From NCBI RefSeq assembly GCF_000332095.2, contig NZ_KI913949.1:501337-547811 (forward strand): a stretch of DNA of 46,475 nt, written 5' to 3'. Positions 1-46,475 of the stretch are shown piece by piece. The notes under the pieces were generated by a model that had not been told where the DNA came from, did not search any database, and saw nothing but the letters and a program-made list of their open reading frames with translations. The translations under genes were made by a program, and so were the position numbers. Source of the DNA: Leptolyngbya sp. PCC 6406 (lineage in GTDB: Bacteria > Cyanobacteriota > Cyanobacteriia > Phormidesmidales > Phormidesmidaceae). How positions within the stretch are numbered: the stretch's first letter is position 1; each line of letters begins with the position of its first letter.

Positions 1-304
1 AAAAGCCACCGCTTCTGCGTCCACCACCACCGCCACCGCCACCAAAGGAGTTACCGCGATCTTCACGGGGTTTGGCTTTATTGACTTTCAAGTCGCGGCC
101 CATCCACTCAGCGCCGTCAAGGGCTTCGATAGCGGCAGCTTCTTCGGACTCTGCACCCATTTCTACAAAACCAAAACCGCGCATGCGGCCTGTTTCGCGG
201 TCTGTGGGTAGCTGAACTCGCTTAACTGAGCCGTACTCAGTAAAGACGCTAGTTAGATCAGCTTCTGTAACCTCATAAGACAGGTTACCTACGTAAATTG
301 ACAT
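1..304 (-). CDS. RRM-type glycine-rich RNA-binding protein (3' end outside window)
   Basis: Small cyanobacterial RNA-binding protein with one RNA recognition motif and the start of a glycine-rich tail; the C-terminus lies beyond base 1. RNP2 (IYVGNL) is at residues 3-8 and RNP1 (RGFGFVEM) at 42-49, which is the canonical arrangement. After about residue 80 the sequence becomes Gly/Arg-rich. Such proteins bind RNA and several are known to be cold-induced in cyanobacteria. The ATG at 302-304 (complement) is preceded by a long AT-rich leader, as expected for a post-transcriptionally regulated rbp gene, but no regulatory element was proven. The family call is secure; which rbp paralogue it is cannot be said. 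Confidence 0.93.
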   Translation of the reverse strand, partial: MSIYVGNLSYEVTEADLTSVFTEYGSVKRVQLPTDRETGRMRGFGFVEMGAESEEAAAIEALDGAEWMGRDLKVNKAKPREDRGNSFGGGGGGGGRRSGGF

Positions 305-624
305 GGATTGTCCCCAAGATTTAAAGGATGTGAAGAGTTAAATTTCGGAGGTAAGCCTGTCAATGGAAAAACGTGAAAACTCGTTAATACTAGAAACAAA
401 TGCCGCAACCGATATTTTCTCTATGGCTACTATAGCACCCTAAACCCAATTGCGGTCAACCCAGATCGTAATTGATGCGACAGAATTTATGCCCCACTTA
501 GGGGGAGTTGGTGCCTGCTGTGGAAATGGCCGCAGGAGTCTTTTGTGGCGGCACTTTCGTCCTTACGTCGCAGGGGGATAAAACCCATTCGTATGAGGGG
601 GGGATGGGGGAATGGGGTAAATCC
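305..624. other. Leader of the RNA-binding protein gene; no gene
   Basis: This stretch holds the probable promoter and 5' untranslated region of the RNA-binding protein gene. It is AT-rich between about 310 and 480. The short open frames around 508-727 have no protein-like character and lie partly on a repeat. No RNA gene or further coding region was seen. Confidence 0.5.
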
Positions 625-776
625 CGTAGGGGCGGGTTTAGCTCGTGTCTACTGGGAAATTCCAAATGGGAGGCTCAAAACCCGCCCTACCCAGCGCCGG
701 GTGACCGATATTGATCTGGATCCGTAGGGGCAATCCCTTGTGGTTGCCCTTGTTGCCGGGTGATAGGTGATGGGGT
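625..776 (+). repeat. Two-module dispersed repeat (copy 1)
   Basis: Two adjacent modules. Module X (about 625-714) starts CGTAGGGGCGGGTTT and ends in AAACCCGCCC followed by GCCGGGTGACCGATATTG. Module Y (about 723-776) starts CGTAGGGGCAATCCC, continues through TTGTGGTTGCCCTTGTTGCC and ends near GATGGGGTA. Both modules recur on the opposite strand near the right end of the window (46250-46429) in a different order. Each is partly self-complementary, so single strands could fold into hairpins. Confidence 0.8.
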
Positions 777-883
777 ATATAGCCTAACGGCATTCAAGAA
801 AGGCGTTGGCGAAGCCACTCCCAGGGAGTTAGCCTGCCCGGAGGGCTGTTGGGTATTGGGGTGAAGGGGGGATCTGGAGGGGA

Positions 884-1753
884 TCAATCTGGAGCTTTGG
901 CCTGGGCCACGCGGAGTTTTGCTGATCGCGATCGCGGATTAGTCGCAATTTCCTCTTGCGTAGCGATCTGGGGTTTTTTGGTAATGACTTGTAGCCGCTC
1001 GTCTCCGCGTAGGGTGTGCTTGACCAAGCGATCTTCCAGGCTGTGGAAACTGATCACCACTAGGCGTCCGGTGGGGGTCAGCCAGTCGGGGCTGCGGGCC
1101 AGGAAGGTTTCCAGCACCGTTAACTCTCCATTCACGGCGATGCGGAGGGCCTGAAACACGCGGGTAGCGGGGTGGATGCGGCCATGGCGGTAGCGTCCGG
1201 GGACGCACTGAGCAATGCGCTGGGCTAGGGCGGTGGTGGTGGTGAAGGGGCGCTGGGCCACAATTTCACGGGCAATGCGCCGGGAGAGGCGTTCTTCCCC
1301 ATAGGTGTAGAAAATCCGGGCCAGTTCCACTTCGTCCCAGTGGTTGATAATCTCTGCTGCGGTCAGATCCTGACGTTGATCCATCCGCATATCCAAGGGC
1401 GCTTCGTGGCGAAAGCTAAACCCCCGCTCCGGATTGTCCAACTGGGGGGAACTCACGCCTAAATCTGCCAAGATGCCATCAAAGCGCTGTTGCCCCGGCT
1501 CAAACTGGGCAAAGTTGCCCCGCCAAAAGGTGACCCGCTCTCCCCAGGGTGCTAGGGTTTCCCGTGCCGCCGCGATCGCAGTTCCATCCTGATCAATAGC
1601 GGTCACCCGCACCGTAGGATCCGCGTCTAAAATCTGGCCACTGTGGCCCCCGCCTCCCACCGTGGCATCCAGGTAGTGGCCCTGGGGGTGAATCGCCAAC
1701 CCCATCAGCACCGCTTGGGGCAGTACTGGAATATGGCTGTAGGTGTCTGCCAA
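884..1753 (-). CDS. rsmH: 16S rRNA (cytosine(1402)-N(4))-methyltransferase RsmH
   Basis: SAM-dependent methyltransferase that N4-methylates C1402 of 16S rRNA in the ribosomal P site. The protein is 289 residues, a little short of the usual 300-315. It has the family start [11 protein letters not shown], the SAM-binding GGGGHS motif at residues 33-38, and the signatures [18 protein letters not shown] and a C-terminal [13 protein letters not shown] block. The start must be a TTG at 1753, because an in-frame stop lies just upstream. A GAGGA Shine-Dalgarno sits six bases before that TTG. The gene is divergent from the permease gene at 1835, so the 81-bp gap probably carries both promoters. Confidence 0.95.
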
Positions 1754-1834
1754 GGGAAATCCTCATTCCATCCAGGGATCCAATGTATTGTGGATTCCGA
1801 GATTCCTTCAACGATTTTTCTCTGGGGCTTGCCC

Positions 1835-2860
1835 ATGGCTCGTGCCAATGCCTTGCGCTACTACATCCTGACCCGGCTGATGCTGGCTCCGTTGATGCTG
1901 TGGACCATTACCACGGTGGTATTTTTGTTGATGCGGGCTACCCCCGGCGACCCGGTGGATGCTCTTTTGGGTCCCCGTGCCCCAGAGGAGGCGAAGGTCG
2001 CGCTGCGGGGGCAACTGGGTCTGGATGCCCCCCTAATCGTCCAATATGTCCGCTATTTGGGCCAACTCTTGTCCTTTGATCTAGGTACCTCCCTTGCCAG
2101 CCAAGGCCAGACCGTATGGCAGATCATTGGCCGCCATTTCCCGGCCACGGTGGAACTGACGGTGGGTGGAATGTTGGTGGCGGCGGGGGTGGGGCTGACG
2201 GTAGGTGCGATCGCGGCCTCTCGCCCCAACTCTGCCCTGGATGCCGGGGGCCGATTATTTGGCATCATTACCTATGCGGTGCCCATGTATTGGTTTGGCA
2301 TGTTGCTGCAATTGCTGTTTGCCGTGCGGCTGGGCTGGTTCCCCATTGGCACTCGGTTTCCCCTGCGGGTGACTCCCCCGGTTGGCCCCACGGGGCTATA
2401 CCTGGTGGATAGCCTCCTCACTGGGCGCTTGGATCTACTGGCCACCACCTTGTACCATCTGGCCCTGCCCAGTCTCACCCTGGGGATTTTGATCAGCGGT
2501 GTGTTTGAGCGCATTGTCCGGGTCAATCTGAAGCAAACCCTGCGGGCCGACTATGTGGAAGCGGCACGAGCGCGGGGGGTCCCTGAGGTCCGTATTGTCC
2601 TGGCCCATGCCTTGAAAAATGCGTTGATTCCAGTGGTGACGGTGTTGGGCCTCACTTTCGCCTCCCTGCTGGGGGGAGCCGTACTGACGGAGGTAACCTT
2701 TTCCTGGCCGGGACTGGCTAACCGCCTCTACGAGGCCATCTCCCAGCGAGATTATCCGGTGGTGCAGGGGCTTATGGTGTTTTTCGGGGTGATCGTGGCT
2801 ACCATCAGCATCGCCATTGATATCCTCAATGCCTACATCGACCCTAGAATCCGGTATTAG
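1835..2860 (+). CDS. DppB/OppB-type ABC transporter permease
   Basis: Inner-membrane permease subunit of a peptide/nickel-type ABC importer, 341 residues from the ATG at 1835. This start gives the normal family N-terminus (short basic stretch, then the first membrane helix); upstream in-frame codons overlap rsmH on the other strand and look unnatural. Six hydrophobic segments are visible, with ATPGDP after the first helix and the EAA-loop motif YVEAARARGVPEVRIVLAHALKNALIPVV-like block (split here: EAARARGV then HALKNALIP) near residue 240. The partner permease, ATPases and binding protein are not in the window, so it is an orphan here, as often seen in cyanobacteria. The substrate cannot be deduced. 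Confidence 0.93.
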   Translation: MARANALRYYILTRLMLAPLMLWTITTVVFLLMRATPGDPVDALLGPRAPEEAKVALRGQLGLDAPLIVQYVRYLGQLLSFDLGTSLASQGQTVWQIIGRHFPATVELTVGGMLVAAGVGLTVGAIAASRPNSALDAGGRLFGIITYAVPMYWFGMLLQLLFAVRLGWFPIGTRFPLRVTPPVGPTGLYLVDSLLTGRLDLLATTLYHLALPSLTLGILISGVFERIVRVNLKQTLRADYVEAARARGVPEVRIVLAHALKNALIPVVTVLGLTFASLLGGAVLTEVTFSWPGLANRLYEAISQRDYPVVQGLMVFFGVIVATISIAIDILNAYIDPRIRY

Positions 2861-3351
2861 CCGCTATTAGCAAGAACCTGGGGCCTATTGACCCCAGAAA
2901 AAACCTGGGATTGATGTAACGATATGTATCATTTGTGAGCTTGGGGCAGGTATAACCCAAGGGCTATTCGTCTCGGCTGGATCTGTTGGTTGGGGACTCG
3001 CAGGAAAATAACGTACCCGCAGATCCCTTGGATCGGTCCTCTGGATCTGTCTGCTGAATCTGGAGGATCGGTAGTTTAGGGTATGCCATGGAAAAGATGA
3101 CTCAGCGGAAAGCCCCCTATTCCTGGCCTTCAGGAGGCGTTTTCTATTTAGCTCAGTCAATGCCTAAATGTATATTCCTAGGGAAAGATTGGGGGAGGCT
3201 TCACAAAATCTTGTAAAGCGTAACGCCCGTTCGTCTGATACATTACTCTCATAAACTTTTGCGAAGTATGAGAGCGCGGCAGAGCATTGTCGCAACAGCT
3301 CCAGCCCTCTCCTTCGCAGTGATGGTGTAGCAATAGCTTGGGGAGCTTGGA
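2861..3351. other. Gene-free stretch of about 490 bp
   Basis: No convincing gene. Two minus-strand frames (2885-3160 and 3164-3385) are Arg/Pro/Ser-rich without domain character and are taken as noncoding. No clear terminator hairpin or repeat was recognised. The right part should hold the promoter of the gene at 3352. Confidence 0.45.
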
Positions 3352-3726
3352 ATGGGATTGGTGGATGTGGAGACCCCTCTGTCACGGCAGACTATCGTAG
3401 AGCCCTGGGGTCACAGACTGTGGCGTCGTTTGTCTGTCCGAGGGATGTTGCTGGTTGCGATCGCACTATTTGCGATCGCAGTGGGGATAGATGCCCTGCA
3501 TCACCCAGCTTCGGCAGCAGACCTGGGTACAGTCCAGATGGAAATGGCCCTGGGGAGGGTGGCCACGACCCCCGATAAAGTAACAGCCACGGTTCGTCAA
3601 ACTGGCTCTACCTATCTAGAGTTTGATCCCACCACAGCAGAAAGACTCAGCCACAGCGACCTCACCAGTGCCATCATGACCCGCAGCCGCCTCACCCACG
3701 CCCACTTCTTCACCGGGGATCTGTAG
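3352..3726 (+). CDS. Hypothetical membrane-anchored or exported protein
   Basis: A 124-residue protein of unknown function. A basic segment (about residues 17-30) is followed by one hydrophobic helix (about 32-45, GMLLVAIALFAIAVGI) and then ASAADLG, which looks like a signal-anchor or a cleavable signal with an A-x-A site. The mature part is about 70 residues, hydrophilic and without recognisable motifs. The ATG at 3352 has a GGGAG-like ribosome binding site. Two HIP1-type GCGATCGC sites lie in the hydrophobic segment. It is not obviously linked to its neighbours. Confidence 0.5.
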   Translation: MGLVDVETPLSRQTIVEPWGHRLWRRLSVRGMLLVAIALFAIAVGIDALHHPASAADLGTVQMEMALGRVATTPDKVTATVRQTGSTYLEFDPTTAERLSHSDLTSAIMTRSRLTHAHFFTGDL

Positions 3727-3823
3727 CAGGAAGGCCCGTAGCGAGCGTCAAGAGATGCCAGAGTCGATCCCAGTCAAGAAGGGCTCAAGATCCCAGGGCG
3801 CACCGGGCTGATATGGTAAACCC

Positions 3824-4390
3824 ATGACCCCTGACGCCATCACTGAATTTTTAGGCGATCGCTTTGGTTCCCTGGTTGCCTGCAATCCCCCCGACGCTTG
3901 GCAAGTGGATGCGTCGGAATTTCGACTGCTGGTATTGCTCTCTGAGGATCAAAGCTGGCTGCGGCTGCTCCTACCCCTTGTCCCCGCTGACCAAGCCCAA
4001 CCCTTTCTGAGTCAAATTCTAGTAGCCAACTTTGATTTCACCCAGGAGGTCCGCTATGCCCTGCACCAAGAGGTGTTGTGGGGTGTCTTTCACCACGACC
4101 GCCAAAGCTTGACGGCAAAGGGGCTTGGCAGCGCTATCGATCGACTGCTGCTGCTCAAGCAGGAGGGAATTGACCCGTTTTTTACCGATCTGCTGGAGGG
4201 ACAACTGCGCCAGATCATTCAAGCCGCTAAGCGGCAAGGCCAGTCCCTAGAAGAAACCCTGAAAACCCTCGATCGCTTCTACAGCGAGGGCATGATGGGG
4301 GATATGGCCCTAGGGAGCACCTACCAAGGGCAAGCTCTCGCAGCATGGCAGCGCCAGTTGCAGCGCCTCTGGTCAGAGGTGGAGCCGTGA
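3824..4390 (+). CDS. Conserved cyanobacterial hypothetical protein, coupled to a DUF2358 protein
   Basis: A 188-residue soluble acidic protein whose sequence style (alpha/beta N-terminal half with LLLPLVPADQAQPFLSQIL, then a helical C-terminal half) is that of conserved cyanobacterial hypotheticals. I recall no characterised member. The stop overlaps the GTG start of the next gene (GTGA), so the two are very likely translationally coupled. There is no signal peptide or membrane segment. The N-terminal half could be a CesT/YbjN-like chaperone fold, but this is only an impression. Confidence 0.6.
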   Translation: MTPDAITEFLGDRFGSLVACNPPDAWQVDASEFRLLVLLSEDQSWLRLLLPLVPADQAQPFLSQILVANFDFTQEVRYALHQEVLWGVFHHDRQSLTAKGLGSAIDRLLLLKQEGIDPFFTDLLEGQLRQIIQAAKRQGQSLEETLKTLDRFYSEGMMGDMALGSTYQGQALAAWQRQLQRLWSEVEP

Positions 4391-4800
4391 ACGCGGAACC
4401 TTCCCAGGTGCTAAGGACGGTAGCGGAGCGTCTACGCCAAGACTACGCCCAGTTCCCGGCTCATCAGAGCTACGACCTCTACGCGGCGGACGTACAGTTT
4501 GAGGATCCCTTGAACCGCTTTCAGGGCGTGCAGAAATATCAAAAGATGATCGGCTTCATTGACCGCTGGTTCATTGACCCGACCCTAGACCTACATGAGC
4601 TGATCTGCCACGACCCTGACCAAATTCAAACCCACTGGACTCTGAGCTGGGTTGCCCCCCTGCCCTGGAAACCTGGGATTGCAATTTCCGGCTGGACCGA
4701 CTACCGCCTCAATGCCGAGGGGCAAATCTGTGCCCACATCGACCACTGGCACTGCTCCCGCCTCGATGTCCTGAAGCAGGTCTTGGCCCCTAGACGCTAA
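4387..4800 (+). CDS. DUF2358 family protein (SnoaL/NTF2-like fold expected)
   Basis: A 137-residue protein starting at the GTG that overlaps the stop of the upstream gene. Features seen: VAERLRQDYAQF, then YAADVQFEDPLNRFQGV, and a C-terminal HIDHWHCSRLDVLKQVL. These match the DUF2358 family of cyanobacteria and plants, which resembles NTF2-like cone-shaped domains. Function is unknown. An ATG 14 codons earlier (4345) would overlap the upstream gene more deeply and gives a low-complexity N-terminus, so GTG is preferred. Confidence 0.75.
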   Translation: MNAEPSQVLRTVAERLRQDYAQFPAHQSYDLYAADVQFEDPLNRFQGVQKYQKMIGFIDRWFIDPTLDLHELICHDPDQIQTHWTLSWVAPLPWKPGIAISGWTDYRLNAEGQICAHIDHWHCSRLDVLKQVLAPRR

Positions 4801-5001
4801 ACAATCAGCGATAAACTCGAATGGGGTATCCCAGCAACTTTTACCATGGCAACTCAAATCCCCGCACTAATCCCCACACTGGCAGCACCGCTGGGATATC
4901 GTACTCAATCCGAGGATAGTGGGATGGCGACGGATTTGTTATGTTTCTACCTGCTCCGTAAGAGCATTGCCCGCGTGATTATGTACCCGGAGGTTCCAGC
5001 G

Positions 5002-5424
5002 CTATTCCACCGCCAGAGATACTCGATTGCCGCCAATATCCCGCAGTTGGGTCAGGAATTTCGCGACTTCGCTGTAGGGTAGATTGCGATCGGCCTTGAG
5101 GATGAGCTTGCCCTCGGGATTGGCCTGAAAATAGGCCCGCACCTGCTGAGTGAGTTGCCCGAGTTCAATGCTCTGCTCAGCGATCAAAATATTGCTATTA
5201 CTGTCCAGTCCGATAATCAGCGCCTCAACCGTTTCCTCTGGTGCCGTCTTCTCTACCCCCTCTACCTCTTGGGGTACCTCCACCCCCAGCAATTGCCGCC
5301 CCGTCAAGGTCATCGAGATAATTACGAAAAACACCAGCACCGTCATCAACACGTCCATCATCGGGACGAGGTTGACCTCGGGGGTTGCAGCACTGTGTTG
5401 ACGGCGGCGAGAGCGCATAGACAT
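5002..5424 (-). CDS. exbD: ExbD/TolR-family energy-transducing protein (second copy)
   Basis: A 140-residue ExbD-like protein with a short cytoplasmic N-terminus, one membrane helix (about residues 24-41, MMDVLMTVLVFFVII) carrying the proton-pathway aspartate of the VPMMDVL motif, and a periplasmic domain with the YSEVAKFLTQLRDIGG block. It should work with ExbB as a proton-driven motor that energises TonB-dependent outer-membrane transport. It follows the first exbD by six bases on the same strand. No tonB or receptor gene is in the window. Confidence 0.92.
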   Translation of the reverse strand: MSMRSRRRQHSAATPEVNLVPMMDVLMTVLVFFVIISMTLTGRQLLGVEVPQEVEGVEKTAPEETVEALIIGLDSNSNILIAEQSIELGQLTQQVRAYFQANPEGKLILKADRNLPYSEVAKFLTQLRDIGGNRVSLAVE

Positions 5425-5430
5425 GGTGCC

Positions 5431-5847
5431 CTACTCCTCAATGGCGAGGGAAACGCGATCGCCTCCCACCGTTCGCATTTCTCCGAGGAACTGCATAACC
5501 ACTTCATAGGGCAAAGCCTGATCGGGCAGAATATAGGCGATATGCTCAGGGTTGCGCCCCAGATAGACTTCCATCCGACTTTTCAAGGCATCCTTATCAA
5601 TAGGCTGATTATTGAGACGGATTACACTATTGAGCTCCAACGTCACAATAAAAGGCTCCATTGTCAGGGCTTGGGGTGGCTCGTTCTCCTCTGGCTGAGG
5701 TGGCGGCAGCTTCATGTCCACCAGTTCCTCACTGCCCAGGGTCATCGTGACGACGACAAAAAAGGCCAGTACCCCCATCATCACCGTCAGCATGGGGATC
5801 AGATCTACCTCAGGAGGCTTAGTACTAGAGTTTTGACGAAATCGCAT
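5431..5847 (-). CDS. exbD: ExbD/TolR-family energy-transducing protein (first copy)
   Basis: A 138-residue ExbD-like protein, homologous to its neighbour: PEVDLIPMLTVMMGVLAFFVVV helix region (here the usual D of the MxD motif is replaced by T, LIPMLTVMM) and a YEVVMQFLGEMRTVGGDRVSLAIEE C-terminal block given in parts. The two copies share the ending GxRVSLA.E. Losing the membrane aspartate in one copy while the other keeps it (PMMDVL) suggests a heteromeric ExbD pair in which only one subunit carries the proton. That interpretation is inference. Located ten bases after exbB. Confidence 0.9.
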   Translation of the reverse strand: MRFRQNSSTKPPEVDLIPMLTVMMGVLAFFVVVTMTLGSEELVDMKLPPPQPEENEPPQALTMEPFIVTLELNSVIRLNNQPIDKDALKSRMEVYLGRNPEHIAYILPDQALPYEVVMQFLGEMRTVGGDRVSLAIEE

Positions 5848-5857
5848 CGGGATATCC

Positions 5858-6553
5858 TCAGTAGCGATCGCCCACTAGGGCTGGGGGTCTTCCCTCTGCC
5901 GTCAGAGATTCTGCCATCAGAGCAGGCTCATACCAATATTCGCGGTAAATCAGCTCCAGCTCATTCCCCGCTTCCGAAAAGTAATCCATCTGCTGACTTT
6001 GAAGCGTCACCATAATCCGCAGTACTAGCAGCGCCAAAATCGCCACGACCATCCCCGCCGCCGTCGTAATCAGGGCTTCCCCAATCCCCGCTGCCGCCTG
6101 GGAGGCTCCTTCGGCCCCACCGCCGCCGCCGATATTGAGATTCTCAAAGGTGGCAATCAGACCCGTCACTGTCCCCAGCAGTCCCAGCAGAGGAGCTACG
6201 GCAACAACCGTTTCCAAGATCTTGTCCCCCCGCCGCATTTGGATAAATTCCTTGTCTCCAGCGTTTTCCAAGGCCAGCCGAAAGGTTTCGGGGGAAGAAT
6301 TGCGAAGACGCAGCGGAGCCATCAAAAAACGGCCAATGGGCAAATCCCGAGCCTGGGCCGCAATGTCGGCGGCTTCACTCAAGTCTCGACGGGCCGCATC
6401 TAGCACCTCGTTTACGACTTGCCCCTCACGCCGCAGCAATCGCGTCCAGAACAAGGCCCGCTCAAAGGCAGTGGAGAGGGTCAAGATCGAACAGCCGACG
6501 ATGGGCACCATGACAGGGCCACCCTTAGCCAAAAAGTCGAGTACGGTTGTCAT
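5858..6553 (-). CDS. exbB: ExbB/TolQ/MotA-family proton channel protein
   Basis: A 231-residue protein with an N-terminal membrane helix (GGPVMVPIVGCSILTLS), a cytoplasmic domain rich in Arg/Glu, and two C-terminal helices containing the conserved APLLGLLGTVTGLI and AGMVVAILALLVLRI segments. This is the ExbB/TolQ signature. With the two downstream exbD genes it forms a three-gene operon (6553 to 5002, minus strand) expected to build an inner-membrane proton-driven motor. The glycine tract GGGGG in the periplasmic loop is unusual but common in this family. Confidence 0.93.
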   Translation of the reverse strand: MTTVLDFLAKGGPVMVPIVGCSILTLSTAFERALFWTRLLRREGQVVNEVLDAARRDLSEAADIAAQARDLPIGRFLMAPLRLRNSSPETFRLALENAGDKEFIQMRRGDKILETVVAVAPLLGLLGTVTGLIATFENLNIGGGGGAEGASQAAAGIGEALITTAAGMVVAILALLVLRIMVTLQSQQMDYFSEAGNELELIYREYWYEPALMAESLTAEGRPPALVGDRY

Positions 6554-6798
6554 ATCGGCGTAGAGGGAATCTATCCCCAGTAGTTAAGAACGACCTAAGG
6601 GCTAATTAGCGCGGGTAATCAGCGTTACCTGCGGGAGGTACTAACTTTTGTAATCTATTGTTTTCAGCATATCGAAAGACCTTCTAGAAAAGATTAAGGC
6701 AGTGCCACTTCAAGGTTAAGTCCATATTAATAACCCCATCAGGAGGCCAATCAGCTAGACTACGGCCCTGACCTTGACGCGATCTGACCGTCCCTTCC

Positions 6799-9102
6799 AT
6801 GGCTGACCTGACTGCAATCCTCGCTGACGAACTAAACCTATCCCACCGGGCCGTGGCGGCGGCGCTGGCCCTGTTCCAGGAGGGGGCGACGGTGCCCTTT
6901 ATCGCCCGCTACCGCAAAGAGCGCACCGAGGCCATGGACGAGGTGCAGTTGCGCACCCTGCAAGAGCGCCACCAATATTTGACAGAACTGGGCGATCGCA
7001 AAACCACCATCCTCAAGTCCATTGCTGACCAGGGCAAACTCACCGACAGCCTCCGGGCCGAAATCAACGCCTGCACCCAAAAGACTGACCTCGAAGACCT
7101 CTACCTGCCCTATCGCCCCAAACGCCGCACCCGTGCCACCCTGGCCAAAGAAAAAGGCTTGGCCCCCCTAGCCGAGGCGATCGCCGCCGCCAACCAGCCC
7201 CAGGCTGCTCCCTTTAACCTGAGTCAAGCCGCCCAGTCCTATGTGACAGAGCAGGTGCCCGATCCAGAAACCGCCCTCCAGGGAGCCGCAGACATCCTGG
7301 CCGAAGCCGTGGCGGAGCGGGCCGACCTGCGGGCCTGGGTGCGGGCCTACCTCCTCGACTCCAGCAGTTTCCGCTCCCGCATTGACGCCAAGATCCCCGA
7401 AGGCAGCACCCAGTACGAGCTGTACCGCCAGTACGAAATCTCTATCGGCAAAATTGCCCCCCACAATCTACTGGCTCTGCTGCGGGGGCAACGGGAGGAG
7501 ATCTTGACGGTGGACCTGGTGTTCGATCCGGCAACCGTACTGCAATACCTAGAAGCTCAGGTGATTCGCACCCGCCAGGGAGACCTGCGGCGGTTTTACC
7601 AAACCCTGGTTCAAGATGCCTTTAACCGCTTGATGAAGGTTTCCCTAGTGAATGGGGTGATCGCTGAGAAAAAAGCCTGGGCCGATGAAGCCTCGATCCA
7701 AACCTTTGAGTCCAACCTGCGGGATCTGCTGCTGGCCCCCCCAGCGGGGATGAAGGCAACTCTCGCCCTGGATCCCGGCTTTCGCACCGGCTGCAAGCTG
7801 GCGGTGGTGGATGAAACGGGGCAGTTTCTCCACTACGAGGCGATTTTTCCCCACCAGGGGGCCGGTCAACGGGAAAAGGCGGCGAAAACTCTGGCCCGGT
7901 TGATCCAAACCCATGGGGTGGCCCTGATCGCCATTGGCAACGGCACCGCCGGACGGGAGACGGATGCCTTTGTGGCGGAGGTGTTGGCCACCCTGCCCCA
8001 GCCGCCGATTAAGGTGATGGTGAATGAGGCGGGGGCGTCGGTGTACTCCGCCAGTGAGGGTGCGATCGCGGAATTCCCCCACCTAGACGTGACGGTGCGG
8101 GGGGCGATCAGCATTGGTCGCCGCCTGCAAGACCCCCTGGCGGAACTGGTGAAAATTGATCCCAAATCCATTGGGGTGGGCCAGTACCAGCACGATGTGG
8201 ATCAAAAGCGCCTCAAGCAAAAGCTGGCGGAAACGGTAGAAAGTTGCGTCAACTATGTGGGGGTAGACCTCAACACCGCCTCGGCGGCGCTGCTCACCTA
8301 TGTGTCGGGCATTAGTCCGGCGATCGCCAACAACATCGTCGCCTACCGGAATCAGAATGGGGCTTTTCGCGATCGCAAAACCCTGCTGAAGGTGCCCAAG
8401 CTCGGCCCCAAAGCCTTTGAACAGGCGGCGGGCTTTCTCCGCATTCGCAATGGTGATAACCCGTTAGACAACACCGCCGTCCACCCGGAAAGCTACGGCG
8501 TGGTGGAACGGATCTTGCAGGATGTAGGCGTTACCCCCCAAGCCCTAGGGGCGGGGTTGGGGCAGCGGGTGGACATCCGCCGTTACATCACCGACACCGT
8601 CGGAGAGCCCACCCTGCGGGACATTCTGCAAGAACTGGAAAAACCGGGCCGCGACCCCCGCGCCCAGTTCGTCACCGCCCAGTTCCGTGACGACATCCAA
8701 ACCCTGGCGGATCTAAAACCGGGTCTGACCCTGGAGGGGGTGGTGACCAATGTGGCCAACTTTGGAGCCTTTGTGGACATCGGTGTTCATCAGGACGGCC
8801 TCGTCCATATCTCCCAACTGGCGGATCGCTTTGTCAAAGACCCCAAGGACATTGTCAAGGTGGGCCAGGTGGTGACGGTGCGGGTGCTAGAGGTGGATGA
8901 AAAGCTGAAGCGCATTGGCCTGTCGATGCGATCGGGGGAGGAATCGGCACCGCCTCGGCGCGATGATCAAAAGCCGGTCCGAGGGGATCATCGCCCATCA
9001 GAGCGGTCTGCCGATCCGCGTCCCCGCCAGGGTCAGGGCACATCCCAACCGTCTGCCCAACCCAGTCTCAAGGATCTACAAGCCAAATTCAACCGCCGCT
9101 AG
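6799..9102 (+). CDS. tex: Tex-family RNA-binding transcriptional accessory protein
   Basis: A 767-residue Tex protein. In order: N-terminal helical domain (about 1-190), YqgF-like RNase H-fold domain (about 320-450, LALDPGFRTGCKLAVVD), helix-hairpin-helix domain (about 490-560, GISPAIANNIVAYR and VPKLGPKAFEQAAGFLRI) and an S1 RNA-binding domain (about 640-712, GVVTNVANFGAFVDIGVHQDGLVHIS). A disordered Pro/Arg/Gln tail follows. Tex proteins bind nucleic acid and affect transcription in a pathway that is poorly understood. Length matches the family. It is transcribed alone, divergent from the exb operon. Confidence 0.96.
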   Translation: MADLTAILADELNLSHRAVAAALALFQEGATVPFIARYRKERTEAMDEVQLRTLQERHQYLTELGDRKTTILKSIADQGKLTDSLRAEINACTQKTDLEDLYLPYRPKRRTRATLAKEKGLAPLAEAIAAANQPQAAPFNLSQAAQSYVTEQVPDPETALQGAADILAEAVAERADLRAWVRAYLLDSSSFRSRIDAKIPEGSTQYELYRQYEISIGKIAPHNLLALLRGQREEILTVDLVFDPATVLQYLEAQVIRTRQGDLRRFYQTLVQDAFNRLMKVSLVNGVIAEKKAWADEASIQTFESNLRDLLLAPPAGMKATLALDPGFRTGCKLAVVDETGQFLHYEAIFPHQGAGQREKAAKTLARLIQTHGVALIAIGNGTAGRETDAFVAEVLATLPQPPIKVMVNEAGASVYSASEGAIAEFPHLDVTVRGAISIGRRLQDPLAELVKIDPKSIGVGQYQHDVDQKRLKQKLAETVESCVNYVGVDLNTASAALLTYVSGISPAIANNIVAYRNQNGAFRDRKTLLKVPKLGPKAFEQAAGFLRIRNGDNPLDNTAVHPESYGVVERILQDVGVTPQALGAGLGQRVDIRRYITDTVGEPTLRDILQELEKPGRDPRAQFVTAQFRDDIQTLADLKPGLTLEGVVTNVANFGAFVDIGVHQDGLVHISQLADRFVKDPKDIVKVGQVVTVRVLEVDEKLKRIGLSMRSGEESAPPRRDDQKPVRGDHRPSERSADPRPRQGQGTSQPSAQPSLKDLQAKFNRR

Positions 9103-9269
9103 GGACGCTAGGGTGGGGGCATTTCTATCCCAACTCGGGCTAAGCTCTTAGGATTTCTATGGTTGGGGGAGGAGGATGGGCGATCAGGTGAATACAATCG
9201 TGGCAAGATTCCTGGGCTTTGCGAATACACTCAGGCCACAGCTGTAAAGAAAACTCACATTGAAAAAAT

Positions 9270-9503
9270 ATGCGTAGCTTGGCACCTTACATATTTTTTG
9301 CGGGTTGGTTAACTGCTGCTATCGCTCAGATATACATGGTAATTCAGGCGTTTCGTCATTCCTTTATGAAAGGATTGCTATGCTTGATCATTCCAGGATA
9401 TGTTTTGATTCATGCAACAAAGAGAGAGACCAAGGAATCAAAAGCCTTGATTTGCTGGGTAGTTGGATTACTTGCACTTGTTTTTGGATTAGTAGCTTCA
9501 TAA
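9270..9503 (+). CDS. Small two-helix membrane protein
   Basis: A 77-residue protein with two or three hydrophobic segments: about residues 5-25, about 34-48 (GLLCLIIPGYVLIH) and 58-76 (ALICWVVGLLALVFGLV). It is of a type common in bacteria but I recognise no named family. The region is AT-richer than the tex gene before it. The start ATG at 9270 has only weak Shine-Dalgarno complementarity. Confidence 0.55.
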   Translation: MRSLAPYIFFAGWLTAAIAQIYMVIQAFRHSFMKGLLCLIIPGYVLIHATKRETKESKALICWVVGLLALVFGLVAS

Positions 9504-9614
9504 ATCAATAATAGTCAATTCCATAAATCTATTGAATGAAGTTCTATCTCTGTCAGTCGGGGAGCCTCGCCTCTGACGCTATGGACCCTGCGGCTCCTAT
9601 TTTTGGTGCTAACC

Positions 9615-9866
9615 ATGATTCAAATTCAACTGACCTTACCAGAAAGTGCCTTTTCTGCTTTACGCAGCACTCCCGATGAATTTGGGCAAGAACTGTTGAT
9701 TGCTGCTGTGGTGAAATGGTACGAGATGGGCATGATCTCGCAATCTAAGGCGGCGGAGATTGCGAGCATCAGTCGGCAAGCTTTCTTAGTGGCCCTCAAC
9801 CGTTTTGAGGTTTCCCCCTTTCAAACAACGCCTGAAGAACTGGAGGAAGAACTCAGTCGTGACTAG
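9615..9866 (+). CDS. UPF0175 family antitoxin-like protein
   Basis: An 83-residue protein with beta start MIQIQLTLPES and a helix-turn-helix-like segment MGMISQSKAAEIASISRQAFLVALNRF, the UPF0175 signature. In cyanobacteria these proteins usually precede a DUF3368 PIN-like toxin, and here too: the stop overlaps the GTG start of a DUF3368 remnant. The protein is full length and should still bind DNA. An in-frame TTG at 9603 is possible but the ATG is preferred. Confidence 0.85.
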   Translation: MIQIQLTLPESAFSALRSTPDEFGQELLIAAVVKWYEMGMISQSKAAEIASISRQAFLVALNRFEVSPFQTTPEELEEELSRD

Positions 9867-9993
9867 ACGATGGGTCGTTAATGCTTCTCCCATAATTACG
9901 CTGGCAAAGATTGACCGAATTCATCGCCATAATAGGACCATCCCATTTAGTACGATGTTGCCATGGTTGCCACGCCCCAACCGCAAAAAATGA
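9859..9993 (+). pseudogene. Truncated DUF3368 (PIN-like) toxin remnant
   Basis: A GTG at 9859 overlapping the UPF0175 stop opens a frame reading VTRRWVVNASPIITLAKIDRIH, which fits the N-terminus of DUF3368 proteins (VVSDTSPLI.LAKI type, with the usual Asp replaced by Asn here). Homology ends after about 22 codons, near 9925; the frame then runs 22 more codons into the following Uma2 gene. The remaining roughly 130 residues of a normal toxin are absent. The start position and junction are seen directly; the ancestral identity is inferred from gene order and the short conserved stretch. Confidence 0.7.
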
Positions 9994-10529
9994 CGGTCGA
10001 AGTCTACTTGGCGTGGGAGCGCTGTCAGGATCGGCGCTATGAGTATGCCCATGGTGAGGTGTTCGCCATGACGGGGGGCTCTTTGGCCCATAATGACATT
10101 GCTATCAATATCCTGACGGCGCTGCGGCCCCAAGTGCGTGGCGAGGGGTGTCGCATCAACATTGCCGATGCCAAGGTGCAGGTCACCCCATCCATCTATC
10201 GCTATCCAGATCTGGTGGTGAGTTGCGACCCCCAGGACCAGCGGGCCACCGATGCGATTCAGCATCCCAAGCTAATTGTGGAGGTGCTATCTCCAGGCAC
10301 GGAAGCCTTGGACAGGGGGGACAAATTTAAGGAGTACCGGACACTGCCCACGTTGATGGAGTATGTGCTGGTTAGCAGTACAGAAATCAATGTGGAGGTG
10401 TATCGCCGGGGGGAAGGACGACTGTGGCTTTATCAGGCGTACCAAACTGGGGATACCATTGCGCTGAAAAGTGTTGGGTTAGCATTGCCCATGATGCTGA
10501 TTTATGACACGGTGACACTGGGAAACTAG
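9963..10529 (+). CDS. Uma2 family (DUF820) putative endonuclease
   Basis: A 188-residue Uma2 protein, a cyanobacterial family with a PD-(D/E)XK restriction-like fold. Seen: MTVEVYLAWE, RYEYAHGEVFAMTGG, the HN of LAHNDIAINI, RYPDLVVSCD with the catalytic-type PD, and KLIVEVLSPGTEALDRGDKFKEYR with E-x-x-S-P. Family length is about 185-200, so the gene is complete. These genes are multicopy and spread between genomes; their biological role is not established. It sits on the truncation point of the DUF3368 toxin gene. Confidence 0.93.
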   Translation: MVATPQPQKMTVEVYLAWERCQDRRYEYAHGEVFAMTGGSLAHNDIAINILTALRPQVRGEGCRINIADAKVQVTPSIYRYPDLVVSCDPQDQRATDAIQHPKLIVEVLSPGTEALDRGDKFKEYRTLPTLMEYVLVSSTEINVEVYRRGEGRLWLYQAYQTGDTIALKSVGLALPMMLIYDTVTLGN

Positions 10530-10747
10530 GAGCTGTGGGCAATCAAAGCCAGACTGCTTGATATACAAAGGCTACAGCACCATTGCCCCAAAACGGCACC
10601 GCTACCTGTCGCTCATGTAAGTAAAGAATCTGGTCACTACGTAAAAATATGCGAAGTTCGGCCAATTTATTTGTTGGCGATATTAGTAAATCGGCAGATG
10701 GGGAAAACTCGGAGAACCCACTTCAAGTTTATATTTAAGGTCAAGTT

Positions 10748-13282
10748 ATGGATATTGAATTTGCTGCCCGAACATACTTTTCCCAGATTAGGCAAGAATT
10801 AGAGGAGAGTGGCAGAAGCCATAAAACCTTACGAGTTAAATCGATCATGAAACGTTTTGGCTACAGCAGACGTAGCCAAGTTTTCGTAGATAGCGTCAAC
10901 ACAGCACTGGATGCCTGTGGATTATATGGAAAACCATATTTTTCTATTGATCTATCTCTTGATAGCAGGATTAGTATGACTTTGAAAGACGGAATTGACA
11001 ACTCAGTAAATAATTCTAATAATACCTCAAATGAGGTGATAAAAAATGAAAACCTAATTCTAGTCAACCATGACCTATTTTATTATTTATTCGATTTTGG
11101 TTCAGAACAGGAGTATGAAAGATTTCAGGCCAGTTTAGACTCAAATCAACCCATTGCGTTATTTTTGATTCCCGAGGATGAAGATTTCCTGACCGACTTG
11201 GTTTTTAGAATTCTGTCTTATGAACTAGTCAGGAAATATCAATATCAAGGTTCACCCGATATCCCGATTGCGTCGCGACACACCTTAAGCAGTCTATCTG
11301 AGGGATCCGATCAAGATCACAGGGTGAGGAATATTTTGGTGGGTACAGGACTATTTCGCTTTGATCGCTCTACGATGTCGAGTGTGATTTTAGGCGAAAC
11401 AGGCTTAGATCTTTTGGATTCAGAGGAATTCGAGGAGAAATTCGAACAACTTTCACTTTATGCCCATAAATACAACAAAAATCAATCATTTGTCATATTT
11501 CAATGTCCCTCTCAACAAGAAATTAGGCGGCACTCAAAATCCGATTTACTTGAACACTTGATAGATCGAGTCTCTAACCAGATTCCTTTAACCTTTGCGT
11601 TGAGATATCGATTTTCGGATGAGTTATCAATCGATCGCAGAGAAGAAATATCCGCTCATTTGCGCTTATTGATGGAAGTGCCAGAGTTTGAGATCGGAGA
11701 AGAAGAAATTAGTTTGATTGATTATTTCTTGGAGCTTCAAAAGGCCCAAGTTCAAGCAGAATCCCAACTGCTCTTCAAAATGAATGGGGACATTTTTGAA
11801 AAGCTGGTGTGGGGCTATGAAAGTGATGAACACATATATCTCAAATATTTTGCTATTAAAACCCTTGAGAGTGCTGGGCATTCACTTAAGAATATCCAAT
11901 GTGAGGTATCAATTAGCTCATCGAAGACTACAGAAGAATTAGGTACATCAGAATCAGCAGAAGTACAACGGACTGAAGAACAAGAACCCTTACCACAACA
12001 AGATGTTAATCGGAGACCTGATGTTTATGTGCAAGACAGAATAATTGTTGAGGTTGAGACCCTGCGCTCAAAAGTTTTTAATACTCAAAATGTTTTTTTT
12101 GATCTTATAGATAGACTACTTACCAAGGCTTTCGGATGGCCTAAATGTTTGCAGGAAGTTTGGTTGGTTCTCCCTGGCTTTGAAATTGCCAGAAACTATT
12201 ATCAGATCAAAAAGACTGAAGAAATACTAAGTTCCTTTCTGCAAAATACCCTTAATCGGAATATCAAGCTACTCGTGATGACTCCAGACTATGAGAATCA
12301 CCAGTTAATTCCAGTTTCTTTCGATCAAGTGCATTATCCATCTCTCATAATCTCACCGACAGTTAGCACTACTATAAAACCGCCAATTGAGAGACAGCAG
12401 ATGCGGTTGACGTTGTTTTCTGATGTGGCGGGACTTGAAGAAGAAAAGAAAAAGCTACGGCAAATACTAAAGTTGCAAGAAAAAGGGAACTCTTGCATCA
12501 TTAACGGAATTATATTTTACGGACTACCCGGATGTGGCAAAACGCTCTTAGCTAGAACCTTCGCGCACGAATCTGAAAGATATTTCCTACAGTTCTCTCC
12601 TGCCGATGTGAAGTCAATATGGATTGGTCAGACTCAGAAGAATATTCAGAAAATCTTTTCTCAGGCAAAAAGAAGATGTCCATCGTTGCTATTTATCGAT
12701 GAGCTAGATGCTATTGGCTTTAGCCGAAATGAATTCCAGTCCCACACCGATCAAAGGGCAACCATCAATCAACTACTGATCGAATTAGAGAACCTCCAAG
12801 GGCATGATGTTCTCGTTGTTGGAGCTACAAACTATCTTGAAAGCTTAGATGGAGCACTCAAGCGTTCGGGCCGATTTGATTGGAAAATCCCAATTTTTCC
12901 ACCGGATAAAAATGAGCGCAAGACTATGTATGAATTGTATTTCTCAAGATTACAGATTCCTTTTGAAGACAGCCTTATCAACTTCGATGAGATTGCGGAG
13001 AGAAGTATAAAATTCACTTCATCCGACGTTAAAGCTGTGTGTGACACCCTGAGAATGGAAGTCCTATTGGAGGAAATTCAGACATCTTTGAGGACTAATG
13101 ATGTAATTTGTCATATCAACCAACTACAAGAAGGTGGATTGTCCTTGAATCAGAAGCAAGTTCAAGATTTTGTCGTTGAGTGTAAACAGTTAGGCGTGAG
13201 AAGTTCTAAACTTAGCACTCTCAAGGCTGACTGGGGATTGGAGGAGTGCGATCACCCTTCGGATAGGCTAGCGCCAACATGA
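10748..13282 (+). CDS. Multidomain AAA+ ATPase with PD-(D/E)XK-like segment, family not recognised
   Basis: An 844-residue protein. (a) Residues 1-82: basic, possibly winged-helix, with TLRVKSIMKRFGYSRRSQ. (b) About 100-345: conserved region including FGSEQEYERFQ (117-127) and LDSNQPI (130-136). (c) About 350-490: PD-(D/E)XK-like core, with ESDEHIYLKYFAIKTLE then RPDVYV (D425) and IVEVETLRSK (E435, E437); the usual ExK lysine is missing or displaced. (d) About 553-780: one AAA+ module: Walker A GLPGCGKT (592-599), pore-loop-like WIG (625-627), Walker B LLFIDELD (647-654), sensor-1 ATN (693-695), arginine fingers R706 and R709. It starts like FtsH (DVAGLEEEKKKL) but has no membrane segment or M41 peptidase. 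AT-rich relative to neighbours. A broken paralogue is at 41929-44452. Function unknown; defence or remodelling of protein on DNA is inference. Confidence 0.85.
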   Translation: MDIEFAARTYFSQIRQELEESGRSHKTLRVKSIMKRFGYSRRSQVFVDSVNTALDACGLYGKPYFSIDLSLDSRISMTLKDGIDNSVNNSNNTSNEVIKNENLILVNHDLFYYLFDFGSEQEYERFQASLDSNQPIALFLIPEDEDFLTDLVFRILSYELVRKYQYQGSPDIPIASRHTLSSLSEGSDQDHRVRNILVGTGLFRFDRSTMSSVILGETGLDLLDSEEFEEKFEQLSLYAHKYNKNQSFVIFQCPSQQEIRRHSKSDLLEHLIDRVSNQIPLTFALRYRFSDELSIDRREEISAHLRLLMEVPEFEIGEEEISLIDYFLELQKAQVQAESQLLFKMNGDIFEKLVWGYESDEHIYLKYFAIKTLESAGHSLKNIQCEVSISSSKTTEELGTSESAEVQRTEEQEPLPQQDVNRRPDVYVQDRIIVEVETLRSKVFNTQNVFFDLIDRLLTKAFGWPKCLQEVWLVLPGFEIARNYYQIKKTEEILSSFLQNTLNRNIKLLVMTPDYENHQLIPVSFDQVHYPSLIISPTVSTTIKPPIERQQMRLTLFSDVAGLEEEKKKLRQILKLQEKGNSCIINGIIFYGLPGCGKTLLARTFAHESERYFLQFSPADVKSIWIGQTQKNIQKIFSQAKRRCPSLLFIDELDAIGFSRNEFQSHTDQRATINQLLIELENLQGHDVLVVGATNYLESLDGALKRSGRFDWKIPIFPPDKNERKTMYELYFSRLQIPFEDSLINFDEIAERSIKFTSSDVKAVCDTLRMEVLLEEIQTSLRTNDVICHINQLQEGGLSLNQKQVQDFVVECKQLGVRSSKLSTLKADWGLEECDHPSDRLAPT

Positions 13283-13319
13283 CGGGAGTGGAGGGCGGAC
13301 TCTATTCCTTGAATACGCT

Positions 13320-13526
13320 TTAGGCCGCTAGCAGTGGCATCCCTAGCGCTTGCAGGTCAACCGTCTCGACATTCTTAGAATAGTTATCCAGCGTGATAGC
13401 AACGACCTTGCCGTCTCCGTCATAGTCCAAAATTAAATCATCGGTAACGGCATCCGTCGCCACAACAGATTTTGTTGTTAATTCGATGGCTAAAGTATCG
13501 GTATCAGGAAAATATTGGATCTTCAT
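13320..13526 (-). CDS. DUF2283 family protein, probable antitoxin-like partner
   Basis: A 68-residue protein with MKIQYFPDTDTLAIEL, then LILDYDGDGKVVAITLDNYS and VDLQALGMPL, the DUF2283 pattern. Such proteins commonly follow DUF4258 proteins in cyanobacteria and the pair is thought to be toxin-antitoxin-like. Here its ATG overlaps (ATGA) the stop of a short upstream frame that looks like a shrunken DUF4258 gene. The DUF2283 gene itself looks intact. Confidence 0.88.
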   Translation of the reverse strand: MKIQYFPDTDTLAIELTTKSVVATDAVTDDLILDYDGDGKVVAITLDNYSKNVETVDLQALGMPLLAA

Positions 13527-13627
13527 GTGGGTTCCTCACCTCGCTGCTGGCGCTTATAAAAATTGCGGTCAACTTCAGGATGTTTCCGCGAAGCAAAGTT
13601 GTCAAAATAGCGAGTGGTTTTCAGCAT
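13523..13627 (-). pseudogene. Probable internally deleted DUF4258 gene (34 residues)
   Basis: The frame reads MLKTTRYFDNFASRKHPEV and continues DRNFYKRQQRGEEPT before stopping in an ATGA overlap with the DUF2283 gene. The N-terminus fits the start of DUF4258 proteins (KTTRYF....RKHPEV) and the end resembles their C-terminal (H)NAF.DRNF motif, but the 50-60 residues normally between are missing. This suggests an internal deletion that preserved the reading frame and the coupling to the next gene. The identification rests on short motifs and gene order. Confidence 0.5.
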
Positions 13628-13725
13628 AGCCCATTATATTGCAGGGTTCTGGCAGGGCGATCGCCCTGCGGACAGGCTATCGTCAACTCGATAGAGGGAG
13701 AGTGCGATCGCACATGCTTGCCCAG

Positions 13726-13787
13726 ACCCCCGGTTTCTTGTTCAGGAGTGAGCAGTCGGTAAAACTGCGACCCAAGAAACCGGGGTT
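13726..13787. repeat. Palindromic element with ACCCCGGTTTCTTG arms
   Basis: The arms ACCCCCGGTTTCTTG (13726-13740) and CAAGAAACCGGGGTT (13773-13787) are inverted repeats, with one extra C in the left arm, around a 32-bp loop. This is a common type of interspersed cyanobacterial palindrome. It lies between the DUF4258 remnant and the gene at 13806 and could act as a bidirectional transcription barrier. Confidence 0.75.
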
Positions 13788-13805
13788 CTCTACATGCCCT
13801 GCTCC

Positions 13806-14039
13806 TTACGGCAGAGTACGTTTGCGGGTCATGACGCTGATGTATTCGCCATTGCGCCCGGTGGGCAGGGGGTTGCTCCAGGCGATCCTTTCGCAGTAGC
13901 CAAGGATGGCCATGCGGTTGATGGCTTCCATGAGGGCACCGTAGTCACCCAGGAGGATATGACGAACGGCTTCTTGGTTGAAGGAGGGTAGGTTGAACTG
14001 GGGAGCGGGCTGTACCGCTCCGCTGGATGCTTGCAACAT
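13806..14039 (-). CDS. Conserved cyanobacterial small protein
   Basis: A 77-residue protein with a core FNQEAVRHILLGDYGALMEAINRM, then LGYCERIAWSNPLPT and GEYISVMTRK. The pattern ALGYxExxxWSxPxPTGxxGEYISVxTR is one I associate with short cyanobacterial hypotheticals that occur in several copies per genome. There is no signal peptide. Function is unknown. The 100-residue protein at 31187 belongs to a loosely similar class (LxxxxFAEVxEWxxxxPxP). Confidence 0.6.
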   Translation of the reverse strand: MLQASSGAVQPAPQFNLPSFNQEAVRHILLGDYGALMEAINRMAILGYCERIAWSNPLPTGRNGEYISVMTRKRTLP

Positions 14040-14382
14040 GGCGGGTATCTCCGTTTTCGGTTTAAGGAAAACGGGGAACTATCTAGCGTTTCCCAAATGA
14101 GGCGCAACGAAGAAGCTAGATCATAGAATGATCCCAGACATCTCGTCTTACCTAGGCTAAGCGGGATGTTCAGGGGAGTTGAGGAGCACCACCTCCTCTC
14201 TTCCCCGCCTAGAACCATTCCCCGTGACAGATAAACTACACAATGTCCGGCTGGAGTGCAACCGTATGTACAGGTTTGTTGACGATGGGAGGAGGCGATC
14301 GCTTTTGATAGACAGAACTTAAGCATTTGTCCCCCTGGGCAGGTGTATGACTATAAACTGAGGGAAAAATAGGCAGAATCAC
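14040..14382. other. Intergenic region, no gene seen
   Basis: Upstream region of the minus-strand gene at 13806. The open frame at 13829-14326 on the minus strand is out of phase with that gene and has no protein character. No RNA gene was recognised. The 41-bp repeat array follows directly. Confidence 0.4.
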
Positions 14383-14505
14383 TCCACCTAATCACCTCGA
14401 TAGGGCAGTTAGGCTGACACAGTTCCACCTAATCACCCAAATCAGGGGGTTAGATTGAAAAGTTTCCACCTAAACACTCAAACGGGGATGTTATGCAGAA
14501 TAGTT
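14383..14505 (+). repeat. 41-bp period tandem array, three units
   Basis: Three units begin with TCCACCT at 14383, 14424 and 14465, exactly 41 bp apart. Each unit has internal dyad symmetry: TAATCACC on the left, GGGGGTTAG-like on the right, followed by GCTGACACAG in the first. The units are related but not identical, so this is not a CRISPR repeat-spacer arrangement. A second array of the same family, inverted, lies at 35303-35421. Possible roles are protein binding sites (iterons) or remnants of a mobile repeat; neither is shown. Confidence 0.8.
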
Positions 14506-14612
14506 CTCTCCAATTAATAGTGAGGTGGCTTCATTAGCTAGGTTGAGAAATCCTATAAGATTAGTGATAATAATCAGGAATATAAGTCAACAAGAACTCG
14601 CTATTACCGAAA

Positions 14613-15425
14613 ATGAAAAGAGTGGCGACGAGAGGTTCCAAAAAAGGAATGTGTAACATCTGCGGAATTTTTTGCACTCTTACTGAAGATCATGTTCCTC
14701 CTAAAGGGAGTATTACTCCTCAGAAAGTGGGGATTAAAAGCCTTGCCCAAACTGTTGATCCAATAGATCCTAAAATAGTTCGACTATCTCAAAATGGTGT
14801 CAAATTCCGCAGCTTATGTCCTTCGTGTAATAATCATAGGCTAGGAAGAAAATTTGATCCTGCTCTCAATGCCTTCAGTCAGGCAGTAGCTCAAATCATT
14901 CGCAACCGTAGCCATCTATCTCTACCTTCAAGACTTGAAGTTAGCTTGCAACCGCAGCGAGTTGTGCGCTCTATAATCGGTCATTTACTTGCCGCTGAAA
15001 TCAGGGAAGATATGTCTTTAGCTCCTGCTTCAGAGCCAATGCGTGATCTCATGAGATATTATTTCCTGGATACATCAGCGGATTTGCCATCAGAGTTTAA
15101 TGTGTACTGCTGGCCATATCGTGCAAAACATCAAGTTATCTTTAAAGGTGTTGGAATTCTTTCTGGAGATCAAATCGTAATAGGCGATTTTCTTAAATAC
15201 TTTCCAGTGGCTTTTTGGTTGACATATCAAGCGCCAGACAGGATCAGAGAAGTCATGCGAGATCGAGAGATTTCAGTTCGTGGAAATGGATTTGATGATT
15301 GGAGTACTGTGGTTATTGGTACTAAAGAGAAAGATACGTTTCGCCCAAACTGGCCTGAGTCCCCAGATGACAATGAGGTTATGGTAATAAATAATGATGT
15401 TTGCTTCGTAGCAACCGCCCCCTAA
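14613..15425 (+). CDS. HNH-like (zinc-finger type) protein, putative nuclease
   Basis: A 270-residue protein beginning with an HNH-type metal finger: C14-x2-C17, DHVPPKG at 26-32 and CPSCNNH at 69-75. The four cysteines and the DH match treble-clef HNH endonucleases. The rest (about 90-265) is a conserved-looking alpha/beta region with no motif I can name. The gene is AT-rich and lies just before a PD-(D/E)XK nuclease gene on the same strand, 203 bp apart, suggesting an acquired defence-type pair. No partner methylase is adjacent. Confidence 0.7.
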   Translation: MKRVATRGSKKGMCNICGIFCTLTEDHVPPKGSITPQKVGIKSLAQTVDPIDPKIVRLSQNGVKFRSLCPSCNNHRLGRKFDPALNAFSQAVAQIIRNRSHLSLPSRLEVSLQPQRVVRSIIGHLLAAEIREDMSLAPASEPMRDLMRYYFLDTSADLPSEFNVYCWPYRAKHQVIFKGVGILSGDQIVIGDFLKYFPVAFWLTYQAPDRIREVMRDREISVRGNGFDDWSTVVIGTKEKDTFRPNWPESPDDNEVMVINNDVCFVATAP

Positions 15426-15628
15426 CAACCCTGTTTGAGCAGACTACCAAAGATTTTTGATGTTTAATCTTAAGGTTGTCGATAGCCGCTCAACAGGAAC
15501 GTTAGGTTGCGGTGCACTTGATATAGAAAGGCTAAAAAAGCTCACTTAGGCCCAAAATAGTGTTCATCTTGCTCCTTGGTTGGCAAAATTAAAGTTAAGA
15601 TAGTTTTTCTTAAATAACCCAACTCTTT

Positions 15629-16600
15629 ATGTTGCCTCTCGTAACCATAGTTGAACTTCGCGAAGCAATTGCTGAGGCACTTGCAGAGGAAAAGTCATAT
15701 AACTTACCTGCAATCTGTACAGCTCTTGAACTTGAACCGGGAACTGTAGAAGAAGCCCATTCTAGCAAGCGTAGTTATGTACGAAATCGAATCATAACTA
15801 AAAATCTGAGTGATTTAGTTGACTTGGGAGAGAAGTTGCTAGAGAGATATCCTAATGCTGAAGATCTATCAAATATGGTTTGTCTCTTCAAAGCACAAGC
15901 TAGAGGAGTAAGTGGGAATATCAAGAATCTGATTTTTGCTGCGGATGGGCCTAAACCTGAATTAGTCTTAACTGATGCGCTGAATAACACTATTGAAATC
16001 GTAGAAAATGCGGAATATTGCCTTGTCTATAATTTACCTATTCTTCAATCAGGTCTACTTTGGCAGAATCTGGTGGAATGGTGGGCAAACAGTAATAATC
16101 TAGCTTTTCCTGATCGGAAAACTGAAGAGAGTTTATTTTTGAGACTACGAAATTCATTGGCTTCTCCACCAGAGAAGCTTTTCTTCAATTCATATTTTAA
16201 AGACTATCACAAGGCTCTAGGAGAATGTTTTCCTGCATTAGTCCCCCAGGTATACTTGCATTTTGATCCAAAAAGTCTCAAAGATTTAGGGGGTCAGCAA
16301 CGTTTGCCACGGCAGCGAATGGATTTTTTAATGCTTCTGCCAAATAATGAGAGAATTGTGATTGAGATAGATGGGAAACAACATTATTCAGAAAATAATA
16401 ACGTACCTAGTCCTAAGAAATACTCAGAAATGGTTGCCGAAGATCGTAGACTGCGATTGTTGGGTTACGAAATCTATCGCTTTGGCGGATATGAGCTGAA
16501 GGATGATGAACACAATAAAGCTCAAGGTGAAAACTTAGTGCGAAATTTCTTCTGTCAACTCTTTGACAAACACCGAATTGTACCTGCATCGGAAACCTAA
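15629..16600 (+). CDS. PD-(D/E)XK nuclease protein (DUF559/Vsr-like C-terminus)
   Basis: A 323-residue protein. The C-terminal part has a nuclease core: RMDFLML with D232, IVIEIDGKQHY with E246-I-D248 and H252, a conserved D272 in VAEDRRLRLLGYEIYRFGGYE. This is the DUF559/Vsr-like arrangement. An upstream segment (about 168-215, ESLFLRLRNSL and PALVPQVYLHFDP) is usual for single-protein nucleases of this group. The N-terminal 75 residues (LREAIAEALAE, YNLPAICTALEL, SKRSYVRNRI) resemble domains found on AbiJ-type abortive-infection proteins, but this is from memory. A stand-alone defence nuclease is the likely role. Confidence 0.75.
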   Translation: MLPLVTIVELREAIAEALAEEKSYNLPAICTALELEPGTVEEAHSSKRSYVRNRIITKNLSDLVDLGEKLLERYPNAEDLSNMVCLFKAQARGVSGNIKNLIFAADGPKPELVLTDALNNTIEIVENAEYCLVYNLPILQSGLLWQNLVEWWANSNNLAFPDRKTEESLFLRLRNSLASPPEKLFFNSYFKDYHKALGECFPALVPQVYLHFDPKSLKDLGGQQRLPRQRMDFLMLLPNNERIVIEIDGKQHYSENNNVPSPKKYSEMVAEDRRLRLLGYEIYRFGGYELKDDEHNKAQGENLVRNFFCQLFDKHRIVPASET

Positions 16601-16774
16601 CAATTCTGGTGTAGCAGATTGGTTGAAATCGCTTAGCCTAGATGCAAGAAACTTGCCAACTACTGACCAGCAACGTTAGGCAGTTTCAGTAACATTTGTG
16701 TTGGGTTTTGCTAACGCTCTGCCCAACCGACAAAAGGTGACTAACTGGTCAACTTTAATGAATACCTTATCCTC

Positions 16775-17110
16775 ATGAAACCTAATCTCCAGGTCATCCT
16801 AACTCACCTTAAACAAGATCTGGCTAGTCTCTATGGCGATCGCCTGCTGCACCTCACCCTCTTTGGCTCCCAAGCCCGTGGAGACGCTGAACCGGATTCA
16901 GATATTGATGTGTTGGTCGTGCTGAAGCCACCCGTCAATCCCGGTGAAGAAATCAAACACACCGGCAAAGCCGTTGCCGACCTTTCTCTTCACCATGATG
17001 TGGTGATTAGTTGCCTCTTCATGGGTGAAATCTACTACCAAACCCGCAACAGTTGCCTGCTTCGCAACATCCGCAAAGTAAGGAGTCTCCCTATGACCGA
17101 CGAACAGTGA
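16775..17110 (+). CDS. MNT-domain nucleotidyltransferase (MntA-like antitoxin), altered C-terminus
   Basis: A 111-residue minimal nucleotidyltransferase with the signature LFGSQARGDAEPDSDIDVLVVL (G31-S32, D43, D45; written in parts GSQARGDAEP and DSDIDVLVV). Relatives modify and neutralise HEPN toxins. The usual end KEGV(S)L-stop, overlapping the HEPN start as ATGA, is recovered if one T (17079) is removed. With the extra T the frame instead runs KVRSLPMTDEQ into the toxin start region. The catalytic part is unaffected. A degraded HEPN start follows. Confidence 0.88.
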   Translation: MKPNLQVILTHLKQDLASLYGDRLLHLTLFGSQARGDAEPDSDIDVLVVLKPPVNPGEEIKHTGKAVADLSLHHDVVISCLFMGEIYYQTRNSCLLRNIRKVRSLPMTDEQ

Positions 17111-17149
17111 GAACTTCAACCCAGGGAGCAAGCCCGGTTTTATAGCAGT
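17093..17149 (+). pseudogene. Remnant of the HEPN toxin partner
   Basis: From the ATG at 17093 the frame reads MTDEQ, an in-frame TGA (17108-17110), then ELQPREQARFYS before similarity fades. MNT genes are normally followed by a HEPN gene beginning M-T-x-E-Q, so this looks like the first codons of a lost toxin. The remaining roughly 100 residues are missing; the next 110 bp hold no frame. The call rests on position and a short start and is moderately sure. Confidence 0.5.
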
Positions 17150-17267
17150 TCCCTAATGTATGAGGTACACCTCAACTTAATGACACTTTGGCGAACAAGG
17201 GGCTTAAGCTCCTTGCCTGTACTTAACCCGAGTGAGAACCGCTATATAAATCATTACGCTCACCTAC

Positions 17268-20200
17268 TTAGAGCCCATTGCCAATGAGGATAAACGGAGC
17301 CCAGTAGTAGGGATGGGCCAGCGTTCCCCCCGGTACCAAGCGTTGCCCCGTTACGGTGCTGATCAACTCCACCGAGCCCCGCTGCCCCCCCACCGCCGAA
17401 AAATCGTTAGTAATCAACGCTGCCTGAGCCGCCTGCAACGCCGCCGTCTTGGTCATGCCCAGGGCCAGAGCGTCATAGAACGCCGTCATGAGAACCTGGG
17501 TACCCTGGTCACTCACTGCCCACAGGGAGGCGATCACCGCCTTTGCCCCCCGCCGCTGGAACTGATAGCCCAGCCCCAGAATTTGCTCGCCGTTGTTGTC
17601 AAAACCTCCCAACCCAGTCTCACAGGCACTCAACACCACCAGGTCAATGTGAGATAAGGACCAAGAGCCAATGTCCCGCAGCGTAGGGGCATCGCCATTG
17701 CCAAGGAGAATGAAGGAATCCGTTGGGTCACCGGGGACAAAGACCCCATGGGTGGCGAAGTGGAGAATATTGGCGCTGCCCAATTCCAGCAGCACCGTAT
17801 CTAGGTCAAAGGCTTGGTCAATCAGGGCGACGGTGTTGGGCAGGGCCGCTTGCAGCAGACTCACCTCTTCCCCGGCATAGAGTAACCCCCGCAGGTTGAA
17901 GGCACCCACGGGGTGAACTATCCCCACATCGGCAAAGGCTCCCGCCAAGATGCGGGGGGCGGCTTGGGGCTGGGCGGTCAATTCCTCTAGGGAGAGAGCG
18001 GTGATGTGGTTGATGCGGAACCGTTCTGTTAACCACTGGTCGCCATCGTGGAGGGCGGCGAGGGGAATGTAGCGCAGGTTGGCATCGGGGGCATAGAGCA
18101 GGGTCGTCACCCCCGCCGCCGCCAGGTCTGCTTCCAGGGGTTCAATTAGCCAGCGGTAGAGTTGCTGGGCGGGGGTTTGGGCATCGCTGCCGGGATTTTC
18201 TAGGGCTTGGCGAAAGGCGAGGATGGCGGCATTCAACTCCGCCCGCCCCACAGCGACGGTGCGGCGCAGGGGTTCAGTATCGGCGGTGGTGATCACCAGT
18301 TCTAGGCGATCCTCCAGGACCAGGGGATAGATCAGGGCGGCATCGAGGCTGTCCAGGTTGTTGCGCAGGGCGGAGAGTCCCTCTAGGTCAACGGTCTGTC
18401 GCAGTACCTGGGGGCTGAGGGCCGCTAGGAGGGCTTGGATTTCGGGATCCTCAGCAAAGCGGTTGAACTGGGCGGCCAGGGCTTGCTCTAGACGCACCAG
18501 GTCTTGCAGCCGTTGGGTTTCTGCGGGGGTGAGGTTGCCGCTGCGTTGTCGCTGACTGAGCTGCGCCCGCTCTTGGCCCAGGGCAATGGCGCTGGCCTGC
18601 AATTGGTTGTATTGGTCGAGGATGCTCTGCTCTGGCCGCAAGTAGTCCACACCGCTGGCGGTGCGGGCATTGCGCTGCACTTCTTGCAGGTAGTCGTCGA
18701 GTTCTTGGACTTTGAGTAGGTCGAGGACGCGCTGGGCTTCGAGGATGCGGTCTTGTTGGAGGAGGAGGTCGGCGAGGAGGCGGTAGCTGTCGGCGACGGT
18801 GTCGGTGAAGGATTGCTGGAGGTCGGTGCTGAGGCCGCGAATGTCGCCCCGGATGGCTTCGCGGATATCGACGCTGGCTTTGAGGAAGATGATGGCCAGT
18901 TCGGGTTGGGCTTGGTCGTTGAGGAGGATGCCGATGTTGCTGAGAGTTCGGGCTTCTTCGGCGCGAGCACCCAACTCGTTGAAGAGGGCGACGGCTTGGC
19001 CAAACTGCTCTAGGGCGCGGTCGGTCTGGCCCAGACGGTCGTAAGCAACGCCCAAATTACCCAGGGCATAGCCTTCCCCAGCACGGTTGCCAATCTCGCG
19101 GGCGATCGCCAGGTCTTGTTCATAGAAGTCAATGGCGCGGGAGTACTGACCCAGGCTGGCGTAAGCAACGCCCAAATTGCCCAGGGCGCGGCCTTCCCCG
19201 GCCCGGTCGCCAATCTCGCGGGCGATCGCCAGGTGTTGTTCATAGAAATCAATGGCGCGCTCGTACTGGCCCAGGCTGTTGTAAGCATTGCCCAAATTGC
19301 CCAGGGCGCTGCCTTCCCCTGCCCGGTCTCCAATCTCGCGGGCGATCGCCAGCCGTTGTTCATAGAGGTCAATGGCGCGGTCGTACTGGCCCAGATTGCT
19401 ATAAGCCACGCCCAAATTGCCCAGGGCGCTGCCTTCCCCTGCCCGGTCTCCAATCTCGCGGGAGATCGCCAGCCGTTGTTCATAGAGGTCAATGGCGCGA
19501 TTGTACTGGCCCAGGTTTCGGTAAGCAATGCCCAAATTGCCTAGGGCGCGGCCTGCCCCTGCCCGGTCGCCAATCTCGCGAGCGATCACCAAGGATTGTT
19601 CATGGAAGTCAATGGCGCGCTCGTACTGGCCCAGGCTGAGATAAGCATTGCCCAAATTGCCCAGGGCGCTGCCTTCCCCAGCGCGATCGCCAAGCTCGCG
19701 GGCAATCGCTAAGTCTTGTTCATGGAACTCAATGGCGCGGCGATAATCCCCCAGGCTGTCGTAAGCATTGCCCAAATTGCCCAGGGCGCGGCCTTCACCA
19801 GCCCGGTCGCCAATCTCGCGGGCGATCGCCAGGGCCTGTTCATAGAGGTCAATGGCGCGGTCGTACTGGCCCAGGTTGCGGTAAGCAATGCCCAAATTGC
19901 CTAGGGCGCGGCCTTCCCCGGTGCGATTCCCTGCTGCCCGGTAGAGTTCTAAAGCTCGTTCCCAAGAGGCCAATGCTTCACGAAACTGACTACGGTTGTA
20001 CTGTTCAATCCCTAAATCTAGAAGTCGATCCGCTTCTTCTAGACGACTATCCGCCTGGGTCAAAATCTGCGGCGGTTCCGCCAATAGGGGCGACGGCTCC
20101 ATCTGTGGCCCTTCCCCGTTCAGTGGGTCAAGAGCCCAGGGTTCTTGTATCGTTCCTAACCGCAACGGGTCACCCGCGCCAAAGAACCCTGGGCTCTGGG

Positions 20201-20441
20201 TCACCCCCAAGGGGACAGGTTCCTCAACGGCAGCGGGGCGGGTAATCGGATCAGTCGTCAGGAACCTGTCCCCGACCCCCCGCAACCCATCATGGACCGG
20301 GTGCTTCCAAAGCACCCGGTCCCTCGCCGCCTCACCCGATCGCGCCGCCTGCAACGGCTGCAACCCACCCACCAATTGCACCACAGGCATCAGCAACGTA
20401 GAGCAGAGGGCAAAACTAAGCAGCTTGGCGGGGCGGGCCAT
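17268..20441 (-). CDS. Exported TPR-CHAT protein (caspase-like protease domain)
   Basis: A 1057-residue protein from the ATG at 20441, chosen because it gives a signal peptide (MARPAKLLSFALCSTLLMP); the frame extends 43 codons further upstream without protein character. After a Pro/Gly-rich linker (about 35-110) come TPRs, at least eight near-identical 40-residue units (GEGRALGNLGNAY.SLGQYDRAI type) coded by 120-bp DNA repeats. A helical region follows, then a CHAT domain with His898 (HFATHG) and Cys940 (SACETG), the caspase-like dyad. CHAT proteins are cysteine proteases or degenerate relatives; TPR-CHAT proteins are many in cyanobacteria, with unknown substrates. The linker is encoded by three palindromic repeats (see 20132-20322). 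Confidence 0.92.
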   Translation of the reverse strand: MARPAKLLSFALCSTLLMPVVQLVGGLQPLQAARSGEAARDRVLWKHPVHDGLRGVGDRFLTTDPITRPAAVEEPVPLGVTQSPGFFGAGDPLRLGTIQEPWALDPLNGEGPQMEPSPLLAEPPQILTQADSRLEEADRLLDLGIEQYNRSQFREALASWERALELYRAAGNRTGEGRALGNLGIAYRNLGQYDRAIDLYEQALAIAREIGDRAGEGRALGNLGNAYDSLGDYRRAIEFHEQDLAIARELGDRAGEGSALGNLGNAYLSLGQYERAIDFHEQSLVIAREIGDRAGAGRALGNLGIAYRNLGQYNRAIDLYEQRLAISREIGDRAGEGSALGNLGVAYSNLGQYDRAIDLYEQRLAIAREIGDRAGEGSALGNLGNAYNSLGQYERAIDFYEQHLAIAREIGDRAGEGRALGNLGVAYASLGQYSRAIDFYEQDLAIAREIGNRAGEGYALGNLGVAYDRLGQTDRALEQFGQAVALFNELGARAEEARTLSNIGILLNDQAQPELAIIFLKASVDIREAIRGDIRGLSTDLQQSFTDTVADSYRLLADLLLQQDRILEAQRVLDLLKVQELDDYLQEVQRNARTASGVDYLRPEQSILDQYNQLQASAIALGQERAQLSQRQRSGNLTPAETQRLQDLVRLEQALAAQFNRFAEDPEIQALLAALSPQVLRQTVDLEGLSALRNNLDSLDAALIYPLVLEDRLELVITTADTEPLRRTVAVGRAELNAAILAFRQALENPGSDAQTPAQQLYRWLIEPLEADLAAAGVTTLLYAPDANLRYIPLAALHDGDQWLTERFRINHITALSLEELTAQPQAAPRILAGAFADVGIVHPVGAFNLRGLLYAGEEVSLLQAALPNTVALIDQAFDLDTVLLELGSANILHFATHGVFVPGDPTDSFILLGNGDAPTLRDIGSWSLSHIDLVVLSACETGLGGFDNNGEQILGLGYQFQRRGAKAVIASLWAVSDQGTQVLMTAFYDALALGMTKTAALQAAQAALITNDFSAVGGQRGSVELISTVTGQRLVPGGTLAHPYYWAPFILIGNGL
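19001..19950 (-). repeat. 120-bp coding repeats of the TPR block
   Basis: Eight consecutive units of 120 bp, each encoding one TPR of the CHAT protein, are highly alike at the DNA level, especially the block for ALGNLG and the HIP1-containing block for LAIAREIGDRA. This degree of DNA similarity indicates recent unit duplication or gene conversion. Unit number may vary between strains and may be wrong in a short-read assembly. Confidence 0.85.
20132..20322. repeat. Three palindromic repeats inside the CHAT gene
   Basis: Three successive inverted repeats lie in the N-terminal coding region. Arms: GAGCCCAGGGTTCTT (20132-20146) with AAGAACCCTGGGCTC (20182-20196); GGGGACAGGTTCCT (20211-20224) with AGGAACCTGTCCCC (20260-20273); GGACCGGGTGCTT (20294-20306) with AAGCACCCGGTCC (20310-20322). 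The second has the same arm pattern as the intergenic elements at 23999-24119 and 24713-24834. They encode most of the linker between signal peptide and TPRs without breaking the frame. Confidence 0.88.
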
Positions 20442-20517
20442 GGGGCAATCTCCAGCATGGGGATAACACCCATCACTATTGCTGAGCCCCGCCAGCTTAT
20501 TCAACCGTAACCCGATC

Positions 20518-20850
20518 CTGGCTCCCAGTCTCCGGCTGGGAGCCCCCGGTAGCGGCTCCGCCGCCAGCACCCTAGAGGCAGAGCCTCAGCGGCGGGTACC
20601 CAGGCAGAGCCAGGGCACAAGGGAGCCGCCCGACTCCACTGGCTCCCAGCCGGAGACTGGGAGCCCCCGGTAGCGGCTCCGCCGCCGAGCCCCAGAGGCA
20701 GAGCCTCAGCGGCGGTACCCAGGCAGAGCCAGGGCACCAGGGAGCCGCCCCGCGACTCCACTGGCTCCCAGTCTCCGGCTGGGATCTCCCGGTGGCGGCT
20801 CCGCCGCCAGCACCCTAGAAGCAGAGCCTCAGCGGCGGTACCCAGGCAAT
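20518..20850. repeat. Three tandem 121-122 bp palindromic units
   Basis: Units start with CTGGCTCCCAG at 20518, 20639 and 20761. Each contains the arms GGCTCCCAG..CTGGGAGCC, then GCGGCTCCGCCGCC and GAGGCAGAGCCTCAGCGGCGG, which can fold into nested hairpins. The third unit is cut short near 20850. Related pieces occur at 23050-23085 and 23596-23720. The stretch fills the 440-bp gap between the CHAT gene and the PIN toxin gene; no gene is seen in it. Confidence 0.88.
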
Positions 20851-20885
20851 CGTAGGGTGGGTCGAACAGAGTGCGATTCGTAACA

Positions 20886-21317
20886 TCAAAGCGAAGACAG
20901 GGCTTGCAGGATTTGCTGTGGGGTTTTGCGGCCTAAGGTCGTGCCATCAAAATCCTTGTCAAAGCTAACAAAGGTGAGTTGAAAAGCTACTGCCACCACA
21001 TATTGATAGGCGTCATCGTAATCAAGCTGCTGTTGTTGCATCGTAACGACAACCCTGGACAGTTCTGTAGGGCTCAAGCTCAAGAGGCCAACAGCCCCCT
21101 CAATGAATACATCCTGCACAAACTGTTCAAATGCAGTCCCCAGTTGCCGCCGCATCATGGCTAAAGCGATGGAATGCAGGGTAAAGTCCGTCATCGCCAG
21201 TTGATCAGACGGTAGTTTGGCCAACAACTGTCCAACAATGTCGGATTGCTGCTGGTCGAGTAAGCGTTCTAGCCAAATATTGGTATCAATCAGGTACACT
21301 GCTGCCCCATTGTTCAA
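20886..21317 (-). CDS. PIN-domain ribonuclease toxin (VapC-like)
   Basis: A 143-residue PIN protein. Seen: YLIDTNIWLERLL with D11, a conserved DFTLHSIALAM segment, LDYDDAYQYVVA with paired acidic residues, and a C-terminal FVSFDKDFD. These are the acidic positions of PIN nucleases that cleave RNA. The gene overlaps the stop of an antitoxin gene by 32 bp. An internal GTG (21299) could be the true start. Among the seven toxin loci in the window, this is the only toxin that appears complete. Confidence 0.88.
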   Translation of the reverse strand: MNNGAAVYLIDTNIWLERLLDQQQSDIVGQLLAKLPSDQLAMTDFTLHSIALAMMRRQLGTAFEQFVQDVFIEGAVGLLSLSPTELSRVVVTMQQQQLDYDDAYQYVVAVAFQLTFVSFDKDFDGTTLGRKTPQQILQALSSL

Positions 21318-21510
21318 CGGTTTCCTGTTGGAGGCTGAGCCCTGTGTACTGGTCTCGATAGGTCGCCATTGCCCCTGCCCAAGTTTGCTTGAGCGGCTGG
21401 GCCGAAGACCGGGTGTATTGCCGCAGTAACGTCTGAATCAACATAATCACCTGCTGTTGTAGCGCAGGGGGCAATGCGTCTAGCTGCTTGAGGGTAGGGT
21501 GCATGTCCAT
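21286..21510 (-). CDS. Antitoxin of the PIN toxin
   Basis: A 74-residue protein directly upstream of and overlapping the PIN toxin gene. The N-terminal half (LKQLDALPPALQQQVIMLIQTLL) resembles DUF2281-type antitoxin starts; the C-terminal part is short and polar, as in toxin-binding tails. No DNA-binding fold is obvious. The role as antitoxin follows from gene order and overlap. Confidence 0.7.
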   Translation of the reverse strand: MDMHPTLKQLDALPPALQQQVIMLIQTLLRQYTRSSAQPLKQTWAGAMATYRDQYTGLSLQQETVEQWGSSVPD

Positions 21511-21598
21511 AATTGATGATTAGGTCTTTCAATCGTAGCTGAGTTGAGGGGACACCCATAAAGCGCACCAACGTGGCTGGGTTCAGCGGTTCTGTAGG

Positions 21599-23023
21599 AT
21601 GGGGAAACGATTTACTGGCGAAAGGAAGACAAGATCTATGCTCGCGTGGTTCTCGGTTTTAATGCTGGCTGCGGCCCCGGTAGCGGCGGCAGCGGAGTCG
21701 CCCGTGGCCCAGGCCCCGGCGGAGATGGTGCGGCCCCAGGAAGTGCGGCCCCTACCCGGTGGTCTAGACACCGTGCCCGTATTCAACAGCAATAGCCCGG
21801 AATTAGTCCTAGAGCCGGGAATTTTACTATCCACCTTTCCCCCAGCAGGAATGGCCCACCCCGAAGCCCATCTGAACTATGCCCTCTCGGGGCGGTTCGA
21901 CATCTTTGCCCACCACGTCGCCCGCGCCCCCCAACCCGATGACCTCACCAGCCTGTACCTGGGCATCGTGGTGCATAACCCAGGGCGGGAACCCGTGACC
22001 GTGACCCTTCTGCAAGGGGCCAGCTACCTCAGCCAGCCCGATGCCCCCTTTTTCGTCATTGATGACTTTATCGAGCATTCCCCCTGGGTTCCCGCCTTTG
22101 CAGGGCCGGGGAGTCGAGTGTCAGGGGATTTTTTGGCGGGGCGATCGCAGTCAGACCGATTCCCCACCCAGGTGATCATTCCCCCCGGCCAGAGCACCCT
22201 GCTGCTGAATGAACCCATCCCGGTGCGCACCCTAGAGCCCCCCCTCAATGGTCGCTCCACCCTGATTCGGCTCCAGAGCAGTGGCCCCGTCTATGTGGCC
22301 AGCCTCGCCCGCTATGCCCCCATCACCTGGTATGACATCGAGCGGCCTCCCACCCTGGCGGAATGGGAATCCCTGCTGCGGGAAAGTCCCGTAGCGGGGC
22401 CGCGCGATCGCGCCCCCACCCCCCTGGGCAGTACCAACGCCTTTATCTATGGTCGGGTCGCCGGGGTAGCGATCGGCTCCCAATGGCGAGCCACCCTCAC
22501 CGACGAGGGGAGCCCCCACTTGGCCATCCCCGCCCCCGGTGCCGCCTTCTCCTACGGCATCAGCACCCTCTACCAGGGCCGATTGGGCACGGGGCAAAAC
22601 CAGAGCGCCAACCTGGCCGTCCGCTATGCCGATACCGCCTACGAAGCCCATGGCAACTACGGCATTCAGTACAGCCTCACCCTGCCCCTGCACAACCCCA
22701 CCCCCACCCCCCAATGGGTAACGGTGGCTTTGGAAACCCCCATTAAAGAAGATGTTCTGAGTACCCCCGGCCTCCGCTTCCTCAACTCCCCCACCGCCCC
22801 AGTGTTTTTCCGGGGGCCAGTGCGGATTAGCCACCGGGATGAAACCGGGCGGCGGCGGGTGCGGTTTATTCACCTGGTACAGCGGCGGGGCCAGATGGGT
22901 CGCCCCCTAGTGGAAGTGCTGATTCCACCCAACCAAGTGCAACAGGTACAGGTGGATCTCCTCTACCCCGCCGATGCCACTCCCCCCCAAGTCTTAACCG
23001 TCCAAACCCTTCCCAGCCCATAA
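21599..23023 (+). CDS. DUF3370 family exported protein
   Basis: A 474-residue protein. A signal peptide (MLAWFSVLMLAAAPVAAAAES) starts at the ATG at 21638; the frame also opens 13 codons earlier at 21599 with a basic extension, so the real start may be either. The mature part has MVRPQEVRPLPGGLDTVPVFNSN, LSGRFDIFAHH and GNYGIQYSLTLPLHNPT blocks (partly quoted), characteristic of DUF3370, a cyanobacterial family of unknown function thought to be in the cell envelope. The C-terminus overlaps on the opposite strand with the run-on of a truncated toxin. Confidence 0.88.
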   Translation: MGKRFTGERKTRSMLAWFSVLMLAAAPVAAAAESPVAQAPAEMVRPQEVRPLPGGLDTVPVFNSNSPELVLEPGILLSTFPPAGMAHPEAHLNYALSGRFDIFAHHVARAPQPDDLTSLYLGIVVHNPGREPVTVTLLQGASYLSQPDAPFFVIDDFIEHSPWVPAFAGPGSRVSGDFLAGRSQSDRFPTQVIIPPGQSTLLLNEPIPVRTLEPPLNGRSTLIRLQSSGPVYVASLARYAPITWYDIERPPTLAEWESLLRESPVAGPRDRAPTPLGSTNAFIYGRVAGVAIGSQWRATLTDEGSPHLAIPAPGAAFSYGISTLYQGRLGTGQNQSANLAVRYADTAYEAHGNYGIQYSLTLPLHNPTPTPQWVTVALETPIKEDVLSTPGLRFLNSPTAPVFFRGPVRISHRDETGRRRVRFIHLVQRRGQMGRPLVEVLIPPNQVQQVQVDLLYPADATPPQVLTVQTLPSP

Positions 23024-23320
23024 CCCCCGCCCAGGGACGGACCATCTGCACCCGATGGCTCCTAGCCTTCGGCTGGGAGCCTGAGGCACCAGGCCAATGA
23101 CCGACGGCTTGAGTAACCCAGCCCCTTGCCATTGGATGATCGGGGCTTCGCCAAACAACAAGGGGCTTCTCACCTGACTGGTAACAGCAATCAAGATCAG
23201 GTCAGGACGGTTTGCTGTGTAATCTGCTGAACTGACTACAACAGCAGGGCGCTTCTTGAGTGCATTTTGGGCGGTAAAAGGAAAAGGCACCAGCACCACA
23301 GAGCCAAATTCACAGGTCAT
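22994..23320 (-). pseudogene. Truncated MazF/PemK-type toxin gene
   Basis: From the ATG at 23320, overlapping the antitoxin stop, the frame reads a MazF-type start: EFGSVVLVPFPFTAQNALKKRPAVVVSS, then DLILIAVTSQV and LLKPSVIG (segments quoted). Normal proteins continue about 35 residues with a conserved KL/LG helix. Here homology ends near 23098 and the frame continues through a palindromic repeat (GGCTCCTAGCCTTCGGCTGG) and into the 3' end of the DUF3370 gene on the other strand. A hybrid 108-residue product would be made but the dimerising C-terminal helix is gone. Confidence 0.72.
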
Positions 23321-23519
23321 CGTAGGCGGCATCCTCCAGATTATCCCAAACCTGAGCAAACGCAGCTTCAGCCCCCTGGGCAGCAGCCGTGACCAGCGCC
23401 CGATCCTGAGAGCGCTGATGCAAAAAGTCGATAAAGTCTTCAATTTCAGCAAGCTGACTAGAAGAACACTGACGAATTTTGCCTAGAATCTGCTGTTCTT
23501 TTTCTGAAAGCATTGGCAT
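23310..23519 (-). CDS. Antitoxin of the MazF-like toxin (DUF2281-like)
   Basis: A 69-residue protein from the ATG at 23519: MPMLSEKEQQILGKIRQCSS, then IEDFIDFLHQRSQ and a C-terminal acidic tail (LEDAAYDDL). The E-IEDFIDFL segment is typical of DUF2281-type antitoxins. It overlaps the toxin gene by 11 bp. The frame looks intact while the toxin is truncated. Confidence 0.72.
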   Translation of the reverse strand: MPMLSEKEQQILGKIRQCSSSQLAEIEDFIDFLHQRSQDRALVTAAAQGAEAAFAQVWDNLEDAAYDDL

Positions 23520-23595
23520 GGTATTTCCCTTGCGTGGATCAGTAACCATAGGCGGATCAGCCACAAGTCAATTCTCGCGCTAAATCATCAAAATT

Positions 23596-23720
23596 CACTT
23601 ACCCCTGGCTCCTAGCCTCGGCGGGGAGTGCCCAGGCGGAGGCTCCTAGCCTCCGCCGCCCGGAACCGAGGCCCCACCTCGGCAGGGAGTGCCCAGGCGG
23701 AGCCTGAGGCACCAGGCCAG
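23596..23720. repeat. Palindromic repeats of the GGCTCCTAGCC family
   Basis: Short self-complementary pieces such as GGAGGCTCCTAGCCTCC, CCCAGGCGGAG and CCGAGGCCCCACCTCGG lie between the antitoxin at 23310 and the next repeat. They share sequence with 23050-23085 and with the tandem block at 20518. No gene is seen between 23565 and 24186. A further repeat typical of cyanobacteria (GTAGGGTGCAT ... AATGCACCG) lies at about 23866-23920. Confidence 0.75.
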
Positions 23721-23726
23721 GGCACT

Positions 23727-23840
23727 AGTACTGGCTGGGCGGTGCAAATACCCTAACCGTTCTATCGTGGTACACCTCGGCCCCTCACCCTAGCCCTCTC
23801 CCACGGGGAGAGGGGACCGGAAAATATTAGGCTGGTGCAT
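23727..23840 (+). repeat. Dispersed repeat, inverted partner of 27200-27318
   Basis: The sequence from TAGTACTGG through CCGTTCTATCGTGG, CTCGGCCCCTC, CCTAGCCCTCTCCCA and GGCTGGTGC matches the reverse complement of 27200-27318 with few changes over about 115 bp. The pair therefore forms a long inverted repeat around the relBE remnant, the PucC-like gene and the phosphatase gene. Confidence 0.85.
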
Positions 23841-23998
23841 CATCAGGTTTGATTTTCAGGGTTTCGTAGGGTGCATAGCGCTAAGGCGCGGCTTCGCCCA
23901 CGCGAAGCAATGCACCGCAGAAAGGCAACGCCTAGGGTAAATGGTCACAGGATTTCCGCCCCAGAGCACTCGGGGATCTACCTAGAACTCTATAGTTC

Positions 23999-24119
23999 TG
24001 GGCTGGGGGAGCTGATTCAGCGTTATAAAGAAATCTGATTTCTGGGGAGGGGCAGGAGACGGGTTCCTCGGAAGATTGGCGCTGGGGTATCTGGCCTATC
24101 AACTAGGAACCCGTCCCCT
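23999..24119 (+). repeat. Direct repeat left of the RelE locus
   Basis: Starts TGGGCTGGGGGAGCTGATTC and ends in AGGAACCCGTCCCC; it has inverted arms GACGGGTTCCT and AGGAACCCGTC. A direct copy lies at 24713-24834, just after the toxin gene, and a shorter piece at about 24150-24170. The same arms appear inside the CHAT gene. Confidence 0.85.
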
Positions 24120-24216
24120 TGAACCTTGTCGCTGGGGTATTCAACCCGCTGGCGAGGAACCCGTCCCCTACAACCCCCGCGCTAGGATGGCAATACCTTT
24201 TTTGACTAGAGCAGCG

Positions 24217-24453
24217 ATGACGACCCTGCCCTGCACCGCCCCCATAGCGTTGGAACTTCCCGCCCTGCCGCGCCCCGCATTGGATGAGCTGTACCATCTT
24301 CTCCAGTATCTTCAGTTCAAATACAACGTTGACCTAGAGCCGTGCCTGGAGACCCTAGAAGACGAGATCGATAATATTGATGGTGATCTTGCCCTCACTG
24401 AGACCGGGGCAATCCCCCTCAGTCAACTCAAACAATCCTTGGGGCTAGGGTGA
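24217..24453 (+). CDS. Antitoxin-like protein upstream of a RelE-type toxin
   Basis: A 78-residue protein from the ATG at 24217; an earlier ATG at 24187 is possible but its codons lie at the edge of a repeat. It contains a helical ALDELYHLLQYLQFKYN segment and an acidic tail (ETLEDEIDNIDGDLAL), which suit an antitoxin with a toxin-binding C-terminus. Its stop overlaps the GTG start of the RelE toxin gene (GTGA). The open frame is intact. Confidence 0.65.
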   Translation: MTTLPCTAPIALELPALPRPALDELYHLLQYLQFKYNVDLEPCLETLEDEIDNIDGDLALTETGAIPLSQLKQSLGLG

Positions 24454-24710
24454 GTTATGAAATTCTGATCCAGCCCGCTGCTCAGCGGCAATTGAAAAAG
24501 TTGCCCCCAGCAGTGCAAGCTGAACTGATTGTCCAGATAGAGTCCCTCGCGGATGATCCTTGACCCTCTGGGTGCAAAAAGCTGAAGGACAGAGACAACC
24601 GCTATCGGGTGCGGTGGGGAGACTATCGGATTATTTACAGCGTTGAGGATGCAGCCCTCATCATCCGAGTCATTAAGGTGGGACATCGCCGAGATGTCTA
24701 CGAAAGTTGA
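24450..24710 (+). pseudogene. RelE/ParE-type toxin gene with one nonsense mutation
   Basis: Starting at the GTG that overlaps the antitoxin stop, the frame reads SYEILIQPAAQRQLKKLPP, then ADDP, an in-frame TGA (24561-24563, codon 38), then PSGCKKLKDRDN, YRVRWGDYRIIYSV and a terminal KVGHRRDVYES. Apart from the TGA this is a complete 86-residue RelE-family toxin. The family consensus at that spot is DPRPSG, so the change is a single CGA to TGA transition. The rest of the frame is unbroken, showing that inactivation is recent or that the stop is read through. Confidence 0.9.
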
Positions 24711-24712
24711 AC

Positions 24713-24834
24713 TGGGCTGGGGGAGCTTATTCACCGTTAGAAAGAAAACCGATTTCTGGGGGGTGGGGCAGGGGACGGGTTCCTGGGGGGATTTTCCCTG
24801 GGGTAGCTGGCCCGTTGGAGAGGAACCCGTCCCC
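24713..24834 (+). repeat. Direct repeat right of the RelE locus
   Basis: Second copy of the element at 23999-24119: TGGGCTGGGGGAGCTTATTC at the start, GACGGGTTCCTGG and AGGAACCCGTCCCCTCC as inverted arms at the end. With the left copy it brackets the antitoxin-RelE pair within about 830 bp. The 104 bp from 24835 to the next gene hold no other feature I can name. Confidence 0.85.
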
Positions 24835-24938
24835 TCCACACACTCCCCTGGGGCTCCCAGCGGCAGAGGCGGCGATTGACTGTCGTTCTGCCACAATGGT
24901 CAAAGACCGGCCCAGGGGGCCATCGCCCCTCCTAACTT

Positions 24939-26348
24939 ATGTCTTTCCGTGATATGTCCTCTACGGCTCTCCCCGACTCCGCTCTGCCCCGCCTCAACCT
25001 CTTCACCATGTTCCGTTTGGGACTGTTTCAGATGGGGCTGGGGTTGCTGTCATTGCTGACCCTGGGAATTTTGAATCAGGTGTTGATTTCAGAGCTGCGA
25101 ATCCCGGCTCTGCTGGCTTCGGGTGCGATCGCAATGTACCAGTTCGTCTCCCCGGCTCGGGTGTGGATGGGCCAACTCTCTGATACCAAGCCCATTCGCG
25201 GCTACCACCGCACTGGCTATGTCTGGCTGGGGCTGGGGATGCAGGCCATCTGTCTGTTCCTGGCGATTCAAGTCGTGTGGCAACTGGGAGCCAGTCTGGG
25301 GGAGGGCTGGACGGTGGTCAGCTCCGGGTGGCTGGCGCTGCTGGCGGGGATGTTTGCCCTCTATGGCCTCTGCATTGCTTCTGCCTCCACTCCCTTCGCC
25401 GCCCTGCTGGTGGATGTGTCCGATGAAGACAACCGCTCCCAGTTGGTGGGCATCGTCTGGGCCATGCTGATGGTGGGCATTATTGCGGGCGCGATCGCGG
25501 GGCAGGTCTTGCTGCGGGATATGACAGCGGAGGATTTAGAAGGGGCCATTACCCGACTGTTTATCCTGTTTCCCCTCAGTGTTGTGGGGCTGGGGATCGT
25601 GGCCACTTTTGGCATCGAGAAAAAATATTCCCGCTATAGTAGCCGCTCCTCCTTGGCGGGACGGGAAGACCAAGTCACCCTGCGACAAGCCCTGTCTGTC
25701 TTGACCGCCTCCAAGCAGACGGGCTTTTTCTTTACCTTTCTGCTGGTGATGACCACCAGTCTGTTTTTGCAACAGCCGATTCTGGAACCCTATGCCCGCG
25801 AGATCTTTGGCCTCAGCATTGGCGAAAGTGCCGGTTTGAACCAGTTTTGGGGCTACGGTATTTTGGTCGGCATCGCCATCTCCGGGTTTGTGATTGTGCC
25901 TCGTCTCGGCAAACGGAACACCGCCATGGTGGGGTGTCTGTTCTCCTCCGTCTGTTTTGTCCTGGTGATCCTGTCGGGCGCGACCACGAATCCCACGCTG
26001 CTCCGCAGTGCGGTGATGCTGTTTGGGCTGGCCTCCGGCATCCTCACCAATAGCGCGGTGAGTTTAATGCTGGATCTGACGGCGGCAGAGACGGCGGGGA
26101 CGTTTATCGGGGCTTGGGGTTTGGCCCAGGCCATGGCCCAGGCCAGCGCCACGGTGCTGGGGGGCGCTATTCTCTCCCTAGGTCGCCAGGTCTTTGGCGA
26201 TTCCTTCCTGGCCTTTGGTCTGGTGTTTGCCTGCCAGTCGGTGGGAATGGTGTTGGCCTTTTTGCTGTTGACGCGGGTGAATGTGCAGACCTTTAAGCAA
26301 GAGTCGGGAGATGCGATCGCGGCCCTCATGGAACTGGAATTAGATTAA
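24939..26348 (+). CDS. BCD/PucC-family major facilitator protein
   Basis: A 469-residue MFS protein with about twelve hydrophobic segments. Seen: FRLGLFQMGLGLLSLLTLGILNQVLI at the N-terminus (partly quoted), VSPARVWMGQLSDTKPIRGY after helix 2, TPFAALLVDVSDEDNRSQLVGI in the middle and FGLASGILTNSAVSLMLDLT near the end. These are signatures of the PucC/BCD family linked to (bacterio)chlorophyll protein assembly in phototrophs. In cyanobacteria a role in chlorophyll delivery or light-harvesting assembly is likely but not shown here. The stop overlaps the next start (TAATG), so the two are co-transcribed. Confidence 0.9.
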   Translation: MSFRDMSSTALPDSALPRLNLFTMFRLGLFQMGLGLLSLLTLGILNQVLISELRIPALLASGAIAMYQFVSPARVWMGQLSDTKPIRGYHRTGYVWLGLGMQAICLFLAIQVVWQLGASLGEGWTVVSSGWLALLAGMFALYGLCIASASTPFAALLVDVSDEDNRSQLVGIVWAMLMVGIIAGAIAGQVLLRDMTAEDLEGAITRLFILFPLSVVGLGIVATFGIEKKYSRYSSRSSLAGREDQVTLRQALSVLTASKQTGFFFTFLLVMTTSLFLQQPILEPYAREIFGLSIGESAGLNQFWGYGILVGIAISGFVIVPRLGKRNTAMVGCLFSSVCFVLVILSGATTNPTLLRSAVMLFGLASGILTNSAVSLMLDLTAAETAGTFIGAWGLAQAMAQASATVLGGAILSLGRQVFGDSFLAFGLVFACQSVGMVLAFLLLTRVNVQTFKQESGDAIAALMELELD

Positions 26349-27178
26349 TGCAGGATCTAATGCAGGATCAGGTGCAGTGGGATCGGGTGCTGGATGTTTG
26401 CCATAGCCTCACGGATCGGGTGGCAACTCAACTGCTAGCAGTCGGCAACGCCCCCGCAGAGGAAAAACAAGACGGCAGCCTCGTCACCCAATTTGATACC
26501 TGGGCTGATGAACAACTCCGCACCGGCCTCCAGACCGCCTTCCCAGACCACGGCATCCTCAGCGAAGAAACCCACCATGTGTTCCCCGATCAAGACTGGT
26601 GCTGGATCATCGACCCCATCGATGGCACCACCAACTTCAGCCGGGGTATTCCCCTCTGGGCCATTTCCCTGGGCTTGCTTTACCGGGGCACCCCCGTCTA
26701 CGGCTACATTTACCTGCCGCCCCTGGGGGATCGCTTCCACGGCTACTGGGCCGGGACCAGTGGGTTGACCCTACCCACCGGAGCATTTTTGAACAACCGA
26801 CCCATCCACACCCGCCCCGACGATCCCAGTGCCAACCAGTTCTTTAGCCTCTGCGCCCGCAGTACGAGCATCTTGCAACGCCCCTTTCCCTGCAAGGTGC
26901 GGATGCTGGGCACCGCCGCCTACAATCTGCTGCTGGTGGCGGCGGGTTATGCGGTGGGGGCGGTGGAAGCCACCCCCAAGGTGTGGGATATTGCCGGGGT
27001 CTGGCCGATCTTGCAGGCCGCTGGAGCTACCTGGACGCCTCTGGACGAGGGTGATCCCTTTCCCCTGACGGTGGGGGAAAACTACCGCGATCGCGCTTTC
27101 CCCACCCTCATCACCAGCCGCGCTGATTTAGTGGATCAATTTCGTCCCCTAGTGCAGGGCGTGATCGGCGGCGGCTAG
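26348..27178 (+). CDS. Inositol monophosphatase family phosphatase
   Basis: A 276-residue metal-dependent phosphatase. The family motifs are seen: GILSEET (residues 69-75), the metal-binding DPIDGTTNF (89-97) and WDIAGVWPIL near residue 215. Substrates of the family include inositol phosphates, fructose-1,6-bisphosphate and PAP; which one applies is not clear. The ATG overlaps the stop of the PucC-like gene. A second in-frame ATG four codons later is also possible. Confidence 0.92.
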   Translation: MQDLMQDQVQWDRVLDVCHSLTDRVATQLLAVGNAPAEEKQDGSLVTQFDTWADEQLRTGLQTAFPDHGILSEETHHVFPDQDWCWIIDPIDGTTNFSRGIPLWAISLGLLYRGTPVYGYIYLPPLGDRFHGYWAGTSGLTLPTGAFLNNRPIHTRPDDPSANQFFSLCARSTSILQRPFPCKVRMLGTAAYNLLLVAAGYAVGAVEATPKVWDIAGVWPILQAAGATWTPLDEGDPFPLTVGENYRDRAFPTLITSRADLVDQFRPLVQGVIGGG

Positions 27179-27199
27179 TACCGCAGGGCGTAAATCAGC

Positions 27200-27318
27200 C
27201 CACTATTGTCGCACCAGCCCAACCTTTTCTGGTCTCCTCTCCCCTTGGGAGAGGGCTAGGGAGAGGGGCCGAGTGTGCCACGATGGAACGGCCAGGGTAT
27301 TGCCGCCGCCCAGTACTA
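27200..27318 (-). repeat. Dispersed repeat, inverted partner of 23727-23840
   Basis: On the minus strand it reads TAGTACTGGGCGGCGG, CCGTTCCATCGTGG, CCCCTCTCCCTAGCCC and GGCTGGTGC, matching the copy at 23727. It includes a strong hairpin-capable block (CCTCTCCCCTTGGGAGAGG) that may end transcription of the phosphatase gene. The remaining 85 bp to the Rrf2 gene should carry its promoter. Confidence 0.85.
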
Positions 27319-27402
27319 ACGGCACCCAAACGGGAATCCTCTAAACCCGACTGGGGAACCGGGGTATACTGGGAAGACTGTTAAAAGGCTGTCACCCTGT
27401 TC

Positions 27403-27837
27403 GTGGAACTTTCCTGTAAAAGTGAATATGCCCTGTTGGCGCTGGTGGAACTTGGCCTCCACCACACCAGTAATGAGCCCATGCAAATTCGGCAAATTGC
27501 AGTCCAGCAAAATATTCCCGACCGCTACCTAGAGCAACTCCTCGCCACCCTGCGGCGGGCGGGACTGGTGCGCAGCCAGCGGGGAGCACGGGGGGGCTAT
27601 TTGCTGGCGCGCTTGCCCTGGCAGATCACCCTCTACGATGTGGTGAGATGCATTGAGGGGCTAGACGCCCAGGGCGAACCCCAGGACTGTCCCCAGACAT
27701 CAGAAGCGGTGGTGATCACCGAAGTCTGGCAAGAGGTCCGGCAAGCGGCGGAATCGGTGCTGCAAAAATACACTCTGCAAGACCTACTGGATCGGCGTAA
27801 CGCCAAACAGCAGGTAGACATCATGTATTACATCTAA
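27403..27837 (+). CDS. Rrf2-family transcription regulator (CymR-like)
   Basis: A 144-residue Rrf2 protein with a winged helix-turn-helix (SEYALLALVELGLHH, NIPDRYLEQLLATLRRAGLV, RGARGGYLLAR). The three-cysteine Fe-S cluster motif of IscR is missing: only single cysteines occur in CIEGLDA and DCPQT. This points to a CymR-like regulator. The gene lies 39 bp before cysK on the same strand, so control of cysteine metabolism is likely. The start is a GTG at 27403. Confidence 0.9.
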   Translation: MELSCKSEYALLALVELGLHHTSNEPMQIRQIAVQQNIPDRYLEQLLATLRRAGLVRSQRGARGGYLLARLPWQITLYDVVRCIEGLDAQGEPQDCPQTSEAVVITEVWQEVRQAAESVLQKYTLQDLLDRRNAKQQVDIMYYI

Positions 27838-27876
27838 GAACTTCTAAGACCTTGCTCTGAACCGTCCTTAACCACC

Positions 27877-28842
27877 ATGCGTATTGCCGCCGACATCACC
27901 GCTCTGATTGGCCACACTCCTCTAGTTCGCCTCAACCGCATTCCCCAATCGGAGGGGTGTCACGCCCAGATTGTTGTCAAGCTAGAGGGCATGAACCCTT
28001 CCGCCTCTGTGAAAGATCGCATTGGCATCAATATGATCGCAGCGGCGGAGGCAGCGGGCAAAATCACTCCTGGACGCACGACACTGGTGGAACCCACCTC
28101 GGGCAACACGGGCATTGCCCTGGCCATGGCCGCCGCCGCCAAGGGCTACCACCTGATTCTGACCATGCCCGAAACCATGAGCGCGGAGCGGCGGGCGATG
28201 TTGCGCGCCTACGGGGCAGAACTGCACCTGACCCCCGGCCTAGAGGGGATGGCGGGCTGTATTAGCCGTGCCCAAGCGCTGGTCAACACCCTGCCCGATG
28301 CCTATATGCTCCAGCAGTTTCGCAACCCGGCCAATCCCGATATTCATCGCAAAACCACGGCGGAGGAGATCTGGGCCGATACCGATGGGGCCGTGGATAT
28401 CTTGGTGGCGGGGGTTGGCACTGGCGGCACCATCACCGGGGTAGCGGAGGTGCTCAAGGCCCGCAAACCCAGCTTTCAAGCGATCGCGGTGGAACCCGTC
28501 GGCAGTTCCATTCTCTCCGGCGGCAAGGCTGGACCCCATAAAATTCAAGGGATCGGGGCAGGCTTTATCCCCGAGGTGCTGAATGTTGCCATAATTGATG
28601 AGGTGGTCACCGTCAGCGATGAAGATGCCATCGCCTATGGTCGCCGCCTCGCCCGAGAGGAGGGGTTGCTATCCGGCATTTCTAGCGGAGCCGCCCTTAA
28701 GGCTGCGATTGAAGTGGGCAAGCGCCCCCAAAATGCCCAAAAGCTAATCGTCCTGATCCAGCCCAGCTTTGGGGAACGCTACCTCAGTACCCCGTTGTTC
28801 CAGGATCCAGAACTCCTTGCCCCCCTCGCCGTCAGTTCCTAG
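27877..28842 (+). CDS. cysK: Cysteine synthase (O-acetylserine sulfhydrylase)
   Basis: A 321-residue PLP enzyme forming cysteine from O-acetylserine and sulfide. Signatures: [10 protein letters not shown], the PLP lysine K46 in [10 protein letters not shown], substrate loop [12 protein letters not shown], the phosphate-binding GTGGTITG, and SSGAALKAA near the end. Length and motifs fit CysK/CysM; CysK is preferred but the two are hard to separate by eye. It lies downstream of an Rrf2 regulator and nine bases before an ABC ATPase gene, in one cluster. Confidence 0.95.
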
Positions 28843-28851
28843 TGACGTGCT

Positions 28852-29634
28852 ATGGCTTCCCCCAACCTCACTTCCCCTGCCCCTAATGCCCTCCCCGCCG
28901 ACCTGGCGGTCTGTATCCGCAATCTGGACTATCACTTTGGGCGCGGTGACCTGAAAAAACAGGTGCTCTTTGACATCAGCATCGATCTGCCGCCGGGGCA
29001 GATTGTGATCATGACCGGGCCTTCCGGCTCTGGTAAAACCACGCTTCTGACGCTGATTGGGGCGCTGCGGTCCCTTCAGTCCGGCAGTCTACGGGTGCTG
29101 GGGAAAGAGGTGGTGGGGCTCGGCAAACATCAGTTGGTGGAGGTGCGGCGCAACATTGGCTTTATCTTCCAGGCCCATAACCTCTTCGCTTCCCTCACCG
29201 CCTGTCAAAATGTAGAGATGGCGGTGGAATTGGTGGGCCGTTTTGGCAACAAGCGGGCTCAGGCGGTGGATATGCTGACTCGGTTGGGGTTGGCGGATCG
29301 GGTGGATTACAAGCCCGAAGCGCTCTCCGGCGGGCAAAAGCAGCGGGTTGCGATCGCACGTGCCCTGGTCAACCAACCCAAGCTAATTCTGGCGGACGAA
29401 CCCACCGCTGCCCTGGACAAAAAATCCGGGCGGGACGTGGTCACCCTGATGCAAATCCTGGCTCGGGAACAGGGCTGCACCGTGCTCATGGTCACCCACG
29501 ACAACCGCATTCTAGACGTGGCGGATCGCATCATCAATTTGGTGGATGGAGCCCTGGCATCCGACGAAAACCTGGACACCTTCGTCGCCAGCCACGATCC
29601 CAAAACCCTAGACCGCCGCATGTTCATACTCTAG
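28852..29634 (+). CDS. DevA/LolD-type ABC transporter ATP-binding protein
   Basis: A 260-residue ATPase with Walker A GPSGSGKT (56-63), signature LSGGQKQRVAIARAL, Walker B LILADEPTAALD and a switch His in VTHDNRI. It belongs to the MacB/LolD/DevA group; the C-terminal FVASHDPKTLDRRMFIL looks like cyanobacterial DevA. DevA normally works with DevB and DevC, and neither is in the window. The gene follows cysK by nine bases and precedes the next gene by seven, so it is part of the cluster. Confidence 0.93.
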   Translation: MASPNLTSPAPNALPADLAVCIRNLDYHFGRGDLKKQVLFDISIDLPPGQIVIMTGPSGSGKTTLLTLIGALRSLQSGSLRVLGKEVVGLGKHQLVEVRRNIGFIFQAHNLFASLTACQNVEMAVELVGRFGNKRAQAVDMLTRLGLADRVDYKPEALSGGQKQRVAIARALVNQPKLILADEPTAALDKKSGRDVVTLMQILAREQGCTVLMVTHDNRILDVADRIINLVDGALASDENLDTFVASHDPKTLDRRMFIL

Positions 29635-29641
29635 AGGCCCT

Positions 29642-30127
29642 ATGGCGATTTCCTTTGAGAGCCCGGTCCAGGCGGTTACCTACCACAAGGTGTTGGATTA
29701 TCTCCAGCAGTCCAGCCTGTTTCGAGAGTCCCTGCGGATTTATGATAATCGGCCCAAATTTGACATCCTCTATGGCGCGACCCTAGCGGAAATTGAGGTT
29801 TTGCCCTGGGAGGACCATCCCTGGCAGACGACGGAACTGGCCACCGTCCGGGCCACCAGCTGCGTCACCGTGGGCAGCAGCCTCAAGGAAGATCTCATGT
29901 ATTTTCTGCTGACGGAAAACCGCCGAATGCGCTTTGGCGCTTTTCACCTGGATGAGGCGGGTCAGGTGCTCTTTGCCGAGAGTGTTCTGGGGGGCGACAA
30001 CATGGATCTGATGGAGCTGCAAACCTGCATCCTCTCCGTGGTCACCATCGCCCACACCTACGAAGACCTGATCGCAGAGAAATTCGGCGGTCACCGGGCG
30101 GTCTCTCCCCAGGAGGTGCCTTTATGA
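29642..30127 (+). CDS. Conserved hypothetical protein, possibly YbjN/CesT-like
   Basis: A 161-residue soluble protein: LQQSSLFRESLRIYDNRP, ILYGATLAEIEVLPWED, FLLTENRRMRFGAFHLDEAG and a helical ending VVTIAHTYEDLIAEKFGG. The fold style (strand-rich centre with helical ends, FGAFxxDExG) reminds me of YbjN/CesT-type peptide-binding proteins; this is an impression, not proof. It ends the cluster begun by the Rrf2 gene. Confidence 0.6.
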   Translation: MAISFESPVQAVTYHKVLDYLQQSSLFRESLRIYDNRPKFDILYGATLAEIEVLPWEDHPWQTTELATVRATSCVTVGSSLKEDLMYFLLTENRRMRFGAFHLDEAGQVLFAESVLGGDNMDLMELQTCILSVVTIAHTYEDLIAEKFGGHRAVSPQEVPL

Positions 30128-30267
30128 ATGCCCACTCAGGGTAAAACTCATCTTTTCTCATTTTTCTAGCGCTGCCCTCCGGCAGGATCAGAGCAGGATG
30201 GATTTCGGGCAAATTGCGCTCATCCATCCCCTGCCGCAACCCCCCATCCTGTCACAAGGCTTTCCCC

Positions 30268-31071
30268 ATGCTTTTCCTCTTGACTGGTCTTCCCCAATGG
30301 ACCCGCCGCTCTGCCCGTCCCCTGCGTCTGGCTCTACTCATGACCCTTGCTGCCCTATTTCTGCCCGTCCTACCCGCCCTAGCTCAGACCGCTAGTTCCC
30401 CCGATGTTGGCATCTTGGGACAACTGCGGGGACAACTGGTGGATGCCCTCGCCTGGATTGATGGCCTAGGTGCGATCGCGCCCATCGCCTTCATCGCCCT
30501 CTACATTGTCATCACCGTCGCCTTCCTGCCTGCATCCGTCGTCACCCTAGGGGCAGGGGTCGTTTTTGGGGTGGTGAAGGGCTCCCTCCTTGTTTTCGTA
30601 GGAGCCATGCTGGGGGCAACCGCAGCTTTTTTGGTCGGACGTTACCTGGCCCGAGACTGGGTCGGCAAGCGCATCGCCGGAAATGCTAAATTCCAGGCCA
30701 TTGATGAAGCCATTGGTCGCGAAGGCCGCAAGATTATTTTTCTCATTCGCCTCTCCCCAGCTTTTCCCTTCAACCTGCTCAACTACGCCCTGGGCCTGAG
30801 CAAAGTGTCTCTCAAAGACTACATCGCAGGCACCACCGGCATCATCCCCGGCACCATCATGTATGTCTACCTGGGCTCCCTAGCCGGGAACCTGGCCACC
30901 CTAGGAGCCGGGGAACAACCCAGCAACCCCACCATTACCTGGACCATTCGCATCATCGCCTTCCTGGCCACGGTGGCGGTCACCGTGTACGTCACCCGCA
31001 TCGCTCGTAAAGCCCTAGCGGAGTCGGTCCCCAGCATCGGAGAAGAAACCAGCGAGATGACAAGCCCTTGA
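30268..31071 (+). CDS. TVP38/TMEM64 (DedA-like, VTT-domain) membrane protein
   Basis: A 267-residue membrane protein of the SNARE-associated/VTT group. Seen: VAFLPASVVTLGAGVVFG, GATAAFLVGRYLARDW, IFLIRLSPAFPFNLLNYALGLS and GTTGIIPGTIMYVYLGSLAG (partly quoted). These are the family signatures. Relatives are implicated in lipid scrambling or transport. The ATG at 30268 gives a normal N-terminal signal-like helix; the frame also opens at a TTG 18 codons earlier, which is unlikely. Confidence 0.92.
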   Translation: MLFLLTGLPQWTRRSARPLRLALLMTLAALFLPVLPALAQTASSPDVGILGQLRGQLVDALAWIDGLGAIAPIAFIALYIVITVAFLPASVVTLGAGVVFGVVKGSLLVFVGAMLGATAAFLVGRYLARDWVGKRIAGNAKFQAIDEAIGREGRKIIFLIRLSPAFPFNLLNYALGLSKVSLKDYIAGTTGIIPGTIMYVYLGSLAGNLATLGAGEQPSNPTITWTIRIIAFLATVAVTVYVTRIARKALAESVPSIGEETSEMTSP

Positions 31072-31186
31072 CCCATTCCCCTCGTTCCCGCGCTCTGCGT
31101 GAGAGCATACCCCCTGGCGCTCCTGCACCCTGGGGTAGACGGCGCTGGAGGTCCAAAAATGGCCCAGTCAGCGGGGCCAAGCACGG

Positions 31187-31477
31187 CTATTCCTTGGGCA
31201 AATACTTAATCAGCGCCTTCATCACTTCTCCAGGATGGGTCCGGAGGGGATTCGTCTCGCTAGGGGCTGGAAGGAAGTCAGTCCACTCCAAAACTTCAGC
31301 AAAGCGGCGTTGATGAAGACTATGGACGATCGCGCTCACAGCAGCTTTGGAACCAATCACCAGGATTTTGACTGGTTCGCGGTCGGGCTTGGGGTAAGTG
31401 TACAGCTTGAGGGAAAGCTCCACCCCCACGGTTTCAGAAGCCTGGGAATCGGCGGCAAGAAAGGCTTGAGTTTGCAT
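31187..31477 (-). CDS. Conserved cyanobacterial hypothetical protein
   Basis: A 96-residue protein from the ATG at 31477 (the frame opens four codons earlier with two GTGs). Segments LSLKLYTYPKPDREPVKILVIG, SAIVHSLHQRRFAEVLEWTDFLPAP and HPGEVMKALIKYL (partly quoted) match a type I know from cyanobacteria as small conserved hypotheticals. No signal peptide. Function unknown. Confidence 0.65.
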   Translation of the reverse strand: MQTQAFLAADSQASETVGVELSLKLYTYPKPDREPVKILVIGSKAAVSAIVHSLHQRRFAEVLEWTDFLPAPSETNPLRTHPGEVMKALIKYLPKE

Positions 31478-31591
31478 AGCGAACACCACAAAACGTCATC
31501 AGAGTCGATGACGCCCATGATAGTCAACGCATTTGATGCCGTCAACAAGTCTGTTGTTTACGTGGTCAAATTCCTCTGACACCATGAGGGC

Positions 31592-31828
31592 ATGGGAAAA
31601 GCAGGAAAAGCCCTCCGGCAGGTACTTGAAGAGTTTGAGGTGAGCCAGTACAGTCTCGCAGCGGCTCTCAATATTGAGCGCAACAGCGTTTACCGATGGG
31701 TGAATGAGAAGAGTGACCCCTCAGGGGAAACGATTATTGAACTGGTAAGGGCGCTGAAAGAACTCAAACCTGAAGCCGCCAAAGCTTTTGTGGAACGTTA
31801 TCTCGGTGAAGAAGTAAACGACATCTAA
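31592..31828 (+). CDS. Small helix-turn-helix (XRE-like) protein, possible antitoxin
   Basis: A 78-residue XRE-like protein with LEEFEVSQYSLAAALNIERNSVYRWVNE as helix-turn-helix (quoted in parts: SQYSLAAALNI, NSVYRWVN). It ends 22 bp before the ATG of a RelE-like toxin remnant (31851) on the same strand, so it may be the antitoxin or regulator of that locus. It is intact. Confidence 0.75.
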   Translation: MGKAGKALRQVLEEFEVSQYSLAAALNIERNSVYRWVNEKSDPSGETIIELVRALKELKPEAAKAFVERYLGEEVNDI

Positions 31829-31903
31829 CCGTTTGAGCAGATCTCAAGGCATGAACCAAGGACAGTGGCTCATTCAGAAATATGTGGATGAGGCACTGTC
31901 CTA

Positions 31904-32569
31904 TTAAAGAGTGAGAGCCTCAAATCCCCTGGATAATAGGATTTCAGAGAGTTTCAAGGGGCGCTGAATGAATCCCATGGCCATGGCAGGCGTCGTCCGT
32001 TTCTCCAAACTCCAATGGGGCCGCACCCAGTTGTGCATCAGACGCTGGACATTCAAAGCTCGCTGCAAGCCCTCCACCTGCTTGGCATAGTGATTCTGCC
32101 GCCTGCGATAGGCTGTTGCCCGTCGCCTCAAGGCACTGTTGAAGGCTTCCAGGTGATTGGCGTGGACCTCGCTGAGGGCACTGAGGGCCGTCCAAGGATG
32201 CTCAACTTTGAGCCACTCTACCCTGGGTTCACCTTGAGAGCCTTTGATCTTGATGGCCACCTCTAACCCCTCCCGCCACACCTTGCGATAGGGATAGGCA
32301 TCGCTGCTGAGGTGGCTCGGCAGATAAACGCTAGCCAGTTTCCACAATTCCTTGCCATAGCGACGTTCACCGTCGGTAAACCAGCGAATCCAAAGGCTGG
32401 GTTCTGCCCATTGCCACGCCCGTTGCACCCCTTCCTCAAACAACTGAGCCTGCTTGAGTCCAGCGCTGGCTTCTAGCCAGTAGCGACTCTCTCGCTCAAT
32501 GAAGCTAATAGTCCATCCCTCGGAGGCTTCGGGGGGGAAGGTTCTCACCGACGCGGGTGTAGAGTTCAT
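31904..32569 (-). CDS. IS1-family transposase, catalytic part (second frame)
   Basis: A 221-residue frame holding the DDE-type core: WTISFIERESRYWLEASAG, then WFTDGERRYGKELW (second acidic position) and HANHLEAFNSALRRR with YAKQVEGLQRALN and a NWVRPHWSLEKRTTPAMAMG ending. It overlaps the first frame at 32505-32569. The first frame ends EGDELYTRVGENLPP; this one resumes EASEGWTISF after a C7 tract (G7 on the plus strand, 32531-32537). Joining the two needs a one-base shift there, by slippage or through a sequencing error. Confidence 0.9.
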   Translation of the reverse strand: MNSTPASVRTFPPEASEGWTISFIERESRYWLEASAGLKQAQLFEEGVQRAWQWAEPSLWIRWFTDGERRYGKELWKLASVYLPSHLSSDAYPYRKVWREGLEVAIKIKGSQGEPRVEWLKVEHPWTALSALSEVHANHLEAFNSALRRRATAYRRRQNHYAKQVEGLQRALNVQRLMHNWVRPHWSLEKRTTPAMAMGFIQRPLKLSEILLSRGFEALTL

Positions 32570-32900
32570 CGCCTTCTATCGTGACCTCTCCGCCCTCTGG
32601 GGCAGGGGGTGACCAGGCGGGCAGATGAGACGATAACCGTTCTTCCCAGGTGGTAATACTGCTGGGAGATGTCCCCACCACCCTGGCAGCAGCTCTGATG
32701 CCGAGTCCTTCGTGGCGGGCATTGAGGGCCATCTCTACGGTGGTGACTGGGGTGCGCAGGCGGGCCATGGGGGTGCCGCTGCGTTCATTGAAGCGACGAC
32801 CACAGGTTTTACAGAGGTATTGTTGAAGGACTTGACCCGTCTTGAGGGGTTTTGTGCCATTCTTGACGATGGCCTCACTCTGACAATGGATACAGTTCAT
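32505..32900 (-). CDS. IS1-family transposase, zinc-finger part (first frame)
   Basis: A 131-residue frame with a four-cysteine zinc finger (MNCIHCQSEAIVKNG and YLCKTCGRRFNE), a helix-turn-helix (LGIRAAARVVGTSPSSITTWEE) and the first catalytic region EGDELYT. It corresponds to InsA plus the start of InsB. The last codons (RSLRGMDY) are out of frame with the family and follow the C7 tract, where the catalytic frame should take over. Confidence 0.9.
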   Translation of the reverse strand: MNCIHCQSEAIVKNGTKPLKTGQVLQQYLCKTCGRRFNERSGTPMARLRTPVTTVEMALNARHEGLGIRAAARVVGTSPSSITTWEERLSSHLPAWSPPAPEGGEVTIEGDELYTRVGENLPPRSLRGMDY

Positions 32901-33047
32901 TGGACTTAAAGGCTCGCTGTATCTACAGTCTAGCTCTCACTCCCTAAGATGACAGTGCCGTGGATGAAGGGGAAAACTGTCCCTTTGATGCCTGGTTTGA
33001 AAATCTGAAACGGCATCGAGACAATTCGGGGCAACATGGATGGATTA

Positions 33048-33174
33048 GGTGCCCCCATGGGTGGGAGTTTTCGGCAGATTATGGGGGCAGGAATGTATGG
33101 GGAGGATTGGGGCTGTGGGGAGGCAGATTTTGTAGGGAAGGGGTTGGATGTGGGGTAGTGAGTTAGGTGGTGAG
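33048..33174 (+). repeat. 127-bp direct repeat, left of the restriction-modification genes
   Basis: Begins near GGTGCCCCCATGGGTGGGAG, continues TTTTCGGCAGATTATGGGGG and TTTTGTAGGGAAGGGGTTGG, ends near AGTTAGGTGGTGAGC. A closely similar direct copy lies at 35868-35994. The two bracket the R-M system and the 41-bp array. The 165 bp after it (33175-33341) hold no recognised feature apart from the promoter region of the methylase gene. Confidence 0.9.
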
Positions 33175-33341
33175 CAGTGCCCACCCTACTTGCTGACTCA
33201 GCACCAGTGGCTTTCGTCCGTCCGCTGCCGTAATTGATCCCGTCGGCCTCAGGGACTATGTTAGGTGGCACTAAACCTTGCGCCAATCAAACAACCATGC
33301 TACTTTTAGTCATCACAACCCACTTTGATTGACTTTAGTCT

Positions 33342-34277
33342 GTGCTAACACATCATCCACAACTAGCTTTTGAATATTTGGCATTTGAGCATGGTCAATC
33401 TCTTGTGGTACATGCAGATTGCTTTGAATGGCTAGGAAAGTTGCCTGACAATAGCTTTCACGCTGTTGTTACCGATCCTCCTTACGGAGTCAAGGAATAT
33501 AATTTCGATCAGCTAGAGAAAAAGGACAATGGTAAGGGAGGGATTTGGAGAATACCACCGTCATTTGATGGAAGTATACGTTCTCCACTTCCTCGTTTCA
33601 CTGCTCTTAATGAAAAAGAAAGGGCTGATTTATGTCGCTTTTTTCTAGAATGGGCAAGAATGGTTAACCGTCCTATGTGTCCGGGTAGCCACATATTCAT
33701 CGCATCTAACACTTTTCTTTCACAGATGGTTTTTCAAGCACTGATAGATGGTGGGCTTGAATACAGGGGGACAGTCATTCGATTAGTTAGAACATTACGT
33801 GGTGGCGATAGACCGAAAAATGCAGAGGAGGAATTTGATGATGTATGCTCTATGCCTCGTGGTTGCTACGAGCCGTGGGGTGTTTTTCGTAAGCCTCTCT
33901 TAAAGGGGATGAAAGTGAGTGATTGCTTGAAAGAATTTGGAACTGGAGGACTAAGAAGGAAGCCTGACGGAAACCCTTTTGAAGATGTTATTCCTAGTGA
34001 ACGAACTTCTCAAAAAGAACGCAAAATTGTAGAGCATCCTAGCCTTAAACCGCAGTCTTTTCTAAGAAAGATTGTTTATGCTTCTTTGCCTCTGGGCAGT
34101 GGAGTTGTTATTGATCCCTTTATGGGATCAGGATCTACGATAGCAGCAGCAGAGGCAGTGGGCTATAAAGCGATTGGAATTGAAAGATATAAGGATTATT
34201 TTGATGCCAGTAAACTTGCCATTCCAAAATTAGCAGAATTACAAACTGAAGACGATCAACTTTCTTTACAAATTTGA
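33342..34277 (+). CDS. DNA methyltransferase (DPPY type, beta class)
   Basis: A 311-residue modification enzyme starting at a GTG. Motif IV DPPYG is at residues 45-49 and motif I (DPFMGSGSTIAAAEAVGYKAIGIE, in parts) near residue 265, so motif IV precedes motif I: beta class, methylating adenine N6 or cytosine N4. The target recognition region lies between. It converges with the C-R operon, overlapping the restriction gene stop by 12 bp. The AT-rich codon use differs from core genes, which suggests transfer. Confidence 0.92.
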   Translation: MLTHHPQLAFEYLAFEHGQSLVVHADCFEWLGKLPDNSFHAVVTDPPYGVKEYNFDQLEKKDNGKGGIWRIPPSFDGSIRSPLPRFTALNEKERADLCRFFLEWARMVNRPMCPGSHIFIASNTFLSQMVFQALIDGGLEYRGTVIRLVRTLRGGDRPKNAEEEFDDVCSMPRGCYEPWGVFRKPLLKGMKVSDCLKEFGTGGLRRKPDGNPFEDVIPSERTSQKERKIVEHPSLKPQSFLRKIVYASLPLGSGVVIDPFMGSGSTIAAAEAVGYKAIGIERYKDYFDASKLAIPKLAELQTEDDQLSLQI

Positions 34278-34919
34278 TGGATCTTCGTATATCCAATTTC
34301 CTTTCATTTTGTTATGGCCTTGCTTATTGATACTTGCAGTAATAGTTCGTCGGCTAGTTGCGGAGCGACCAGAAAAGTTCCAATCATCTTCCTCAAGTTT
34401 AGCAGCATAAACCGCTCTAAAAACAAAAGGCTTAGGATCGACATTCTTAATTTTGTCGCTAGATGTATTGCTATCAAAGCAGAAAACCATAAGCCAAACT
34501 GATTCGGGATTATGACCTTGCCAACCGCTAAGATGTCTTGAACCTTTTATTTCTAAGCCCTGGCTTGAATACTGCACTGCGTTGTCAGGGAAGGTATTTA
34601 CTGGTATTAAGTCTGGGTGACCGTTATGATACTGATTTTTTACTAAGGTAGGACAATACTTGGGAATACTCATGTTCATAAATTCGCCCACGATACTACT
34701 AAAACTTGCAGGCATTAAGAAACCCTCAAGGCGTGACATCTCCTTTGTCTTAAGTTGTCCATTAATAAAGCCTATGAAGTCGATAAATTCATTCATGGCT
34801 TGATAGATATGAATAGTTTCTAAGCCATAAGGTAAATCACAGTCAGGATTAAAAGAATCTGGATCAACCGGGATTGGTAAACAAGCTTGTAGTTCTTTTT
34901 CTTCTTCTCTATTTGTCAT
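34266..34919 (-). CDS. Type II-like restriction endonuclease (PD-(D/E)XK)
   Basis: A 217-residue protein from the ATG at 34919; the frame is open to 35036 but the upstream codons overlap the C gene. A PD-(D/E)XK site is seen: E79 in GEFMNMS, HPD at 101-103 and LEIKGSR with E123-x-K125. I recognise no named enzyme, so the recognition site is unknown. The ATG overlaps the last codons of the C gene, so translation is coupled. It meets the methylase gene tail to tail. Confidence 0.85.
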   Translation of the reverse strand: MTNREEEKELQACLPIPVDPDSFNPDCDLPYGLETIHIYQAMNEFIDFIGFINGQLKTKEMSRLEGFLMPASFSSIVGEFMNMSIPKYCPTLVKNQYHNGHPDLIPVNTFPDNAVQYSSQGLEIKGSRHLSGWQGHNPESVWLMVFCFDSNTSSDKIKNVDPKPFVFRAVYAAKLEEDDWNFSGRSATSRRTITASINKQGHNKMKGNWIYEDPSNL

Positions 34920-35142
34920 CAATCTGGTTTGGCTTTGATTCCAATAACTTTGCTGGTTCAACGCCAAGCACTGCCGCAAGTTTTTCAATATTAAGGGCAG
35001 AGATGTTTCTCTCACCTCGTTCAACAGAACCAACATATGTTCTGTGCAAATCCGCCAAGTCAGCCAATTGCTCCTGACTTAGCCTAAGTTTTTTTCTGTG
35101 AAATTTGATATTTGACCCAATGGTGGCAAGTATGCTCGACAT
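34909..35142 (-). CDS. Restriction-modification controller protein (C protein, XRE fold)
   Basis: A 77-residue XRE-type helix-turn-helix protein: IGSNIKFHRKKLRLSQEQLADLADLHRTYVGSVERGERN (in parts: RLSQEQLADLA, HRTYVGSVERGERNIS). Size, sequence and overlap with the R gene are typical of C proteins, which delay restriction until DNA is methylated by binding a two-site operator in front of their own gene. Such an operator is seen at 35166-35190. Confidence 0.92.
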   Translation of the reverse strand: MSSILATIGSNIKFHRKKLRLSQEQLADLADLHRTYVGSVERGERNISALNIEKLAAVLGVEPAKLLESKPNQIDDK

Positions 35143-35165
35143 GGGTCTTATTTTGGCAAGATGAT

Positions 35166-35190
35166 GCCTATAAGTCTACAGCTTATAAGT
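35166..35190 (-). promoter_or_regulatory. C-protein operator (C-box) upstream of the controller gene
   Basis: On the minus strand two half-sites ACTTATAAGC (35190-35181) and ACTTATAGGC (35175-35166) lie 15 bp apart, ending 23 bp before the C-gene ATG. The core GACTTATAG and tandem layout match known C-protein operators (GACTTATAGTC type). The left site alone is near-palindromic with TTATAA. Binding of the first pair normally activates and the second represses the C-R promoter; this is known for the family, not shown here. Confidence 0.8.
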
Positions 35191-35302
35191 AGCACCCCTG
35201 AGTCCATGCATAATTGCGGTAAATATTTCTTGTCAGAAAACTTTCTCTACATAGCTATTGGGTTAAGTGAATCTGCCACCCAACTATTACTTAGAGCGAA
35301 AG

Positions 35303-35421
35303 TTTCCACCTATTTACCCGTATGGGGATCTTAGATGGAAATCTGTCAGTCCAACCCCCCGTATAGGGTGATTAGGTGGAAATACGTCAGCCTAACACCC
35401 CTATATGGGTGATTAGGTAGA
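35303..35421 (-). repeat. 41-bp period array, inverted relative to 14383
   Basis: On the minus strand units start TCTACCT at 35421, TCCACCT at 35380 and TCCATCT at 35339, again 41 bp apart. The units share TAATCACC, GGGG.GTTAG and GCTGAC with the 14.4-kb array. The last unit (35303-35341) is a near-perfect dyad, TTTCCACCTA to TAGATGGAAA. The array lies between the C-protein operator and the low-confidence frame at 35422. Confidence 0.8.
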
Positions 35422-35676
35422 ATGCTTCAGTATAATCATCCCTCCGATTTTAGGCTAAACCTGTTTCGGCTGACAGTCTCCGGGGGCGGCAGAGCGCCTG
35501 GGGTGAGGTTACCCAACCTCAGGGGGTGCCCGTTGACGCTGCTGACGGAACGCTTGGGGGTGGAGCGGGGATCTGTGGTAGACATCTTTTACCCCAGTGG
35601 TTTGCAGATTGAGATCTCTAAGCAGCGGCAGCAAGTCGCTTGGGAGTGTGACACTAACTTCTGTCGGAGAGGCTGA
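35422..35676 (+). CDS. Possible small protein, doubtful
   Basis: An 84-residue frame reading LTLLTERLGVERGSVVDIF and YPSGLQIEISKQRQQVAWECD in its second half. That half looks protein-like, the first half does not, and the ATG lies within the last repeat unit. It may be the tail of a broken gene. No family recognised. The stretch 35677-35867 holds nothing I can name. Confidence 0.25.
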   Translation: MLQYNHPSDFRLNLFRLTVSGGGRAPGVRLPNLRGCPLTLLTERLGVERGSVVDIFYPSGLQIEISKQRQQVAWECDTNFCRRG

Positions 35677-35867
35677 AATGCCCTTCTAGCGTCGAATTTA
35701 CAATTGCTGCTTAAGCTACCAATTTAGGTTTGTCGGGCTACTACTACGCCGACGCAATATTTTGGATTAAGCGCAGGTTATCTATGTCGCGTGATCAATA
35801 GATCATGACGCTTCTCAGCTTTGCAGGGAGTTGGGGTGCTACAACCCGGTGAAGCATGGGTTGGGGA

Positions 35868-35994
35868 GGTGCTCCCATGGGTGGGAGTTTTCGGCGGTTT
35901 GTGGGGTGGGAATGTATGGGGAGAATTGGGGCTGTGGGGAGGCGGATTTTGTAGGGAAGGAGTTGGATGTGGGGGAGCGAGTTAGGTGGTGGGC
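35868..35994 (+). repeat. 127-bp direct repeat, right of the restriction-modification genes
   Basis: Second copy of the element at 33048: GGAGGTGCTCCCATGGGTGG, TTTTCGGCGGTTTGTGGGG, GGGGCTGTGGGGAGGCGG and GAGTTAGGTGGTGGGC. The copies are in direct orientation 2.8 kb apart. Confidence 0.9.
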
Positions 35995-36085
35995 TTTTAG
36001 ATCGGATGTAGCTTGAACAACCCCTTGGCCGAAACGATGATTAACGCCATAATATCAGCGTCATTCGTCCCAGGATTCTACATCC

Positions 36086-36844
36086 ATGTCAGAACAGCTC
36101 ACCAAAATCACCGAGCACCAATGCGAGACAGCACCGACGAAATACGATGACCTGACCGCCCTGTTTCTGAACTGCACCCTCAACCGCACCCCAGTGCTTT
36201 CACACACCGAAGGCGTGATCAAAATCGCCCAACGAATCTTTGAGGCGAATGGGGTAAAAACCAAGATTATCCGTCCCGTTGATTATGAGATTCCAGCCGG
36301 GTTGGGGGTAGATATGTCTCAAACCGATGAATGGGACCGGGATGATTGGCCCCAAATCCAAAAAGAGGTGGATGCCACCGACATCTTGGTGCTCTGTACA
36401 TCCGTTTGGCTGGGGGAGAAAAGCTCCGTTTGTAACCGAGTCCTGGAGCGCATGTATGGCTACACCCACCTTTTCAACGAAAAAGGGCAGTATCGCGACT
36501 ACGGCAAAGTGGGCGCGACCTTAATCACCGGCAACGAAGATGGGATTAAACACTGCGCCATGAACATCTTGTTTTCCCTATCCCACATTGGCTACACCAT
36601 CCCCCCCCAGGTGGATGCGGGTTGGCTCGGGGAAGTGGGGCCAGGTCCATCCTATTTAGATCCCGGCTCGGGGGGGCTAGAGAACGATTTCACCAATCGC
36701 AATACTACTTTCTTGGCCTGGAACTGTATGCACATGGCCCGCATGTTGAAGGACAATGGCGGCATTCCGGCCCATGGCAATCAACCCGATGTCTGGGATG
36801 CGGGTTGTAAATCGGACTTCAACAGCCCAGAGCACAAACGTTAG
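36086..36844 (+). CDS. Flavodoxin-like NADPH-dependent FMN reductase family protein
   Basis: A 252-residue protein with a flavodoxin-like start: LTALFLNCTLNRTPVLSHTEGV, ATDILVLCTSVWLGEKSSVCNRVLERMYGY, then GKVGATLITGNEDGIKHCAMNILFSLSHIGY (in parts). These are the FMN-binding and dimer regions of the NADPH-dependent FMN reductase family. The C-terminal GPSYLDPGSGG and FTNRNTTFLAWNCMHMARML are typical of one long subfamily. Reductase of flavin or quinone is the likely activity. Confidence 0.85.
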   Translation: MSEQLTKITEHQCETAPTKYDDLTALFLNCTLNRTPVLSHTEGVIKIAQRIFEANGVKTKIIRPVDYEIPAGLGVDMSQTDEWDRDDWPQIQKEVDATDILVLCTSVWLGEKSSVCNRVLERMYGYTHLFNEKGQYRDYGKVGATLITGNEDGIKHCAMNILFSLSHIGYTIPPQVDAGWLGEVGPGPSYLDPGSGGLENDFTNRNTTFLAWNCMHMARMLKDNGGIPAHGNQPDVWDAGCKSDFNSPEHKR

Positions 36845-36967
36845 GTGTAGCCCTGACCTGATTAGGGAGCTAGGGAGTAAGGGAACTAGGGAGCAGGAGG
36901 GTTGGTTTTATGCAGATGGTGGGGCTGCTGCGCGATCGCTATTATCAGATTTTATGATTTTCTCTCC

Positions 36968-38149
36968 CTAGGCCATCATGCGACGCTTCATGGCGGTGGC
37001 GGCTAGGGCATAGCCCCCGTCGCCGCCATCGACAAAATGGACCTGCTGACCGCCGCGCTCAAACACGAGGCAGGTCATCAGGGCACTGGCAGAGGTGTGG
37101 ATGCCGTAGACCAGCCGCCCTTCCTGGTACTTTTTCTCCAGGTAGTCATCCAGTTTGCGTCGCTGGGCTGGGGTGCTGGAGATCACCATCCGCAGCATGT
37201 CATCAAACTTGCGATAGTCCGTGGCGTCGGTGACGATCTGCTTGTAGGCTCCCCAATCCACATCCGGCATTCGCATCCCTAGCCCCATGAATAGCCAACC
37301 CAGGGCATTCTCCAAGCGCATTTTGAGCAAATACCCTTGACGGCTCCACCAACGCCGCCCCGGAGCCCGAGCCTTAGCCTCTAGATCTAAATTCTTCTGG
37401 CTAAAGGACAGACGCAGGTTAGCCGGAAAGATGGGATTAAGGCGGGCATCCCCGCCATAGATTTTCTCTAGCTGAAGGATCACATCGCGGTAGATGCGGT
37501 TGAGCTGATTTTCGCTGGGGGCCGTGGCCAACACCATCAGGGTGACCATTTCCCCGTGGGGACTGGGGATATCCTGCCACCGACATTCCAACCCGGAAAG
37601 GTTAGCCTGGGGCATCAGATCCTCCGCTGCCAGTTGGTACAGGCCACTGGTGGCTAGGTTTTTGAGCAGTTGGGTCGCGTAGGTGAGGCCACCCCCCCGA
37701 AAAACCGCTTGGCTGTAGTTTTCTGAAACCCGGAGCTTGGCAATCCTCAGCTCATAGTCGATGGTGACCGCTGAGACCGGAATGATCCCCACCCGTAGAT
37801 CGAGCTGAAAATCACGGCGGGCCAGATCACGGTTGGCCAAAAGCGCCCGTTTGGCTGGAATCAGCAGGTAGCCCGGAATCAACAGGGATGACCCGTCACC
37901 ACCAAAGACGAAGGGAATTTGCAGGTTGCCTGCCAGGTTGAGGAGGCTGACAATCGTGACGGCTCCAATAAAGTTGACGGCTTTGTAGCCGCCTGCGGCG
38001 ATGGCCTGGGTGGATTGCACCACATCGGTGACGATGATGTACCAATCCTCTGGCACCGCCACAAAATTTTCCGATACCGTGATGTCGATAAAGTGCTCCA
38101 GAGCGGGTAGTTGCTCGTAGAAGTGATCGGTATTCACTGCCAGGGTCAT
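36968..38149 (-). CDS. DUF3095 family protein, nucleotide-cyclase-like motifs
   Basis: A 393-residue protein from the ATG at 38149 (MTLAVNTDHFYEQLPALEHF); the frame is open to 38443 but those codons have no protein character. Seen: WYIIVTDVVQSTQAIAAGGYK, VNFIGAVTIVSLLNL, FVFGGDGSSLLIPG, then LDLRVGIIPVSAV and a C-terminal MRMPDVDWGAYKQIVTDATDYRKFDD (partly quoted). The family is DUF3095. The blocks TDVVQST and GGDG sit where class III nucleotide cyclases have F-D-I-x-x-S-T and GGD. A cyclase-type fold is plausible; activity is unproven. Confidence 0.88.
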   Translation of the reverse strand: MTLAVNTDHFYEQLPALEHFIDITVSENFVAVPEDWYIIVTDVVQSTQAIAAGGYKAVNFIGAVTIVSLLNLAGNLQIPFVFGGDGSSLLIPGYLLIPAKRALLANRDLARRDFQLDLRVGIIPVSAVTIDYELRIAKLRVSENYSQAVFRGGGLTYATQLLKNLATSGLYQLAAEDLMPQANLSGLECRWQDIPSPHGEMVTLMVLATAPSENQLNRIYRDVILQLEKIYGGDARLNPIFPANLRLSFSQKNLDLEAKARAPGRRWWSRQGYLLKMRLENALGWLFMGLGMRMPDVDWGAYKQIVTDATDYRKFDDMLRMVISSTPAQRRKLDDYLEKKYQEGRLVYGIHTSASALMTCLVFERGGQQVHFVDGGDGGYALAATAMKRRMMA

Positions 38150-39951
<1,802 letters not shown>

Positions 39952-39962
39952 CCCGCTTCCCG

Positions 39963-39997
39963 CCCTAGGGAGAAGCCACTGTGGCTTCTCCCTAGGG
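39963..39997. terminator. Perfect 35-nt palindrome after eno, possible terminator
   Basis: CCCTAGGGAGAAGCCAC and GTGGCTTCTCCCTAGGG are perfect inverted repeats with a single base between them; a 16-bp stem with a three-base loop can form. It begins 11 bp after the eno stop. No T-run follows, so classical intrinsic termination is uncertain; it could also protect the eno mRNA 3' end. Confidence 0.65.
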
Positions 39998-40047
39998 TGG
40001 GAACTAAGCTGGAAACAACAAGGTCGTCCTCCCTGGGAGGTGGTGAA

Positions 40048-40617
40048 ATGGGCAAGGTTTTCAATTCTGAGTTCGAGTCTGAATTCGGGTCTGAGTGCGG
40101 GCGTCCGTTTCGGCGATGGCCTGCGATCGCGCTGTGGACATCGCGCATGACTGCGATCGCAAAGGCGAGTCTTGGGGCTGGCGTCGCCCTATGCAGCTTG
40201 GGGGCCAGCCTACCCCCCGCTGGACCTGCACCGACCCCCATAGAAGTGCTGCCTCTGCGGGCCGACCTGATCATTAACATCCCCATCATCATTCCGGGGT
40301 ATCCCGTCATCATCGTGCCCCAGCGCAAGACTCGACGGCTGGTGACGGTGCAGTTCATTGCCGAAGGCAACGACTGGGCCACTATTTACCTGGACGATCG
40401 CATCCTTTTTCGCGCCCTCAATACTCGCCGTAACTATGCCGTGGAGCTAGAGCCGGGAGCCTATCGCCTCAGTATCACCGGCACTACCCAGTTTGACCGC
40501 TGGGCCTCGGGCTATTTGGATGTGGGTCGCAGCGACTCTAACCTGATCGTCGTGCGCTATTCCAAAACTGGGGGCATCACCATTGGCGGTGACCCCTATG
40601 CCTGGATTTCGGACTAG
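40048..40617 (+). CDS. Exported hypothetical protein
   Basis: A 189-residue protein from the ATG at 40048, which has a strong GGGAGG Shine-Dalgarno; a GTG at 39997 is less likely because its codons overlap the palindrome. A later ATG (40147) gives a clean signal peptide (MTAIAKASLGAGVALCSLGASL), so that is an alternative. The mature part has IINIPIIIPGYPVIIVPQ, then a beta-rich domain (VQFIAEGNDWATIYLDD, VELEPGAYRLSITGTT) resembling PEGA-like or beta-sandwich modules. Function unknown. Confidence 0.7.
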   Translation: MGKVFNSEFESEFGSECGRPFRRWPAIALWTSRMTAIAKASLGAGVALCSLGASLPPAGPAPTPIEVLPLRADLIINIPIIIPGYPVIIVPQRKTRRLVTVQFIAEGNDWATIYLDDRILFRALNTRRNYAVELEPGAYRLSITGTTQFDRWASGYLDVGRSDSNLIVVRYSKTGGITIGGDPYAWISD

Positions 40618-40632
40618 CGGTTTTGAGTCCCT

Positions 40633-41259
40633 ATGATTCTCTACACCCTAGATATGCTGGGGGTTTCTGTCTTTGCTATTAGCGGAGCCCTGGCTGCCGG
40701 ACGCAAGCAGCTAGACCTGTTAGGGGTGCTGGTGATTGCGGTGGTGACGGCCCTGGGGGGCGGCACCCTGCGGGACATACTGCTGGATCGCAGCCCGGTA
40801 TTTTGGATTCGTCAGCCCGATTACCTAATTGTCACCCTGCTGGCGGCGATGGGGACGGTGCTGTACACCCGGTTCCTCAAACCACCGGGAAGATCCCTGC
40901 TGGTAGCCGACGCCTTTGGTCTCGCCCTGTTCAGTATCAGCGGGGCTCAGATCGCGGAGGCGGCAGACCTACATAGCCTGATCATTATCCTCATGGGTAC
41001 CTGTACCGGGGTGGTGGGTGGTGTGATTCGGGATGTGATTTTGCTGGAGATTCCCGTCATTCTGCGGCGGGGAAATATCTACGCCACTGCCGCGATCGCG
41101 GGTATTGCCCTATACCTGCTGCTCCAATACCTAGGTCTCCCCTCCCTTCTGGCTCAGGGCGTGGGAATGGCCACCATTGTCCTCCTACGCCTCGTCGCCA
41201 TCATTTGGCGACTGACCTTGCCGATCTACCATCTGCCCGACCAAGACCAAGGACTATAA
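40633..41259 (+). CDS. TRIC-family (UPF0126, YicG-like) cation channel protein
   Basis: A 208-residue membrane protein with a duplicated three-helix unit, the TRIC/UPF0126 pattern. Each half carries a GG motif with RD: ALGGGTLRDILL and GVVGGVIRDVILLEIPVILR (in parts). Other features: DMLGVSVFAISGALAAGRK and DAFGLALFSISGAQIA. Bacterial TRIC proteins form trimeric cation channels. It starts 15 bp after the previous stop. Confidence 0.93.
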   Translation: MILYTLDMLGVSVFAISGALAAGRKQLDLLGVLVIAVVTALGGGTLRDILLDRSPVFWIRQPDYLIVTLLAAMGTVLYTRFLKPPGRSLLVADAFGLALFSISGAQIAEAADLHSLIIILMGTCTGVVGGVIRDVILLEIPVILRRGNIYATAAIAGIALYLLLQYLGLPSLLAQGVGMATIVLLRLVAIIWRLTLPIYHLPDQDQGL

Positions 41260-41291
41260 CTGGCCTCCTACGCGATGCTCCGGGGGAGACA

Positions 41292-41572
41292 CTACGCGAT
41301 CTCATCCGGGTCAACCCCCAACTCCCGCAACTTAGCCGCCAGTTTTTCGCTGCGTTCCTCTGGGGTTGGCACCAACGTGCCCTCTGGGGTAAAAAAGCGC
41401 ACAGGTCAATTTGGTCGCGGTGCAGGTCGGTTTCCAAGGGGGGCTCGTGGCTGTAGAGGTCACTGGGGGGAAAGACCACCGCTGCCTCTGGCTCAGATGT
41501 GGCCACCGGAGACCGGCCCTCAGGGGAGATGGCGATAGTACCGGTTTCTTTGGCCAGAATCATGGTAGGCAT
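41292..41572 (-). pseudogene. Internally deleted Uma2 family gene
   Basis: The first frame reads MPTMILAKETG, then VVFPPSDLYSHEPPLETDLHRDQIDL, a Uma2-type N-terminus (PPSDLYSxEPPLExxLH). After about 57 codons a different frame gives VRFFTPEGTLVPTPEERSEKL and AAKLRELGVDPDEIA-stop (in parts), the Uma2 C-terminus. The central part with the catalytic residues, roughly 140-150 residues, is missing and the two ends are out of frame. So this is a deletion remnant of a second Uma2 gene. Confidence 0.75.
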
Positions 41573-41589
41573 GGGGTGGGGGATGGTTT

Positions 41590-41820
41590 CTAGTGTAGCC
41601 AGGTATGGGATGCGATCTCCCGTGAGATGAACTCATCAATCGTGTCCAACACCGCCACCAGTCGGCGTCTCAGTAGTTGGAGGACAGTCTTCTCCGGGGT
41701 GCCTAAGCGGGCCAGAATGCCCACTTCGGTGCCTAAGCGGGCCAGAATGCCCACTTCCACCTCCCGCCACCGAATCGCCCCCATGGATGTCTTGGGGGTG
41801 GGCCGAAACGGTACCATCAC
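41590..41820 (-). CDS. Short ORF with internal 30-bp duplication, doubtful
   Basis: A 76-residue frame in which EVGILARLGT occurs twice in a row, because the 30-bp unit beginning GCCTAAGCGGGCCAGAATGC is duplicated (41701-41730 and 41731-41757, the latter nearly identical). The downstream part (VLQLLRRRLVAVLDTIDEFISREI) is helical and protein-like. No family recognised; it may be a remnant. The intergenic region to 41928 holds nothing else. Confidence 0.35.
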   Translation of the reverse strand: MMVPFRPTPKTSMGAIRWREVEVGILARLGTEVGILARLGTPEKTVLQLLRRRLVAVLDTIDEFISREIASHTWLH

Positions 41821-41928
41821 CCTATCGCTACCAATGGCTAATGGTAAGGTCGCTATCTAAGCAAGTAATCGCTATAATTTACCAAATAAATCCACTGACC
41901 TTAAAGCAATTAAGTTTGCCATAATTCA

Positions 41929-44452
41929 ATGACTTCAGAATATTTAGACAATGCAATTGGCTATTTTCTAAGCATCAAGGAAAAGCTTGAAAGTACTGGT
42001 AACAATTCAAAAACGATTAAACTCAAAAATATTCTGGCAGTACTTGGCTACCGTCGTCGGAGTCAACTCATTGTTGACAAAATTAATTGTACTCTGAGCG
42101 ACTTACAACTCAGCGTGAATCCATCGATAGATATGTCTATCGACTTTGACAGAAGAATATCAATCTCTCTGAAAAACAAAGCAGTCAAAACAGAGCAGAA
42201 TAATAGTTCTGTCAGAAATAAGAGTTTGGATTTGAATGCAATTTCATCTATACAAGTTAAATGTGACTTTCTATCGCACTTGTTCGATTTAGGTTCCGAA
42301 CAAGAATACGAACGTCTGCAAGCATGTCTTGACTCCAATCAACCCATTGGCATTTTCTTTGTTCCGTTAGAGGACGACTTCTTTTCTGAGGTTGTCATTA
42401 AGGTTCTAAACTATGAACTTATTAGGAAGTATCAGTATTTGGGTATTTCAGGAACCCCAAGCTCATCCACATCAACTTTTTCCTCTGTCAGTTCCGATTT
42501 GGCAACAAGTCACTTAAATATTAATGATGTCGCCTCAACATCTGGCATCATTCGATTTGATCGGGAAACCATGCATAATGTATTGCTTGGTAAGACTGGT
42601 CTTGAAATGTTGGACTCTGAGCAATTTGAAAACGAGTTTAGTCAAGTATCCTTATATGCTCATAAATACAACAACGAACAATTTTTTGTTGTTTTTCATT
42701 GCCCATCAGAGCTGGAAATAAGAAAGCAAGGTCGTCTTGATTTATTCAGTGATGTTGTTGACAAGGTTTCTGAGAGGCTACCTTTCACATTTACATTGAA
42801 ATGCAAGTACTCCTCAAGTAATTCATTGCTACTAGACCAGGAGGTTTACAAGGATATTTGTAGTCACTTAAAGCTTCTCATGGAGATGCCAAGCTATGAA
42901 AGCGAAGAAGAAGAAGCTACTCTATTAGAGTACTTCGTTGAGTTGCAAAAGGCTCAGGCACAGTTTGAGTCTCAACTTTTTCTCACGATAGAGCCCCATT
43001 ATTTCAACAAGCTGACGTGGGGCCATGAAAGTACAGAACATATTTACTTGAAGTACTTTGCCATACGAACATTGGAAGAAATCGGCTATAACTTGCTTGA
43101 TATTCAATGTGAGAAATCCATAGAAAAAACGTCAGAAATTATCGATGTTGATGCTAGATAGGTTGAAAAAATAACTGAGATTGGTCACAGATCTCGACCA
43201 GATATTTATGTGAAGAATGAAGTTATTGTTGAAGCAGAAACGCTCAGAAGCAAGGCAGGTAGTAGTAATGTCTTCTTGAATCTTACCCGTAACATACTCA
43301 ATAAGTCAGAAGGTTGGGGTAAGAATGCTAAAGAACTTTGGATTGCACTACCAGGTTTTGAAATTGCCAGGAACTATTATCAATTCAAAAAAAATCCAAG
43401 AGATTTTATGTTCTGAGCTTGCCCAGAAGTTCGGCTCATCGTTTCGAGTCCAGATAATGGCTCCAGATTATCAGCTTCAAAAACTTATTCCGGCATCTTT
43501 TGATCACATTCATTATCCTTCTAAAAACCCTACGTATGGCGATGCAGTTAACCGGAATGCTCGTCAAACTTCCACAAGAAAAGTCCAAGAAAAGAAGATT
43601 TCTTTCCAAGATGTTGCGGGTTTGTCTGCCGAGAAAGAAAAGTTGCGAAAGCTCCTTCTTCTCCAAGAAAAAGGATTGCATACAGCTGGCATTAGAGGGA
43701 TTCTCCTTTTTGGTCTGCCTGGATGCGGAAAAACTCTGTTGTCACAAGCATTTGCAGGCGAAAGCAATCGTTACTTCTTTAATATCTCACCTGCTGATAT
43801 TAAGAGCAAATGGATAGGCGAAAGTCAGCAAAATATTAGGAGAATTTTTGCGCAGGCAAAAAAACGTTCGCCATCCGTTGTCTTTATTGACGAGTTAGAT
43901 AGTGTTGGCTTTAGTCGTGTGGAAGAGCAGGCTCACACAGATCAAAAAGCAACAATTACTCAACTGCTGATCGAGTTCAACAATCTACATGATAGCGATG
44001 TTGTTGTCATTGCAACCACTAATTTCATTTCAGTTTTGGACTCTGCGTTGATACGGTCAGGACGGCTGGGATGGAAAATCCCCATTTTCCCCCCAGACCA
44101 GAACGAAAGGCATGATTTATTCCGATTTCATCTATCTCGTTTCCTTGATCAATATCCTGTCAATAAAGATCTTTTAAATCTGGATCTCATTGATTTCGCA
44201 GCACTAGCGGAGCGCAGCAAGCGATTTGTGTCTTCTGATATCGAAGCAGTTTGTCAGGAAGTTGTACATACTGCTGTATTAGAAGAAGGTGACGCACTAT
44301 TGACTACGTCCGATATCAGTTTATATATTGATAACTTTCAAGAATCAGGGCTTACCCTAACACCAGAAAGTGTGCATCACTTTCTGGACGAATGTCGTCG
44401 GCTCAGCATTAAGAGTCCTAAGATTCAATGGCTTGAAACGGAGTGGAAGTAA
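41929..44452 (+). pseudogene. Broken paralogue of the AAA+ / PD-(D/E)XK-like protein
   Basis: Full-length copy of the protein at 10748. The first 410 codons are open, then TAG (43159-43161), then the same frame continues (SRPDIYV, VIVEAETLRSK) to an 8-A tract (43387-43394), where one A too many shifts the frame; the rest (KKIQEIL onward) continues in the next frame to 44452. With the TAG read through and one A removed, it would be 840 residues, versus 844 in the intact copy. Preserved motifs: Walker A GLPGCGKT, WIG, FIDELD, ATTN, SGR. The stop lies in the linker before the nuclease-like core. Whether it is dead, or is expressed by slippage, cannot be decided by eye. Confidence 0.9.
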
Positions 44453-44620
44453 TGGCTAAGCATTCTCTTTAAGTTGAAAAGTCAACTAGGTCGTTATCCG
44501 TCTGAACTCATTTCCATTCAAAACCTTCATCCATGAAACTTGGATAAGCTGTTGAGCATCTAAATTGCATGGTGGATTCTGCAAGACCCTTGCTGCAAGG
44601 CTTTTAGAGCGATTGTACTA

Positions 44621-45053
44621 GTGCAGTTTGAATGTCTAACAGCTTACACCATCATTTACGTTGCCGATGTCAACGCCGCCACCAGGTTTTATGGCGAAGC
44701 CTTTGGCATCGCAACTCGGTTTGTTCACGATGGGGGCGACTATGCTGAACTCGACACTGGCGAGACCACCCTTGCGTTTGCATCCCATACCCTAGGCGCA
44801 TCGAATTTCCCCAACGGTTACACAAAACTGTCCGAATTGCCCCGTCCCCCCGGCATCGAAATCGCCCTAGTGACCGACAATGTGGAATAGGCGGTGGCCA
44901 TCGCGATGGCCCCTTTGGGCCGGTCTCTGACCATCGCGGCGGGTGCAATGATAACTCGCACCGCCCACAACCAAACCCTGGGTGCAAGCCGTTGCTTACA
45001 TTCGGGCACCGGATGGCTCACTGATCGAGCTATGCACGCCCATTAGCGGATGA
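44621..45053 (+). pseudogene. Broken VOC-superfamily (glyoxalase-like) gene
   Basis: A GTG-started frame reads TIIYVADVNAATRFYGEAFG, AELDTGETTLAFASHTLG and IEIALVTDNVE, then TAG (44888-44890). In a different frame the C-terminus follows: WVQAVAYIRAPDGSLIELCTPISG and stop at 45051-45053. Together they make a normal VOC protein of about 140 residues, so one nonsense and at least one frameshift are present (around 44955-44985). The middle of the second frame has stops, so the shift is in that interval. Confidence 0.85.
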
Positions 45054-45059
45054 ACAGCC

Positions 45060-46202
45060 ATGAAAAATAAACTCCTGTCGTTGGTCGTGATCATGCCTCT
45101 CCTGGCCGCTTGCGGTGCCTTGGAGGTAGAGCCAGAATCGGAGGCATATTCCGTGGACTCAGGCATAGCCGAGTCCAGCCCCAACGGCGCGATCGCCGGT
45201 CAGATGTCTGCCCAGATCGACGGGTTGATGGCGCAATTTGAAGATGGTCCCGGCGGGGTGGTGATGGTGATTCAATCCGGGGAAATTGTCCACCAAAACG
45301 GCTACGGCTTGGCGGATATAGAGCAAGAAATTCCCATCACCCCCGAGACCCTGTTCCATCTAGGCTCCGTGGGCAAACAGTTCACCGCCATGGGGATCTT
45401 GATTCTGGTGGAGCGCGGCCAGGTGGATTTAGATGACCCCATCAGCGTCTATATCCCTGAATTGAGGTGGATGGACTCGGGGGTCACCGTCCGCCGCCTA
45501 CTGCACCACACCTCTGGTGTGATGGGATACGACGATCGCGATGACATCTACACAGCCCTGCTGGCCTTGTCCCCCGCGCCGGACAACGAGGATGTCTTGA
45601 CAGCGCTCTCGCAGTTTCAAGAAATGCTGGCCGATCCGGGGGACGAGTTTCATTACAGCAACACGGGCTATGACATTCTTGGCCTTCTGATCGAGCGCAT
45701 CTCGGGCCAACCCTATAGTCGCTTTATGGAGGCCAATCTGTTTGCGCCTCTGGGCATGGCCAACACCTTTGCCCTGCCCAGCGACCGACGGTTTGGCGAC
45801 ACGGTCGCCCAGAGTTATGACACCAGCGGCCCCTATGAGTCGGATGTGTTGGACAACGTCAACGGTTCCGGCAGCATCTATTCGACCCTGGGCGATCTGT
45901 ACCGATATGACCAAGCCCTATACACCGAAGCCCTGGTGAGCCAAGACCTGCTGGCAGAGATGTTCACCTCAGGCACCCTCAATGACGGCGAGGAAACCGC
46001 CTATGGCTTTGGTGTTGAGGTGGCCACCTACAGCGGCTACGACTATGTGGGCCACCAAGGGTCGTGGCTGGGCTTCGACAGTTACTACCTCCGTTTCCCT
46101 GAAGAAAGCCTATCTGTGGTGGTGCTGTTGAATCTGGATGATGCCGAACCAGATGCGGAGGAGACTGCATTTGCGATCGCAGATTTCCTAGTCTCCCGCT
46201 GA
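45060..46202 (+). CDS. Lipoprotein serine hydrolase (beta-lactamase/PBP4 class C-like)
   Basis: A 380-residue protein with a lipoprotein signal (LLAAC, lipid-modified C18). The class C beta-lactamase fold is shown by S103-x-x-K106 (LGSVGKQF), Y199-S-N (HYSNTGYD) and GHQGSW near the end, which provides the third motif. A low-complexity region follows the signal. Such proteins are esterases, peptidases or DD-peptidase relatives; a resistance role is not implied. The start ATG is seven bases after the broken VOC gene. Confidence 0.92.
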   Translation: MKNKLLSLVVIMPLLAACGALEVEPESEAYSVDSGIAESSPNGAIAGQMSAQIDGLMAQFEDGPGGVVMVIQSGEIVHQNGYGLADIEQEIPITPETLFHLGSVGKQFTAMGILILVERGQVDLDDPISVYIPELRWMDSGVTVRRLLHHTSGVMGYDDRDDIYTALLALSPAPDNEDVLTALSQFQEMLADPGDEFHYSNTGYDILGLLIERISGQPYSRFMEANLFAPLGMANTFALPSDRRFGDTVAQSYDTSGPYESDVLDNVNGSGSIYSTLGDLYRYDQALYTEALVSQDLLAEMFTSGTLNDGEETAYGFGVEVATYSGYDYVGHQGSWLGFDSYYLRFPEESLSVVVLLNLDDAEPDAEETAFAIADFLVSR

Positions 46203-46430
46203 CATCCCCTGCCTTGGGCGCGGAAACCGCGCCCCTACCCTCACACCCCAATATCGGTCACCCGGCAACTGGGCAGGGCGGGTTTTGAGCCTCCCATTCT
46301 GGATTTCCCAGTCAATACGAGCCAAACCCGCCCCTACGGCGACATCCTGCCTTGGGCGCGGAAACCGCGCCCCTACCCCATCACTGGTTACCCGGCAACA
46401 AGGGCAACCACAAGGGATTGCCCCTACGGG
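46203..46430. repeat. Mosaic repeat block at the right end
   Basis: Two direct copies of a hairpin unit (CCTTGGGCGCGGAAACCGCG, at 46211 and 46349) surround module X (46250-46339, minus orientation), and module Y follows (46389-46429, minus). X and Y are the same as at 625-776 but inverted and in another order, with the GC-hairpin module between them. No gene is seen to the end of the window; bases 46431-46475 are low-complexity. Confidence 0.85.
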
Positions 46431-46475
46431 ATCAATTCAAAACTCAAAATTCAAAACTTCCGCCCCCCACCCCCT

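Follow-up and report, generated by a model that had tools for sequence, protein, structure and literature searches.

A probable young pseudogene from a family of AAA+ ATPases joined to a nuclease-like domain in Leptolyngbya sp. PCC 6406

The window analysed here, a stretch of 46,475 nucleotides from Leptolyngbya sp. PCC 6406, carries at 41929-44452 a gene that is very probably a young pseudogene of an uncharacterised AAA+ protein with a putative PD-(D/E)xK-fold core, which as a phenomenon is ordinary. Relative to the 33 intact homologues compared, its reading frame is disrupted by a TAG at 43159 and by a phase change at a run of eight adenines (A8). An earlier sequence-only reading had offered recent inactivation as one of several options, and this option is supported by the two breaks, by invariant residues without excess loss, by the intact homologues and by independent breaks elsewhere. 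We infer both that function was lost and how the events followed one another: a low-GC gene, whose product combined a winged-helix-like N-terminal region and a middle region with a putative PD-(D/E)xK-fold core and an AAA+ domain of the classic clade, would have been acquired horizontally by a cyanobacterium whose genome also holds an intact but distant homologue at 10748. The acquired gene would afterwards have been hit by a nonsense mutation and by a frameshift of one base within an A-tract, and the surviving product, if any, would be an N-terminal fragment of 410 aa without the ATPase. The broken gene represents one further case in a family with members broken at differing points in several genomes.

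Structure of the broken gene

The broken gene and its intact homologue both lie on the plus strand. From the ATG at 41929, frame 0 is open for 410 codons up to the in-frame TAG (43159-43161); this first ORF (41929-43161) spans the winged-helix-like N terminus and the middle region and reaches into the core as far as its first helix and strand. Past the stop, frame 0 is open again as far as the A8 run (43387-43394), which occupies the position of conserved K-K codons, and a TGA follows soon after. The segment between the breaks (43162-43387) encodes the part of the nuclease-like core with RPDIYV and VEAETL and is absent from both ORF products. Downstream of the A8 run, homology resumes one frame over and extends to 44449. 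The second ORF (43325-44452) starts at an ATG, ends at the TAA at 44450-44452 and encodes 375 aa (P0001), of which about 21 are non-homologous residues, followed by the end of the core and a complete AAA+ domain. Once both breaks are discounted, 838 sense codons are obtained. Both parts matched the intact homologue of 844 aa in the same window (P0002, 10748-13282) with E-values of 1.4e-136 and 1.0e-102, a similarity far above chance level. ORF reading and the matches to P0002 confirmed the earlier claim of one TAG and a phase change at A8 in an otherwise open frame, and the 375-residue AAA protein predicted from the ATG at 43325 was also found as an ORF with a complete AAA+ domain. The TAG had been placed in the linker before the core, but it actually lies within the core: the first helix and strand precede it, the RPD strand follows, and the loop that contains it is acidic, variable and modelled with low confidence. 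The claim that all AAA+ motifs are kept holds for Walker A (GLPGCGKT), Walker B (FIDELD) and RSGR; the exception is WIGQ, which reads WIGE.

A complete AAA+ domain in the 375-aa ORF, together with a weak AAGG eight bases upstream of its ATG, would be expected if the gene were split into an N-terminal 410-aa and a C-terminal 375-aa AAA protein working jointly or singly. However, neither protein contains the core segment at 43162-43387, in which the putative active-site strand lies, and the first ~21 residues of the second ORF are out of the homologous frame. Its start at 43325 lies 164 nt past the stop of the first ORF, so that simple translational coupling is unlikely when judged by published criteria (PMC3711429). 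Furthermore, each of the 33 intact homologues examined is a single ORF, and no other intact member is split. The split-gene option of the sequence-only reading is thus unsupported, and we regard it as very unlikely. The near-complete retention of the AAA+ motifs would also fit a functional AAA-only product. Should the 375-aa ORF be expressed and co-assemble with the 10748 homologue as a regulatory or poisoning subunit, the broken gene would have turned into a partner of that homologue, a scenario that we consider extremely improbable.

Two further features were observed upstream. A perfect tandem duplication of 30 bp (41698-41757) is located ~170 bases before the broken gene, and a 123-aa ORF on the minus strand (41201-41572), which has no Pfam match, resembles a shortened or frameshifted gene remnant.

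Age of the breaks and broken relatives

The age of the breaks was assessed by a constraint test based on 317 residues that are invariant across the 33 intact homologues. The broken gene retains 260 of these and the intact homologue at 10748 retains 257 (Fisher p 0.84); between the two breaks the values are 20/23 and 23/23, respectively, a difference that is not significant. In a neutral-decay simulation the probability of at most one stop was 0.43 at 0.02, 0.06 at 0.05 and 0.015 at 0.07 substitutions per site. As so few stops become improbable by 0.05-0.07 substitutions per site, the broken gene would have been constrained until recently. Since it retains as many invariant residues as the intact homologue, the breaks must either have arisen recently, at less than about 5-7% neutral divergence, or be sequence errors. 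Any relaxation of constraint after the breaks would be too young to show in these counts.

Other members of the family are broken as well. One (G539) carries one stop in a gene that is 98.9% identical to an intact one, another (G543) has three stops and has lost its C-terminal half, and a third (G175) is a remnant containing internal gaps. A plasmid copy in Nostoc sp. MS1 (L048:7983-10463), annotated as several small proteins, is 96% identical at the DNA level to an intact gene and contains seven one-base indels, all of them in homopolymers. One of these affects the same A-tract, where an additional A disrupts the frame. Because the members are broken at different points, the comparison of these genes would suggest repeated independent loss in the family.

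Sequence or assembly errors at one or both breaks, with an intact gene in the living strain, would also account for the absence of additional loss among the conserved residues, and the A8 run is an error-prone type of site. The MS1 plasmid homologue, with its seven one-base indels confined to homopolymers in a Nanopore/Illumina hybrid assembly (PMC13033781), looks like an error pattern. However, the TAG lies outside any homopolymer and would require a substitution error, and two separate errors within one gene are demanded. The assembly is unlikely to be error-prone in general, since no fewer than 20 ORFs of the neighbourhood that have Pfam matches are unbroken, mostly at close to the full length of the profile, and the genome is rated 99.96% complete. 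We therefore judge the error explanation to be improbable, although it deserves some weight.

The sequence-only reading had also considered expression by slippage at the A-tract. A-tracts as long as A8 are prone to slippage (PMC5574713, PMC3711429), and the same tract is out of frame, by one additional A, in the MS1 plasmid copy. Slippage of RNA polymerase or ribosome at A8, or phase variation at this site, would however leave the upstream TAG in place. The broken gene needs a one-base deletion, whereas insertions predominate in homopolymer runs of E. coli and Buchnera (PMC5574713). In intact relatives the longest A-runs at the K-K site range from A3 to A8 and are read in frame, so the tract appears to be a by-product of the K-K codons and a mutational hot spot rather than a conserved switch. 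A programmed frameshift as defined in PMC3711429 was rejected, because the site is not conserved and 33/33 intact homologues are in frame; the sole other frame change at the A-tract is that of the MS1 plasmid copy, which itself has six further breaks. The slippage option is hence unsupported, and we see hardly any chance that it applies.

Domain architecture and fold of the family

The C-terminal ORF product P0001 matched PF00004 with an E-value of 1.4e-33, and the presence of Walker A, Walker B and the second region of homology identifies it as a classic-clade AAA+ protein. The nearest solved structures for the AAA domain are CDC48/p97-like and FtsH-like ATPases. Its likeness to the ATPase domains of CDC48/p97, PAN and FtsH (E about 1e-45 to 1e-79) is one of the AAA+ domain; these classic-clade ATPases differ in having another N-terminal half, and the family of the broken gene has no protease domain. 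IetA of the anti-phage system IetAS is also alike in the AAA+ domain alone (PADLOC E 3e-33; NCBIfam far under the cut-off), without any match to the broken gene outside this domain. We found no IetS-like or subtilisin-type protease among the scanned neighbours. As only the AAA+ part matches and no adjacent IetS is present among these neighbours, membership in the IetAS defence system was rejected.

For the N-terminal 410 residues no family was matched in Pfam, PADLOC or PHROGs; in NCBIfam residues 34-100 gave a weak match to an anti-phage model (E 0.0016). The fold prediction for the whole protein was poor (mean pLDDT 47), and the core was therefore folded and searched alone. The central core, modelled separately from four family members, reached a mean pLDDT of 77 and a pTM of 0.77. 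Structural comparison of this model returned the PD-(D/E)xK-fold proteins XisH (Z 9.2), AF1548 (Z 8.1) and Can2 (Z 7.4) and, among restriction enzymes, FokI (Z 6.3) and McrBC (Z 5.6), while Foldseek hits were weak with a best E of 0.009. In place of the canonical D...(D/E)xK pattern the family carries RPD/IEV...VExET, with E where K would be expected. Moreover, E replaces the D of RPD in much of the family, including most of the Nostocaceae clade in the conserved place described below. The modelled core thus appears to resemble the fold of the XisH family and other PD-(D/E)xK-fold proteins but differs from them in the catalytic pattern. With ExE in the position that (D/E)xK takes in active nucleases, catalysis by the family is doubtful, and any nuclease activity is putative.

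The full-length family appears to be an AAA+ ATPase joined to a nuclease-like domain. It is seemingly undescribed, because Pfam, NCBIfam, PADLOC and PHROGs contain no full-length model of it and our search of the open-access literature on cyanobacterial AAA ATPase pseudogenes or homopolymer phase variation yielded nothing concerning this family.

Distribution of the intact family and origin of the broken gene

Intact homologues, for example in Calothrix sp. NIES-4101 (L034) and Nostoc foliaceum FACHB-393 (L035), share the full-length architecture and the AAA+ motifs with the broken gene at ~40-58% identity by segment. The Nostocaceae homologues consist of one unbroken ORF, whereas the broken gene is interrupted by the TAG and the phase change at A8. 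In a sample of 386 genomes of the phylum, strong matches to the N-terminal and core part occurred, besides the strain's own genome, in the family f28 alone, which named tree members indicate to be Nostocaceae-type. The gene was found in 53 of 217 f28 genomes, with 10 of 11 in one genus. It occupies a conserved place in 16 of the 23 neighbourhoods compared (Nostocaceae-type loci L088-L105), beside sugar-type ABC-transporter genes and with cytochrome c550 and plastocyanin genes nearby; outside this place it is scattered and was found once on a mobilizable Nostoc plasmid. With one chromosomal place in many Nostocaceae and a scattered occurrence elsewhere, the intact family is perhaps of greater weight than the broken gene. 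Distant phylum hits (G059, G064 and G084) appear to be separate genes of high GC and uncertain relation and were set aside.

Among 59 relatives searched, 35 of them in the strain's own family, matches were limited to the AAA part, and no other searched genome of its own family contained a full-length match to the broken gene. The gene was probably acquired horizontally. In an empty-site comparison within the genus the flanking genes were found, and none of the available loci of relatives joins both flanks. A viral or phage origin was rejected, as neither a pattern scan of IMG/VR nor phage records gave a relative.

The broken gene had been called a second copy of the gene at 10748-13282, which is misleading: the two are ~47% identical, and in a tree including the 33 intact single-ORF members they were placed on separate long branches (1.50 for the intact, 1.69 for the broken gene) without forming a supported pair. 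On the basis of this identity and of the equally long branches, a recent duplication was rejected. GC content is 39% in both genes compared to 54% for the window. Given their low identity, their equally long branches and their position in separate 39% GC islands, the simplest reading is that the two genes are likely separate acquisitions from the Nostocaceae-centred family.

Further features of the window were noted. The low-GC stretch following the intact homologue (13000-17000) contains a weak AbiJ-domain match and a nucleotidyltransferase gene and is possibly a defence-type island. A gene for a TPR-CHAT protein of 1100 aa carries a 120-bp tandem array of 7.6 copies (19014-19919). The tandem repeats of 41 bp at 14383-14482 and 35317-35422 are related, run in opposite orientation and share the 13-mer CCACCTAATCACC, for which the genome has exactly 8 occurrences at about five places, mostly paired 41 bp apart.
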